Shown: positions 1-54,013 of the stretch, piece by piece
How the letters are laid out: every line of letters starts with the position of its first letter
How positions within the stretch are numbered: the stretch's first letter is position 1
NCBI GenBank assembly: GCA_017962025.1
Contig: JAGCWD010000087.1
Location: forward strand, 1 to 54,013
From: Bacteroidales bacterium
Lineage (GTDB): Bacteria; Bacteroidota; Bacteroidia; Bacteroidales; UBA932
Reading direction: 5' to 3'
Length of the DNA: 54,013 nucleotides
Notes under the pieces: generated by a model
Seen by the model: the letters and a program-made list of their open reading frames with translations, nothing else
What the model was told of the DNA's origin: nothing
Databases searched by the model: none
Position numbers and translations under genes: made by a program

Positions 1-2
1 CC

Positions 3-908
3 TTTGCCACAGTCATGGTTTCCAGTTGCGGCGTGTCACGCCGTGTCACCACGATGCAGGTTGGATCCTACAACATCCGCTACGAGAACCGCGGAGACTC
101 ACTCAGGGGAAATGGATGGGGACAGAGGTGCCCGATCATCACCCAGCAGATCCTGTTCCACGATTTGGAAATATTCGGCACCCAGGAGGGCAAGTTCAAC
201 CAGCTAGAGCAGATGAAGGCCCTTCTCCCGGGTTATGAATATATTGGTTTGGGACGCGATGACGGTGGACATAAAGGCGAGCATTCTGCAATCTTCTACA
301 AGACTGAACTGTTCGACCTTCTGGACCATGGTGACTTCTGGCTGTCACAGACTCCGGAGGTGCCCAGCGTAGGTTGGGATGCTGCGATGAACCGTATCTG
401 CACCTGGGGACATTTCAAAGTCAAGGAAACCAAACAGGATTTCTACTATTTCAGCCTGCATATGGACCATATAGGAGTACAGGCCAGGATGGAAAGCGCA
501 AAGCTCGTGGTCAGTAAAATCCGTGAGATTTGCAAGGGTAAGCCTGTTGTCCTGACCGGAGACTTCAACGTGGACCAGACCAATCCAATCTATAACGTTT
601 TCGTCGAAAGCGGCATCCTTGAAGACAGCTATGAGGTCTGCGAAATCCGCTACGCCTTGGACGGTACTGCCAATGGATTCGATCCCAACAGTTTCACCAA
701 CAGCAGGATAGACCACGTCTTCGTCTCTCCGCAGACAAGGGTGATCCGCTACGGCGTCCTGACCGACACTTACCGCACGATGACTCCCGAGGCCCAGAAG
801 TACGAGAACGGCAACTTCCCTAAGGAAATATCATTCCAGGCTTACCAGGCCCGTACTCCCTCTGACCATTTCCCGGTCAAGGTAATCCTCCAGTTGCCAA
901 AGAAGTAG
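3..908 (+). CDS. Endonuclease/exonuclease/phosphatase family lipoprotein (5' partial)
   Basis: The reading frame is open to the left edge, so the true start lies outside the window. The first visible residues end in a lipobox-like VSSCG, which suggests the tail of a lipoprotein signal peptide and an envelope location. The mature part carries EEP-fold landmarks: GSYNIRYEN near the start, an IFGTQEG segment with the metal-binding Glu, SLHMDHIG, TGDFNVD (catalytic Asp/Asn) and a C-terminal SDHFPV with the general-base His. These are the expected order and spacing for the DNase I/sphingomyelinase/inositol-phosphatase superfamily. Substrate cannot be told; Bacteroidales paralogues are usually secreted phosphodiesterases of unknown target. 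A rho-independent terminator follows 24 bases after the stop. Family is sure; function is open. Confidence 0.85.
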   Translation, partial: FATVMVSSCGVSRRVTTMQVGSYNIRYENRGDSLRGNGWGQRCPIITQQILFHDLEIFGTQEGKFNQLEQMKALLPGYEYIGLGRDDGGHKGEHSAIFYKTELFDLLDHGDFWLSQTPEVPSVGWDAAMNRICTWGHFKVKETKQDFYYFSLHMDHIGVQARMESAKLVVSKIREICKGKPVVLTGDFNVDQTNPIYNVFVESGILEDSYEVCEIRYALDGTANGFDPNSFTNSRIDHVFVSPQTRVIRYGVLTDTYRTMTPEAQKYENGNFPKEISFQAYQARTPSDHFPVKVILQLPKK

Positions 909-932
909 CTCACGAAAGAAAGAATTTGTTTT

Positions 933-968
933 GCCAGGGAAACTAGACCTTTTCCTGGCTTTTTTTGT
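933..968 (+). terminator. Rho-independent terminator of the EEP-family gene
   Basis: A 10-bp stem (933-942 with 950-959, one G-T wobble) closes a 7-nt loop and is followed by seven T residues. It sits 24 bases downstream of the preceding stop codon and insulates that gene from the transposase unit to the right. Confidence 0.85.
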
Positions 969-1003
969 ACAAGGTGTAACAACAAACCGGGGACCTTGCT
1001 CAC
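967..1003 (+). repeat. REP-like palindrome, copy A-left
   Basis: An imperfect palindrome with arms CAAGGT and ACCTTG, loop-side GTAAC, and flanking GT/CAC. It is the inverted orientation of the copy at 1030-1066 and is related to the copies at 2456 and 2519. With 1030-1066 it forms an inverted pair at the 3' end of the transposase gene, as REP/BIME elements do around RAYT genes. The outer arm bases of this copy have degenerated. Confidence 0.7.
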
Positions 1004-1029
1004 AAATCTAATCATCATCTACTCTCAAC

Positions 1030-1066
1030 GTGCAAGGTCCCAATACTGGAATTACACCTTGCACAA
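1030..1066 (-). repeat. REP-like palindrome, copy B-left (identical to B-right)
   Basis: 37 bases identical to 2519-2555. Arms GTGCAAGGT and ACCTTGCAC form a 9-bp stem. The right part (1052-1066) encodes the last residues (LCKV) and TAA stop of the transposase on the minus strand, so the palindrome overlaps the end of the gene and could also shape its mRNA 3' end. Confidence 0.85.
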
Positions 1067-1975
1067 AAGACGTCTGATATCATCCCTGGAAATACCAAAA
1101 CATCGTGCCATTTGGGGTATCGTTGTTTTCATGGTATGATAAATATATGGTATTAACCGAACCTTCTTGGATAGTGGCAGACTGCTAACCCCTGCCATGA
1201 ACCATCTCATCGAAACATCTTCGATTTCCTTGTAAAACTCTTCATCCGTTTTCATCTTTCTTGGAGATACTACAAGTTTCAGGGTCATTTCCGGCACATT
1301 GACAGAACCTATACATCTGTAGAAAAACGCCTCGTCATTTCCAAAAGCCTTTTCCAGATAGTGTATGTCACATGCGCTCCCTGGCTCCAGTTCATCATCA
1401 GAATTCAGTTTCCAAGGGACGTTACTCAGATTATCCCCAGTATGCATTATATCTCTCCACTCCCTTCGAGTCAGTTTTGCAACGGGTCTTAGCCGGCCAT
1501 TATCCGGAACAGTCCTGAAAAACGCACGGAATCCGGTCCATTTATAATCCATTAGACTTTCGGCTCCATTGTCATAGGCATTCCTGGGAATATAGGCCAA
1601 CACATTTCTCAGGTACCAATCAGTGTCTATAGATTGGACATTTGCATCTGTTCCTCGCAATACTTTGGATTCACCATACTTCTTTCTGAATAACTGGGAA
1701 TACGTCCGTTTCACCTCTTCTCCAAATGCTTTGGCTTCAGTGAAAGTCCTTGCCAAAACTGCAACATGGGCATGGTTGGAGACCACGGCGTAAATAATTA
1801 CAATCACGTTCTTCCTTTTGGAACACACGAAGATACATTTGACCAATGTGTCGCAGTCCCCATCATCCCTGCAAATAATCGCTTTCTCCAAACCTTCGAA
1901 GCTTAAATGAAAAGGAAAAACTGAGCTGACAGTACCGTCAGGAAGTATCTTGGAGACCGGCCGAATCAATCCCAT
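1052..1975 (-). CDS. REP-associated (IS200-like, Y1 HUH) transposase
   Basis: A 307-residue protein with the Y1 transposase signature: the HUH motif in VVSNHAHVAVL (about residue 67) and, about 50 residues later, a helix with the candidate nucleophilic Tyr in DTDWYLRNVLAYIPRNAY. The C-terminus (PQMARCFGISRDDIRRLL) looks like a helix-turn-helix, as in RAYT proteins that bind REP hairpins. Family members nick single-stranded hairpin DNA through a 5'-phosphotyrosine. The start ATG overlaps the upstream gene's stop by one base (TAATG), so the two are translationally coupled. Its stop codon lies inside a palindrome whose exact copy stands upstream of the pair. Base use is more A/T-rich than in the neighbours, which suggests acquisition. 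No typical IS ends or target duplications were seen. Confidence 0.85.
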   Translation of the reverse strand: MGLIRPVSKILPDGTVSSVFPFHLSFEGLEKAIICRDDGDCDTLVKCIFVCSKRKNVIVIIYAVVSNHAHVAVLARTFTEAKAFGEEVKRTYSQLFRKKYGESKVLRGTDANVQSIDTDWYLRNVLAYIPRNAYDNGAESLMDYKWTGFRAFFRTVPDNGRLRPVAKLTRREWRDIMHTGDNLSNVPWKLNSDDELEPGSACDIHYLEKAFGNDEAFFYRCIGSVNVPEMTLKLVVSPRKMKTDEEFYKEIEDVSMRWFMAGVSSLPLSKKVRLIPYIYHTMKTTIPQMARCFGISRDDIRRLLCKV

Positions 1976-2391
1976 TAGTTCATTCCTTTTCTCGTGATCA
2001 TTCCTGATTCAAAAAGACCGCAGTCTCCAAATGAAACAGGGCGCTGCTTGGCAGATGGGTCATACCCATATTTCATCTTCAGCGAATCAGCATATTTCTC
2101 GGTGGAGGGAATACATTTGAACATCATCATTGACCAGAATTCCTCTGCTTGGGCATAAGGCTCTGCACAAGCGCAGATTTCAGCCATACTCAAAAGCCTG
2201 ATTACCTTGCTAATACCGGTCACCCTCTTTTCCCACATCCTGTCAATCATGCTGGCAAGAATCCTCCTAAAGAAAGACTTTGTTTTTTTAGGGTTATCAA
2301 AAGAAAAATTACGGTCGATGATTGACTCGTTTTCACATCGAAGGTCCAGATTGCCTTCTTCATCAATAAAGACTTCAAGAAGCTTTTTCAT
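1975..2391 (-). CDS. Unknown small protein coupled to the transposase
   Basis: I do not recognise this 138-residue protein. The start chosen is the ATG at 2391 (MKKLLEVFIDEEG); the open frame continues to 2448 but the extra residues look like 5' leader. It is soluble-looking, with an acidic N-terminus (FIDEEGNLDLRCENES), a basic helical middle (NPKKTKSFFRRILASMIDRMWEKR) and a Cys/Ala-rich helix (EICACAEPYAQAEEFW). No membrane segment or metal motif is evident. It shares a TAATG stop/start overlap with the downstream HUH transposase and lies inside the same bracket of palindromes, so it probably works with, or controls, that enzyme. The basic middle could bind nucleic acid; that is a guess. 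Confidence 0.6.
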   Translation of the reverse strand: MKKLLEVFIDEEGNLDLRCENESIIDRNFSFDNPKKTKSFFRRILASMIDRMWEKRVTGISKVIRLLSMAEICACAEPYAQAEEFWSMMMFKCIPSTEKYADSLKMKYGYDPSAKQRPVSFGDCGLFESGMITRKGMN

Positions 2392-2455
2392 AATTTTAAA
2401 AAGTTTGGTTTCCGAGACTAATGTAGCTATTATCATCTTTCGGAACAAGAAAAAT

Positions 2456-2490
2456 GTTCAAGATGTAACAAAATACAGGAGACCTTGAAC
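2456..2490 (+). repeat. REP-like palindrome, copy A-right
   Basis: Arms GTTCAAG and CTTGAAC pair over 7 bp around a GTAAC-containing loop. Relative to copy B (GTGCAAG/CTTGCAC) the third base pair changed from G-C to T-A on both sides, a compensatory change that argues the hairpin itself is under selection. It lies just upstream of the two-gene transposase unit. Confidence 0.75.
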
Positions 2491-2518
2491 ACAACACATA
2501 ACTCCAAAGCATAATTGC

Positions 2519-2555
2519 GTGCAAGGTCCCAATACTGGAATTACACCTTGCACAA
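2519..2555 (-). repeat. REP-like palindrome, copy B-right (identical to B-left)
   Basis: An exact 37-base direct repeat of 1030-1066, in the same orientation, at the far side of the transposase unit. With 2456-2490 it makes an inverted pair that mirrors the left pair, so both ends carry an A-B module of about 100 bp. Confidence 0.85.
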
Positions 2556-2634
2556 CCCAGAATGCATTTAGTAATGGAAGTTCGCGAATAAATGTTTATT
2601 TTCGCTTCTGAATAATAGAATTATCACATAAGAA

Positions 2635-3444
2635 ATGAGACATATAAGAATCATACTGTCTGCAGTTGCTGTCGCGGCCACACTGTTCGCCGTCACATTC
2701 TGCAGCGGCCGCAGCGATAAGGAACTCAAAGCTATAGTCCTGGATATGTGCAGATACATTCCGGACCACGGAATGAGGGATGACGCCGAAGATAATCTCA
2801 CTAATAGTTACTTTGATGCTTATTCCGGTGCCCTCAACTCAATACCGGAAAACGATGGTATGATCGGAGATGAAGAGTTCCTCTATTATTTCGTTTCCGG
2901 GCAGGATGGAGAACCAGAATTCAAGGTCAAGTCGGTAGAGCAAAAAGGGGACAGCCTTGTAGCAATGATAATCCTTCAGGACAACACCCCTCACGTGGTA
3001 AAACTCGTGAAGGAAGGCGGACGATACCTGCTGGACGATTTTGACGACACAAAGCAGCTGTGCCTGAACTTCATCAAATCCCATGATAAATACTCTGGAG
3101 AATGGGCGGAGAAAACCGCTGAGAGGATAGTAGCCGTTTTTACCCCAATAGAAAATGGGTATAAAGTAAAGATAGGTTGGCGCGAAGAGGGGCTTGCCCA
3201 ATATGAGATTTGGGAAATGACCGCTGTTACGGACGGAAACGGAGGGCTGACCTATGATGACGCAACCTACAAAGTCCGCCAGTACGAGCATCAAGGGGAC
3301 AAGGATTATAAGGAGAATACCGTTTATACTGATGGGGCAGGGGCCTTCTGCCTGAATGACGAAGGTGAACTTGTTTGGAAAGACGGCAAGAACCCTGAAC
3401 AGGAAGAGACTCCGTTCATCAGAGCAAACTTTACTACCGAATAG
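2635..3444 (+). CDS. Lipoprotein of unknown function
   Basis: A 269-residue protein with a lipoprotein signal peptide (MRHIRIILSAVAVAATLFA, then VTFCSGRS with lipid-attachment Cys23). The first half (about 28-150) resembles the small alpha/beta DUF3828-type domains (EFLYYFVSGQDGEPEF, then alternating strands). The second half (about 160-265) is an all-beta module with WREEGLAQYEIWEM, TDGAGAFCLNDEGELVW, a pattern seen at the C-terminus of many uncharacterised bacterial exported proteins. No catalytic residues stand out. The next gene starts four bases after its stop, so it is probably the first gene of a rightward unit with the DUF4153 membrane protein. A precise role cannot be given. Confidence 0.75.
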   Translation: MRHIRIILSAVAVAATLFAVTFCSGRSDKELKAIVLDMCRYIPDHGMRDDAEDNLTNSYFDAYSGALNSIPENDGMIGDEEFLYYFVSGQDGEPEFKVKSVEQKGDSLVAMIILQDNTPHVVKLVKEGGRYLLDDFDDTKQLCLNFIKSHDKYSGEWAEKTAERIVAVFTPIENGYKVKIGWREEGLAQYEIWEMTAVTDGNGGLTYDDATYKVRQYEHQGDKDYKENTVYTDGAGAFCLNDEGELVWKDGKNPEQEETPFIRANFTTE

Positions 3445-3448
3445 GGCC

Positions 3449-4867
3449 ATGTCCGGATTGTCAAACAGCATAAGGAACCTTTGCCTCGGTATGGCAGGAA
3501 GCCTGAAGGAATATCCCCTTGAGGCACTTCTGGGAATTACGTATTTCCTGCTATTTGCCATATGGAACAAGACTGACATATTGGTCTGGTTCTTCCCTCA
3601 CTACGTCCTGCTCTACACCCTTCACAAGTTCAGCAGGAAAAGTGACCTGATGAAGATCCTGTACATCCTGTCCTGGTTCCTTTGGATTCCCCTGCTGCTC
3701 TGGGGGACCAATTATTCTGGATGGCATGCAGGTGTTGCATATCTTATCGCCCTGATTCTCCTGGTAATCGGCGAAAAGCCCCTGGATAACGAATCCTTTG
3801 GCAGGAATATCCTGAACATGGCCATCAAGGTGGCACTGGGTTTCCTCATAGGAGCTCTGCTCATGGGTATCGTTACTGCCATAATTGGTTCTGTCAATCT
3901 CCTGTTCGACCTGAACCTGAATGACGAATGGTTCACCTATCCGAACGCATTCATCGCCTTGGTAGTAATCCCCCTGCTATGCTGCTGGTCAGTCAGCCGT
4001 CCTTCGGTGGAAACGAAGGATAATAAACTCCTGCAGATTGCAATAGACTACATCCTGTCCCCTGCTCTGGTCATATATTCAGTTATCCTTTACGCCTACA
4101 TCGCAAGGATTCTCTTCCGTTGGGAACTGCCGGTCGGAGGTGTCGCCTACATGGTACTCACTTTCTCCGCAATCGCCCTGCTTTGCTACCTGTTCCGCCT
4201 TCAGATAGGGAAGAGGCATTTCGAGTGGTTCTACAAGGCTTTCCCGGTAATCGCCATCCCTCCGCTGATCCTGTTGTGGATAGGGACATTACGCCGTATA
4301 GGGGAATATGGTATCACAGAGCCACGGTTCTATCTTCTTCTCCTGGCCATTCTGGTGACCATATTCGTTGCAATGCTCCCTAGGGAGAAAACCAGGAAAT
4401 TCCAGTTGATGACGCTCATCCTGGCTGCCGCCGCCATCCTGTCCACCTATATTCCAGGAATAAGGGCCAAGGATTTCGAAATAAGGAGCCAGCGGAACCG
4501 GCCTGTCGAGGAGATTTCAGGACCTGAAGATAACACCAATAAAGTAATCGAGCCACAAATCTCGTCGGTCAACGACATTGGAGAACCCGTGGACCTGGAA
4601 GGATACACCCTGTTTATCCCTCGTTCTGAGTATCATTATTACGAAGATTCAGCCAAGGCGGTTTTCTACCAAGACGAGACGAGGACGGAACCCCTCCTTG
4701 AATGCAATATACTCGAAATGCTTGAAGACGGAAGTAAGGATCCTGCCAGCAAACTGATTTACAAGAATGACCGCTACATGGCGGTATTCAATATGATAGA
4801 AGACAGACGCGGCTCTGGAAATGCAAACTTCCTGACTTCAGGCGCGATGCTCTTCCGTAAACCTTGA
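3449..4867 (+). CDS. DUF4153-type polytopic membrane protein
   Basis: The ATG at 3449 was chosen because it follows the previous stop by four bases; an in-frame start at 3356 would overlap that gene by 89 bases. The 472-residue product has about ten hydrophobic segments in its first 330 residues (for example ALLGITYFLLFAIW, VALGFLIGALLMGIVTAIIG, LVVIPLLCCWSVSRP, FYLLLLAILVTIFVAML), matching DUF4153 proteins. The C-terminal 110 residues are soluble, begin after a last helix ending in LSTYIPGIRAKDFEIRSQ, and form a beta-rich domain (VDLEGYTLFIPRSEYHYYE). DUF4153 proteins have no established biochemical role. It touches the downstream winged-helix gene and probably shares its transcript. Confidence 0.8.
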   Translation: MSGLSNSIRNLCLGMAGSLKEYPLEALLGITYFLLFAIWNKTDILVWFFPHYVLLYTLHKFSRKSDLMKILYILSWFLWIPLLLWGTNYSGWHAGVAYLIALILLVIGEKPLDNESFGRNILNMAIKVALGFLIGALLMGIVTAIIGSVNLLFDLNLNDEWFTYPNAFIALVVIPLLCCWSVSRPSVETKDNKLLQIAIDYILSPALVIYSVILYAYIARILFRWELPVGGVAYMVLTFSAIALLCYLFRLQIGKRHFEWFYKAFPVIAIPPLILLWIGTLRRIGEYGITEPRFYLLLLAILVTIFVAMLPREKTRKFQLMTLILAAAAILSTYIPGIRAKDFEIRSQRNRPVEEISGPEDNTNKVIEPQISSVNDIGEPVDLEGYTLFIPRSEYHYYEDSAKAVFYQDETRTEPLLECNILEMLEDGSKDPASKLIYKNDRYMAVFNMIEDRRGSGNANFLTSGAMLFRKP

Positions 4868-4872
4868 CAAAA

Positions 4873-5577
4873 ATGTCTATTTTCCGTCATAGTGGAAATC
4901 CCTACGGGGTCAAGGTTACTGACAGCATGAGCATGCTCGAGGCAATCAAGGCCATCGGGATAATACCGTTCTTCGAGAATCCGGTAAGGGGATATTCCAT
5001 CGAAGAACTGACGCCTCCTGGATTCTGGCTTACTGACGAGCAGCTAGGGCCCTGGGACTGGAAAGTTGATGTTGTCCAAAGCGGGGAAATCGTCTATGGG
5101 AAGTTCCTCTGTGGAGGAAAAGCATCTTTCGCAACACCGGAATGGTACGCCCACCTCAGGAACTGGAGGCTGTCACAAGAAAAGTACAAGCCATCCAGGG
5201 AAGGCAAGAAAGTTCTCGGCATGATCGGAAAGGAAGGATCCTGTACGGCCAGACAGGTCAGGGAACTGTTAGGAGTGAAAAAGAGCAAGGCAGACTCTGT
5301 CCTGGCTGGACTCATGCAAGGCACAAGGATCGTAATCGGGGACATCCAGAGGGTTTACAGGGGACCAAACCTGGAATACAAAGGTTGGCAGACGGCCTCC
5401 TATTGCACTCCGGAATCCCTGTTCGAACGCCCGGAAGAAGAGTTCGGGCCTTGGAAGATAGTAGGAACCACCCTCAAGTGCAACTGCACTCCCGAAGAGT
5501 CCTATTCCATTCTATACGACCACATAAAAGAACTATTTCCTGAATCATCAGATAATGATATCAAAAAAGTGTTATAA
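4873..5577 (+). CDS. Winged-helix protein, AlkZ/YcaQ-related
   Basis: A 234-residue soluble protein. I prefer the ATG at 4873; a TTG at 4864 overlapping the previous stop (TTGA) is an alternative that adds three residues. The middle (about 100-160) is a winged-helix: SREGKKVLGMIGKEGSCTAR, then QVRELLGVKKSKADSVLAGL, then a wing with TRIVIGDIQRVYRG. The overall layout resembles the shortened AlkZ-related proteins of Bacteroidales, which keep the wHTH arrangement of the YcaQ/AlkZ DNA glycosylase family but not the full 400-residue enzyme. A QxD-type glycosylase active site is not obvious, so catalytic activity is doubtful. The next gene starts three bases after the stop. Confidence 0.6.
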   Translation: MSIFRHSGNPYGVKVTDSMSMLEAIKAIGIIPFFENPVRGYSIEELTPPGFWLTDEQLGPWDWKVDVVQSGEIVYGKFLCGGKASFATPEWYAHLRNWRLSQEKYKPSREGKKVLGMIGKEGSCTARQVRELLGVKKSKADSVLAGLMQGTRIVIGDIQRVYRGPNLEYKGWQTASYCTPESLFERPEEEFGPWKIVGTTLKCNCTPEESYSILYDHIKELFPESSDNDIKKVL

Positions 5578-5580
5578 GAA

Positions 5581-6561
5581 ATGAGAGTCGGTATCATAGG
5601 TGCCGGGCACATCGCCGGCAAGATCTGCAGGACATTGGAATATGTGTCAGGCATCGACTGTCTTGCCGTCGGTTCGAGGACCAGGGAAAAGGCGGAAGCC
5701 TTTGCTGCGGAATTCGGCATTCCAAGGGCTTATGGTTCTTATGGGGAACTTCTGGATGATCCTGACATGGACCTGGTCTATGTCGCAACTCCCCACTCCC
5801 ACCATTTCGACGTGACCGTGGAGGCAATCCGAAAGGGCAAGCCGTGCCTGGTGGAAAAGGCTTTCATGGCCAATGCAGCACAGACAAAAACTGTCCTGGA
5901 TCTTGCAAAGGAAAGGAAGGTCTTTGTCGCCGAAGCCATGTGGACCCGCTACCAGCCAATGAGGAACATTATCAACCGGCTCATTTCATATGGAAGGATC
6001 GGTCGTATCCGACAGATCAGTGCAACCCTTTCCTACAGCATCGAGCACAAGGAACGTGTGATGAAGCGGGAACTCTGTGGCGGTGCCCTGCTGGACCTGG
6101 GGCTTTACCCTCTCAACTTCGTCAGGATGGTCTGCGGGAATCCTATCAAGGAAATCCAGTCACAATGTATCCTCTCGGACACGGACGTTGACCTCACAGA
6201 ATCGATTACCATGGTGCTTGAAGGCGGAATTATGGCCAATATCCAGAGTTCTGCCTGCTGCGCCGGTTACAACACTGCCGTTGTCGCGGGTTCAGAAGGT
6301 TCCATCGTTATCGACAATGTGAACAATCCCCGCCAAATCCGGATCTACGCCATCGGAGGCATTCTTAAAGAGGAAATCTATGCTCCTGACTGCATATCGG
6401 GTTATGAATATGAATTCGAGGCCTGCCGCGATGCTTTGTCGCAAGGCCTTATCGAGCCGCCGCAGATGCCGCACTCGGAGACATTGTATCTGATGGAACT
6501 GATGGATTCCCTGCGTAAGGAGTGGGGCGTCCGCTACCCTATGGATGGTCAGGAGTCATAA
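5581..6561 (+). CDS. Gfo/Idh/MocA family oxidoreductase
   Basis: A 326-residue protein with an N-terminal Rossmann fold (GIIGAGHIAGKI, residues 4-15) for NAD(P) and the second-strand SRTREKAEAF. The catalytic-lysine motif is VEKAF (an EKP variant) near residue 96, and the family loop GGALLDLGLYPLNFV comes at about 164-178. Sequence style is closest to the dimeric dihydrodiol dehydrogenase-like, trans-1,2-diol or glucose-fructose oxidoreductase branch. It has no signal peptide and is cytosolic, probably oxidising or reducing a sugar or cyclitol. It is the last gene of the rightward run from 2635. Its 3' end overlaps the convergent sialidase-fusion gene by 23 bases. Confidence 0.88.
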   Translation: MRVGIIGAGHIAGKICRTLEYVSGIDCLAVGSRTREKAEAFAAEFGIPRAYGSYGELLDDPDMDLVYVATPHSHHFDVTVEAIRKGKPCLVEKAFMANAAQTKTVLDLAKERKVFVAEAMWTRYQPMRNIINRLISYGRIGRIRQISATLSYSIEHKERVMKRELCGGALLDLGLYPLNFVRMVCGNPIKEIQSQCILSDTDVDLTESITMVLEGGIMANIQSSACCAGYNTAVVAGSEGSIVIDNVNNPRQIRIYAIGGILKEEIYAPDCISGYEYEFEACRDALSQGLIEPPQMPHSETLYLMELMDSLRKEWGVRYPMDGQES

Positions 6562-8641
6562 CCCGGCCAAAAAGATAGAATTTGTAGTCGTTGAACCACA
6601 GGATTCCCTTCCCGTCGGCAAAAGTATAACTCGTATAGAACGAATTTCCCATGTCCCTGGGCGAGAACAGTTCAGGGGAAGAGAACCATATCGGCTGCTC
6701 GGCGTCCGGCACGAACGTGCCTTCTATCTTGTACAGCGGACCGCGTATCTGGTAGGCTGTGATTCCATCGAAATCAAAAGTGTTGTGTATCAAGGCGAAA
6801 TACTTACCGCTATGGGCTTCAGGCCCGTTCAGGTCATAAATGGGGCATGGTGACCTCGGATGCTTGAAAGCCGTACCTCCGTCTTTGTCCAGTAGTATTT
6901 TCGGCGTTGACCAAGTGCGGCCGTGATCGCTGCTCTGCGACCAGACCGGATGACCGAGTGAGGATCTCATCAGAGCAAAGAGACGTCGGTCAGGAAGGCC
7001 GACTATGGAGGCTTCCTCAACTGCGGGACCTTCCCTGGGGACATATTCGATGTCTGTGTCCACCTTGGTAGCGTCAAACGACTGCCGGCCGGTGGAGAAG
7101 AAGGAAATCTTTATGTCTTTTACCTCGGGGTCATCGTCGATGTTCTCATATTGCCAGAATTCCACCTTGCAGCCGGGGCTTTCGTCGTAGGGCGCCTTGC
7201 CATGGCGGGAGCAGCCCACTAGATATTTACCGCCTTCGCCGAGACGGAGCGGACGCTGCCAGTTGCACCAGGACGGAGGAATGGAAGGATCTTCCGGATC
7301 TGAGTCCATCCTCCCGGGGAATGGAACCACTTCCGGTTCGCTCCAAGTCTCACCGGCATCGTCTGAATACCTCCCGTACATCAGACCGCAAAGATGCTGC
7401 TTTACTGTCGTTTCCTGGTTCCAGAGACAATAAAGCCTACCACTCCTTGAGAGCATGGGCTGCTGCCATCCGGCTACGGGAACCGGATTTGCCCTGTCGT
7501 GGGAACCGGCCAGCAGGACCGGATCAGTCCAAGTCTTGCCGCCGTCCGAACTCTTGGAGAATGCGATATGTTCGTCTTCGCAGGCTTCGTGTGATCCCTG
7601 GGTCCAGAATGCGTACAACAGGCCTCTGGCGGGATCGTCAAGGACGTGGAAATGGTCGTTGAAAGTATCCCCTATAGCCGAGAAATCCCTCTTTGATTCA
7701 TCCTGGGGCTGTTTCGGAACATAAACGACAAAATCGTGAGGGACAACGTCCATATCGGTCGAAGGATCGATGTAGTGCCACCAGAAATGGTCGGGATAGC
7801 GTTCCTGCCACTTTCCGACATCTTTAAAATGCTTTTCGTAAGCTTCTTCTGCCGAATCGAAACGGTGGTATATCTCCGATGCTTCGGTGCCCACTGTCCA
7901 GGGAGTCTGGTTGGCAGCAAACTGCCCGGGATGCCCGACCCAGACTATTGAGCCCTTCTTTGGATAAAACCTGCGGTCAAGGGCAAAGACCTGGGTAAGG
8001 ACGGTGTTGTCGCTCCTGAAAGGAGGTATCGAGAACATAAGGGACAAGTCCCTGCGATGGATCTTTCCTTCCCTTTCCGGTGTATATTTGTCCGGGACAT
8101 AGACTATCCCGTCGTCAGGCACACGCCTGGCATCAATCTGTCCTCCTTTCTTCACTTCGCAGATCCATCCTTCATGCTGATCTGCCACAAGGTAGGTCCT
8201 TCCAGGATCCTTTACACATAGGGAATCAGTCATCCTGCTTATTATCCCCACAGCTTCCGCGGCTGAATGAGCCTCCCGTGCTACGGCTGTCCGCACGGAG
8301 TAAATCTTTTCCTTGGCGGAACGGCTCCCACGGGGGCGCGGACCTACGGAAGCAAGGCAGACGCCATATTCATTCATGTAACTGTCGGACGCCGCCTCAC
8401 CGGGGAACTCGAACCATAGGCTGGCGCACCTGTCTTCCCCTGCAGGCACATTGTAGATGTTTAGCATCTGCTTGCCGTCGAGATTTGTGTTATGCGCCAG
8501 ATAGACGCAACCATCGGTTGTTGCCTCTGCTCCGGCAATGACACCGACACCGTCCCACCCGTCGTTCCTTTCGCAACTGCAGAAAACGACGGCAACAACT
8601 ACAAATGCCTGAATATATTTGATTGCCTTTCCCCTATTCAC
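6539..8641 (-). CDS. Fusion of C69-peptidase-like domain and sialidase-fold (BNR) domain, lipoprotein
   Basis: A 700-residue lipoprotein (AVVFCSCERN; Cys about 22). It starts at a GTG, because an in-frame TGA lies just upstream and no ATG precedes the signal peptide. Residues about 30-270 follow the peptidase C69 (dipeptidase/secernin) pattern: GAEATTDGCVYLAHNTN, NEYGVCLA, TYLVADQHEGWICEV, RRVPDDGIVYVPDKY. The N-terminal nucleophilic Cys of C69 enzymes falls where this protein has Gly (DGVGVIAG), so that domain is probably inactive or altered. Residues about 330-690 are a six-blade sialidase-type propeller with three Asp boxes (SSDGGKTW, SDDAGETW, SSDHGRTW). The DUF1080 fusion gene stops 9 bases upstream, implying one transcript. 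Target is unknown; a glycan or glycopeptide is plausible. Confidence 0.75.
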   Translation of the reverse strand: MNRGKAIKYIQAFVVVAVVFCSCERNDGWDGVGVIAGAEATTDGCVYLAHNTNLDGKQMLNIYNVPAGEDRCASLWFEFPGEAASDSYMNEYGVCLASVGPRPRGSRSAKEKIYSVRTAVAREAHSAAEAVGIISRMTDSLCVKDPGRTYLVADQHEGWICEVKKGGQIDARRVPDDGIVYVPDKYTPEREGKIHRRDLSLMFSIPPFRSDNTVLTQVFALDRRFYPKKGSIVWVGHPGQFAANQTPWTVGTEASEIYHRFDSAEEAYEKHFKDVGKWQERYPDHFWWHYIDPSTDMDVVPHDFVVYVPKQPQDESKRDFSAIGDTFNDHFHVLDDPARGLLYAFWTQGSHEACEDEHIAFSKSSDGGKTWTDPVLLAGSHDRANPVPVAGWQQPMLSRSGRLYCLWNQETTVKQHLCGLMYGRYSDDAGETWSEPEVVPFPGRMDSDPEDPSIPPSWCNWQRPLRLGEGGKYLVGCSRHGKAPYDESPGCKVEFWQYENIDDDPEVKDIKISFFSTGRQSFDATKVDTDIEYVPREGPAVEEASIVGLPDRRLFALMRSSLGHPVWSQSSDHGRTWSTPKILLDKDGGTAFKHPRSPCPIYDLNGPEAHSGKYFALIHNTFDFDGITAYQIRGPLYKIEGTFVPDAEQPIWFSSPELFSPRDMGNSFYTSYTFADGKGILWFNDYKFYLFGRVMTPDHP

Positions 8642-8650
8642 AAATAATCA

Positions 8651-10579
8651 TTATTCCAGATAGATATTCCTGAAAGCAAGTGGGCCGCCTTCGCTCTGGA
8701 GAGCTATGTAACCTGTCTTGTGAGAAAGGGTAGCAACGTTCTCAAGGCTTCCGTTGATGTAAACGGTCATCTTGTTACCACGGCAGATTATCTCTGCCCT
8801 GTTCCACTCTCCGTCAGGAAGTTCAATTGCCGCTCCCTGATGGACCCTCTTCTTCATTGGGAATTTCACTTCTGGATTGAACGGTATCTCGGCTATCCTG
8901 GCACCTCCGAGGGCGACTAAGTCTCCGGCCCTACCGGCCATGAGCTGGCATTCGTAGGCAACAGGCCAGACCTTGTCACCTTCCTGAACCCTCTGGAAGA
9001 TACCGCTGTTGGTCCCCGATCCAATCCATTTCCACTCTACGTGGAGGGTGTAATCGCCATACTGGCGTGCGGTGCGGAGATATCCGTTCGGCTTACCTGA
9101 AACCATAATGCAACCATCCTCAACCTTGAAGACCGGACTCTCGGACTCAGACTCAGTGACACTTACCCAGCCGGTCAGGTCCTTTCCATTAAAGAGTTCC
9201 TTCTTGCCGTCAGCGAAATGATTGTAAATGATAGTAGGACGGGAAGCCCTGGTACTCATTGAAGGGAACCACATGTCATCGACTGTAAGGCCGCATTTCC
9301 TGGTCATGTCAATACTGTACTCCAGACGGCCGAAATCGGCATCCACGTTGTTTGTACCGAAGGTGAACTTGATCCCACGACGCTTCGCTTCCTTGATGAT
9401 ATATTCATTGGGAATCTTGTAGCGTGCGCTTATCTCCAGAGCGATACCATTCTCCTGCATTACGTCCAGCACACGGGCGACCCTCTCTGGAGTCCACATC
9501 TCGTCGAAGCGGTCATTCAGGAAATCCGGGAGGAAGAATGCGTTTGCGAAAAAGTCCGCAGGCTCGTTAGTGAGGATCTTGACGGTCTGGTCCACAATCA
9601 TGTCCATGTACTTCTGGTCTGACATCCCGTCAGTGATAACCTCTTCATTGCGGTATATCCTGGAAATACGTCCCTTCTGATCGACTATCGTCATGGCGTC
9701 GGTGAAGAGATAGTCAAAAGTTCCGAGGACTTCCGGGGAGAAGTCCGCCGTCCATTTGCGTCCCTCGCCTTGAACACCGCAGAGGAAGGGAAGATCCTTC
9801 ACTTCGTCATAATATTCAAAAACCTCATCGTCGCTGGCGAGCATACGGCCTACTCCGCCGGCCCCTGCATTGGGGGCGACTCCATAGTTGATCCCATAAT
9901 TCATGGACATCGCATGGGCCATTTCAGCAGTCAGGCCTCCCTTCAGGTGGACATGCCAGTCAATGACGGGGAAATCTTCCTGCTGGAGCCTGATGGCCCT
10001 GTCGGTAGTCTCGTCAATGGGTGGAAGGGTGTCAGCTGGATTTGTGGCATCTATTCCAAGACGCTGAAGCTTCATGTTTCGGAAACTGATATTCCCCTTC
10101 CCTCCGGAGACACTGACTTTGCCTCGGCCAAGACGCATCTTTTCGAACTGGGGAAGCCTCCATGGCTGTTCAGGCTCGGTGTAGCAGACCACATCCACTC
10201 CCTTTATCTTAACAGAGATATTCTTGCCTCTAACAGCTATCTCCAAAGGAGTCCACTCTCCATCTTCCTCGAGAGAACGGTAAAGGTTGCGTACATGAAG
10301 AAGGGAACCGCTCTTGATGGTTCCGTCGATAGGACCTCCGTGGAGAAGTACCTGGTAACCGCTTCCGGTACCATCGTCATGGAAGGCCACGGTAGCCTGG
10401 GACCCTTCCTCTGCGAGGAATTCTCCCTGAAGGATGAAATTGTCGCAATTGCCCTTGAGCAGTCTGGACTGGCCCTCGCCCAGGGAAAAATCGCGGATTC
10501 CACATGAGGCTGCAAAGATCAGAGTAATGAAAACGGCCAGGCACGGGACCAAAGCCTGGAAGCGGGTATTGTTTCTCAT
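8651..10579 (-). CDS. DUF1080 / metal-dependent hydrolase / DUF1080 three-domain lipoprotein
   Basis: A 642-residue lipoprotein (FAASC, Cys26). Residues about 40-175 form a concanavalin-like beta sandwich of the DUF1080 (3-keto-disaccharide hydrolase) type. Residues about 200-450 form a PHP/amidohydrolase-like barrel with DWHVH (His209, His211) and further polar segments (YGINYGVAPNAGAGGVGR, EISARYKIPNEYI, KFTFGTNNVDADFG). Residues about 460-642 are a second, fuller DUF1080 domain (LFNGKDLTGWVSV, DYTLHVEWKW, SGIFQRV, YECQL). DUF1080 domains bind or cleave oxidised (3-keto) disaccharides, and Gfo/Idh oxidoreductases make such keto-sugars; one is encoded nearby at 5581. Sandwiching a metal hydrolase between two such domains is unusual. 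It heads a leftward pair with the 6539-8641 gene. Confidence 0.8.
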   Translation of the reverse strand: MRNNTRFQALVPCLAVFITLIFAASCGIRDFSLGEGQSRLLKGNCDNFILQGEFLAEEGSQATVAFHDDGTGSGYQVLLHGGPIDGTIKSGSLLHVRNLYRSLEEDGEWTPLEIAVRGKNISVKIKGVDVVCYTEPEQPWRLPQFEKMRLGRGKVSVSGGKGNISFRNMKLQRLGIDATNPADTLPPIDETTDRAIRLQQEDFPVIDWHVHLKGGLTAEMAHAMSMNYGINYGVAPNAGAGGVGRMLASDDEVFEYYDEVKDLPFLCGVQGEGRKWTADFSPEVLGTFDYLFTDAMTIVDQKGRISRIYRNEEVITDGMSDQKYMDMIVDQTVKILTNEPADFFANAFFLPDFLNDRFDEMWTPERVARVLDVMQENGIALEISARYKIPNEYIIKEAKRRGIKFTFGTNNVDADFGRLEYSIDMTRKCGLTVDDMWFPSMSTRASRPTIIYNHFADGKKELFNGKDLTGWVSVTESESESPVFKVEDGCIMVSGKPNGYLRTARQYGDYTLHVEWKWIGSGTNSGIFQRVQEGDKVWPVAYECQLMAGRAGDLVALGGARIAEIPFNPEVKFPMKKRVHQGAAIELPDGEWNRAEIICRGNKMTVYINGSLENVATLSHKTGYIALQSEGGPLAFRNIYLE

Positions 10580-10611
10580 TTCAGTTGTGATTATTTCATT
10601 TTGAGTCTATA

Positions 10612-10619
10612 CAAAAATA
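10612..10619 (-). promoter_or_regulatory. Putative -7 box (TATTTTTG) for the DUF1080 fusion gene
   Basis: Minus-strand TATTTTTG matches the Bacteroides TAnnTTTG -7 consensus, 33 bases upstream of the ATG at 10579. No clear TTTG -33 box was found at the expected distance, so this is a partial match. Confidence 0.45.
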
Positions 10620-10641
10620 AAAAAAATCGGCTAAAAATGCG

Positions 10642-10649
10642 TATGTTTG
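10642..10649 (+). promoter_or_regulatory. Putative -7 box (TATGTTTG) for the LOG-family gene
   Basis: TATGTTTG matches TAnnTTTG and lies 22 bases before the ATG at 10672. The upstream region is an A-rich tract without a recognisable -33 TTTG. Confidence 0.5.
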
Positions 10650-10671
10650 TATTTAATCAAACCACAATCAC

Positions 10672-11796
10672 ATGTCTTCCACTTCTTCCTACAAGGAGAT
10701 AAAGAATCTTGTCGAACTTCCCGCTCCGGATGAGTCCGGACGAATCGACCATTACGTGTTCCAGTACATCAACTTCAACCAGGCGCCTCAATATGTCGCC
10801 GCAAGGCACAGGTTCACCGACTGCTGCTTCTTCGGCTGCGACATCCCTGCCAAGATGGAAGACGAAATCGGTTCATCCTGCCTTGTCTTTCCGAGGATGG
10901 GAATGACCTACAACGTCTTCAGGAGCCATCTTTACAATGGGGATTCCCTCTATGCCGGTTACGATCCGGAAAACGAGGACACATTTTCCAGCTGTTTCGA
11001 CCAGAGGGTGTACTCTGAATATATCCAACAAGGAAAACAGACAGGAAACATAAAGGAAACCCTGGCCCGTTCGCTCCATGACCATGCTATTGCGGATGCC
11101 ATGGGGGATTTCCTGAGCAGGTTCGAAGAGCGTCAGGTGGTGGCGGTCATGGGTGGCCATGCATTGAAGAGGACGGATGAATCATTCAAGAAGGTGGCTT
11201 ACATCAGCAAGGTCCTTTCGGAAAAGGGCAAACTGATGGCTTCCGGAGGTGGTCCCGGTGCAATGGAAGCAACCCATTTCGGTGCATGGATGGCCGGAAG
11301 GAAGATGGAAGAGTTCGAAGATGCCCTTGAGATGATCTCGATAGCTCCCACTTTCAGGGACCCGGGTTGGCTCAAGTCTGCCTTCGAGGTGAGGAAGAAA
11401 TATCCACAGGAAAAATACCGCAGCCTGGGTATTCCCACATGGTTCTACGGACATGAACCGGCTACCCCTTTCGCAACTGACATCGCGAAGTATTTCATGA
11501 ACAGCGTGAGGGAGGATATCCTCCTTTCTGCTGCGAAGGGAGGTATCATCTATTCTCCCGGATCGGCCGGAACCCTTCAGGAAATATTCCAGGATGCAGC
11601 CCAGAATCACTACCAGTCAATGGGTTATCCCAGTCCGATGGTGTTCCTTGGAGAAGACTACTATTCCAGGGACGTCCCCGTCTATCCGATGCTGGAGAAC
11701 CTTCTTTCAAAGGGTTTCTACAACAGCCTGCTGCTTTCGATAACGGACGATGCAGACGAGGCTATCTCGAACATAATGTCGTTCACCGAGCAGTAA
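10672..11796 (+). CDS. LOG-family (lysine-decarboxylase-like fold) nucleotide phosphoribohydrolase-type protein
   Basis: A 374-residue cytosolic protein. The Rossmann-like core (about 150-350) has VVAVMGGHALKR, the GGGPGAMEA motif and a PGGxGTxxE-type motif present as SPGSAGTLQEIF, all hallmarks of LOG proteins. Characterised LOG proteins hydrolyse the N-glycosidic bond of nucleoside 5'-monophosphates (cytokinin-activating LOG; PpnN/YgdH in bacteria). It is longer than the roughly 190-residue plant type because of a 140-residue N-terminal extension, as in PpnN-like forms, but the second Gly of PGG is Ser here. It is a single gene with its own promoter-like box. It converges on thrA with only two bases between the stops, so no terminator fits there. 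Confidence 0.78.
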   Translation: MSSTSSYKEIKNLVELPAPDESGRIDHYVFQYINFNQAPQYVAARHRFTDCCFFGCDIPAKMEDEIGSSCLVFPRMGMTYNVFRSHLYNGDSLYAGYDPENEDTFSSCFDQRVYSEYIQQGKQTGNIKETLARSLHDHAIADAMGDFLSRFEERQVVAVMGGHALKRTDESFKKVAYISKVLSEKGKLMASGGGPGAMEATHFGAWMAGRKMEEFEDALEMISIAPTFRDPGWLKSAFEVRKKYPQEKYRSLGIPTWFYGHEPATPFATDIAKYFMNSVREDILLSAAKGGIIYSPGSAGTLQEIFQDAAQNHYQSMGYPSPMVFLGEDYYSRDVPVYPMLENLLSKGFYNSLLLSITDDADEAISNIMSFTEQ

Positions 11797-11798
11797 AC

Positions 11799-14183
11799 TC
11801 AAGAGCAGGCGAGGATGTCTCCCAGCACTCCTCCCGCAGTCTGTCTTGCACCGGCGCCGGCTCCCTGTATGAGAAGGGGGGACTGGTAATCCTCGGTTTT
11901 GATCACCGCCGCATTGTCTGTTCCACGAAGCCAGTACAACGGACTCTCAGGACCGACTGTCTCCAAACGGCAGGTCGCCTTATAGGAGGAATCCTCTCCT
12001 ATTGTAAGTGAAGCTATATACCTTAGTTTCAATCCTTTCTCCTTGGCCTCGCCATGGCGGCGGACTATCTCTTCCGCATCGGGAACCGGCTCCATCTCCA
12101 CCTGCGCCTCTTCAAGGGGGATTCCCGTCTGGCGGGAGAGGATGAGTAGTTTGCGGAGAACGTCGCGGCCGCTGAGATCGATCGACGGATCCGGCTCTGT
12201 AAAGCCCTTCAGACGTGCCTCTTCAACTATGTCGCTGAATGGAACGGAGCCATCATAACGGTCGAATATGTAGCCGAGTGTCCCTGAAATAACGGCTTCT
12301 ATTTTCTGGATCCTGTCTCCGCAATTCAGGACCTTGTCAATGGTCTCCAGAATCGGAAGTGCCGCTCCGGCAGTGGTTTCATACCTCAGGTCAACTCCAG
12401 ATTTCAAGGCCTGTGCCTTAAGGGAACTGTACTGCTGGAATGAACTCGAGAACGGGATCTTGTTGCACGTAACAACCGGATAACCGGCCCTGAACAGTTC
12501 AGGATAGCGGAATCCAAGGTCCGGATTGGCGGTACAGTCCACGAAAACCGATCCTTCGAGACTCAGTTCGAGCAAGGCTTCGAAATATGCGTTGCCAGTC
12601 GCACTCTTTCCTTCTGCAAGGAGTTCATCCGCCTTCGAAGGATCTATTCCCTCCGTGGCTATGACATAACGCCTGCTGTTGGAAAGACCGCAGATCCTGA
12701 CATTCTTTCCGGTCCTGGCCGCAATTGCCTGGGCATTCTTGGAAATGATCTGCACAAGGGCCTTCCCGATTGTCCCATAGCCGGCAACAAACAGGTTGAC
12801 GCTCTGGAGTGAAGCCTTGTCGAAGAACTCCCTATGGACGGCACGGATGGCTTCCTGAACCCTGTCCGAAGGAACGATAACAGTGATATTCCTTTCGGAA
12901 GACCCCTGTGCCGTGGCTCGGATGGGAATGCTTCTCTTTCCGAGAGCGGCAAGCATCCTTCCAGTGGCCCCACTATGTCCGATGACATCGTTGCCAATAA
13001 GGCATACAATGGAAAAACCAGTCTCAATCCTCAGTGGACGCAATCTCCCCAGGGAAATCTCATATGCAAAGCAATTGTCTGCCGCCTCCTTAGCTCGTTG
13101 GGCATCCTTTGCTGAAATCGCTATGCACATTGTATGGACGGAGGAAGCCTGGGTGATGAGGATTATGTTTATGCCTTCGCGTGAAAGAGCATCGAATAGC
13201 CTTGAAGAGAATCCCGGAATGCCTACCATCCCGCTTCCTTCGAGGGAAATAAGTGCAATGTTGTCAGAATTGGATATTCCGGTCACATCCTCCCTGTTCT
13301 GGGGCGGATATTTCTCAACCAGGGTACCCGGATCTTCTGGATCGAAGGTGTTTTTTACATAGATGGGAATGCCTTCCTCAACTACAGGTTGGATGGTCGG
13401 GGGATATATTACCTTGGCTCCGAAATGGGATAGTTCCTGAGCAGCGGTATAGGAAATATTCCTTATAGTCCGGGCTGTCGGGACCACCTTTGGATCGGCC
13501 GTCATTATTCCAGGAACATCAGTCCAGATCTCTACCAGACGGGCCTTGATTCCTACTGCCAACAGGGAGGCTGTATAGTCGGATCCTCCGCGGCCAAGGG
13601 TGCTGACACGACCCTGTTCATCCGACCCGATGAAGCCAGGTGCCACGAAAAGAGAGGTATGGTTGTCCACTACCTCACGGACATTGGCAAAGGTCTTCTC
13701 CTGGTTCACCTGTCCGGAACAAGTCTTTATTATTTCCCTGGAGTCCAGCCATTTGCAACTTATTCCCAAAGAGGTGAACTTGGCTGTCACGATCTTTGTT
13801 AAAAACAATTCCCCATAACTCTGGACGGCGTCGAGGCTTGTACGGCTGATTTCGCGAAGAAGGAATATGCCTCTTACTGTGTCGCCGAGCTTACTGAAAA
13901 GGTCATCAACCGTTTTGGTTACTTTCTCCTGGAACACTCCGGGAAGCAGCTCTGAAATGATAGTGTGATGCCGTTCTTTCAATTGATCCAGAAGTGTCTG
14001 GAATGATTCATCTCCAGAGGCGGCACGGCGGCCAATCTCTATAAGGGTGTCGGTACATCCTCCTATGGCAGAGCACACGACTATTGTCCTGTCATGTTCA
14101 ATGGCTTTTGAGACTATTTCAACCACACGTCCGATGGCCGCGGCGGAGGCAACGGAAGAACCTCCGAATTTCAGTACTTGCAT
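11799..14183 (-). CDS. thrA: Bifunctional aspartate kinase / homoserine dehydrogenase I
   Basis: A 794-residue enzyme for the first and third steps of the aspartate pathway to threonine and methionine. Residues 1-290 are the kinase (KFGGSSVA at 5-12, FVAPGFIGSDEQGRVSTLGR, GGSDYTASLLA, VEIWTDVPGIMTADP). Residues about 300-450 are two ACT domains for feedback control (NIALISLEGSGMVGIPGFSSRLF, SIVCLIGNDV). Residues about 460-794 are homoserine dehydrogenase (NLFVAGYGTIGKALV, YETTAGAALPILETI, GTLGYIF, FTEPDPSIDLSGRDVLRK, ending GAGARQTAGGVLGDI). Length is normal for ThrA. It is the last gene of metY-metX-thrA, starting just two bases after metX stops, so homoserine supply is co-expressed with its conversion to homocysteine. 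Confidence 0.96.
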   Translation of the reverse strand: MQVLKFGGSSVASAAAIGRVVEIVSKAIEHDRTIVVCSAIGGCTDTLIEIGRRAASGDESFQTLLDQLKERHHTIISELLPGVFQEKVTKTVDDLFSKLGDTVRGIFLLREISRTSLDAVQSYGELFLTKIVTAKFTSLGISCKWLDSREIIKTCSGQVNQEKTFANVREVVDNHTSLFVAPGFIGSDEQGRVSTLGRGGSDYTASLLAVGIKARLVEIWTDVPGIMTADPKVVPTARTIRNISYTAAQELSHFGAKVIYPPTIQPVVEEGIPIYVKNTFDPEDPGTLVEKYPPQNREDVTGISNSDNIALISLEGSGMVGIPGFSSRLFDALSREGINIILITQASSVHTMCIAISAKDAQRAKEAADNCFAYEISLGRLRPLRIETGFSIVCLIGNDVIGHSGATGRMLAALGKRSIPIRATAQGSSERNITVIVPSDRVQEAIRAVHREFFDKASLQSVNLFVAGYGTIGKALVQIISKNAQAIAARTGKNVRICGLSNSRRYVIATEGIDPSKADELLAEGKSATGNAYFEALLELSLEGSVFVDCTANPDLGFRYPELFRAGYPVVTCNKIPFSSSFQQYSSLKAQALKSGVDLRYETTAGAALPILETIDKVLNCGDRIQKIEAVISGTLGYIFDRYDGSVPFSDIVEEARLKGFTEPDPSIDLSGRDVLRKLLILSRQTGIPLEEAQVEMEPVPDAEEIVRRHGEAKEKGLKLRYIASLTIGEDSSYKATCRLETVGPESPLYWLRGTDNAAVIKTEDYQSPLLIQGAGAGARQTAGGVLGDILACS

Positions 14184-14185
14184 GT

Positions 14186-15199
14186 TTACAATCTGTCAAT
14201 AGTTGGTTTGATAATGTCCGTCAGCTGCCCGTTCTCCAAAAGGAAACCGTCATGCCCGAAGTCAGACCAGATTTCCCTATATGATGCCCCGGGAATAAGG
14301 GCTGCCATGTCGCGGACCTCCGCTACTGGGAAAAGGCCGTCCGAGGCTATGCCGACAACTGTGGTTTCAGCTTTAACGTTAGAAAGAGCAGTGGCGATAC
14401 CTCCGCGGCCACGGCCTACGTTATGACTGTCAAGGGCGTTGCAAAGATAGTAGTAGGAATAGGCGTCGAAATTGCGACGGACCAGTTTTTCTCCCTGATA
14501 GCGTTCGTAGGAAGCTGCACGTCCGGCAAACAGTGTGTTTTCATCAGTTTCATACTGCGTCTGGCGGTAACCCTCATAACTCCTGTATGAAATCAACCCC
14601 TGAGCCCTGGCACATTTTAGACCGGCGGCTCCTCCACAGAGGTCCTTGCATTCCCTGAAACTTGGATCTGCTTCAAGGGCCATTCTCTGAGCTTCGCACA
14701 TTGCTGAGAACCAAGGGGATATTCGAGGAGAAGTGGCAATGAAGACCGCATTGGCAATAACATCCGGCTCCATCACAGACCATTCTATTGCCTGGAATCC
14801 ACCGATGGAACTCCCGATAATCAAGTCTATCCTCTCTATTCCAAGCTCCTTCCGCACGAGTATTCCGGCATTGACCATATCCCTTACGGTAATCTTAGGG
14901 AAATCGAAGAAGTACGGCTCTCCGGTTGCAGGATTGATAGAGGATGGGCCGGAGGAACCGTAGGAAGAACCCAGCATGTTGACGCACACCACACAGTACT
15001 TCTCGGTGTCAATGAGTTTTCCGGGACCGACCAGTTGCGGCCACCAGTCCTCTACATCACTGTTGGCGGTAAGAGCATGGCAGATCCATATCACCTTGCC
15101 TTTACGTCTTGGGGACATGTGATAGACTATTTCTATCTTCTCCAGCGAACCTCCTGCTTCAAACTTGAAATTATCGGCTATTAGACTGTGCCTGATCAT
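14186..15199 (-). CDS. metX: Homoserine O-acetyltransferase
   Basis: A 337-residue alpha/beta hydrolase-fold enzyme that transfers an acetyl group from acetyl-CoA to homoserine. Visible landmarks are ICHALTANSDVEDWW, NMLGSSYGSSGPSS (the family's oxyanion region), the nucleophile elbow GSSIGGFQA, the Asp in VGIASDGLFP and the catalytic His in FGHDGFLLE near the C-terminus. The start overlaps the metY stop by four bases (ATGA), so translation is coupled. Its product is the substrate of MetY. Whether it uses acetyl- or succinyl-CoA cannot be settled by eye; MetX homologues beside MetY in Bacteroidales are usually taken as acetyltransferases. Confidence 0.94.
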   Translation of the reverse strand: MIRHSLIADNFKFEAGGSLEKIEIVYHMSPRRKGKVIWICHALTANSDVEDWWPQLVGPGKLIDTEKYCVVCVNMLGSSYGSSGPSSINPATGEPYFFDFPKITVRDMVNAGILVRKELGIERIDLIIGSSIGGFQAIEWSVMEPDVIANAVFIATSPRISPWFSAMCEAQRMALEADPSFRECKDLCGGAAGLKCARAQGLISYRSYEGYRQTQYETDENTLFAGRAASYERYQGEKLVRRNFDAYSYYYLCNALDSHNVGRGRGGIATALSNVKAETTVVGIASDGLFPVAEVRDMAALIPGASYREIWSDFGHDGFLLENGQLTDIIKPTIDRL

Positions 15200-16485
15200 C
15201 TCACTGCCTCCGAAATGGACCTTTCTAGGTCACGGATAATATCATCGGGATCCTCCAGTCCGATACTAAGTCTCATCAGGTCGGGGGCTATTCCCGCCTC
15301 ACGGAGCTGTTCGTCGGTAAGTTGGCGATGGGTGTGGGATGCAGGATGAAGGATACAGGTGTAGCAATCGGCAACGTGAGTTTCAATAGTAACCAGTTTT
15401 AAGGCGTCCATGAAACGGTTGTCAACCTCCCTGCCGCCCTTGAGGGCAAAGGCGAGGACTCCGCATGATCCGTTCGGGAGATATTTCTTCGCCCTTTCAT
15501 ACTCCTTGTCTCCTGGAAGGTCGGGATAATGGACCCATGAAACTGCCGGGTGATTATTCAGGAACTCGGCTACTTTCAAGGCACTCTTGGCGTGACGATC
15601 GATTCGGAGATGAAGTGTCTGGAGTCCAAGGCCGAGATAGAAAGCATTCTGGGGACTCTGGATTGAACCGTAATCCCTCATCAGCTGGCTCGTGGCCTTA
15701 ACTATGTAAGCCAGTTTTCCGAACTTCTTGGTGTAGGTCAGTCCATGGTATGAGGGATCCGGTGTGGTCAGACCCGGGTATTTATCTGCGTGGGCTTCCC
15801 AGTCGAAATTGCCGCTGTCAACTATCACTCCTCCGACGGCGACACCATGGCCGTCCATGTATTTGGTCGTGGAATGGGTGACTATGTCTGCACCCCATTC
15901 GAAAGGACGGCAATGGACCGGGGTAGGGAAAGTATTATCCAGAATAAGCGGGACCCCGTTGTCATGGGCGATGCGGGCAAACTTTTCGATGTCAAGCACC
16001 TCAACTCCTGGATTGGAGACCGTTTCTCCGAAAAGGAGCTTGGTCTCCGGTCGGAAAGCCGCCTGTATTTCTTCCTCTTGAGCATTCTGGTCAATAAAGG
16101 TCACTTCTATTCCGAGCTTTCGGAGAGAAGTGCCTAGAAGGTTGAAAGTACCTCCATAGATGTTTCCGGCTGCGACGATATGTCCTCCTGCCTCGCAGAT
16201 ATTTACACATGCAAAGAAATTAGCTGCCTGTCCGGATGAAGTAAGCATTGCGCCAACTCCCCCTTCGAGGGCTGCTATCCTTGCAGCGACATGGTCGTTT
16301 GTGGGATTCTGGAGACGGGTATAGAAATAGCCGCTGTCTTCCAGGTCGAAGAGACGTCCCATCTGGTCGCTGGTCTCATAACGGAAGGTAGTGCTCTGGA
16401 TAATGGGAATCTGCCTGGATTCACCCTTTGCCGGTTGATATCCGGCCTGGACACACAAAGTATCGATGTGTAACTTGTTTGCCAT
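15196..16485 (-). CDS. metY: O-acetylhomoserine sulfhydrylase (PLP-dependent)
   Basis: A 429-residue Cys/Met-metabolism PLP enzyme that makes homocysteine from O-acetylhomoserine and sulfide. Landmarks: IDTLCVQAGYQP at the start, STTFRYETSDQMG, YTRLQNPTNDH, the cofactor-stacking SSGQAANFF region, DNTFPTP, the Schiff-base Lys in THSTTKYMDGHG, and the C-terminal HPASHTHRQL with LMRLSIGLED. Length and motifs fit MetY rather than the shorter MetB/MetC group (about 380 residues). It is the first gene of the leftward operon, with a strong promoter just upstream and a 5' leader of only about 25 bases, so there is no room for a SAM or T-box riboswitch. Confidence 0.93.
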   Translation of the reverse strand: MANKLHIDTLCVQAGYQPAKGESRQIPIIQSTTFRYETSDQMGRLFDLEDSGYFYTRLQNPTNDHVAARIAALEGGVGAMLTSSGQAANFFACVNICEAGGHIVAAGNIYGGTFNLLGTSLRKLGIEVTFIDQNAQEEEIQAAFRPETKLLFGETVSNPGVEVLDIEKFARIAHDNGVPLILDNTFPTPVHCRPFEWGADIVTHSTTKYMDGHGVAVGGVIVDSGNFDWEAHADKYPGLTTPDPSYHGLTYTKKFGKLAYIVKATSQLMRDYGSIQSPQNAFYLGLGLQTLHLRIDRHAKSALKVAEFLNNHPAVSWVHYPDLPGDKEYERAKKYLPNGSCGVLAFALKGGREVDNRFMDALKLVTIETHVADCYTCILHPASHTHRQLTDEQLREAGIAPDLMRLSIGLEDPDDIIRDLERSISEAVR

Positions 16486-16516
16486 TTTACAATGATTTGT
16501 CAGTTGTTTGTGTTTG

Positions 16517-16548
16517 CAAAGTTAGGTTTTGTGGAATATAATTTCAAA
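16517..16548 (-). promoter_or_regulatory. Bacteroidota-type promoter of metY-metX-thrA
   Basis: On the minus strand, TTTG (16548-16545) and TAACTTTG (16524-16517) are separated by 20 bases, a full match to the TTTG-N19-21-TAnnTTTG consensus. The -7 box lies about 31 bases upstream of the metY ATG. It is divergent from, and nearly abuts, the promoter of the Lrp-type regulator. Confidence 0.75.
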
Positions 16549-16551
16549 CAA

Positions 16552-16583
16552 TTGGCAAAACTTGGAAAATATTACTAATTTTG
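16552..16583 (+). promoter_or_regulatory. Bacteroidota-type promoter of the Lrp/AsnC gene
   Basis: TTGG (16552-16555) and TAATTTTG (16576-16583) are separated by 20 bases. The leader to the ATG at 16650 is about 60 bases. The two divergent -33 boxes are only three bases apart, so a dimeric regulator bound here would affect both directions. Confidence 0.65.
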
Positions 16584-16649
16584 CTTCTGTACTTGGAAAT
16601 AATCCAAGGAATAACTGATAAAAAAGTCCTTCTAACAGAAAAATATTCC

Positions 16650-17123
16650 ATGAATCAGATTAATCTGGACGCAACCGACATCAAGCTTCTTCGTCTTCTG
16701 CAGGAAGATGCACGTCTGACCACCAAGCAGCTTGCTGCAAAAGTCAACCTCTCCACAACCCCCGTTTTCGAACGGCTCAAAAGGCTCGAAAGGGACGGCT
16801 TCATACAGAAATATGTAGCCATCCTGGATGCAGAGAAACTGAATCTCGGATTCGAGGTGTTCTGCTCAGTAAAGCTGAAACAGATGAGCCGCGATGTGGC
16901 TCACGCCTTCGTGGACGTCATCAAGGACATTCCCCAGGTGACCGAATGCTACAACATCTCCGGCGAATTCGACTACCTCCTGAAGATCCACGCCCCCGAC
17001 ATTAAGTACTACAACGAATTCATAATCAATGTCCTGGGTACTGTTGACTCCATCGGATCCATCCAGTCTTCCTTCGTAATGAAAGAAATCAAGCACAGCT
17101 ACGGACTAAACCTTCAAGACTAG
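16650..17123 (+). CDS. Lrp/AsnC family transcriptional regulator
   Basis: A 157-residue protein. The ATG at 16650 gives the standard family start (MNQINLDATDIKLLRLLQ); upstream in-frame TTG codons overlap the promoter. Residues 5-60 are the winged helix-turn-helix (TTKQLAAKVNLSTTPVFERLKRLERDGFI). Residues about 70-150 are the RAM ligand-binding domain (VFCSVKLKQMSRDV, VTECYNISGEFDYLLKIH). Members form octamers that sense amino acids such as Leu, Met, Lys or Asp. It is divergent from metY-metX-thrA and shares a 160-base control region with it, so regulation of Met/Thr synthesis, autoregulation, or both, is likely. The glycerate kinase gene follows by six bases. Confidence 0.93.
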   Translation: MNQINLDATDIKLLRLLQEDARLTTKQLAAKVNLSTTPVFERLKRLERDGFIQKYVAILDAEKLNLGFEVFCSVKLKQMSRDVAHAFVDVIKDIPQVTECYNISGEFDYLLKIHAPDIKYYNEFIINVLGTVDSIGSIQSSFVMKEIKHSYGLNLQD

Positions 17124-17129
17124 ATCGGG

Positions 17130-18296
17130 ATGAAAAAGATAGTAGTAGCGGCAGATTCGTTCAAAGGTTCCCTCTCGTCAAGGGAAATCGCCACAATTGT
17201 AGCAGAAGCCGTCTCGGATGTGTTCCCTGACTGCCTGACCGTCTGCCTTGAGATGGCCGACGGAGGAGAAGGCACTATCGACGCACTATGCCGTGCCCTT
17301 GAAGGGTCGCGGATCGAAGTCACAGTCAGCAACCCTCTTGGGAAGCCTGTTGTCGCTGAATATGCGATAGTGAACGTCCCCGGAGAAGGTACCACGGCCG
17401 TGATTGAAATGTCCAAGGCAAGTGGTCTGACTCTGATTCCCGAAGGACTGCGCAACCCTTTGCTTACAACCACATTCGGTACCGGAGAACTGATTCTGGA
17501 TGCTCTCGGAAGAGGTTGCAAGCATTTCCTGATTGGAATAGGAGGCAGCGCAACCAACGATGGAGGAATCGGGATGCTTGCAGCCTTAGGATGGCGCTTC
17601 CAGGACTCGGACGGGAATGAACTGCCTCCAGTCGGAGCATCCCTCGGCAAGATAAACTCCATCGACTCTTCAGGAAGGAACCCTGCTCTCGAGGGTTGCT
17701 CATTCGTAACTGCATGCGATGTGGACAATCCTTTCTGCGGGCCAGACGGAGCGGCATTCGTATTTGCGCCCCAGAAAGGAGCTGGACCAGAAGAAGTCTT
17801 ATTACTGGATAAGGGACTTGAATCCTTCAGTTCAGTTATTCTGGAATGCACCGGAGTCGATGTCAAGGAAATTCCGGGGGCCGGGGCAGCCGTAGGCCTT
17901 GGCGGAGCTTTGCTCGCTTTTCTGGGGGCCAAGTTGACCCCAGGTGCTGAGATGGTTCTGGATGCGATCGGTTTCGACGCCCAGGCAGAAGGAGCTGACC
18001 TTGTGATAACCGGGGAAGGAAGGATGGACTTCCAGACCCTGAAAGGAAAGGCGCCTCTCTGCGTACTGCACCATGCTACACGGCTCGGCATCCCGACAGT
18101 CTCCCTTGCCGGTATCGTAACCGATTACGACCTCCTGAAAGATCTCGGCTACAAGGACATTCTCTGCATCAACCCTCCAGGCCTGCCCCCCGAAACCGCC
18201 ATGCAACCGGCAGTCGCCCGCCACAACCTATCCGCCACCGTCATTGATTATTTATCGGAACATCTTGGTGCCACCGATGGTCCATTTCCTGGATGA
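17130..18296 (+). CDS. Glycerate kinase (GarK/GlxK type)
   Basis: A 388-residue class I glycerate kinase, which phosphorylates D-glycerate to phosphoglycerate. Landmarks: KIVVAADSFKGSLSS at the start, EMADGGEGT, the substrate region ATNDGGIGMLAALGWRF, TACDVDNPFCGPDGAAFVFAPQKGA, and TGEGRMDFQTLKGKAP near residue 290. It starts six bases after the Lrp/AsnC gene, so the two are probably cotranscribed. The last residues (GATDGPFPG) and stop fall in a 27-bp imperfect palindrome that recurs downstream, so the C-terminus may have been shaped by that repeat. Confidence 0.93.
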   Translation: MKKIVVAADSFKGSLSSREIATIVAEAVSDVFPDCLTVCLEMADGGEGTIDALCRALEGSRIEVTVSNPLGKPVVAEYAIVNVPGEGTTAVIEMSKASGLTLIPEGLRNPLLTTTFGTGELILDALGRGCKHFLIGIGGSATNDGGIGMLAALGWRFQDSDGNELPPVGASLGKINSIDSSGRNPALEGCSFVTACDVDNPFCGPDGAAFVFAPQKGAGPEEVLLLDKGLESFSSVILECTGVDVKEIPGAGAAVGLGGALLAFLGAKLTPGAEMVLDAIGFDAQAEGADLVITGEGRMDFQTLKGKAPLCVLHHATRLGIPTVSLAGIVTDYDLLKDLGYKDILCINPPGLPPETAMQPAVARHNLSATVIDYLSEHLGATDGPFPG

Positions 18297-18300
18297 CCGG
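18274..18300. repeat. 27-bp imperfect palindrome, copy 1 (overlaps glycerate kinase stop)
   Basis: Arms CCGATGGTCCA and TGGATGACCGG flank a 5-nt centre. 21 of 27 positions match copy 2 at 18326-18352, and most differences lie in the centre. It contains the glycerate kinase stop codon. Confidence 0.5.
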
Positions 18301-18320
18301 CGTCAGTATTGGGTACTTTT

Positions 18321-18357
18321 TGCTCCCGGTGGTCCACTGAATGGATAACCGGGAGCA
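18321..18357 (+). terminator. Stem-loop between convergent genes (copy 2 of the palindrome)
   Basis: TGCTCCCGGT (18321-18330) pairs with ACCGGGAGCA (18348-18357), and the inner TCCA/TGGA extends the stem. It is followed by TTGATTTT, a weak T tract. Placement between two convergent genes suggests a terminator for glycerate kinase. The core (18326-18352) repeats the palindrome at 18274. Confidence 0.6.
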
Positions 18358-18372
18358 TTGATTTTCCTAAAA

Positions 18373-19356
18373 CTAATCCTTCGAGAGTGTGGCGACGAAG
18401 TCGGCGACGATGGCGTCGCGGTTGAAATGTTCCCAGAGGGTAATCTGACGGACGTTGTCTGGCCTCTCTACCCATGCACCATCCTGGAAGACAGGGGCGG
18501 GAATCGTCCTGGGGGTTGCCCACTCCGGATTCTTCACTATCGCCACCGCAGACATGTCATAGAGTGACCGGACCAGTTCAGGAACGTTGTCGAACAGATC
18601 GACGGAATAATCCCCGAAACAAGCAAACCTGCCTCCATGACGGCCTTCCACCGGCTCCTTGACCTTTGGTCCGAGACCCGTGAAATTCTCATGGACATAT
18701 TCACGGCTCACCTTGACGTACGCCGTTCCTATGTCTGTACCTCCGCAGACCAGAGTGATTTCGAACGGAATCTTGCTGTCCAGGACATAGTTCACCGCAG
18801 GAATGTCGTTATCGAAATTATATTCACCGGGCTTGGGATAGTTGGTTCCAAGCCAGACAAGGCGTATTCTCTTTGCGATGGATGGCTTCTTGGTCAATGC
18901 CAATGCTACATTGGTAAGCTTCCCGACAGCAATCACCGTCAGGGGCTTCTTCGCCGAATGCTTACGAGCCTGTTTGATGATGAAGTCCACTGCCACATGA
19001 CCGTCGAATTCCTTCTCTCCAACCGTCGGAAGGATGTCTTCGAACGAACCATCGGCACCTTCGTAGATGGGAGTCTCCGGATGTCCGACAAGGGAGGTCA
19101 CCCTTCTGGCCTCCAGGGTCTGGAGCTTGATGTCTCCACCATTGCGGGTGGTATTGGTGGTCAGACCGAGGGTGTTGAACACATCGTCGCTCAAAAGCAG
19201 GTAGGCTATCGCATGCTGGTCGTCGATTTCGTTATTGGCGTCGGTGTCGAAGATCACATCAATCCTTCCGTCATCCTTCGAACAACTGAGACATGCCAAC
19301 GCCAGCGCCAACGCAACAATGGCTTTTAAAAAAAAGTTGAACGATCTCATATTCAA
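18373..19356 (-). CDS. Nucleoside hydrolase-like lipoprotein
   Basis: A 327-residue member of the inosine-uridine nucleoside hydrolase superfamily. A lipoprotein signal (ALACLSCSKD, Cys25) places it in the envelope. The calcium-binding signature is intact: DTDANNEIDDQHA at 37-49 (DTDxxxxxDD), and later conserved segments are TVIAVGKLTNVALAL, WLGTNYP and NFDNDIPAVNYVL. Exported family members sit in many Bacteroidales carbohydrate clusters and may act on N-ribosides or other furanosides rather than for purine salvage. It follows the tandem esterase without any gap (19356/19357) and ends the leftward arm of the glycan island. Confidence 0.88.
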   Translation of the reverse strand: MNMRSFNFFLKAIVALALALACLSCSKDDGRIDVIFDTDANNEIDDQHAIAYLLLSDDVFNTLGLTTNTTRNGGDIKLQTLEARRVTSLVGHPETPIYEGADGSFEDILPTVGEKEFDGHVAVDFIIKQARKHSAKKPLTVIAVGKLTNVALALTKKPSIAKRIRLVWLGTNYPKPGEYNFDNDIPAVNYVLDSKIPFEITLVCGGTDIGTAYVKVSREYVHENFTGLGPKVKEPVEGRHGGRFACFGDYSVDLFDNVPELVRSLYDMSAVAIVKNPEWATPRTIPAPVFQDGAWVERPDNVRQITLWEHFNRDAIVADFVATLSKD

Positions 19357-21093
19357 TTATTCCTTAATGAACGGTTGCAGGTATTCACCTATCCTGTCGA
19401 GCCACGTGTAGCTACCTGTGCCCGGAACAGCCTCCAGCTGGAAGCAATGGGGACGAAGCGCAAGGGTGTGGAGTTCGCACTGGATACCCATTGCACGCAT
19501 CTTCTCCCATGTCTTGACGGAATTCATGGCAGCCCATCCGTCGGCGTCTCCATGGATGAAGAGCATCGGAGCGGTGTCAAGGTCGAATGAGAATTCAGGG
19601 ACAAGGACCGCGGAATCGTCATTACCGCCACCGACATTCGGTCTTTCGGCACCGTCTGTAAGGGCATATGCCGGATAGATCCCGATTCCCCACTGGACAT
19701 TGCAAGGGAGTTTGTCAATGGCATCGATAGGATAATAGGACTTATGACGTGAAGAAGTTACTCCCATGAGGGTGAGATGGCCACCTGCAGAAGAACCCAT
19801 TATTCCGATACGGTTGGGATCAAGTCCGCGTTGCGCAGCCTCATTGCGTACGATCCTTATCGCACGTTGAAGATCCTGCCAAGCCGTTGTGTGCTTCGCA
19901 AGGCCGGTGGTGGGACGAGGAGTGCGGTACTTCATGGTCACGACTGTCATTCCCATTGCATTGAGATAGCGCCTTGCGGGAGCGACCTCGAAACCGTCCG
20001 GATCGTTGCCGGTGTAGGAGCCTCCTGAATAAATTATCTGGATAGCCTTGGTCTTCAGGTTGGCAGGAATATGCCACTCAAGGTAAGGCTTGCACTGATC
20101 AGGCTGCGGCGAAGGCATCTTGCCCTCCGGCCAGACGTCCTCCTTTATGAGCTCGGCACGGTCAGAATCACTGGCAAAACGGTCCATGATCTTCACCGGT
20201 TCCCCGAGAGGACCGAGGAAGCCCATTTGGGTCATGAACTCGATTCCACGTTCAAAACCAAAGGCACCGTGTCCTTTGTCCGGATAAAGGTGGAGTTCGG
20301 CAGGGATACCCATTCGGCGAAGCTGCCTGTAAACAAGGGTCGAACCGTTGGGGGAATATGGATCCTTGCCTCCATGATGAAGGCTCATAGGGCAGGTCTT
20401 CTCGTCGAACTTGAACACTTCACTCAGTTTGACGTCTATTCCATAACCTTCCAAGGAAGACGGGTCTCCATTCTCGCCGTCGGTGGTAACATAGGCCGGG
20501 GCATTGACTATCGCCCAGTTGATATGGCAAGGAACTTCATCAAGCCTGTCAATCGGCTGGTAGGCAGGAGTCTGGGAGCTGGTCGCTAGAAGCAGGGCAA
20601 GGTGCGAACCTGCTGACATGGACACTGTTCCTATCTTCTCAGGATCGAATCCACGTTTCTTTGCTTCACTGCGGACCATGCGGACCGCTCTCTGGCCGTC
20701 CTCCCAGGCTGTCTGATAGATAGGAAGACCTACTGGGCGAGGAGTACGGTAAACGAAATTGACGCACTGGATTCCAATCTTGGTCAGTTCTTTCTGCCAA
20801 TAGTCGATCAAACCCACATCGCAGCAGTTCTGGTAGGAACCTCCCGAAATGAGGATCATGCACACGTCCTTGCGTACCGAGGGGTCCGGAGCATCAAACC
20901 ATTCGAGGTAAGGCACCCTGTACTTGTCGGGTTTGAAACCTTCCATCGAAACCTCATTGGTCATAGCGGCGATCTGATGTCCCTGTACATCGGGCATCTT
21001 GCCCTTGGGCCAGACCGGTTCCCTCTCCAACGCAGAGAGCTGAAGCGCGCTGAACAACAGCAGCAATCCAAAAATCTTTTTCATATCAGTCAT
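19357..21093 (-). CDS. Secreted protein with two tandem alpha/beta-hydrolase (esterase) domains
   Basis: A 578-residue protein with a signal peptide (MKKIFGLLLLFSALQLSALE; the ATG at 21084 is an equally good start). Two homologous BD-FAE/acetyl-xylan-esterase-like halves, about 25-295 and 310-578, each begin with VWPKGKMPD or VWPEGKMPS and repeat the same order. These elements are an oxyanion loop (LISGGSYQ; IYSGGSYTG), YRTPRP, a TAWED/TAWQD helix, a nucleophile elbow (VSMSAGSH; GSSAGGH) and a late catalytic His (KGHGAFGF; RPHCFQLE). Both active sites look complete. The likely substrate is an acylated (for example acetylated) oligosaccharide. It lies 22 bases downstream of the GH36 gene in one transcription unit. 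Confidence 0.82.
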   Translation of the reverse strand: MTDMKKIFGLLLLFSALQLSALEREPVWPKGKMPDVQGHQIAAMTNEVSMEGFKPDKYRVPYLEWFDAPDPSVRKDVCMILISGGSYQNCCDVGLIDYWQKELTKIGIQCVNFVYRTPRPVGLPIYQTAWEDGQRAVRMVRSEAKKRGFDPEKIGTVSMSAGSHLALLLATSSQTPAYQPIDRLDEVPCHINWAIVNAPAYVTTDGENGDPSSLEGYGIDVKLSEVFKFDEKTCPMSLHHGGKDPYSPNGSTLVYRQLRRMGIPAELHLYPDKGHGAFGFERGIEFMTQMGFLGPLGEPVKIMDRFASDSDRAELIKEDVWPEGKMPSPQPDQCKPYLEWHIPANLKTKAIQIIYSGGSYTGNDPDGFEVAPARRYLNAMGMTVVTMKYRTPRPTTGLAKHTTAWQDLQRAIRIVRNEAAQRGLDPNRIGIMGSSAGGHLTLMGVTSSRHKSYYPIDAIDKLPCNVQWGIGIYPAYALTDGAERPNVGGGNDDSAVLVPEFSFDLDTAPMLFIHGDADGWAAMNSVKTWEKMRAMGIQCELHTLALRPHCFQLEAVPGTGSYTWLDRIGEYLQPFIKE

Positions 21094-21115
21094 TCTATGA
21101 ATAAATTACTTTTTT

Positions 21116-23236
21116 TCATTCCGCCGGGACGACATGCCATACGGCAGAGGATTTGGGTTCCGGAAGGACAATCTTGATTCCATCTGAAGCCAGGTCGGAT
21201 CCGGTCATTGTAAGGACCTCTCCGGTGTCCTCGTTGGTAAGGTTGTATTTCCTGTCAGGTTTGAGGAATTTCAGGCAAGCGGTGTACTCTGGTTCAGGGC
21301 AGGTCTCTTGACGGAAGGCCTGAAGCACCGCTTCGTCAGTTACCCTGTCATGCCAGGCTATTGCGGTCCAATTGGAATCATCATCGTGGCGGTGCCACGG
21401 GGTCAAGGGATACATATCCTTGACCAGCAGGTGATTGTATTTTTTCCACTCCCCGAATGTTGCTCTCAGGCGGTCGTAGTCAAGTTCCACGTCATGTGTA
21501 AAGACTTCGGAGATGTTATAGACCGGAAGCCATGAGGCTCTGGTAATATAGAAAGTGCTTCCTCCGGCCATCCCCGGTTCCAATTCTCCGGCTGACTCCT
21601 TGGTGTTTGCCCCATGGAAAGGAATCCACCGACAGTAGGAGGTGGTCATGGAAAGACGGAGAGCGGTTGTAGTACGGTCGGCATCGCTTCGCATAAATGG
21701 AAGGCTGCGGCGCAAGGACTCGATGTCATTACGTCCTCCCCCTGAAGCACAGTTGTCGATGTAGGTACACTTGCCGTTCTTCGCGCAGAAATCTATGATC
21801 CTGTCCCAGAGTTCATAATGACCCTGGATTGCAAGGTTCTCAGTTATACCCTTGCGTGGAAGGCCAGTTTTTTCAGCTTCCTTGGCATCGAATCCGGTCC
21901 AGGCCTTGACAGGATTTGAATTGTTGTCCTCTCGGAACAGATCCACCCCATTCTCGCCCATCATCTTTGTGATGCGCCCCAGAGTCCATTCCAGACAGTC
22001 ATGGTTGCCCAGGTTATTGGTGTAACGGTTTCCACGGTTGAAGTCCGCCCACTCGGGATTGTAGCCATAGTTTTTGGCAAGGTCCTCAACGTCGCAGACG
22101 CTCTCAGGTTCGAACCAGACCAACACCTTCATACCTTCCTTGTGACAAGCCTCGTTGGACTCCAGGAAAGTCTTCCCAGGCCATTTCACCGTGTCCAGTT
22201 CCCAGGTCCCAACGGTGCCATACCAGTCCGTAGGAACCGTCTCTCCCCTGGGATCGAAATACCAACCGGCGTCGAACCACCTGAAATCCGGTTTGACATC
22301 TTCATACACCAGTCTTTCCAGAGTTCTCTTCCAAGTGTAAAAACGCTCGGAAATGGATCCGTCCGAATTGGGCAGCCCTGTGTCAGCAGCGAAGCAGGTT
22401 GTCGAGAACGGTTGGATGCTATTGCCGCTGGCATCAGCTTTTGGCATATTGTACTTGATGAACCACTCCCTCCACAGATTGGTTGCATCGTCGCGGTCAC
22501 GTCCCTTGTAAGGAAGCATAACTACCAGGGCGGAACGGATCTTCTCCCCGGGCATGAGGACCGAGTCGAAATCATTGCAGTTGCCGGCTTTCCAAACCGT
22601 AGTGGAACCTTCGCTGCAGAATTCAGACTGCCATGTACCCGCCCATCCTATAGCCAGGAGGGTTCCGCCATTCCCATGGACCAGGTCGAAATATGGAAAA
22701 ACTATGTGGGTAGCCCTGCCGTTTGAAGACACGAAGCTCACCACTGTGTCCTTAAGTTCTGTCTGATAATCCGCATACAGGTTAGTATGGTCGCCGAGGC
22801 AACCTCTCAACATCGGATCTTCCCCTTCGAAAGGAATAACCGCCGTCAGGAATTCCTTTATTTCCTTGCTTGGTCCGGTACCATTGTTCTCGATCCAGAC
22901 GGTATATTCAGTTTCGCCGAACTCGGTGTTGAGAAAGGCGTCCACTGTCAGCCGGACGTCCCCGTCAAGACGGAAAACCGCCTTCAAATCCTGGCCGGAC
23001 GGGGTCTGGGAAACTGTATTTGATAACAACTCAAGTCCTTCCAGACCATTATGGACAGTTTCACCATAAACGAAAGAGACAGGGATGGAAGCCGGATTGT
23101 CAGTCCATGTCCCGAACATCCTTTCAGCAGACTCTAGATCGGCGCAAGGACGGTCGGTGGGAACTATTTCCGGAGTCTCAGAACAACTCGCCCAAAAAAA
23201 CATGCAAAGAAAAATGAACAGAGGAGCCTTTTTCAT
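21116..23236 (-). CDS. GH36-like alpha-galactosidase lipoprotein
   Basis: The start is the ATG at 23236 (MKKAPLFIFLCMFFWASCSE; lipid Cys18), because the candidate -7 box lies within any longer open frame. The 706-residue protein has an N-terminal beta-sandwich (about 30-270) and then a TIM barrel: DFRWFDAGWYFDPRG, MKVLVWFEPE, the nucleophile strand VDLFREDNN (GH36 xDxN), YIDNCASGGGRNDIESLRRS, and the acid/base region FMRSDADRT. A C-terminal beta domain closes it. GH36 enzymes with this pattern are retaining alpha-galactosidases or alpha-N-acetylgalactosaminidases. It is the first gene of the leftward arm, diverging from the CE1-like esterase, and the lipoprotein signal implies surface or periplasmic action. 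Confidence 0.88.
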   Translation of the reverse strand: MKKAPLFIFLCMFFWASCSETPEIVPTDRPCADLESAERMFGTWTDNPASIPVSFVYGETVHNGLEGLELLSNTVSQTPSGQDLKAVFRLDGDVRLTVDAFLNTEFGETEYTVWIENNGTGPSKEIKEFLTAVIPFEGEDPMLRGCLGDHTNLYADYQTELKDTVVSFVSSNGRATHIVFPYFDLVHGNGGTLLAIGWAGTWQSEFCSEGSTTVWKAGNCNDFDSVLMPGEKIRSALVVMLPYKGRDRDDATNLWREWFIKYNMPKADASGNSIQPFSTTCFAADTGLPNSDGSISERFYTWKRTLERLVYEDVKPDFRWFDAGWYFDPRGETVPTDWYGTVGTWELDTVKWPGKTFLESNEACHKEGMKVLVWFEPESVCDVEDLAKNYGYNPEWADFNRGNRYTNNLGNHDCLEWTLGRITKMMGENGVDLFREDNNSNPVKAWTGFDAKEAEKTGLPRKGITENLAIQGHYELWDRIIDFCAKNGKCTYIDNCASGGGRNDIESLRRSLPFMRSDADRTTTALRLSMTTSYCRWIPFHGANTKESAGELEPGMAGGSTFYITRASWLPVYNISEVFTHDVELDYDRLRATFGEWKKYNHLLVKDMYPLTPWHRHDDDSNWTAIAWHDRVTDEAVLQAFRQETCPEPEYTACLKFLKPDRKYNLTNEDTGEVLTMTGSDLASDGIKIVLPEPKSSAVWHVVPAE

Positions 23237-23259
23237 AAGCGATATTATATGCGGTTTAT

Positions 23260-23267
23260 CAAATATA
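23260..23267 (-). promoter_or_regulatory. Putative -7 box (TATATTTG) for the GH36 arm
   Basis: Minus-strand TATATTTG is an exact TAnnTTTG match, 23 bases upstream of the ATG at 23236. It supports that start over an in-frame ATG at 23272, which would lie upstream of it. The -33 box is not clear. Confidence 0.55.
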
Positions 23268-23299
23268 ATCACTATTTTTATATGTTCACACTCAAAAAT

Positions 23300-24160
23300 A
23301 TGAAAAGATTCCTCTCTTTGGCGCTTATCGCGCTTATCGTCCCTGCCATATCAGCAAGGGCCGGAAAGATCATTACCGATAGTGTTCAAAGCAGCATTCT
23401 CGGATCTGAAGTGAAATTCAATGTCTATCTTCCGAGCGGCTTCGACAAGACAGACAAGCAGTATCCGGTTGTCTATCTGCTTCATGGACTCAGCGACAAT
23501 TATGAGACCTGGGCAAAGAAAGGATCGGTGCAACTAGTGGCCGATGAACTGATTTCCTCCGGAGAAGCCGACGAGATGGTAATCATTATGCCCAATGCCG
23601 GAGATCCTGACACCCATAATGTCTGGAACGGCTATTTCAACATGCCTGGCTGGAATTATGAGGATTTTTTCTTCAAGGAATTCATCCCCACGGTAGAAAA
23701 GAAATACAGGATTATAGGCGATAAGGGGCACAGGGCCGTAATGGGCCTGTCAATGGGAGGTGGCGGAAGCACAGTGTACTGCCAGAGGCATCCGGACATG
23801 TTCTCAAGCTGCTATGCAATGAGCGCATGGCTTGATAACGAAGCGGGACAAGTCGGAGGGAACAATACCCAGAAGGACAAGCTGTACCTGGTGTGTCAGG
23901 CGGTACGTGACCACTCTGCCCTCGATTTCATCGACAATGCAGACGAAGCAACCTTGGAAGCTTTGAGGACCGTGAAATGGTTCTTTGACTGCGGTGATGA
24001 TGACTTCCTCGTACAACTCTCGTTCGACCTCCACATGAAGATGAAGGCCAAGAATGTCAAGGATGAACTTCGGATCAGGAACGGTGTCCACAATTGGGAG
24101 TACTGGCATCTTGCACTTCGTATGGCTCTTCCTTTCGCTTCACGTAATTTCGACAGGTAA
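23300..24160 (+). CDS. CE1-like secreted esterase
   Basis: A 286-residue alpha/beta hydrolase of the esterase D/feruloyl-esterase (CE1) type. The ATG at 23300 gives a clean signal peptide (MKRFLSLALIALIVPAISARAG). Landmarks: YPVVYLLHGLSDNYETW, MVIIMPNAGD, the nucleophile elbow MGLSMGGGG (Ser151), FFDCGDDDFL with the acid residue, and a catalytic His in NGVHNWEYWH. The family removes acyl or phenolic esters from polysaccharides. Its stop overlaps the ATG of the next gene by one base (TAATG), so it heads the rightward arm of the island. Confidence 0.87.
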   Translation: MKRFLSLALIALIVPAISARAGKIITDSVQSSILGSEVKFNVYLPSGFDKTDKQYPVVYLLHGLSDNYETWAKKGSVQLVADELISSGEADEMVIIMPNAGDPDTHNVWNGYFNMPGWNYEDFFFKEFIPTVEKKYRIIGDKGHRAVMGLSMGGGGSTVYCQRHPDMFSSCYAMSAWLDNEAGQVGGNNTQKDKLYLVCQAVRDHSALDFIDNADEATLEALRTVKWFFDCGDDDFLVQLSFDLHMKMKAKNVKDELRIRNGVHNWEYWHLALRMALPFASRNFDR

Positions 24161-25389
24161 TGAAAAGAGTTGTTGTTTTCCTCTCGCTGTTCTCCTTTTT
24201 GGGGTTGTTCCTGGTATGCTGCTCCCGTAATCCTTCTAGGATGGTCGGAACTGAAACCGTCATCGCGGAATCCCCGAGGCCTGACAGCATATTCCTTTAC
24301 ACTCCCGGCATCGTCGAAGGATTCGATGGCCGACTCATCGTGTCGGTGGATTACGGTGGCCCTGGAACGTACCTCCTGGACGGTCCGAAATCGGATTTCG
24401 GAGACTTCAAGGCGGGGAACCAGATAAGGGTTCTCCTGTCCGACGATAACGGAAAGACCTGGAGGGAAACCCAAAACAGGATCCCTATGATGCACGAGAT
24501 ACTGTTCAAGGCAGGAAAGTCCCTCTACATGATCGGCCATTCCGGAAGGCTGCTGATCACCCGGAGCGACGACAACGGCGAGACCTGGTCGGAAGTGTCC
24601 GTCCTTTGTCCGGAGCCACGCTGGCACCAGAGCTGCACCCCTGTTGATATTCATGACGGCAAAGTAACCCTGGTCTATGAGAAGTGGGTCGCCGAGGGCC
24701 ATAAATGGCCCGGAGTAGGTCCTGTTCTGATGCAGGCCAAAGTAGATACAGACCTGACAGATCCTGCCAACTGGAAATTCTCAGAGCTTTATAATCCGGA
24801 CGAAGACATGGAAGCCTCCCGCCCTTCCGGCATTCCGGTAGTCAAGGTTGGACAACCTGGCTTGCTGGAGACAAATGTGGTAAGGGTATTCGACGAAAAC
24901 AATCCTTTTTATGACCCTACCGGAAAAAGCGTGGTGCTTATGATGAGGGCAAATACCGGATTCCCTGACATCGGGGTGATGATGAAGGGTGTTGAGAAAG
25001 AAGACGGCAGCCTGGCAGTGGAAAAGCTCCACTACAAGGATGGGGATATGTATTTCGCACATATTCCTGGAGCGGACTTGAAGTTCTATGTCTGTTACGA
25101 TCCGGAAAGCGGGCTATACTGGCTCCTTCATTCCCAGATCGACGGAAGGATGAGCGGCCGCAGGAGGCTTGCCCTGTCTTTCTCTCCGAACCTGATCCAT
25201 TGGACTTTCGCAGGACTCGTGGCCGTAGGACCTGCCGATAACGCTTCGCGGCATTATGCCACGATGATGATTTCAGGAGACGACCTCCTGATAGTTAGCC
25301 GCTCCGGAGATGAGAGGGCCAGGACTGCCCATGACGGAGACTTGGTCACCTTCCATAGAGTTAAGGACTTTAGACAACTAATATATTAA
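24160..25389 (+). CDS. Sialidase-fold (BNR) exo-glycosidase-like lipoprotein
   Basis: A 409-residue lipoprotein (LFLVCCSRNP, Cys near 21). The mature part is a beta-propeller with two clear Asp boxes (SDDNGKTWRE near residue 88, SDDNGETWSE near 128) and later blade motifs (LSFSPNLIHWTF). These are typical of GH33-like sialidases and of the larger sialidase superfamily, which includes non-sialidase members. The full Arg triad of true sialidases could not be confirmed by eye, so the substrate is open. It is coupled to the esterase upstream by a TAATG overlap and followed 13 bases later by the GH172 gene. Confidence 0.8.
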   Translation: MKRVVVFLSLFSFLGLFLVCCSRNPSRMVGTETVIAESPRPDSIFLYTPGIVEGFDGRLIVSVDYGGPGTYLLDGPKSDFGDFKAGNQIRVLLSDDNGKTWRETQNRIPMMHEILFKAGKSLYMIGHSGRLLITRSDDNGETWSEVSVLCPEPRWHQSCTPVDIHDGKVTLVYEKWVAEGHKWPGVGPVLMQAKVDTDLTDPANWKFSELYNPDEDMEASRPSGIPVVKVGQPGLLETNVVRVFDENNPFYDPTGKSVVLMMRANTGFPDIGVMMKGVEKEDGSLAVEKLHYKDGDMYFAHIPGADLKFYVCYDPESGLYWLLHSQIDGRMSGRRRLALSFSPNLIHWTFAGLVAVGPADNASRHYATMMISGDDLLIVSRSGDERARTAHDGDLVTFHRVKDFRQLIY

Positions 25390-25402
25390 TAACCAATTAT
25401 TT

Positions 25403-26566
25403 ATGAAGTTTTACAAGATTCTTTCCGTCATTGCGGCAGGTCTTTGCGCACTGACAGTGTCCGCCCAGGATTTCAACGGACTCGACATGAACTTAGGCAA
25501 CCTCTCCAGGCTGTCCAAAGCCCAGACAAGATCGATAAGCCCCGAGAATTTCACCGGGGAGAAAGGCAAGGGAGGAATGGCTGTTCCCGATGCCAAGAAC
25601 ATCACCCGTAACGTCAACAATGCATCCATGGCCGCCCGGGATCTGGGAGAGACCTGGAAGGTCAATCCTTACATCTACATCGGCTCTGGAGAAACCGTAA
25701 CCATCGCCGAGATTGACGGTCCCGGAGCAATCCAGCACATCTGGATGACCCCTACCGGAGTATGGCGCTATACTATTATCCGGATCTACTGGGACGACGA
25801 GCCTACCCCTTCTGTTGAATGCCCGATCGCAGACTTCTTCTGCATGGGATGGAATGAATATGCCCCTATGGTCTCCCTCCCGGTCTGCGTCAATCCCGGC
25901 AGGGCTTTCAACTGCTATTGGTCGATGCCTTTCCGCAAGAAATGCAAGATCACGATGGAGAACGTCAATGACAGCGAAGAGATGCATCTTTACTACCAGA
26001 TCGACTACACCCTTACCGAAGTCCCGGCTGACGCAGCCTATTTCCATGCCCAGTTCCGCCGCACCCGCTGGAACGAAAGTTCGGACTTTACAATCATAGA
26101 CGGCATCAAGGGACAGGGACACTATGTGGGAGTCTATGTTGCTCTCGGAGTCCACAACACCGGATGGTGGGGTGAAGGAGAAATCAAATTCTTCATCGAC
26201 GGAGACAAGAAGTATCCTACCATCTGCGGAACCGGAACCGAGGACTATTTCTGCGGTTCCTACAACTTCGACATAGGAGGACAGTACGTCCCGTTCTGCA
26301 CCCCGTACGCCGGGCTCTGCCAGGTCATACGCCCCGACGGAACCTACAAGTCTCAGCAGAGGTTCGGATTGTACCGCTGGCACATAATGGATCCCGTCCG
26401 CTTCCAAAAAGACCTGAAAATCACCCTGCAAGACCTCGGCTGGAGGAAAGACAAGAGGTATCTCGCACAACATTCCGACATTGCCGCAACCACTTTCTGG
26501 TACCAGACCGAACCTCATGCAAAGTTCCCTGCCTTCCCTTCATGGCAGGATCTTGAAACCTATTAA
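25403..26566 (+). CDS. GH172 (DUF2961) furanosidase-like glycoside hydrolase
   Basis: A 387-residue protein with a signal peptide (MKFYKILSVIAAGLCALTVSAQ). The DUF2961/GH172 core has GPGAIQHIWMTPTG, IYWDDEPTPSVECPIADFF, the active-site segment GTGTEDYFCGSYNF with a Glu expected to be catalytic, and HIMDPVRFQKDLKITLQDLG. Known GH172 activities are difructose-anhydride/fructofuranosidase and D- or L-arabinofuranosidase. The length matches single-domain members. Here it sits between a sialidase-fold protein and, after a short intervening gene, two GH92 alpha-mannosidases. It points to a furanoside in the target glycan, but the sugar is not determined. Confidence 0.9.
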   Translation: MKFYKILSVIAAGLCALTVSAQDFNGLDMNLGNLSRLSKAQTRSISPENFTGEKGKGGMAVPDAKNITRNVNNASMAARDLGETWKVNPYIYIGSGETVTIAEIDGPGAIQHIWMTPTGVWRYTIIRIYWDDEPTPSVECPIADFFCMGWNEYAPMVSLPVCVNPGRAFNCYWSMPFRKKCKITMENVNDSEEMHLYYQIDYTLTEVPADAAYFHAQFRRTRWNESSDFTIIDGIKGQGHYVGVYVALGVHNTGWWGEGEIKFFIDGDKKYPTICGTGTEDYFCGSYNFDIGGQYVPFCTPYAGLCQVIRPDGTYKSQQRFGLYRWHIMDPVRFQKDLKITLQDLGWRKDKRYLAQHSDIAATTFWYQTEPHAKFPAFPSWQDLETY

Positions 26567-26569
26567 CGG

Positions 26570-26992
26570 ATGGCGAAGATCTATGTAGCGTCGAGCTGGC
26601 GCAATGCGTACCAGCCTGAAGTAGTGAAACGGCTTCGGGAAGCCGGACATGAAGTATATGATTTCAGGAACCCGAAGGACAACCCCGGAGGCTTCCACTG
26701 GTCAGACGTAGGAGAAGACTGGCAGGAGTGGTCGGTCGATGAATATATCTCCAATCTCCATCATCCCGTGGCCGAGAAAGGTTTCAAGGCCGACCTGGAT
26801 GCGATGCTCTGGGCGGATTCATGTGTCCTGGTCCTTCCTTGCGGCAGGTCCGCCCATGCGGAAGCCGGATGGTTCGCCGGGCGTGGTCTCAAGACTATTG
26901 TATATATTCCTGAAAAGCAGGAGCCGGAATTGATGTACAAGATCTTCGACCGTGTTGTCGGGTCTATGTCCGACCTCCTGGAAGCTCTGTAA
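26570..26992 (+). CDS. Nucleoside 2-deoxyribosyltransferase-like protein
   Basis: A 140-residue cytosolic protein starting three bases after the GH172 stop. The N-terminus KIYVASSWRN is the usual first strand and loop of the nucleoside 2-deoxyribosyltransferase/DUF4406 superfamily. GHEVYDFRNP follows, then ADLDAMLWADSCVLVLPCGRSAHAEAGWFAGRG carries the conserved helix with the candidate catalytic Glu (HAEAG). Enzymes of this fold cleave or exchange N-glycosidic bonds of nucleosides. It has no signal peptide, unlike its neighbours, so it would act inside the cell on an imported product or be an unrelated passenger. A secreted nucleoside hydrolase in the opposite arm makes the presence of two N-riboside families notable. 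Confidence 0.75.
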   Translation: MAKIYVASSWRNAYQPEVVKRLREAGHEVYDFRNPKDNPGGFHWSDVGEDWQEWSVDEYISNLHHPVAEKGFKADLDAMLWADSCVLVLPCGRSAHAEAGWFAGRGLKTIVYIPEKQEPELMYKIFDRVVGSMSDLLEAL

Positions 26993-27013
26993 AACGAACG
27001 GCAGATTTGCCAT

Positions 27014-30000
27014 ATGAAATACTACATAAAAGCATTATTGGCGTTAATAATAGTAGCTTGTCTGACCTCAATTGACGCCACAGCCCGAAAATCAGACAAG
27101 GTCATCTGGCAAATCGGCGAAAAAGACGGTTCTTCGGAAGGATTCGCCCTTTCCCCCGATGGATTCAAGAACTTCATCGAACACGATTTCGGTTTCGAGG
27201 ACAAGTTCTTCCTCCTTGGCTGGTCCGACCCGGCCAAGGACTTCCCTTATGTTCTGCCTGGTCCGGCAGACACATGGGGCGGTACCTGGTCTACGGCCGG
27301 TTGGAGGACACATTGTGTGAACATCCTTTTCGATTTTGGACGAAAACCCATTGACAAAGGGAAATATGTCCTTAAGATCCATCTTGCCGACCATGCGACG
27401 AAGTTCCTTCCCCTTGTCAAGATCAGCCTGAATGAAAAAGACCATAAAGTCCAGCTCACAAAGGAAGGAATAGACTTGTCGTCAGTTCCGGCGCCCGGCA
27501 CGACCGAGCCGGTTACTGACACTATGGGAATAACCGGAAACCTCTCCAACGCTTCTGCCTGCACCATAGAGATGCCGCTGAATGGAGAGGACCTTCGCAA
27601 AGGACCGAACATCTTAACCATAAGCGTCCTGGACGGATCTTGGATCCTGTTCGACCAAATCGAGCTTCTCGGTCCGTCACGCATTAGGGTAAGGCGTCCT
27701 CACGGAGTGTTCATCCGCGATGTCAAAGCTGCCGATTATCAGCTTGGGGACGATATCCAACCCCTGCTGGTTGATATCGAGCATTTGGAAGGAGACCCTT
27801 CTCTCGAAATCAAGGTGGATGGAAAGAGCGTCCTGCGAAAAACCATAGAGCAGGGACGCTACATCCTGGAAGCTCCGATGGCTTCGGTCAAGGAATCGGT
27901 AAAAAGCAATTACAAGGTTCTGGTGAACGGCAGGAAGGTGACTTCCGGAACTGTTCTCCGTTCGTCCCGGCAAAAACAGACTCCGGCCGGTTATGTTGAC
28001 ACCAGGACGGGTACAGCCCATTCCCGTTGGATGATAGCTCCAGGCCCATGGATGCCTTTCAGCATGGTGAAAATGAGTCCGGACAACCAGAATTCCGGAT
28101 GGCAGTCAGGATATCAACCATCATTCGAAAGCATCGGATGCTTCAGTCATATTCATGAATGGACTATGGCAGGCCTTGGGATAATGGCCGCCAATGGTCC
28201 GCTCATGACGAAGGTTGGAGACCAAAGGAAGGATGACGAGGGATATCGGTCACGGATTGACAAAAGGTCGGAAAAGGCAGGAATAGGTTATTACAGCGCC
28301 ATGTTGACCGATTACGACATCCTGGCTGAAGTTACTGCCACTACCCGTTGCGGCTTCGAAAGGTTCTCGTTCCCTGCCGACCGTGGTGAAGGAAGGATAA
28401 TCATGGAATTCAAGCCGCAGGCGGAATATGGTATCATCATCAAGGACGCAAGCTTCACGAAAGTCTCCGACACGAGGCTGGAAGGATACTGCCATGAATA
28501 CTCTCCAAACGTGTGGAGCAGGGATGCCGACCAGGATTACCACCTCCACTTCGTGATTGAATTTGACAGGCCTGTCAAAAGGATTGGCTGTTGGTCTGAC
28601 GGAAGGATAGAGGAAAACGTCTCGGACTTCAAATGGGGAGAATGTGATGCTGCCGGGCTGTTTGCTGTATTTGATCCTGAAGATGGAGAAAAGGTTCAAG
28701 TCCGGAGCGGAATCTCCCTGGTTAGCGTAGCCAATGCCGCAGATAATCTGGAGAAAGAGGTAATCATACCTTTCGGCTGGGACTTTGATGCCGTGATGAA
28801 CAATAACATAGCAACCTGGAATGACATCTTTGCAAGGATTGAGATAGACTCCGACGATGCACTGGAGAAATCACGGTTTTACAACAACATGTACAGGGCT
28901 GTTTGCAGCCGGAACATCTGGAGTGATGTCAACGGTGAATGGATCTCTACCGACGGGAGCCTCCACAAGGTGGAGAATCCGGAAGAGGACGTGATGCTGG
29001 GGTGCGATGCCTTCTGGAACACATTCTGGAATCTCAATCAATTCTGGAACCTCGTCACTCCGGAATGGTCACGCAGATGGGTTAGGTCACAGCTTGCCAT
29101 GTATGAGGCTAACGGCCGGCTTGCAAAAGGCCCGGCTGGCCTTAACTACATTCCGGTCATGGTTGCAGAGCATGAGATACCTCTCATTGTCAGCGCCTGG
29201 CAGATGGGCATAAGGGGGTTCGACCCTGAGAAAGCCTTGGAAGCGGCGGTGAAGATGCAGACAACTCCGGCCGGAAAGGTATTCAAAGGCTTCGCCGGAA
29301 ACCGCGACCTCGTGCATTACATGAAATACCATTATGTACCCTACGACAAAGGACGGTTCTCGAACTCCATGGAGTATTCTTTCGATGACTGGACCGTAGG
29401 GCAGCTGGCAAAGTCTATCGGAAAGGAAGATGTCTATGATGTTTTCAACGACCGGGGATACTGGTGGAAAAACGTTATCAGTGACGAAGGATACTGTCAT
29501 ATGAAAGACAGCGAAGGGAACTGGATGGAAGGATTTGATCCGTTCAGGAGCGGAGCAAACCGCCAGTACGTCGAAGGAAACGCATGGCAGCTTACCTTTT
29601 TCGTCCCCCAGGATGTTCCTGCCCTTGTAGAAATGATCGGCCATGAAAGGTTTACCGAACGTCTGCTCTGGGGATTCAATCAGGACGAGGCCTGGCGATA
29701 CAATGCTCCTAATGACCAGTACTGGGACCATCCGGTAGTTCAGGGAAACCAGCAATCCATGCATTTTGCCTATCTGTTCAATTATGCCGGCCAGCCATGG
29801 AACACTCAGCGCTGGAGCCGTTCCATACTTGACAGGTACTACGGTTACGGCGTTGCCAACGCCTATCTCGGAGACGAGGACCAGGGACAGATGAGCGCCT
29901 GGGCTGTAATGACTTCGCTTGGGCTTTTCCAAATAGACGGAGGATGCAATGCCGATCCTCAATATGAAATCGCAAGTCCGATATTCCCGGAGACGGTGAT

Positions 30001-30205
30001 ACATCTCGACGGAAGGGAAGGACGTGGGGACCGGTTCGTCATCAAGGCCAATGGAGCATCAAGGAAGAACATCTATGTCCAGTCCGCCAAACTCAATGGG
30101 AAGGAATGGAATTCTTTCAAATTCCCTGCTTCCGAATTGCTCGGAGGTGGAACCCTGGAACTTGAAATGGGACCTGAACCCAACAAGGAGTGGGGACTCC
30201 AATAA
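27014..30205 (+). CDS. GH92 alpha-mannosidase-like protein with N-terminal carbohydrate-binding domain (copy 1)
   Basis: A 1063-residue secreted protein (signal MKYYIKALLALIIVACLTSIDA). Residues about 28-230 form a beta-sandwich like the PL4-type carbohydrate-binding domain (VIWQIGEKDGSSEGFAL, YVLPGPADTWGG, WILFDQIELLGP). A linker domain (about 230-320) precedes the GH92 region from about 325: RWMIAPGPWMPFSMVKMSPDNQ, FSHIHEWTMAG, CFWN-type aromatic motifs (DAFWNTFWNLNQFW) and the conserved GDEDQGQMSAW near residue 955, which holds acidic catalytic residues. GH92 enzymes are calcium-dependent inverting exo-alpha-mannosidases. A paralogue follows directly. Specificity (alpha-1,2, -1,3 or phosphomannose) cannot be read from sequence here. 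Confidence 0.88.
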   Translation: MKYYIKALLALIIVACLTSIDATARKSDKVIWQIGEKDGSSEGFALSPDGFKNFIEHDFGFEDKFFLLGWSDPAKDFPYVLPGPADTWGGTWSTAGWRTHCVNILFDFGRKPIDKGKYVLKIHLADHATKFLPLVKISLNEKDHKVQLTKEGIDLSSVPAPGTTEPVTDTMGITGNLSNASACTIEMPLNGEDLRKGPNILTISVLDGSWILFDQIELLGPSRIRVRRPHGVFIRDVKAADYQLGDDIQPLLVDIEHLEGDPSLEIKVDGKSVLRKTIEQGRYILEAPMASVKESVKSNYKVLVNGRKVTSGTVLRSSRQKQTPAGYVDTRTGTAHSRWMIAPGPWMPFSMVKMSPDNQNSGWQSGYQPSFESIGCFSHIHEWTMAGLGIMAANGPLMTKVGDQRKDDEGYRSRIDKRSEKAGIGYYSAMLTDYDILAEVTATTRCGFERFSFPADRGEGRIIMEFKPQAEYGIIIKDASFTKVSDTRLEGYCHEYSPNVWSRDADQDYHLHFVIEFDRPVKRIGCWSDGRIEENVSDFKWGECDAAGLFAVFDPEDGEKVQVRSGISLVSVANAADNLEKEVIIPFGWDFDAVMNNNIATWNDIFARIEIDSDDALEKSRFYNNMYRAVCSRNIWSDVNGEWISTDGSLHKVENPEEDVMLGCDAFWNTFWNLNQFWNLVTPEWSRRWVRSQLAMYEANGRLAKGPAGLNYIPVMVAEHEIPLIVSAWQMGIRGFDPEKALEAAVKMQTTPAGKVFKGFAGNRDLVHYMKYHYVPYDKGRFSNSMEYSFDDWTVGQLAKSIGKEDVYDVFNDRGYWWKNVISDEGYCHMKDSEGNWMEGFDPFRSGANRQYVEGNAWQLTFFVPQDVPALVEMIGHERFTERLLWGFNQDEAWRYNAPNDQYWDHPVVQGNQQSMHFAYLFNYAGQPWNTQRWSRSILDRYYGYGVANAYLGDEDQGQMSAWAVMTSLGLFQIDGGCNADPQYEIASPIFPETVIHLDGREGRGDRFVIKANGASRKNIYVQSAKLNGKEWNSFKFPASELLGGGTLELEMGPEPNKEWGLQ

Positions 30206-30223
30206 GTATTCGATACTCTGAAT

Positions 30224-33200
30224 ATGCTCCAGGTCATTCTGTCTGCTATAGTGGTGTTGGGATCTATCGGTCACGTCGATGGTTCCAGCAACGAATTCGC
30301 CCTGGCCCCCGACAGGCAGAGCGAATATGTTTCCTCGGGTTTTTCGGACGCAAACCACTATTTCTATATGAAGGATGAGGATGCTTCGGCTTTCCCTTTC
30401 GTAATTCCCGGCCCCTTCGCCCCCTTTGCCGGTGCATCCCATTGGGGAGGTCCGACGCTGATAAAAAGCAAGATAGTAGTGTCTTTGAAAGACGTCCGTA
30501 AGGATGACTCTTTCATTCTGGATATTTACCTCACGGAGGTTGATTGGGAGCCGCGCATGAGGATGCGCCTTGGAATCGGCGAATTCGAACAGTGGATGGA
30601 CATCGGCCAGGATGACGGAAAAATCACTTTCACCATTCCGCCAGGCGTTCTGAAGGATGGGGCCAACCTATTGGAACTCAGGATATATAACGGGAAATCC
30701 GTCAGTCTCGATGCAATAATGTTGAGCGGGAATCCAAAGACAGAAGTCGTAAATACAGGGTACGATCCCATTGTTGAGATAATACCTTCGCCCTATCAGG
30801 TTGAGTTACCCGCAGGAAAGACAAGCCCGGCTGTCCTTGTCCATGCAATAAGCCGCAAGGCCGGCACGGTCAGAATTATTGTTGACGGAGAGGTGTCGGA
30901 ACACGAACTCCGGAAGGGGGAGAACCTGCTTGAAATTCCTTGCCAGAAATCGGCGGGGAAAACGGACATTTCAGTGACCTGGGAAGGCAAGCTCCTTGCC
31001 GGGGGCAAATTCAGTACAGGTCGACAACCTGTCCGTAAGAGTATCGATTACGTGGATCAGATGATGGGGAGCAGCGGTTCGAGATGGATGATCGGTCCAG
31101 GACCCTGGATGCCTTTCGGGATGGTCAAGATCATGCCTGACAACGAGGATTCACATTGGAAGAACGGCTACGAGGATAATGTCGATAACATAATGGGATT
31201 CAGCCATATCCATGAATGGACAATGGCCGGATTGCTGACTATGCCCGCAAACGGTCCCCTGATGCTGCAAAGCGGCACTGAAAAGGACCCTGATTCAGGT
31301 TACCGTTCAAGGTTCGACAAGCATCATGAAACATCCAGGATAGGATACTATGGAGTAGAGCTTTCAGATTACGGTATCCTTGCGGAATTGACGGCGACAA
31401 CCAGGGCTTCATTCCAAAGATACACATTCCATAAAGCCGATGCTCCAAGAATCCTGGTAGATTTCCTGTTCCCGGGAGAGTATCCCTGGACTGTGGAAAA
31501 CGTCATGGTCAGGAAAGTATCCGATTACCGAATCGAAGGTTCCATCCCGTCCAGAAGCTGGGGATCCGGATACCATGGCAACCAGACTTACACCCTTCAT
31601 TTTGTAATGGAATCCGACCGGCCGATCTTGGCCATGAACACATGGAACGGATCTGACTTGGTCAAGGATGTGGAATACGCCGATAACCTGTCGGAAGACT
31701 GCGGAATCTGGCTGGATTTTGGAATCCAGGCTGGAGAACAGGTCCAGATCCGTACCGGAATCTCTCTTGTAAGCATTGAAAATGCGGGGCTGAATCTCCA
31801 GGAAGAGATAACAACACCCTTCGGATGGTCTTTCGAGGCTGTTGAAACCGCCCAGCGCGAGGTATGGCAGAACCTTTTCGACCGCATCAAGGTTTACACT
31901 CCGGATGCCCTTCTGAAAAAGAAGTTCTACACCAACCTTTACCGCTCGATCAGCCCTCGGACAATATGGAACGATGTAAACGGTCAGTGGATGGACATGT
32001 TTGGACGGTTAGCCGTCGTCGAAAAGGGGAAGCAGGTCTATGGCGGGGATTCCCTATGGGGAACCCATTGGGATCTGGGACCTTTCTATAATATCCTTTA
32101 CCCGGAATTCATGTCGAACTGGCTCTATACTTTCGAACAAACATACAGACGCGGAGGCTGGCTGCCTGTCGGCAATCCGGGAATGAAGTATTTCCGGGTG
32201 ATGGTCGGATCCCCGGCCATACCATTCATCGCATCGGCATGGCAGCATGGAATCAGGGATTTTGACGCCAGGCTCCTTGCCGAAGCCGTCGCACATCAGC
32301 AGACCGCTCCGAAGGAGGAGCTGGAAGATGGTACACAGTTCGGCAATGAAAGCTATCCGGATTACATTGATTTGGGGTACGTGCCTCTGTACACGGACGG
32401 GAAGGGCTTTGACGGGCCCAATTATCAGTCGTACGTATCAAATACCATGGAGTATTCCTTTCAAGACTGGTGCGCGGCCTCCTTCCTCCGCAACAATGGT
32501 TATGAAGACCTTGCAGATACATTGTTCAGGCGCTCCTCTTCCTGGAAGAACCTTTTTGATTCCTCTACCGGGTTCATCCGGCCACGTCTCCGTGACGGAT
32601 CCTTCATCGAGGATTTCGACCCTTACAAGGCCCCCGGGTTCTGTGAAGGAAGTTCGTGGCAGTTTACATGGTATGTCCCTCACGACATGGAAAGCCTGAT
32701 CGGAATGATGGGAGAAAAGTCTTTCATCGACAAGCTTGAATGGGGAATGAGCGAATCTGCCAAGAGGAATTTCAACGCTACCGGAGATGATTTCACAAAA
32801 GCCACCATCAATCACGGAAACCAGACTAACATGCAGTCTGCCTATCTTTTCAGTTTCACATCGGAACCTTACAGGACGAATAAATGGGCGAGGGAAATCC
32901 AAGAAAGATACTACGGTATCGAAGAGAGGGATGCCTATCCCGGTGACGAGGACCAGGGGCAGATGAGTTCATGGTATGTCCTGAGCAGCCTTGGCTTTTT
33001 TGAGATGGACGGAGGCTGTTCGGACAATCCCATGCTGTGCGTGGGAAGTCCGGCTTTCGAACAAGTCGAAATCAACTTGAGTCCCGGGTACTACGGAGGA
33101 AATAAGTTGGTAATCAAAGCACAGGGGACAAGTCCGAACCGCTGTTATGTCAAATCGGCCAAACTAGACGGCAGTGACATAGATCCTCGCTTCATCCCAT

Positions 33201-33256
33201 GGAACATATTGAAGCAGGGTGGACAGCTTTCCTTTGAAATGTCAGACCGGCCTTGA
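30224..33256 (+). CDS. GH92 alpha-mannosidase-like protein with N-terminal carbohydrate-binding domain (copy 2)
   Basis: A 1010-residue paralogue of the preceding protein with the same order: binding domain (SIGHVDGSSNEFALAPD), linker, then GH92 (RWMIGPGPWMPFGMVKIMPDNE, FSHIHEWTMAG, GDEDQGQMSSWYVLSSLGFF). The start is odd. The only ATG gives MLQVILSAIVVLGSIG, which runs straight into the binding domain and has no basic residue, so a normal signal peptide is missing or merged with the domain. The frame is the same as that of copy 1, and only six sense codons lie between the copy 1 TAA and this ATG. The two therefore look like a tandem duplication, or a once-fused protein. It is the last gene of the rightward arm. 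Confidence 0.85.
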   Translation: MLQVILSAIVVLGSIGHVDGSSNEFALAPDRQSEYVSSGFSDANHYFYMKDEDASAFPFVIPGPFAPFAGASHWGGPTLIKSKIVVSLKDVRKDDSFILDIYLTEVDWEPRMRMRLGIGEFEQWMDIGQDDGKITFTIPPGVLKDGANLLELRIYNGKSVSLDAIMLSGNPKTEVVNTGYDPIVEIIPSPYQVELPAGKTSPAVLVHAISRKAGTVRIIVDGEVSEHELRKGENLLEIPCQKSAGKTDISVTWEGKLLAGGKFSTGRQPVRKSIDYVDQMMGSSGSRWMIGPGPWMPFGMVKIMPDNEDSHWKNGYEDNVDNIMGFSHIHEWTMAGLLTMPANGPLMLQSGTEKDPDSGYRSRFDKHHETSRIGYYGVELSDYGILAELTATTRASFQRYTFHKADAPRILVDFLFPGEYPWTVENVMVRKVSDYRIEGSIPSRSWGSGYHGNQTYTLHFVMESDRPILAMNTWNGSDLVKDVEYADNLSEDCGIWLDFGIQAGEQVQIRTGISLVSIENAGLNLQEEITTPFGWSFEAVETAQREVWQNLFDRIKVYTPDALLKKKFYTNLYRSISPRTIWNDVNGQWMDMFGRLAVVEKGKQVYGGDSLWGTHWDLGPFYNILYPEFMSNWLYTFEQTYRRGGWLPVGNPGMKYFRVMVGSPAIPFIASAWQHGIRDFDARLLAEAVAHQQTAPKEELEDGTQFGNESYPDYIDLGYVPLYTDGKGFDGPNYQSYVSNTMEYSFQDWCAASFLRNNGYEDLADTLFRRSSSWKNLFDSSTGFIRPRLRDGSFIEDFDPYKAPGFCEGSSWQFTWYVPHDMESLIGMMGEKSFIDKLEWGMSESAKRNFNATGDDFTKATINHGNQTNMQSAYLFSFTSEPYRTNKWAREIQERYYGIEERDAYPGDEDQGQMSSWYVLSSLGFFEMDGGCSDNPMLCVGSPAFEQVEINLSPGYYGGNKLVIKAQGTSPNRCYVKSAKLDGSDIDPRFIPWNILKQGGQLSFEMSDRP

Positions 33257-33272
33257 GACAACAGAGGCCTGG

Positions 33273-35126
33273 CTATTCAATTTCAATGATGTCGTAAATC
33301 TCAAGGCTGTCGATCCTGAAGACCGCCTTTCCATCCCTATAGTTGAATTTGATGTCCCTCCCTTCCGGCTGGCAGACTATCCGTTCGGGCGCCCTGTCCA
33401 GACGGACTGACACCTCAATATTGCGGACGGGATCGATTGATTCAAAGAATATGGTGTGTCTGTGGTCGCCGGAAGTATTGACCAAATGGACCTGGAGTTT
33501 TCCGTCGTGCTTCCTGACAGACATTTCCACGAAAGGAGAAGACCATATTTCAACAATAGGATCGGAGAATAGCTCTTTCATAATGGATTTCACGCGTGAA
33601 CGTATTCCCTCCGCATTGTTGTCGGAATCGTATTCACTGGCAATCTTCGTCGGAATGAAACCGATCTTTCCGGAACCAAATCCGGCAGAGAACCATCTGT
33701 CTCCACGAAGGCCTACCCCGGAAGCGATGGAGAAGAGTTTTGCCATCTCCTCGCCAATGACGAGAAGGGAACCTCCCTGGTTGACATATTCAAGCAAGTC
33801 GTCACGGAAAATTTCGGAAAGGGTCTCACATTCCGGAACCACGATCAGTGGATAGCGGCTCATGTCTGGTTGTAGCGTGTTCTCGCCGAGGAGATCCACG
33901 CTGTACTGGCTGTCAAGAAGGCATTCAAGGACACCTCCTGCACCTCCAACGTTATTTGGGAACAAAGCCCCTGGATTTCCTGGAATGATTTGATGCTGGT
34001 AATTGTAAGTGGAGAGCAGGACGGCGACCTGGGGTATGGAGACAGAATGATGGCAGAATTGTTGCCTGGCCCTCGCGAATACGGCCACATCGGCCATCGA
34101 CTTGAGTTTCTCCAACTTTACCGATCCGTCCCTGTTCTGAGTGTAATAGGCCTGGAAACCTCCTCCCTGGGACAAGGTTACGGCGGCTTCCCTCATCAGC
34201 TGTACCGAAGGTTTCTGCCCCGGTTGTTCCTTGTCGTTGCTGAAGCTCCAAGCCATAAGGTCCCATGGAACACCCTGGGCGGAAAGATACCTCGCTGCAA
34301 TCCTGGCGGAATTGACGCTGTTCGTTGGAGAGTAGTCTCCCGAAAGGAAATCGAGGGGTGCAGACACCGGCTCAGGCATATGATGGGTGTAAGACCAGTT
34401 GCTACATATCTGGAAACCAGGATATTCCGACCGCACAGCCGAGATATAGTGACGCAGGTAATTGCGGAATGCCTCCCTGTGGAACTGCTTCCATTCGAAC
34501 CATCCCGGGGCTTCCGGAGAGAGAGGGGCATCCATCCCGGTCTGTTCCTTGAACATCTTGACTGCTTTAGTACCATAATCAAGGGCAGTCGCCCAACACT
34601 CGCCGTCCACCCAGACTCCATCGACTCCATATTTCCCTGCCAGTTCTTTGAGCTGTGGAATCAGAAGTTTGTCAACATAGGGGCTGAATACGGAAGTATT
34701 GTTCTTGCTCGGATTCCCGTCCTTATCCTTTACTGCCCATTCCGGATGGAGTTCCACTGCCCTGGAATCCCAGACTCCGGAATAATGAAGATAAAGGGCG
34801 ACTCCGTTGCGTGCGGTCACCTCGCGCCAGACGGCCAGCGGATCTCCTGTGACTCCTGGGGCTGGATTGCCCACGAGGGTGGGATAACTTGAATAACCAG
34901 GATGTCCCTTGCAGTCAATCTGGATATAGTCCGGATGGACTTTGTCGAGAATCTCCTGAATCATTTCCGGTGTTGTATTGACTCCTATTCCACTGTCAGA
35001 GGAATTGGCATGGAAATCAAAATGGATTCCGAGGAAACTCTGGTCCCTGCGGAGTCTCTCCTGGCCGCTTGATACCAGGACGCTTGACAAAACAGCAAGC
35101 AAAAGGATTGGATATTTCAGTCTCAT
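33273..35126 (-). CDS. Secreted TIM-barrel glycoside hydrolase-like protein with amidotransferase-like domain
   Basis: A 617-residue protein with a signal peptide (MRLKYPILLLAVLSSVLVSSGQ). Residues about 28-370 are a TIM barrel (FLGIHFDFHANSSD, HPDYIQIDCKGHPGYSSYPT, YGVDGVWVDGECW with candidate catalytic acids, FQICSNWSY, VPWDLMAWSFS). Residues about 375-530 are a Rossmann-like domain as in beta-galactosidase trimerisation domains (VAVLLSTYNYQHQ, YPLIVVPECETLSEIFRDDLLEYVNQGGSLLVIGEE). A C-terminal beta domain follows. The architecture resembles the GH29-like or hypothetical GHL families; I cannot assign a CAZy family. It is convergent with the second GH92 gene (16 bases apart) and closes the island. 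Confidence 0.72.
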   Translation of the reverse strand: MRLKYPILLLAVLSSVLVSSGQERLRRDQSFLGIHFDFHANSSDSGIGVNTTPEMIQEILDKVHPDYIQIDCKGHPGYSSYPTLVGNPAPGVTGDPLAVWREVTARNGVALYLHYSGVWDSRAVELHPEWAVKDKDGNPSKNNTSVFSPYVDKLLIPQLKELAGKYGVDGVWVDGECWATALDYGTKAVKMFKEQTGMDAPLSPEAPGWFEWKQFHREAFRNYLRHYISAVRSEYPGFQICSNWSYTHHMPEPVSAPLDFLSGDYSPTNSVNSARIAARYLSAQGVPWDLMAWSFSNDKEQPGQKPSVQLMREAAVTLSQGGGFQAYYTQNRDGSVKLEKLKSMADVAVFARARQQFCHHSVSIPQVAVLLSTYNYQHQIIPGNPGALFPNNVGGAGGVLECLLDSQYSVDLLGENTLQPDMSRYPLIVVPECETLSEIFRDDLLEYVNQGGSLLVIGEEMAKLFSIASGVGLRGDRWFSAGFGSGKIGFIPTKIASEYDSDNNAEGIRSRVKSIMKELFSDPIVEIWSSPFVEMSVRKHDGKLQVHLVNTSGDHRHTIFFESIDPVRNIEVSVRLDRAPERIVCQPEGRDIKFNYRDGKAVFRIDSLEIYDIIEIE

Positions 35127-35134
35127 GATAAAGA

Positions 35135-35142
35135 CAAATTTA
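35135..35142 (-). promoter_or_regulatory. Putative -7 box (TAAATTTG) for the TIM-barrel hydrolase gene
   Basis: Minus-strand TAAATTTG matches TAnnTTTG only 9 bases from the ATG at 35126, which would give an almost leaderless mRNA. No -33 box is evident. Confidence 0.35.
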
Positions 35143-35165
35143 TCAAATAATTGAGGAATAATGAC

Positions 35166-35173
35166 TATCTTTG
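35166..35173 (+). promoter_or_regulatory. Putative -7 box (TATCTTTG) for enolase
   Basis: TATCTTTG is an exact TAnnTTTG match, 46 bases upstream of the enolase ATG. The leader is A/T-rich, as expected for a highly expressed Bacteroidota gene. The -33 box is not clear. Confidence 0.55.
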
Positions 35174-35216
35174 TCTTTTGGGTTGAACGTAAATTTAATT
35201 ATCAAATATTCATTAA

Positions 35217-36527
<1,311 letters not shown>

Positions 36528-36544
36528 GATCCTTGTCTTATAAG

Positions 36545-36582
36545 AAAAGCCGACCCTTTGAACAGGGCCGGCTTTTTTATTT
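36545..36582 (+). terminator. Rho-independent terminator of enolase
   Basis: AGCCGACCCT (36548-36557) pairs with AGGGCCGGCT (36564-36573) with one A-C mismatch around a 6-nt loop, followed by five T residues. It lies 20 bases after the enolase stop, before the convergent aspA gene. Confidence 0.85.
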
Positions 36583-36594
36583 AACCTATGGAGG

Positions 36595-37986
36595 TTAACC
36601 TACCATATTCTCAGGATCAAGAGCTTTGTCAAGAGCTTCTTTGGTCATGACGCCCTGTTCTAGCACGATGTCATAGACCGAACGGTTAGTCTCAAGAGCC
36701 TCCTTGGCAATCTTTGTACTGGCCTTGTAACCGATGATAGGGTTAAGGGCGGTGACAATACCGATACTGTTCTTTACCATGTCATAGCAGCGCTCCTTGT
36801 TGACGGTGATGCCCTCGATGCATTCTGTGCGAAGGGTGTTCATGGCATTGGTAAGCCAGGTTATGCTTTCCATTATGGACTCGGCAATCACCGGCTCCAT
36901 GACATTGAGCTGGAGCTGGCCGGCCTCTGCGGCAAAGGAGACAGCAGTGTCATTTCCGATAACCTTGAAGCAGACCTGGTTGGTAACCTCGGGGATGACG
37001 GGATTGACCTTTCCAGGCATGATGGATGATCCGGGAGCCTTGGGAGGAAGGTTGATCTCATTCAAGCCGCAGCGTGGACCGGAAGCCATAAGCCTGAGGT
37101 CGTTACATATCTTTGAAAGTTTTACGGCAAGCCTCTTGAGTGCTCCTGAATAGCTCACATAGGCTCCTGTGTCCGGAGTTGCCTCCACCAGGTCAGGGGC
37201 AGCAATGAACTTCTCTCCTGTAAGCTGGGTAAGTTTTCTTGCACAAAGCTCAGCAAAGCCGGGCTTTGCGTTCAAACCGGTACCGATGGCTGTTCCACCC
37301 ATGTTGATCTCATAGAGCAGATTGACATTCCTCTCAAGATTGAGGACTTCCTCGCCGAGATTTGTGGCATAGGCATGGAACTCCTGACCGGAAGTCATCG
37401 GGACAGCATCCTGCAACTGGGTACGTCCCATCTTGATCACATCCTTGAATTCGACACCTTTGGCCCTGAAGGCCTCGATGAGATTCTCCAGGCTCTTAAC
37501 GAGTTTCCTGTTCATCCTGATGAATGCATAGCGGAAGGCGGAAGGATAGGCATCGTTGGTGGACTGGGCACAGTTCACATGGTCGTTTGGAGAGCAGAAT
37601 TTGTACTCGCCTTTCTTGTGACCCATTATCTCGAGCGCACGGTTTGCGATAACCTCGTTGGCATTCATATTAACCGAGGTACCGGCACCTCCCTGCATCA
37701 TGTCCACGGGAAACTGGTCGTGGAGATTGCCGTTGATGATCTCGCGGCAGGCGGCCACGATTGCATCAGCAATCACGGGATCGAGGGCACCGAGTTCCTT
37801 GTTTGTCTCTGCGGCGGCAAGCTTGATGCATGCCATCGCGACAACATAATCAGGATAGTCACACATCCTGGTGTTGGAAATCTTGTAGTTGTTGATGGCC
37901 CTCTGTGTCTGTACACCATAATAGGCCTCGGCAGGAACCTGAAGTTCTCCCAACAGGTCGGATTCAATTCTGTATTTTTCGTTCAT
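36595..37986 (-). CDS. aspA: Aspartate ammonia-lyase
   Basis: A 463-residue enzyme of the fumarase/aspartase superfamily that deaminates aspartate to fumarate. Landmarks: RIESDLLGELQVPAEAYYGVQT at the start, MMQGGAGTSVNMNANEVIANRA, NDHVNCAQSTNDAYPS, MGRTQLQDAVPM, and the catalytic signature GSSIMPGKVNPVIPE with the mobile-loop Ser. The superfamily includes fumarase C, but the overall sequence and the TECIEGITVNKERC segment fit aspartase best. In anaerobic Bacteroidales it feeds fumarate to fumarate reductase. It lies downstream of secDF on the same strand, with a stem-loop between the two genes. Confidence 0.94.
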   Translation of the reverse strand: MNEKYRIESDLLGELQVPAEAYYGVQTQRAINNYKISNTRMCDYPDYVVAMACIKLAAAETNKELGALDPVIADAIVAACREIINGNLHDQFPVDMMQGGAGTSVNMNANEVIANRALEIMGHKKGEYKFCSPNDHVNCAQSTNDAYPSAFRYAFIRMNRKLVKSLENLIEAFRAKGVEFKDVIKMGRTQLQDAVPMTSGQEFHAYATNLGEEVLNLERNVNLLYEINMGGTAIGTGLNAKPGFAELCARKLTQLTGEKFIAAPDLVEATPDTGAYVSYSGALKRLAVKLSKICNDLRLMASGPRCGLNEINLPPKAPGSSIMPGKVNPVIPEVTNQVCFKVIGNDTAVSFAAEAGQLQLNVMEPVIAESIMESITWLTNAMNTLRTECIEGITVNKERCYDMVKNSIGIVTALNPIIGYKASTKIAKEALETNRSVYDIVLEQGVMTKEALDKALDPENMVG

Positions 37987-38002
37987 TACAATTGGTTATT
38001 AT

Positions 38003-38031
38003 AAAGCGCCGACTTTTTGGGCCGGCGCTTT
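38003..38031 (-). terminator. Stem-loop between secDF and aspA
   Basis: A perfect 9-bp stem (AAAGCGCCG with CGGCGCTTT) closes an 11-nt loop, 19 bases downstream of the secDF stop in the direction of transcription. The T tract is short (TTTAT), so termination may be partial and aspA may receive read-through from secDF. Confidence 0.7.
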
Positions 38032-38049
38032 GTGTTATAAATTTAATTC

Positions 38050-41000
38050 TTACTTCGAAGATTTCTTGGCAGGAGCTGCAGCAAGTTTCTTCTGACGGGC
38101 GATGGTGGCATCGTACATCACCGGAGTACCGATGAAGATTGATGCATAAGTACCGATGCAGATACCAAGGATGAGGGCAACTGCGAGACCCCTGATGGAT
38201 TCACCTCCCCAGATCGCTATTGCGAGCATGGTAACGAGGGTGGAGACAGAGGTGTTCATCGTCCTGGTCAAAGTGGCATTCAAGGCCAGGTTGGTGTTGG
38301 TCTTGATGTCGGTGTTCGGATGGAGGGTCCTGTACTCACGGATACGGTCGAAAATAACCACGTTATCGTTGATAGCGTATCCGATAATCGTCAGGATAGC
38401 CGCGATAAACGTCTGGTCAACGTCAAGGTTGAACGGCAGGATGCCGGAGAACAGTGAGAAGAATCCGATGACGATAATAGCGGTGTGGGCCAGCGAGACG
38501 ACACCACCGAGACCCCATGTCCAGCCCCTGAACCTGAAGGCTATGTAAGCGAAGATGACGAAGAGGGCAAGGATAACTGCGATGATAGCATCCCTCTTGA
38601 TGTCATTTGCAATGGTAGGACCGACCTTGTCGGAAGAGATAATACCATTGGCATTGTCAAGGGTTGACTTGAAATCGTTCAGGCTGAGATCCTCTGCGAA
38701 GAACGGCTTGAGGGCATTGAAGAGCTTTCCTTCGACCTCGGCATCAACATCCGTTGACTCCTCATCGTTCTTGTACTGGGTCGTGATCTTCATCTGGCTC
38801 TCGCCACCGAACTGCTTGACCTCAACTGCTCCGTCGAACTCGGCGATAGCAGCCTCACGGATCTCTTCAGCTGTGACCGGCTTGTCAAAGCGGACAACAT
38901 AGGTACGACCGCCGGTGAAATCAACACCATAGGTGAAGCCCTTGGTGAATATCGAAACGAGGGATATGAGAATGAGGGCACCGGAGATGATGTAGGACCA
39001 CTTGCGGGCACTGATGAAGTCGATGTGGGTGTTCTTCAGGAAGTTCTTGGTCAGCCTGTTCTCGAAAGAGATGTTCTTTCCCTTCTTGATACGGTCGTCA
39101 AAGATAAGACGGGTAACGAAGATGGAAGTGAGAACGGAGGTTATGATACCGATAATCAAAGTGGTAGCAAATCCCTGGACAGGACCGGAACCGAAGATGA
39201 AGAGAACGATACCGGTAAGAAGGGTGGTAACCTGACCGTCGATAATGGCGGAATAGGCGTTCCTGTAACCGTCGGCCACGGCCTTGCTCAGGCCCTTGCC
39301 GGCGGCAAGCTCCTCTTTGATACGTTCATAGATAATCACGTTCGCATCAACAGCCATACCCATTGTCAAGACAAGACCGGCGATACCGGGCAGTGTCAGG
39401 ACAGCTCCGAACGAAACGAGGACTCCGAAGAGGAGAAGCACGTTGCACAGAAGGGCGATGTCGGCGGCGATACCTGCTCCCTGATAGAAGAATATCATGT
39501 ACACGAGCACGAGAAGGAAGGCGATCAGGAAGGAAATCATACCGGCCCTGATCGACTTGGCACCGAGGGAAGGTCCAACCACCTGCTCCTGGATGATAGT
39601 AGCAGGGGCGGGAAGCTTACCGGACTTGAGAACGTTCACAAGGTCGGTAGCCTCATCCGGAGTGAAGTGACCGGTTATGGAGGACTGTCCGCCTGTGATG
39701 GCGCTGTTGACATTAGGATAGGAATATACCATGCCGTCGAGGACGATGGCTATCTGCCTTCCAACGTTATCGCCGGTCATACGGGCCCAAACGTTGGCAC
39801 CCTCGGCATTCATGCTCATGGAGACTGAAGGCTCTCCGTTGGTACCATGGTCATAAACCACGCGGGCGTCAGTCACGACACCACCGTCAAGCTTGGCCTT
39901 TCCATCCCTTGAAGTGGACTTGATAGCAACAAGTTCGAAGATATTGTCAGCATCGAAATACTCTGAAGGCTTGACTGACCACATCGGGCGGAACTCGGCA
40001 GGGAAAATCTCAGCAACCTGAGGCATGGAGAGATACCTGTTGACCTTGGCAGTGTCGATAGCAGCAGCGAAACCGATGCAGGCATTACCGGTGTACTGGG
40101 AAGGGGTCAGAACCGCAAAGAGGGGATTCTGCCTCTTGTAGGCCTCAAGCTCTGCATCAGAAACCTGATTCTGTGCAATCTCGGAAGCGAGGAGGGAATC
40201 CTTGCTCTCGGTAGCAGGCTGGTCGGCCTCAGCCACAGGCTCGTCCACAAGAATCTCAGCGAGCTTTGCGTTGGCCTCGGCAAGGTAACCGGAAATCTCC
40301 TGGTTTGTGAAGGTCTCCCAGAATTCAAGGGAAGCGGTTCCCTGGAGGAGTTTCCTAACACGTTCAGGTTCCTTGACACCAGGGAGCTCGACGAGGATAC
40401 GTCCGGTGTTTCCAATCTTCTGGATGGAAGGCTGGGTGACACCGAAACGGTCAATACGGTTCCTCAGAACGTTGAATGAGTTGGAAACTGCACTCTCGGA
40501 TTCGGAACGGATGACGTTCAAGACCTCGGCGTCGGTGGATTCCGGCTTGATCTTGTCCTTCATCTCATAGGTTCCGAAGATCTGGGCAAGCCTCTGACCA
40601 TTCGATACCTCCTTCCAAGCATTGCCGAAAAGGGTTATGAAGTCATCTCTTGAATTGACGCTACGCTCCTTTGCAAGAGCAATCGCCTTCTGGAATTCGG
40701 GAGATGGGTTATCACCGGAAAGAGCCTTTACAAGGTCCTGGAGCTGAACCTGCAGCATGACGTTCATACCGCCCTTAAGGTCCAGACCAAGATTGATTTC
40801 CTTGGACTTGCAATCCTTGTAGGTGTTCCAGAGATAAACCTTCTGGGATGAAATTGAATCAATGTAGACCCTGTTCTGGTCCTTTCTAATCGAGTCCAGA
40901 TAATAAGCCTGGTCCTCGGAGGCAATCTTGGAGAAAGAGGGGGCGTTCATCGCTGCGACCGCAGCTTTCTCCGCAAACTTGTTTGCCTTCCTTTCCTGGA

Positions 41001-41088
41001 TGGCCGTTACCGCTGTAAATGAAAGCTGCCAGAGGGAAGCAATCGCAAGCAAGATGGCAACAAGCCTTATCCAACCTTTACTTTGCAT
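38050..41088 (-). CDS. secDF: Protein translocase SecDF (fused SecD and SecF)
   Basis: A 1012-residue inner-membrane protein that uses the proton gradient to aid Sec-dependent export. The SecD part (1 to about 660) has an N-terminal helix, the LGLDLKGGMNVMLQV segment, a large periplasmic domain with FRVLRNRIDRFGVTQPSIQ-type sequence (here NVLRNRIDRFGVTQ), then VVGPSLGAKSIRAGMIS and the membrane block with MGMAVDANVIIYERIKEEL. The SecF part (about 690-1012) has GVDFTGGRTYVVRF, VGPTIANDIKRDA and IIGYAINDNVVIFDRIREYR. Fusion is the usual form in Bacteroidota. There is an acidic-residue-rich insert in the periplasmic region (LVDEPVAEADQPATESKD). The TPR/SPOR protein diverges from it. Confidence 0.96.
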   Translation of the reverse strand: MQSKGWIRLVAILLAIASLWQLSFTAVTAIQERKANKFAEKAAVAAMNAPSFSKIASEDQAYYLDSIRKDQNRVYIDSISSQKVYLWNTYKDCKSKEINLGLDLKGGMNVMLQVQLQDLVKALSGDNPSPEFQKAIALAKERSVNSRDDFITLFGNAWKEVSNGQRLAQIFGTYEMKDKIKPESTDAEVLNVIRSESESAVSNSFNVLRNRIDRFGVTQPSIQKIGNTGRILVELPGVKEPERVRKLLQGTASLEFWETFTNQEISGYLAEANAKLAEILVDEPVAEADQPATESKDSLLASEIAQNQVSDAELEAYKRQNPLFAVLTPSQYTGNACIGFAAAIDTAKVNRYLSMPQVAEIFPAEFRPMWSVKPSEYFDADNIFELVAIKSTSRDGKAKLDGGVVTDARVVYDHGTNGEPSVSMSMNAEGANVWARMTGDNVGRQIAIVLDGMVYSYPNVNSAITGGQSSITGHFTPDEATDLVNVLKSGKLPAPATIIQEQVVGPSLGAKSIRAGMISFLIAFLLVLVYMIFFYQGAGIAADIALLCNVLLLFGVLVSFGAVLTLPGIAGLVLTMGMAVDANVIIYERIKEELAAGKGLSKAVADGYRNAYSAIIDGQVTTLLTGIVLFIFGSGPVQGFATTLIIGIITSVLTSIFVTRLIFDDRIKKGKNISFENRLTKNFLKNTHIDFISARKWSYIISGALILISLVSIFTKGFTYGVDFTGGRTYVVRFDKPVTAEEIREAAIAEFDGAVEVKQFGGESQMKITTQYKNDEESTDVDAEVEGKLFNALKPFFAEDLSLNDFKSTLDNANGIISSDKVGPTIANDIKRDAIIAVILALFVIFAYIAFRFRGWTWGLGGVVSLAHTAIIVIGFFSLFSGILPFNLDVDQTFIAAILTIIGYAINDNVVIFDRIREYRTLHPNTDIKTNTNLALNATLTRTMNTSVSTLVTMLAIAIWGGESIRGLAVALILGICIGTYASIFIGTPVMYDATIARQKKLAAAPAKKSSK

Positions 41089-41143
41089 AACTTTTTACTT
41101 TATTTTTTTAATGTTTTTTCTTTCGCGCGTAAAAATAAGGGTA

Positions 41144-41151
41144 CAAATTTA
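41144..41151 (-). promoter_or_regulatory. Putative -7 box (TAAATTTG) for secDF
   Basis: Minus-strand TAAATTTG matches TAnnTTTG 55 bases upstream of the secDF ATG, within a very A/T-rich divergent intergenic region (41089-41227). No -33 TTTG is clear. Confidence 0.45.
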
Positions 41152-41192
41152 GCATTTTTTTCTTAGAAAGAAATTATCTGCCAAGTATTTCT

Positions 41193-41200
41193 TATTTTTG
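41193..41200 (+). promoter_or_regulatory. Putative -7 box (TATTTTTG) for the TPR/SPOR protein gene
   Basis: TATTTTTG matches TAnnTTTG 27 bases before the ATG at 41228. The -33 element is not obvious. Confidence 0.5.
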
Positions 41201-41227
41201 CAGATGCATTGATCCCGATTTTCCGGA

Positions 41228-43063
41228 ATGAAAAAGACGGTTTTTTACATCCTCAACATACTGCTTGCTGCATCCTTGTTTCTTCCGGATGCCATCGCAC
41301 AGGTCTCCACAGAACGGTTTATTGCGAGAGCTGATTCCGCAAGATTGAAATACGATTATCCCGCCGCTGTAAAGTTCTGTCAGGAAGCAGTGGAACAGGA
41401 TTCCACAGCAACCGCAAAGGTGGAAGATATCCTCATAATTAGTCAAAATGGTCTGAAAATGATGGATTTCTGCAGCCAGCCGGTAGTAGTTGCAAGACAA
41501 ACCTTCCCGCTAGAGGATTTCTTTCTGTTTTACCCCCTGAAGAACAACAGCTGGAGAAAGACTCCCAATCAATTAGACTCTCTTGGCAGGGGAGATCTTG
41601 CGCGTGCGGTGTATATACCTGAAGAAGCGCAGGAGATCTACTATTCAGCAGAAGATGAGGATGGAATACGTAACCTTTACAGGACGGAATTATCAGATTC
41701 TATCTGGTCTGCCCCCTTGCTCATAAATGAACAGATAACAAGCTCTTCGGATGAAGTCTATCCCATGGTCTCTCCCGATGGGAAGTCTCTTTACTTTGCT
41801 TCCAAGGGTCTCTATGGCATGGGCGGCTACGATCTTTATGTCTCCAACTGGAACCCGGAAACCAGCGACTGGGACGTCCCCGTCAACATGGGTTTTCCAT
41901 ATTCATCCCCCTATGATGATTTCCTGTTCATGAACACCAGTGATGGGAAGTACTCGATCTTCGCATCCAACCGTGGCTGTTCAAAAGACAGCGTCTGCAT
42001 CTATGTCCTTGAATATGACGGAATGCCGGTACGAAAGGCGGTGAAAGATGTGGATGAACTCAGGAAACTGTCCGATCTGGTCCCTGCCGGCGACCCTTCG
42101 AGAATAGACAATGGTTCTGCAGTTGCGGATTCCGATCCGAACAGCGACGAGACCCGGCGCTACATCGACAAGATCAAGGAAGTCCGTGCGCTCCGTGACT
42201 CTGTCTCCCGTTTCAACAACAGCCTCGACCAGCTCAGGAATGAATATTCTTCCGCTGCAGACGAAAGGAAGAAAGAACTGTCTGAAACCATCCAGGCAAA
42301 GGAGCTTCTCCTCCCTGAACTGAACAAGACCCTCCAGGCTTCAGTAAAGGAACTCCAAACCATTGAGATGGATTTCCTCTCCAAGGGAATAGTGCTTGAT
42401 GCGTCCAAACTTCAGGCAAGAGCTGATAAGGAAGTGGTCGGGGCTGCCTCCAGCTACACTTTCTCACGGAACAACTACGGACCGGCTCCGAGCCTCAGGA
42501 TAAGCAAGCCCAAGAAGAAGTTCGACTATTCGTTCAAGATTCTCCCCGAAGGAAGATTTGCGGAAAACAACGACCTGCCTGACGGCCTTGTGTACCAGAT
42601 CAGGTTGTTTACACAGTCCAGGAAGGCGACAGTTGCTGATATCAAGGGCCTCAGCCCTGTGTTTGAAAGGCAGTCCGGCAGCAAGTTCATCTACTCGGTC
42701 GGAGTGTTCCGCTCATATAAGGATGTCCTGGCCAACCTTAATAAAGTCAAGAAATTAGGCTTCCGTACGGCAGAAATCACAGCATGGAAGGACGGACAGG
42801 CGACAAGCGTGTCCAATGCAAGGACACTTGAGAACCAGAGATTCTACTCTGTCGTGATCTTCCCCGATAACGGGAAGTCATTGACCGAGGCCGAAATCAA
42901 AGCTATCCATGAGCATACTGACAAGGACCTTGTTAAGAGCGTAGATAACGGTGCCGTGGTCTTCATGGCTGGTCCCTTCGAGGACAAAGAAGAAGCCGAG
43001 GAACTCTTGAATGCTCTCAAGGCTCTCGGCTCCGGGAATGTATCTGTCACAGAATCAAACTAA
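41228..43063 (+). CDS. Exported TPR / beta-propeller / coiled-coil / SPOR-like envelope protein
   Basis: A 611-residue protein with a signal peptide (MKKTVFYILNILLAASLFLPDAIAQ). Residues about 28-70 look like a TPR pair (ARADSARLKYDYPAAVKFCQEAV). Residues about 100-280 are a PD40/TolB-like propeller (YPMVSPDGKSLYFASKGLYGMGGYDLYVSNW, DGKYSIFASNRG). Residues about 310-385 are a coiled coil rich in Lys/Glu (RYIDKIKEVRALRDSV...KELSETIQAKELLLPELNKTL). Residues about 440-608 hold two SPOR-like repeats (YQIRLFTQSRKATVADIKG, FYSVVIFPDNGKSLTEAEIKA, VVFMAGPFEDKEEAEELL), which in other proteins bind denuded peptidoglycan. It resembles Bacteroidota OmpA-associated or PorE-like gliding/T9SS envelope proteins but lacks an OmpA domain. 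A role at the peptidoglycan-outer-membrane interface is inferred. Confidence 0.72.
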   Translation: MKKTVFYILNILLAASLFLPDAIAQVSTERFIARADSARLKYDYPAAVKFCQEAVEQDSTATAKVEDILIISQNGLKMMDFCSQPVVVARQTFPLEDFFLFYPLKNNSWRKTPNQLDSLGRGDLARAVYIPEEAQEIYYSAEDEDGIRNLYRTELSDSIWSAPLLINEQITSSSDEVYPMVSPDGKSLYFASKGLYGMGGYDLYVSNWNPETSDWDVPVNMGFPYSSPYDDFLFMNTSDGKYSIFASNRGCSKDSVCIYVLEYDGMPVRKAVKDVDELRKLSDLVPAGDPSRIDNGSAVADSDPNSDETRRYIDKIKEVRALRDSVSRFNNSLDQLRNEYSSAADERKKELSETIQAKELLLPELNKTLQASVKELQTIEMDFLSKGIVLDASKLQARADKEVVGAASSYTFSRNNYGPAPSLRISKPKKKFDYSFKILPEGRFAENNDLPDGLVYQIRLFTQSRKATVADIKGLSPVFERQSGSKFIYSVGVFRSYKDVLANLNKVKKLGFRTAEITAWKDGQATSVSNARTLENQRFYSVVIFPDNGKSLTEAEIKAIHEHTDKDLVKSVDNGAVVFMAGPFEDKEEAEELLNALKALGSGNVSVTESN

Positions 43064-44421
43064 CGCTTGCGCGGAGCGAAAGTGAAAGTGTCCTGAACCT
43101 TTCCGGTCAGGATATTGTGAACCGTTATCTTCAGTTTCCTGTCTTTCACTTCTCCCTCTATGACCGTAGGGAACCTGCCTTCTTTCGCAGGATCCATGTC
43201 CGGTCCTCCGCCCACAATCTGTGCCCAATGCCTGTCTCCGGCAGGAGCGTCGTAACGATAGATGTGCTGATGGGCAGTTATCACAAGCTGACAGCCGGCC
43301 TTGTCCAGTATTGGCCCCCAAAGCTGGGCACATGTACGCTGCCAAATGGCAAAATCATGTTTGTAACGGGGATCCTTGTCAGCAGGTGCGACATCTCCGG
43401 GATTGGCTGTCGGATCGGAATCGAACAGCGGAATGTGACAGAAAGCTACCAGATAAGGAGCCTTGGCTATCTCCTTGCGCTTCAGGACATCCTTAAGCCA
43501 GGCAACCTGTGCCTTACGGTACTCTCCACTATTGAAGAGGCCTGCAAACAGAGGGTTAGTGTCCAGCTTGTCTTCAGCTGTATCAAGTCCGATCATGGCA
43601 ACATCGCCCATCCTGACTGCGAAATTACGTCCAAGGTCCCAGTCCCTGGACAACCTTTCTTCCGGTTGACGGAACATCCATACTTTTTCAAGATGGCGGT
43701 TGGCCATACCTCTGGAATCATGGTTCCCGGGGCAGAAAAGATAGGGCATTCCGGAAGCATAATCCTTACGGCCGATCTGCGGATCAAGGAACATTCCCAC
43801 CTGACTCTCAATAGTCTCCTGTGTGTTGGAAGCATCCCCATTCCAAATCACGCATGAAGGAGACAATCCAACCACCTTATCGATGGTCGGCTCAATCGCA
43901 TTCCAGCGCACATGGGTGTCATTGATAACACAAAAATGTGCCTTAGCATCCTTTCCGGCGGTAGTGAATCCATAAATATTCGGATCTTCCTCATTGCCAG
44001 TGATCTTCATATCGTAGCCGCCTCCATAATGGATCCGGTCAGCGCCTATCCTGTAGAAGTATTGTGTAGATGGCTTGAGACCTGTGATCCTGACCTGACT
44101 TACCTTGTCGCTTAATTCGGTCAGCCTGTAACCTCCGCACTTCACCTTCTTGGCATCGCTGAGATCCGGTTTCTCTCCGATCAGCACATATCCGTTAGCA
44201 AGATCGCTGACGGCAAAAGCAACCCCGATGGAAGTCTCAGCATAATTCTGGAGCATCGGAGCGGAAACAATCAGCTTGCCCTCCTTTCCTTCAGTCTCTA
44301 CTTCCGGTCCTTGGGCTTGTCGAAGAGGTCGGTTCAACCTTTCAGTCGCCTTAAGCGCACTACCTGTACTTGCAGCGGCAACCAGCAGCGCCGTATCTTT
44401 TATGAAAGTCCTTCTCTTCAT
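43060..44421 (-). CDS. Exported purple-acid-phosphatase-like metallophosphoesterase
   Basis: A 453-residue protein with a Tat-like signal (MKRRTFIKDTALLVAAAS). An FN3-type domain (about 50-150: QVRITGLKPSTQYFYRIGAD) precedes a calcineurin-like phosphoesterase domain with its metal motifs in order: INDTHVRWN, VIWNGDASN, CPGNHDSRG, FCHIPLFDSD and ITAHQHIYRY. It hydrolyses phosphate mono- or diesters in the periplasm; the substrate is unknown. A short segment after the signal (LRQAQGPEVET, about residues 34-44) is the translation of a widespread bacterial interspersed repeat and looks inserted. It lies seven bases downstream of the tlpA-like gene in one unit and overlaps the convergent gene by four bases. 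Confidence 0.88.
   Translation of the reverse strand: MKRRTFIKDTALLVAAASTGSALKATERLNRPLRQAQGPEVETEGKEGKLIVSAPMLQNYAETSIGVAFAVSDLANGYVLIGEKPDLSDAKKVKCGGYRLTELSDKVSQVRITGLKPSTQYFYRIGADRIHYGGGYDMKITGNEEDPNIYGFTTAGKDAKAHFCVINDTHVRWNAIEPTIDKVVGLSPSCVIWNGDASNTQETIESQVGMFLDPQIGRKDYASGMPYLFCPGNHDSRGMANRHLEKVWMFRQPEERLSRDWDLGRNFAVRMGDVAMIGLDTAEDKLDTNPLFAGLFNSGEYRKAQVAWLKDVLKRKEIAKAPYLVAFCHIPLFDSDPTANPGDVAPADKDPRYKHDFAIWQRTCAQLWGPILDKAGCQLVITAHQHIYRYDAPAGDRHWAQIVGGGPDMDPAKEGRFPTVIEGEVKDRKLKITVHNILTGKVQDTFTFAPRKR
44308..44325 (-). repeat. Interspersed repeat fragment (CTTCGACAAGC type) within the phosphoesterase gene
   Basis: The minus strand reads CTTCGACAAGCCCAAGGA, a variant of the CTTCGACAAGCTCAGGG repeat common in bacterial genomes, in the frame that gives LRQAQG. 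It lies in the linker between the Tat signal and the mature domain. Confidence 0.5.
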
Positions 44422-44428
44422 CCGTTAA

Positions 44429-44920
44429 TTATTTTACGAGATACTTTTTCAATGCTTCACGGATTGCCTGACCACGGAGGTCCCTCTCCAGGATGGTCCC
44501 ATCCGGCCCTACAAGGATCATGTAGGGAATGTAATTGAAACCATACGCCTCCGGAACAGATTCCGGAACACTCAGTATCTGTTTCCATGGAACCTTGAAT
44601 TCATTGACAGCCTTGAGGGTGTTCTCCGGTTTGTCAAAGACAGGAGCCCCGACAATGTCAAAGTTCTTGTCCTTGAATTCGTAGTATATGTCTTTCATGT
44701 TCGGGATTTCTTCCCTGCACGGTCCGCACCAGGATGCCCAGAAGTCCACGAGGATGTACTTTCCCTTGCCGACATAATCGGACAGTTTCAATTCTTTTCC
44801 ATCCGGTTGGACGGCCTTGAAATCAATGAATTTCTCCGAATCCGGTCTTGATGTCTGACCGTAGGCAGCTACGCCCACCATAAGCGCCAGTGCTGCGATA
44901 ATTGATAATCTGATATTCAT
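44429..44920 (-). CDS. TlpA/ResA-like thiol-disulfide oxidoreductase
   Basis: A 163-residue exported thioredoxin-fold protein (signal MNIRLSIIAALALMVGVAAYGQ). The redox motif is WASWCGPCREEIP (Cys65, Cys68) and the cis-Pro segment is YIPYMILVGPDG. The PDGKELKLSDYVGKGKYILVDF part is typical of the AhpC/TSA-like TlpA group in Bacteroidales. Such proteins keep periplasmic cysteines reduced or feed reductant to partner proteins. It is the promoter-proximal gene of a pair with the metallophosphoesterase. The 247 bases upstream hold a 183-bp structured element. Confidence 0.9.
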   Translation of the reverse strand: MNIRLSIIAALALMVGVAAYGQTSRPDSEKFIDFKAVQPDGKELKLSDYVGKGKYILVDFWASWCGPCREEIPNMKDIYYEFKDKNFDIVGAPVFDKPENTLKAVNEFKVPWKQILSVPESVPEAYGFNYIPYMILVGPDGTILERDLRGQAIREALKKYLVK

Positions 44921-44967
44921 TTTGACTGATAATTACCTGCAATATACGAATTAATTGCAAAACGGTT

Positions 44968-45150
44968 TTCCGGTCGAAGGTACTCCCCCTAAGGAACACT
45001 AGGAGAATGGCCGTAGGGAGCGAGAGCCGGACCGACTGAAGGCGAGCGTCTGTCTGAGGGCCGGAGGCCCGAGTTAGCGAGCGGTCGAGGCCGGCCGATG
45101 CGAGTAGGTCAGTCGACGTGGTTCCGAGGGGGAGTGGCTTTCGACCGGAA
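44968..45150. repeat. 183-bp GC-rich structured element with long inverted terminal arms
   Basis: The end arms 44968-44997 and 45121-45150 are imperfect inverted repeats: an 11-bp stem (TTCCGGTCGAA), a small internal loop, a 9-bp stem (ACTCCCCCT) and a further 5-bp stem (GGAAC), about 25 pairs in all. Inside are smaller palindromes such as GGGCC-GGA-GGCCC and recurring GCGAGCG/GAGCGAG words. There is no open frame across it and base composition is far more G/C-rich than its flanks. It lies between the MBOAT stop and the tlpA-like start. It could be an interspersed palindromic repeat, a non-coding RNA or an elaborate terminator; I recognise no Rfam family. Confidence 0.7.
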
Positions 45151-45167
45151 GAAACTTATCAAATAAA

Positions 45168-47048
45168 TTAGAACTGGAAATAAATGAAGCTCTGGAGGTC
45201 GGCGGTGACGAACTGGCAGATGACAAAGACAGCTACAGCGCAGGCCAGGACCATCAGGACAAGAGGCATCTTGGCGAACCAGATGCGGTAACGACGCTTG
45301 AAATCATCCGGAAGCCAGTGAATCAGCATTCCAATGACGAAAACCAGAATGATGCTCCTGTGCTGCCAAGCCATCTGAGGAACCAGGGACCAGTCCCACT
45401 GTCCTCCGATTTGGTTAACCATGTTCTTCGCAGTACTCCATGCCTTTTCGTTCGCCTCTGCCGGATCCAGATTCGATCCACTTCGGAAGAAAAGACGGGT
45501 GAAGGTTATGAATATGAAAGTCATCAACACCGCCCAGGAATCCCTGATCCACTTTATCGCCTGTCCTTCTGAAGCACGCGGACCAGACTTGCGGAAGAGG
45601 TGGAAAACCATACCGACAAAAGCACCAGCGAGGATGATCAGAGTCCACCAGAAGAAGAGATTGAAAACAGAAGCGCCAAAGAAATACCTCAAGGTGCCGA
45701 ACACCGCAACGACAAAACCGATAACCAGAACCTTGAAATAGGCATTACACCCATGCCAAAACCTGTAGATAAGCATCCCGAGCCCGTTGAGCCCACCCCA
45801 GATCATGAAGTTCCAGCTTGCTCCGTGCCACAGTCCTCCAAGAAGCATGGTGTCCATCCTGTTGATGTCCGAAATTAGCTCCTTGCGCCAGCCTTTCTTG
45901 AAGATGATCAGAAGGGCTATGACAAAGGTCATTGCAAGTACCGAGAAAAACACCCACCAACTTCCGGCAAGGGCTGAAGCAAGGAATGCTATTCCCAAAA
46001 TAATAGCATAGGATCCGAAGGTACCGTTACGGTTTCCTCCCAGGGGGATGTAAAGATAATCCCGTAGCCAGGTTGAGAGGGAAATGTGCCATCTTCGCCA
46101 GAATTCAGCGGCATTCTTGGCTTTGTATGGAGAGTTGAAGTTTTTGGGAAGATAGAAGCCCATTAACATGGCAACTCCCGTAGCGATGTCGGTATAGCCC
46201 GAAAAGTCGGCATAGACCTGGAGGGAATAGCCAAACAAGGCTGTCAGGTTCTCGAATCCAGTGTACAGCATCGGATTCTCGAAAACCCTGTCGCAAAAGT
46301 TCACTGCCAGGTAGTCACTCAGGATCAACTTCTTGGCAAGTCCGTTCAGGATCCAGAACACTGCAAAGCCGAACTGGGTCCTGCCGAGGAAGAACGGCTT
46401 CCTCAGTTGAGGAATGAATTCCCTAGCCCTTACAATGGGACCGGCCACAAGCTGGGGGAAGAAACTGAGATAGAACCCGAAGTCAAGGAAATTCCGGACC
46501 GGAGCCATTCCCCTGGAAACATCCACCACATAGCTTATCGCCTGGAAGATGAAGAACGAAATACCGACAGGGAGGAATATGGAATCGACGCTGAACGCCT
46601 GGGAGCCGGTAATGGCATTCCCGGCTGCAGCAAACCAATCCTTTACAATAAAAGAGGTTCCGAACAGGTTGTTGACTACATCTGTCAGGAAATATGCGTA
46701 CTTGTAATAGCACAAAAGAGACAGGTTCACCACAACGCTCAGCACCACTATGGCTTTTTGCCAGCCGGAACGCCCGCAATGGGGCAACAGCAATCCTGCC
46801 AAGTAGTTGTAAACTATCACGAAGCCAAGCAGGATCAGGAAAAGTCCGCTTGTCTTGTAGTAAAAGAAGAGACTGGAAAAGAAGATGAACGCATTCCTCA
46901 ACAGGATCTTGCTGCGGAATACGCAGAGGAAAGCAAGGACTATGGCAAAGAAGGCCCAGAAATAGAACTGGGTGAACAGCAATGGGTGGGCCTGGTCGAA
47001 AGAGAACAGGTTACCCAGAAAATCAAGTGCTACCTCCTTCAATCCCAT
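45168..47048 (-). CDS. MBOAT-family O-acyltransferase (AlgI-like)
   Basis: A 626-residue polytopic membrane protein with about 12-14 hydrophobic segments. Family signatures: FLPVGISFFIFQAISYVVDVSRG, FFPQLVAGPIVRAREF, YADFSGYTDIATGVAMLMGF, the conserved FWRRWHISLSTWLRDYLYIPLGGNR, and the catalytic His in LLGGLWHGASWNF. AlgI, PatA and DltB relatives move acyl groups across the membrane for transfer to exopolysaccharide, peptidoglycan or teichoic acid. It is 100-150 residues longer than AlgI because of extra C-terminal helices. The start overlaps the upstream SGNH gene by 10 bases. Two SGNH hydrolase-like partners in the same operon make polysaccharide O-acetylation the best guess. Confidence 0.93.
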   Translation of the reverse strand: MGLKEVALDFLGNLFSFDQAHPLLFTQFYFWAFFAIVLAFLCVFRSKILLRNAFIFFSSLFFYYKTSGLFLILLGFVIVYNYLAGLLLPHCGRSGWQKAIVVLSVVVNLSLLCYYKYAYFLTDVVNNLFGTSFIVKDWFAAAGNAITGSQAFSVDSIFLPVGISFFIFQAISYVVDVSRGMAPVRNFLDFGFYLSFFPQLVAGPIVRAREFIPQLRKPFFLGRTQFGFAVFWILNGLAKKLILSDYLAVNFCDRVFENPMLYTGFENLTALFGYSLQVYADFSGYTDIATGVAMLMGFYLPKNFNSPYKAKNAAEFWRRWHISLSTWLRDYLYIPLGGNRNGTFGSYAIILGIAFLASALAGSWWVFFSVLAMTFVIALLIIFKKGWRKELISDINRMDTMLLGGLWHGASWNFMIWGGLNGLGMLIYRFWHGCNAYFKVLVIGFVVAVFGTLRYFFGASVFNLFFWWTLIILAGAFVGMVFHLFRKSGPRASEGQAIKWIRDSWAVLMTFIFITFTRLFFRSGSNLDPAEANEKAWSTAKNMVNQIGGQWDWSLVPQMAWQHRSIILVFVIGMLIHWLPDDFKRRYRIWFAKMPLVLMVLACAVAVFVICQFVTADLQSFIYFQF

Positions 47049-48301
47049 GACATCCTCCTCCTGAGATGTTCCACATACTTACCCATCAGGGCATTGTACA
47101 AAAGATCGCCGACAACGGCATAGCCCTCCTCGGTAAAATGGATCTTATCCGGTTTGGCAAGACCGGCAGCTTCCCAGTCCTTCATGGAGCCCAATCCTCC
47201 CATAATCTCGAAGAGATTCCACACTCCTCCTCCACAATCGGTGCAGATCCTGAAAAATGCGTCCTCAACTTCCAAGATGTTCCTGTTGACTGAATAGACC
47301 CTCCGCCTTACACGCCTGTAACTGTCATTATTTGTGATGAACAGAAGGGCACAGTCGGGATTCACTGCCTTGATTCGGGAAACAAGGGTCTTGTAACGGC
47401 GGATGAAATCATCTTTATGGAATTCCTTTCCGGAAGCGTCATTTATTCCTATTCCGAAAATCACCAGATCCGGACGGACCATTTCCAGATCCCTTCCGAA
47501 ATCCTCACATTTGAGATATGACGGGAGAGCCGCCCCATTGACACCTATTCCGGTAACGGTTATTCCTGGATTGTTATTATCCAAGAGAATCCCTGTGACT
47601 GTAAGTTCTCCTCCTGCGCCTCCTACAGCGACAGTCACTGAGTCTGCCATCTGCGGAAGATGGAACGACCATATCGACTTCTCATAGTCCCGGACCCCAA
47701 TAATGGAATCCCCGGATTCTAGTACAATCAAGGGGAATCGATTCCCTCCTGACGTATAACCCAAAACATCTACCTTGTCGAACTTGAATGAAGGATCCAT
47801 GGCTGTTGCGTTCCTGGCATTGAGGACTATCCTCAGGAATGCTGTGGAATCGGAAGTGGTGAGTGCCATGCCTGAAAGTCCAAGAGGCCTGTCCAGCTCC
47901 CTCTGGGTATTTTTGGTAGTTTTCCACTCTCCGCCTGACCTGGTCCTGAAGCTACTGGGGTTATTGGTATTGGCCGCCGAAAAGGGGAAAACAAGTCCGC
48001 GACCGCCATCCAGTTCGGGCCCAAGGGCAAGAAGGTCATTCCGTAACTGTCGGGTAAATGTCCCGGCCTGAACGTGTGACCCACCTATATGGATGATATT
48101 GAGGTGGTCGGAACCATTGAAAAGGACCCTGTCCAGCTTGGAAAAAAGAGTTTCGAAATCCGAACTGTCCCCATGGAAGGTTATCTCGTTCCGGTCAAAA
48201 CAAGAAAACTCCAGATCCGGCAGATCCCTCCTGACGGTCTGTCCGAGCAGGATAGATGGCAGGAGCAGCAAGGCCAACGAATATGCAATCTGCTTCATCA
48301 T
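47039..48301 (-). CDS. SGNH/GDSL hydrolase-like secreted protein (O-acetylation partner)
   Basis: A 420-residue protein with a signal peptide (MMKQIAYSLALLLLPSILLGQ). SGNH block I appears as IIHIGGSHVQAG (Ser75 in place of the usual GDS), block III as FGIGINDASG, and block V as DKIHFTEEGY (Asp-x-x-His). About 120 residues of beta structure separate block I from block III. The order and spacing are like AlgJ/AlgX or PatB-type acetyltransferases. Its start overlaps the upstream SGNH gene by four bases (ATGA) and its end overlaps the MBOAT gene by ten, so the three are translated together. It probably accepts acyl groups from the MBOAT protein. Confidence 0.85.
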   Translation of the reverse strand: MMKQIAYSLALLLLPSILLGQTVRRDLPDLEFSCFDRNEITFHGDSSDFETLFSKLDRVLFNGSDHLNIIHIGGSHVQAGTFTRQLRNDLLALGPELDGGRGLVFPFSAANTNNPSSFRTRSGGEWKTTKNTQRELDRPLGLSGMALTTSDSTAFLRIVLNARNATAMDPSFKFDKVDVLGYTSGGNRFPLIVLESGDSIIGVRDYEKSIWSFHLPQMADSVTVAVGGAGGELTVTGILLDNNNPGITVTGIGVNGAALPSYLKCEDFGRDLEMVRPDLVIFGIGINDASGKEFHKDDFIRRYKTLVSRIKAVNPDCALLFITNNDSYRRVRRRVYSVNRNILEVEDAFFRICTDCGGGVWNLFEIMGGLGSMKDWEAAGLAKPDKIHFTEEGYAVVGDLLYNALMGKYVEHLRRRMSWD

Positions 48302-49749
48302 CTCCCCATATATTCATCGACATAGCCTTCCGGAAGCTTCCTGCGAAGCTGCTGGAAATCGTGATAAACCAGGAGAGACCTGGCGATTGCGCTGCCGATC
48401 TCATTGGCTCCCCTTGTGGTGAAGTGAATATAATCCGGACCCGCAAGTGGAGGATTATGGTTTACCCATCTGCGCATGGAACCTTCTCCTCCCATCATGT
48501 TGAAGGTGTCCCAGTAAGCGACTCCGTTCTGGAGGCAGTGGACCTTCAGGGAATCATTCAGTTCGGGAAGAAGCGGCCAGGTCACCAGATAACCGTCGTA
48601 ACTCTTGCACATGTCAGCCGGTCCGACGAAGAGCAATTTTGCCTTGGGAGCCACCTTCCTGAAATAATCGAACTGCTCGTCCATTTTGTCCACGTAAAGG
48701 GAAATACCCTTCCGTGAACCAATGCCAGGCATAGCATTGCCACCGAACTGAAGGATGATCAACGGGGTGTCCATCAAGTCGAAGGACTGCTTCATCAATG
48801 TGGAATCCATATCATCGAAGACAGTTCCTGCGCACCCCCTCAACGCCACATTGTCAACAGTTATTCCCGGAGGACCATCGAGCATGATTCCGTAAACTTC
48901 TGCGTCACCGGTGAAAGAAAGGGAACCTGAAACCACTTCAGTCGGGAGGGTCCAAGAGAGTAACGAGACTTCATCCTTCGCAGAATCAATAACCTCAGTC
49001 AGAGTCTTGAGGGTATCGCACTTCAGTGTCACAGACAATCCGGGACTGTTGTGCCCAAGAAGAACAGAAACCTTTGAAATCCTTTTAGCCCTCTCTTGGG
49101 CATACCGGTTGTCGGTCCTCCGGAAATTGAACCGGCCGCTTCCGAATACCTTGACACTCTGGGCCATGGGACCGTAACGATGGGTGGAAGTCCAGTTGGA
49201 CAACGAATCCATGACCCTGGCATAACGGGTAAGTGCCCCGCTGGCATGCTGCATCACTGATACCGAAGAAATGGGTTTTATCATGGGCACCATACCTGGA
49301 CCGGAACCGCCAAACCTGTCCTGTAAGTCCTGGCGCAGTACAGAGGAAATCCTGTCCATCTCAAGCTGGGAATCCCCATAATGCATTATCCTGACCACCC
49401 TGCCCTCTGAAGAAGCATTCTCCATTTCAACAAACAAGGAGTCGAAAAAGGTATAGCCGCTGTCCGGAGTGAAGACACGGTTGGGGTTCGTGGAAAAATA
49501 TTCCTTGAAGAAACCCAAGGTATCAGACGATTCCTGGATAAGTTCGATCGACCTGCGGGCCGCCAGAAGGACCGAATCTACGTCTGGATCGTGACGTCCA
49601 TCCTTCAGATCCCTAAGGTAGGATTCGTAGGATGGGAACCTGAACGTCATGCCACCGGCCTTGACCCCGCCGGAGGGAAAGAAATACCAGCAGGCCAGGA
49701 TGACGGCGAGTACAGAAATGACGAAGATCGCTATGGCGTGACGTTTCAT
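48298..49749 (-). CDS. Membrane-anchored SGNH/GDSL hydrolase-like protein (O-acetylation partner)
   Basis: The start is the ATG at 49749 (MKRHAIAIFVISVLAVILACWYFFP), which gives a single N-terminal anchor; the frame stays open to 49806 but that adds leader-like residues across the promoter region. The 483-residue product has SGNH block I as IMHYGDSQLEMDR (Ser127), a beta-rich insert (about 200-310), block III as LQFGGNAMPG, and block V as DYIHFTTRG (Asp-x-x-His). It resembles the other SGNH protein downstream but is anchored rather than secreted. It is the first gene of the SGNH-SGNH-MBOAT operon. Two different SGNH partners could mean a relay or two acceptor sugars. Confidence 0.84.
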   Translation of the reverse strand: MKRHAIAIFVISVLAVILACWYFFPSGGVKAGGMTFRFPSYESYLRDLKDGRHDPDVDSVLLAARRSIELIQESSDTLGFFKEYFSTNPNRVFTPDSGYTFFDSLFVEMENASSEGRVVRIMHYGDSQLEMDRISSVLRQDLQDRFGGSGPGMVPMIKPISSVSVMQHASGALTRYARVMDSLSNWTSTHRYGPMAQSVKVFGSGRFNFRRTDNRYAQERAKRISKVSVLLGHNSPGLSVTLKCDTLKTLTEVIDSAKDEVSLLSWTLPTEVVSGSLSFTGDAEVYGIMLDGPPGITVDNVALRGCAGTVFDDMDSTLMKQSFDLMDTPLIILQFGGNAMPGIGSRKGISLYVDKMDEQFDYFRKVAPKAKLLFVGPADMCKSYDGYLVTWPLLPELNDSLKVHCLQNGVAYWDTFNMMGGEGSMRRWVNHNPPLAGPDYIHFTTRGANEIGSAIARSLLVYHDFQQLRRKLPEGYVDEYMGR

Positions 49750-49767
49750 ATAGTCAAAACAAGGCCC

Positions 49768-49775
49768 CAAAGTTA
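49768..49775 (-). promoter_or_regulatory. Putative -7 box (TAACTTTG) for the SGNH-SGNH-MBOAT operon
   Basis: Minus-strand TAACTTTG matches TAnnTTTG 18 bases upstream of the ATG at 49749, and supports that start over the longer frame. No clear -33 box. Confidence 0.5.
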
Positions 49776-49784
49776 CAAATTTCT

Positions 49785-49792
49785 TATATTTG
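49785..49792 (+). promoter_or_regulatory. Putative -7 box (TATATTTG) for the CBM9-like gene
   Basis: TATATTTG is an exact TAnnTTTG match, 39 bases upstream of the ATG at 49832. It is divergent from the box at 49768, with nine bases between them. Confidence 0.5.
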
Positions 49793-49831
49793 TAGTAGGT
49801 ATCCATTTGTGCAACAAAATCTTTATTTGAT

Positions 49832-50650
49832 ATGAACTCCTACAAAATCAAACGGGTAAAAGGTCCTATACGGATAGACGGCAATCTTGACAAGGACGTC
49901 TGGAAGAATGCCGAAAAGTCCGGTCGTTTCGTTGATGCGGTCGGAGGAACTCCTGGAGTTTATGACACCAAGGCGGCCATCCTGTGGGATGACGAGGCCT
50001 TGTATGTAGGCTTCTGGGTGGAAGAACCCTATCCGGCGGCCACCCTTACCGAGAGGGACAGCCTACTATGGGTGGAGAATGACCTGGAGGTTTTCATCGC
50101 CGGCGAAGACACTTATTATGAACTGGAGATCAATGCCCTTGGTGTCATCTATGAAGTCTTCTACCTCTGGAGGGATGCCTATCCTGTCTTTGATTCATCA
50201 GGAAAGCTGATTTCCGGCAAGCCCTATTTCGCCAAGGACAGATTCGACATCCTGAAAAACGGAGCCATCAGTTTCGGAGGAAACTTTGACAGGAATGACG
50301 ACCATTTCTGGACAGGAATCAATCCCAGAGGGTTGAGATGGGTATATCGGAATTGGGATTTCCCTGGACTCGAAGTCGCAGTCAAGGTAGACGGAAAACT
50401 GAATGACCCGTCAGTAGTGTCTAAGGGTTGGACGGCGGAAATCAAATTCCCTTGGAAAGGTTTCGCAGACCTTTTTGGCAAGGATCAGGTCACTCCGACG
50501 GACGGAGACATCTTGAAGCTGTTCCTGGGACGTTACAATCTATTCCATTTTAACGGGAAACCGGTAAATGCCGGTTGGAGCTGGCACCCCATCTGGGTCG
50601 CCGACAACCACAATCCGGAAAGGTTCGGTTCCTTTGTCATTACTGAATAG
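49832..50650 (+). CDS. CBM9-like carbohydrate-binding-fold protein
   Basis: A 272-residue protein that starts directly with the domain (YKIKRVKGPIRIDGNLDKDVWKNAE), the typical opening of CBM9-like modules, and continues with TKAAILWDDEALYVGFWVEEPYP, ENDLEVFIAG and EINALGVIYEVFYLWRDAYP. It ends with NPERFGSFVI, the usual last strand. There is no signal peptide, so it is either cytosolic or exported by another route. Stand-alone proteins of this form are common in Bacteroidetes and often accompany glycan catabolism, but none has a settled role. It stands 22 bases before the transglutaminase-like gene and may be cotranscribed with it. Confidence 0.82.
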   Translation: MNSYKIKRVKGPIRIDGNLDKDVWKNAEKSGRFVDAVGGTPGVYDTKAAILWDDEALYVGFWVEEPYPAATLTERDSLLWVENDLEVFIAGEDTYYELEINALGVIYEVFYLWRDAYPVFDSSGKLISGKPYFAKDRFDILKNGAISFGGNFDRNDDHFWTGINPRGLRWVYRNWDFPGLEVAVKVDGKLNDPSVVSKGWTAEIKFPWKGFADLFGKDQVTPTDGDILKLFLGRYNLFHFNGKPVNAGWSWHPIWVADNHNPERFGSFVITE

Positions 50651-50672
50651 CCAAGTCTGAAATCCAGCCGTC

Positions 50673-53192
50673 ATGAAAAAGTATCTTCTGGCAATAGCTG
50701 CCCTGCTGCTTCTGTCTTCCTGCGAGGTTCATCATTTTATCTCCGACAACGGATTCCGGCTTCAGGTTGAGAAAGACTTTGATTCCAGGATGGCCGACAA
50801 TCCGTCCTTGAAAGAGTTCTGCCCTGTTGACAGCCTGCTGCTGACCACAGAGGAGAAGGAGGCCCTTAAGTTCCTCTATGCCTACATGCCTCTTGCCGAT
50901 CTTACTGACTATCCCATCGATTATTATCTGGATTGCGTCCAGTCTTCCTTCAAGACCCGCGACGAGATGGAGTGGAATGTTCCGGAAAGGGTATTCAGGC
51001 ATTTCGTACTGCCCATCAGGGTTAATAATGAAAAGCTTGACACGGCCAGGATGGCCTTTGCGAGAGAGATCAAACCCAGGATAGAGGGAATGAGCATGAA
51101 GGACGCCATCCTTGAGGTCAACCATTGGTGCCACGAGAAACTCACCTACAAACCTTCCGACGCAAGGACCCTTTCCCCTCTTGCAAGTGCAAAGAGCACA
51201 CTTGGCCGTTGTGGAGAAGAATCCACCTTCACTGTCACCGCGCTCCGCTCTGTGGGAATTCCTGCCCGTCAGGTTTACACCCCGCGATGGGCACACACCG
51301 ATGACAACCACGCTTGGGTCGAAGCCTGGGCAGACGGGGAATGGTATTTCATGGGAGCCTGTGAGCCGGAACCGGTCCTGAACCTAGGATGGTTCAACGC
51401 CCCTGCAAGCCGCGGCCTGCTGATGCATACCCGTGTTTTCGGACGTTACGACGGCCCCGAGGAAAAGGTAATGGAAGGTCCCAACATCACTGAAATCAAC
51501 CTTATTGACAATTATGCCAAGACCGCAAGGGTGGATTTCAACGTGGTACAAGAAGATGGGGCTCCTGTTGACAGCGCCCTGGTGGATTTCAAGATCTACA
51601 ACTACGCTGAATTCTATTCAGCCTTGTCAAAATACACGGACAAAGAAGGTCATACCTTCCTGACTGCAGGAATGGGAGACATGCTTGCCTGGGCTTCCAA
51701 GGACGGCCTTTACGGTTGGGCGAAGGTATCATTCGGCAAGGACTCCCTGGTCACCATAGTCATCTCTAAAGACCACCCTCTCGAAGCAGAGCAACTGATG
51801 ATCGTCCCCCCGGAAGAAACTGCAAACCTTCCGGAAGTGTCTGAGGAACAGAGAAAGGCAAATGACATCCGCTTCGCCCAGGAAGATCTGATCAGAAAGA
51901 CATATATGGCCACATTCGCCAAGGATGACGGGACTCCCAGGGGAAAACTCCTGGCCAAGGCTGCAGGAAACCATCAGGTCATAGGGCAGTTCCTCGCCGA
52001 CCATCCGGACAAAAGAGCCCTTGACCTCCTGCAATCCTTGAGCGACAAGGACATGATTGACGTAACCAGGGATATCCTGGAGGACAGCTACCAGTCCGAT
52101 GAATCCATCCTCTGCCCCAGGATAGAAAACGAATTCCTCTCTCCTTACAAAGGGTTCTTCAAGAGAGTCCTTACTGATGAGGAGAAGGAAACCCTCTCCG
52201 ATCCCGTTAATCTTGTGAAGTGGGTCAAGGATAACATAAAGGTGGTGGAAGATCCCAAGGCCACCAGGATTCCTATGTCCCCTGAAGGGGTATGGCGTTC
52301 ACGGATTGCCGACATCCGTTCCAGGAACATCTTCTTCATTTCCCTGGCCAGGACCCTCGGTATCGATGCCCGGAAAGATCCTGTTACCGGCAAAGTTCAG
52401 TACAACCAGGGAGGATGGCGTGACGTGGACTTTGAATCAGCCAGCGATGCGGTAGCTCCGACCGGCATAGTCGTTTTGGATTACACGCCCACCAAGACAT
52501 TGGCGAATCCTGGTTATTACAGTCAGTTTACCATCAGCAAGATTGTCGACGGCCGCACCCAGGTACTGAGTTTCGACGAAGGACAGGTGGACATGGGAGG
52601 AGGAGTCAGCTGGGCGAACGTGTTCAAGACAGGAATTCCTATCGACACCGGTGAATATGTCCTCGTGAGCGGCAACCGCCTCTCGGACGGAAGTGTTCCG
52701 GTGACCATGCGTCCCTTCTCTGTAAATGAGGGAGAAACCACCATCCTCGACCTCGTCATCACCACACCTGATGACAAGCTGAGCGTTATAGGCAGTTTTG
52801 ATTCGGAGACCAAGTACCTCCTTGCTCCGGAAACTGATCCGGTCTCAATACTGTCCACAACTGGCCGCGGAGTCTTTGTGGTCGCATTCCTCACACCCCG
52901 CCAGGAGCCTTCGGTACATGCCATCAACGACATTATCGCCTGCAAGGATGGGCTTGAAAAATGGGGACGTCCCATCATGCTCTTTACTACAAGGGACGGG
53001 CTCGATTGGGTGAAGGAATATTCCGACAGGCTTCCTTCCAACGTCCATTTCGGAATCGTCCCGAAGGATCTTATGGATGGCCCGATGCCAAGGGTGATGA
53101 TAGCAGACACCTTCAACAGGGTCTTCTTCAAGACCGAAGGCTACACCATCGGCCTGGGCGACCAGCTTCTTGGTGCAATCGCAAAATTGTAG
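50673..53192 (+). CDS. Transglutaminase-like domain lipoprotein
   Basis: An 839-residue lipoprotein (LLLLSSCEVH, Cys17). Residues about 140-240 are a transglutaminase/protease-like core with the Cys-His-Asp pattern: GRCGEEST (Cys180), DDNHAWVEAW (His213) and a third polar residue in the following GEWYFMGACEPE. A carboxypeptidase-regulatory-like beta domain follows (about 290-370). A second, degenerate copy of the first core appears around 515-590 (PEGVWRSRIADIRSRNIFFISLARTLGIDARKDPVTG), with the Cys lost. The C-terminal 120 residues (VFVVAFLTPRQEPSVHAIND, PIMLFTTRDGLDWV) resemble a thioredoxin-like fold without the CxxC. Likely an envelope peptidase or amidase. A bidirectional terminator follows 21 bases after the stop. 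Confidence 0.85.
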   Translation: MKKYLLAIAALLLLSSCEVHHFISDNGFRLQVEKDFDSRMADNPSLKEFCPVDSLLLTTEEKEALKFLYAYMPLADLTDYPIDYYLDCVQSSFKTRDEMEWNVPERVFRHFVLPIRVNNEKLDTARMAFAREIKPRIEGMSMKDAILEVNHWCHEKLTYKPSDARTLSPLASAKSTLGRCGEESTFTVTALRSVGIPARQVYTPRWAHTDDNHAWVEAWADGEWYFMGACEPEPVLNLGWFNAPASRGLLMHTRVFGRYDGPEEKVMEGPNITEINLIDNYAKTARVDFNVVQEDGAPVDSALVDFKIYNYAEFYSALSKYTDKEGHTFLTAGMGDMLAWASKDGLYGWAKVSFGKDSLVTIVISKDHPLEAEQLMIVPPEETANLPEVSEEQRKANDIRFAQEDLIRKTYMATFAKDDGTPRGKLLAKAAGNHQVIGQFLADHPDKRALDLLQSLSDKDMIDVTRDILEDSYQSDESILCPRIENEFLSPYKGFFKRVLTDEEKETLSDPVNLVKWVKDNIKVVEDPKATRIPMSPEGVWRSRIADIRSRNIFFISLARTLGIDARKDPVTGKVQYNQGGWRDVDFESASDAVAPTGIVVLDYTPTKTLANPGYYSQFTISKIVDGRTQVLSFDEGQVDMGGGVSWANVFKTGIPIDTGEYVLVSGNRLSDGSVPVTMRPFSVNEGETTILDLVITTPDDKLSVIGSFDSETKYLLAPETDPVSILSTTGRGVFVVAFLTPRQEPSVHAINDIIACKDGLEKWGRPIMLFTTRDGLDWVKEYSDRLPSNVHFGIVPKDLMDGPMPRVMIADTFNRVFFKTEGYTIGLGDQLLGAIAKL

Positions 53193-53213
53193 TATTGGCT
53201 ACATATAAAAAGA

Positions 53214-53245
53214 AGGCCGGGTCTTACGATCCGGCCTCTTTTCTT
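53214..53245. terminator. Bidirectional terminator between convergent genes
   Basis: AGGCCGGGTC (53214-53223) pairs with GATCCGGCCT (53228-53237) around a 4-nt loop, with one G-T wobble. It has a T-rich run on the right and AAAAAG on the left, so it can serve the transglutaminase gene and the EF-G gene. Confidence 0.85.
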
Positions 53246-53257
53246 TCAGGACTGGGA

Positions 53258-54013
53258 TTAGTCCTCGTCCTGCTCCTGGGCGGCGTAGTCAGCGAGAAGC
53301 TTGGTCTGGACATCAGCAGGAACCTGCTGGTAGTCAGCAAACTTCATCGTGAAAGTGGCTGCACCTCCGGTGAGGGAGCTGAGGGTAGTGGAGTACCTGT
53401 AGAGCTCGGCAAGCGGAACGCGGGCGTGGAGGATGGTGAATCCCTTGTCCATGTCCTGGTTCATGATCATTCCGCGGCGGCCGTTGAGGTCGGACATACA
53501 AGGACCGACGAACTCGTTGGGAGTAAGGATGTCCACATTGTAGATAGGCTCGAGGATCTTCGGACCAGCATTGCGGAAAGCCTCCTTGAAGGCGTTACGA
53601 CCGGCGATGATGAAGGCGATTTCCTTGGAATCCACCGGGTGCATCTTACCGTCATAGACATAGACCCTGATGTCACGGGCATAGGAACCGGTAAGAGGGC
53701 CTTCTGTCATCTTGTCGTTGATACCCTTGAGGATGGCGGGCATGAAACCGAGGTCGATGGCGCCACCGACGACGCAGTTGATGAACTCGAGTTTTCCACC
53801 CCACTCCAGATCATAGGTCTCCTGGGACTTGATGTTCAGGATAGTCTCCTTGCCATTGATCATGAACTTGTTGCCGGCGGGCTCACCCTCGACGTAAGGG
53901 CAGACGAGGAGATGGACCTCACCGAACTGGCCGGCTCCACCAGACTGCTTCTTGTGGCGATACTGGGCATTGGCGACATTGGTAATGGTCTCGCGATAAG
54001 GCACATTCGGAGC
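53258..54013 (-). CDS. Elongation factor G-type GTPase, C-terminal part (5' partial)
   Basis: The frame is open to the right edge (APNVPYRET...), so only the last 252 residues are visible. They cover domains IV and V: VPYRETITNVANAQYRHKKQSGGAGQFGEV, GGKLEFINCVVGGAI, PAILKGINDKM, GPLTGSYARDIRVYVYDGKMHPVDS, then LEPIYNVDILTPNEFVGPCMSDLNGRRGMI and PLAELYRYSTTLSSLTGG. The form matches the second EF-G type of Bacteroidota rather than canonical FusA: it has HKKQSGGAGQFGEV and a different domain IV tip. Its role (recycling, stress translation or an alternative translocase) cannot be told from this part. The C-terminus is acidic (EQDED). Confidence 0.88.
   Translation of the reverse strand, partial: APNVPYRETITNVANAQYRHKKQSGGAGQFGEVHLLVCPYVEGEPAGNKFMINGKETILNIKSQETYDLEWGGKLEFINCVVGGAIDLGFMPAILKGINDKMTEGPLTGSYARDIRVYVYDGKMHPVDSKEIAFIIAGRNAFKEAFRNAGPKILEPIYNVDILTPNEFVGPCMSDLNGRRGMIMNQDMDKGFTILHARVPLAELYRYSTTLSSLTGGAATFTMKFADYQQVPADVQTKLLADYAAQEQDED

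Follow-up and report, generated by a model that had tools for sequence, protein, structure and literature searches.

We identified two overlapping genes bracketed by paired inverted hairpins in a Bacteroidales genome, and propose that they form part of an unusual branch of the REPIN-RAYT systems (REPtrons), in which a Y1/HUH enzyme would mobilize short hairpin doublets (REPINs), the gene pair is inherited vertically and the second, partner gene is accessory. We put the probability of this reading at roughly 0.8. It draws on the anatomy of the locus, the geometry of the repeats, covariation in their stems, their dispersal and association with the Y1 gene, and purifying selection on both genes, all read from sequence; catalysis, mobilization and the role of the partner are predicted.

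The stretch of DNA that was analysed (54,013 nt, hereafter the window) corresponds to contig C37 in a draft assembly (G000) of 2.27 Mb and 81 % completeness. Its close relatives with names are 'uncultured Bacteroidales/Bacteroidia' assemblies, two of which bear RUG isolate names, where RUG presumably stands for rumen. The two overlapping genes and the hairpin pairs on either side of them were confirmed as a real feature (Table 1). The stop codon of the partner gene and the start codon of the Y1 gene overlap by one base (TAATG), the junction reading ...AACTAATGG, and an in-frame TTG at 2448 offers an alternative start that would give a partner of 157 aa. Each 98 nt REPIN consists of two inverted 35 nt hairpins, and the left and right REPINs agree at 73 of the 98 positions. 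The Y1 gene ends inside the left REPIN, which includes its final three codons and its stop (window 1052-1064); the Y1 stop codon lies inside a REPIN in RUG12500 too, and the Y1 gene of RUG790 ends without one. The direct repeat formed by the 'B' copies is exact, as the original prediction had stated, but measured 38 nt instead of 37.

Table 1. Positions of the gene pair and of the flanking repeats in the window
Feature	Position	Strand	Evidence
Y1/HUH gene, RAYT-like, long, 307 aa	1052..1975	-	ORF; weak Pfam Y1_Tnp match; 15-sequence alignment
Partner gene, 138 aa from ATG, no family match	1975..2391	-	ORF; dN/dS 0.083 against RUG12500
REPIN 3' of Y1: inverted hairpins 967-1001 and 1030-1064, 28 nt spacer	967..1064	.	
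REPIN 5' of partner gene: inverted hairpins 2456-2490 and 2519-2553, 28 nt spacer	2456..2553	.	
38 nt exact direct repeat, left copy ('B')	1029..1066	+	
38 nt exact direct repeat, right copy ('B')	2518..2555	+	

The window Y1 protein carries the HUH motif NHAH at residues 67-70 and ends in an HTH-like tail; Tyr128, within Y-I-P-R-N-A-Y-D, is its presumed catalytic tyrosine. Pfam Y1_Tnp matched the protein at E=0.015, below the curated cut-off and level with the value for the E. coli K-12 RAYT (E=0.017), and matched 13 of 15 relatives at E up to 1 (best 1.7e-5). SNHxH (of the VSNHxH type, with one VMSNHGH) and Y-x-x-R-N-A-x-D were present in all 24 aligned Y1 relatives. The tyrosine motif of all 24 is therefore Y---NA, whereas class 2 TnpAREP proteins are marked by Y---NP, and none of the subclass motifs listed in the descriptions of PMC6006769 is Y---NA. 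When aligned by hhalign with the single E. coli RAYT sequence, the HUH motif and the tyrosine fell into register, at a low probability of 1.3 % (E 0.039). Weak C-terminal matches of HTH type were obtained (HTH_PafC in 4/15 members, MarR_2 in 2/15), and a PDB search with the Y1 profile returned four weak matches, all to one ubiquitin ligase. The HUH and tyrosine motifs, together with the REPINs on both sides, bear out the original prediction of a RAYT-like Y1 flanked by REP pairs.

This Y1 is present as one copy in the window genome, which holds three further long Y1-like matches (on contigs C116, C24 and C11); scanning of the C116 and C24 loci revealed no REPINs of the window type. Two full-length Y1 genes of the REPIN branch occur together in each of three family genomes (G034, G091 and G027). 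At order level (344 genomes, E up to 1e-30), the Y1 profile found its own genome and one weak match in the same genus only, and in the genomes sampled the branch is confined to one Bacteroidales family. No relative was confirmed on viral contigs, and the plasmid search gave one weak, partial match (24 % identity over 42 %). Neither Y1 nor partner matched in PADLOC at E up to 0.1, and on that ground a defence-system identity of the gene pair was rejected.

The repeats themselves have a rigid geometry. Each REP is a 9 bp stem ending in AGGT/ACCT, with a loop that is nearly always 17 nt long. A scan of the sequence up to 700 bp from the 24 Y1 genes, requiring no pairing outside the AGGT/ACCT core, gave 39 AGGT-N17-ACCT sites, 34 of them with at least four of five further stem pairs. 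Each of the other loop lengths between 8 and 30 gave 0-7 sites, with at most one such stem; the single well-paired stem off length 17 had a loop of 16 and came from locus L068. One mononucleotide shuffle of the same 186 kb yielded no hairpin pairs, compared with 33 in the real sequence. At 20 of the 24 loci, a REPIN with inverted hairpins lay no more than 1 kb from Y1; the partial Y1 copies G079:C15 and G079:C19 are not counted among these loci.

Across 58 REPs, each of stem pairs 2-5 took two to four different Watson-Crick forms; pair 5, for example, was found as A-T, T-A, G-C and C-G. It should be noted that the hairpin finder behind this covariation demanded some pairing; the unbiased loop-length scan agrees with it. 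The unpaired GT[AG]G that TnpAREP repeats have at the hairpin foot, directly before the stem, was present in 0/62 REPs. GTGG straddling the foot, with GG within the stem, was seen in 7/62, compared with 5 % of random 12-mers of these loci. The composite hairpin pairs L055_4578 and L067_2838 were excluded from both counts, and the L068 repeats, with their 16 nt loop, were excluded from the 58-REP covariation set and included in the 62-REP foot count.

To examine the family as a whole, we searched 199 genomes for the self-complementary pattern AGGT-N17-ACCT-N35..65-AGGT-N17-ACCT. It was found at 123 places in 30 genomes, whereas the reversed control pattern gave 17 places in 12 genomes, which we regard as the noise level. 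Of the 18 genomes that have a close homologue of Y1 (E up to 1e-70), 16 contained the pattern, as did 14 of the 181 that have none (p=1.2e-13). This p-value is optimistic, since the genomes are relatives of one another and some of their Y1 flanks served to define the pattern. The reversed pattern showed no such association (1/18 with Y1, 11/181 without; p=0.69). The Y1-positive genomes without the pattern were G102 and G084 (16 nt loop).

Spacer lengths fell into classes. Among the 75 matches listed of the 123, spacers were 26-28 nt (n=16), 40 nt (n=22), 49 nt (n=25) and 51 nt (n=8); three of the remaining four places overlap neighbouring REPINs, and the fourth, in G170, resembles coding sequence. 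The commonest lengths correspond to centre-to-centre distances of 63, 75, 84 and 86 nt, or 6.0, 7.1, 8.0 and 8.2 helical turns at 10.5 per turn and hence close to whole turns, which is an observation and not a test. Spacer class and stem were constant within each supported branch of the Y1 tree where measured, and the same spacer class recurs in more than one branch; in this tree, the mis-started N-terminus of L063 was trimmed and the distant outgroup rows stand on long branches.

REPINs also occur away from the gene. In eight of the nine Y1-positive genomes for which all places were listed, a copy was found on another contig or far from Y1, G129 being the only exception, and G011 had several copies away from Y1 among the matches listed. 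In the window genome, the 31-mer core of B, allowing up to three mismatches, was restricted to the two window places; the search for the palindrome across this genome and its relatives, which had been suggested as a check, nevertheless succeeded, since the whole A-B unit is present in more diverged form at C1:10799-10901 and C34:31011-31113 and the pattern recurs through the family. No Y1 gene was seen in the 4.5-5 kb fetched at the C1 and C34 sites. Numbers are low: positive genomes have 1-12 REPINs each by the strict pattern, far below classic REP families, and only four were found in the window genome, two of them at the gene pair, which we counted against the REPIN-RAYT reading.

In genome G034, there are two Y1 genes, which belong to separate branches. 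A different REPIN type borders each of them (GGGGTAGGT with spacer 27, and GGGCAAGGT with spacer 40), and the genome contains three and seven copies of these types, respectively, counting those at the flanks. With stem and spacer following the Y1 branch, and two enzymes accompanied by two repeat types in G034, the pairing of enzyme and repeat appears to be cognate.

One solo REPIN sits after tRNA-Pro and its terminator-like hairpin, as might be expected if the hairpin pairs were ordinary intergenic RNA elements, such as terminators or attenuators, lying near Y1 by chance. We consider this very unlikely, given that the presence of the repeats tracks this Y1 over 199 genomes, that the two-Y1 genome has two matching repeat types and that the window REPINs have no Rfam match. 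The sole match in the Rfam search, H19_3, was far below the cut-off and lay off the repeats, and a known RNA family was rejected. The rpsT/tRNA-Pro place was located in five of the six relatives searched: in G570, G607, G554 and G579 the stretch covered shows no such REPIN, and the REP present in G129 is of that genome's own type. This difference in presence speaks for the REPIN-RAYT reading, but no clean empty site for the solo REPIN emerged among the relatives searched, because the intergenic DNA is too diverged; the C1 site was comparable with relatives on one side only.

Several repeat observations concern other genomes. Five genomes without a close Y1 at E up to 1e-70 (G014, G067, G103, G144 and G187) had 6-8 matches to the REPIN pattern; the enzyme may have been lost, its contig may be missing, or another Y1 may mobilize the repeats. 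A general hairpin search at eight other, distant Y1 genes, some on short contigs, found no REPINs of the window type. At one distant Y1 with a partner (L081, G114:C52), tandem palindromes with a period of ~52 bp lie directly 3' of the gene (3262-3516), perhaps another repeat type.

The original prediction also held that the unit is carried as a module and had moved to its present position, as suggested by its A/T-richer base use. The gene pair is indeed G+C-poor (42.2 %, compared with 51.0 % for the window; 1/263 same-size sliding windows is as low). However, it is also G+C-poor in RUG12500 (44.8 compared with 51.2 %), and base composition is therefore no sign of recent arrival. The neighbourhood of the pair is common to four genomes (the window genome, RUG12500, taken to be the same genome as G570, RUG790 and G554), in a survey of 12 loci from the genome search and three named contigs. 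The Y1 proteins of these genomes share 65-87 % identity with that of the window. In each, an endonuclease-like gene is close to the pair, as is, where seen, one encoding a hydrophobic protein of ~480-550 aa (the far side is not covered in G554); a 220-230 aa gene adjoins the pair in RUG790 and G554. The pair is missing at that neighbourhood in G607, G585, G579 and G129, and in the last two the 220-230 aa gene is directly followed by the hydrophobic-protein gene. Six more distant loci (L124-L129) have the endonuclease-like gene only, with no Y1 in 3.8-4.7 kb. The Y1 genes of L049, G129 and G195 are at other genome places, which means that the position of the gene is not constant throughout the branch.

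Both genes are under strong purifying selection, with dN/dS of about 0.08. Measured against RUG12500, the ratio was 0.077 for Y1 (the partner value is given in Table 1) and 0.063 and 0.099 for the neighbour genes, and the synonymous divergence of the pair and of the neighbours was of the same order (0.84 and 0.49; 0.59 and 1.49). The shared neighbourhood, dN/dS and similar synonymous divergence led us to conclude that the pair is an old resident, and its recent arrival was rejected on neighbourhood and dN/dS. The same evidence bears on whether the whole unit is an autonomous two-gene transposon of IS200/IS605-like type, moving with the hairpin pairs as its ends. The identical 38 nt repeats at both ends and the low G+C content would suit such an element, but the single copy in the genome, the neighbourhood common to four genomes with Y1 identities of 65-87 %, the purifying selection and the hairpin pairs found without the genes make it highly improbable.

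Two further observations were made at the loci surveyed. In RUG12500 (L047, CACZCQ010000009.1), positions 7881-8086 match the group I intron family (Rfam RF00028, 51.8 bits compared with a gathering score of 50), which we read as sitting in a tRNA-Leu gene, where ARAGORN reports none. At L049, an intron-free tRNA-Leu(UAA) lies at 3103-3188, ~100 bp past the Y1 gene.

The partner profile detected 13 copies in 12 of the 199 family genomes, and at order level (344 genomes) its own genome only. All 13 copies adjoin a Y1-type gene, some of distant branches, and the partner therefore looks dedicated. Six of the 12 genomes have a REPIN-branch Y1; in the other six the Y1-type protein is distant. An alignment of five of the distant proteins matched the REPIN branch over nearly the full length (hhalign E 2.1e-24). 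Three were compared with Pfam Y1_Tnp: one matched (2.5e-5), and the assignment of the two that did not relies on NHxH-like and Y..N motifs and on the hhalign profile comparison. The arrangement varies: the partner is downstream of Y1 in genus g22 (four genomes), G096 has two tandem copies upstream of Y1, and in G084 a protein with a partner-like N-terminus is fused to an HRDC domain (Pfam 2.3e-18).

Across the 24 REPIN-branch loci, nine have a second gene (eight of the partner family, including that of L053, open only from an internal GTG, and one of the HRDC form) and one has a remnant; at the other 14, tblastn and reading of the upstream ORFs recognized none. This absence is least sure at L060, because only 216 bp of sequence lies upstream of Y1 there; the contigs of L029 and L065 are also short. 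Co-occurrence of the second gene with the transposase thus held for every partner copy, whereas the 'obligate' coupling of the original prediction did not, and we regard the partner as a recurrent but dispensable companion. In the case of L049, the partner is cut to a 35-codon remnant (1975-2082) that overlaps the start of an intact Y1.

What the partner does can be approached from this distribution. Its absence from most of the 24 loci might point to an unrelated passenger, but we find this improbable in view of the purifying selection on the gene and the 13/13 copies in 199 genomes that adjoin Y1-type genes of several distant branches. A more serious alternative accepts the REPIN-RAYT system and makes the partner an antitoxin-like inhibitor or repressor of the Y1 nuclease, not a targeting subunit. 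The partner gene precedes Y1 and the two overlap at stop and start, an arrangement seen with many antitoxins. We nevertheless hold this role doubtful, since 14/24 Y1 genes have no recognizable partner, L049 retains an intact Y1 beside a partner remnant, the partner is downstream of Y1 in genus g22 and one partner bears an HRDC nucleic-acid-binding domain. On balance, we lean slightly towards the partner being an accessory DNA-binding or regulatory subunit of Y1. More tentatively, the system could be a two-component domesticated transposase, in which one partner family (once with HRDC) serves several distant long-Y1 branches within one bacterial family and, in one of these branches, helps to handle the REPINs with 17 nt loops.

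For the REPIN-RAYT system itself, a nick-and-join mechanism is the best supported, by analogy with TnpAREP (as presented in PMC8266576 and PMC6006769) and from the association of repeats with Y1. Y1 would most likely recognize the folded, single-stranded REP hairpin (9 bp stem with AGGT/ACCT, 17 nt loop) and nick it through Tyr128. It would then join, move or copy the ~100 nt REPIN, a non-autonomous element, probably at the time of replication. The two genes would remain in place and be inherited vertically, as other domesticated RAYTs are, with the partner most likely acting as the accessory subunit.

It has long been asked why bacteria retain RAYT genes, and a recurrent partner protein represents a handle on RAYT function. 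With the rigid repeat geometry and the genome that has two enzyme-repeat pairs (G034), recognition of repeats by their enzymes could be tested cleanly in bacteria other than Proteobacteria. If the two-component reading is true, RAYT-type enzymes have dedicated cofactors, of which we found no description in the open-licence PMC literature; nor did we find there the Y---NA branch, the 17-nt-loop REPIN geometry or the partner family.

The system shares much with the proteobacterial REPIN-RAYT systems (TnpAREP; E. coli K-12 rayT, P. fluorescens SBW25): an HUH/Tyr protein with inverted REP doublets on its flanks, other copies of the doublets scattered at sites that lack the gene, a cognate repeat, vertical inheritance and an inter-REP spacing specific to the family, as with the characteristic spacings of 71 and 110 bp described for P. 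fluorescens in PMC3116915. Unlike those systems, it has no unpaired GT[AG]G foot, a 17 nt loop with the most constant stem bases adjoining it, Y---NA in place of Y---NP, low copy number and, in some genomes, a partner gene; the 307 aa window Y1 with its HTH-like tail also contrasts with the 165 aa E. coli RAYT. With respect to IS200/IS605, the HUH/Tyr enzyme and hairpin ends are alike, but those elements are mobile and multicopy, whereas here the gene is single-copy at a conserved position and the hairpin doublets occur alone.

The original prediction that such genes are known mainly in Proteobacteria has been overtaken, as RAYT subclasses 2.4 and 2.6 with flanking REP-like structures are already in print for Bacteroidetes (PMC6006769). 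According to the subclass descriptions in that paper, GT[AG]G at the hairpin foot belongs to subclasses 2.2, 2.4, 2.5, 2.7 and 2.8. Subclass 2.1.2 resembles our branch in joining the core to a C-terminal helix-turn-helix-like domain (DnaA_C/HTH-like tails), but is described with the motif YIELNP or Y[IV]HLNP, and 2.1 without REP-like sequences (PMC6006769). Subclass 2.4 (Cyanobacteria, Bacteroidetes and others) has 'double foot' REPs, which the seven GTGG-foot REPs recall; unlike our branch, it is described with YIxNNP, a median of 194 aa and REPs typically inside the gene (PMC6006769). The TnpAY1 proteins of subclass 2.6 are mostly from Bacteroidetes and likewise have atypical flanking structures without GT[AG]G and with copies elsewhere in the genome, but their description gives a median of 179 aa and the motif YIH[QN]NP and mentions no partner gene, in contrast to the ~307 aa and YxxRNAxD seen here (PMC6006769). 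Bacteroidetes RAYTs with odd flanks are therefore known from 2.6, and, judged by the subclass descriptions in PMC6006769, the present branch appears to stand outside all of those described.
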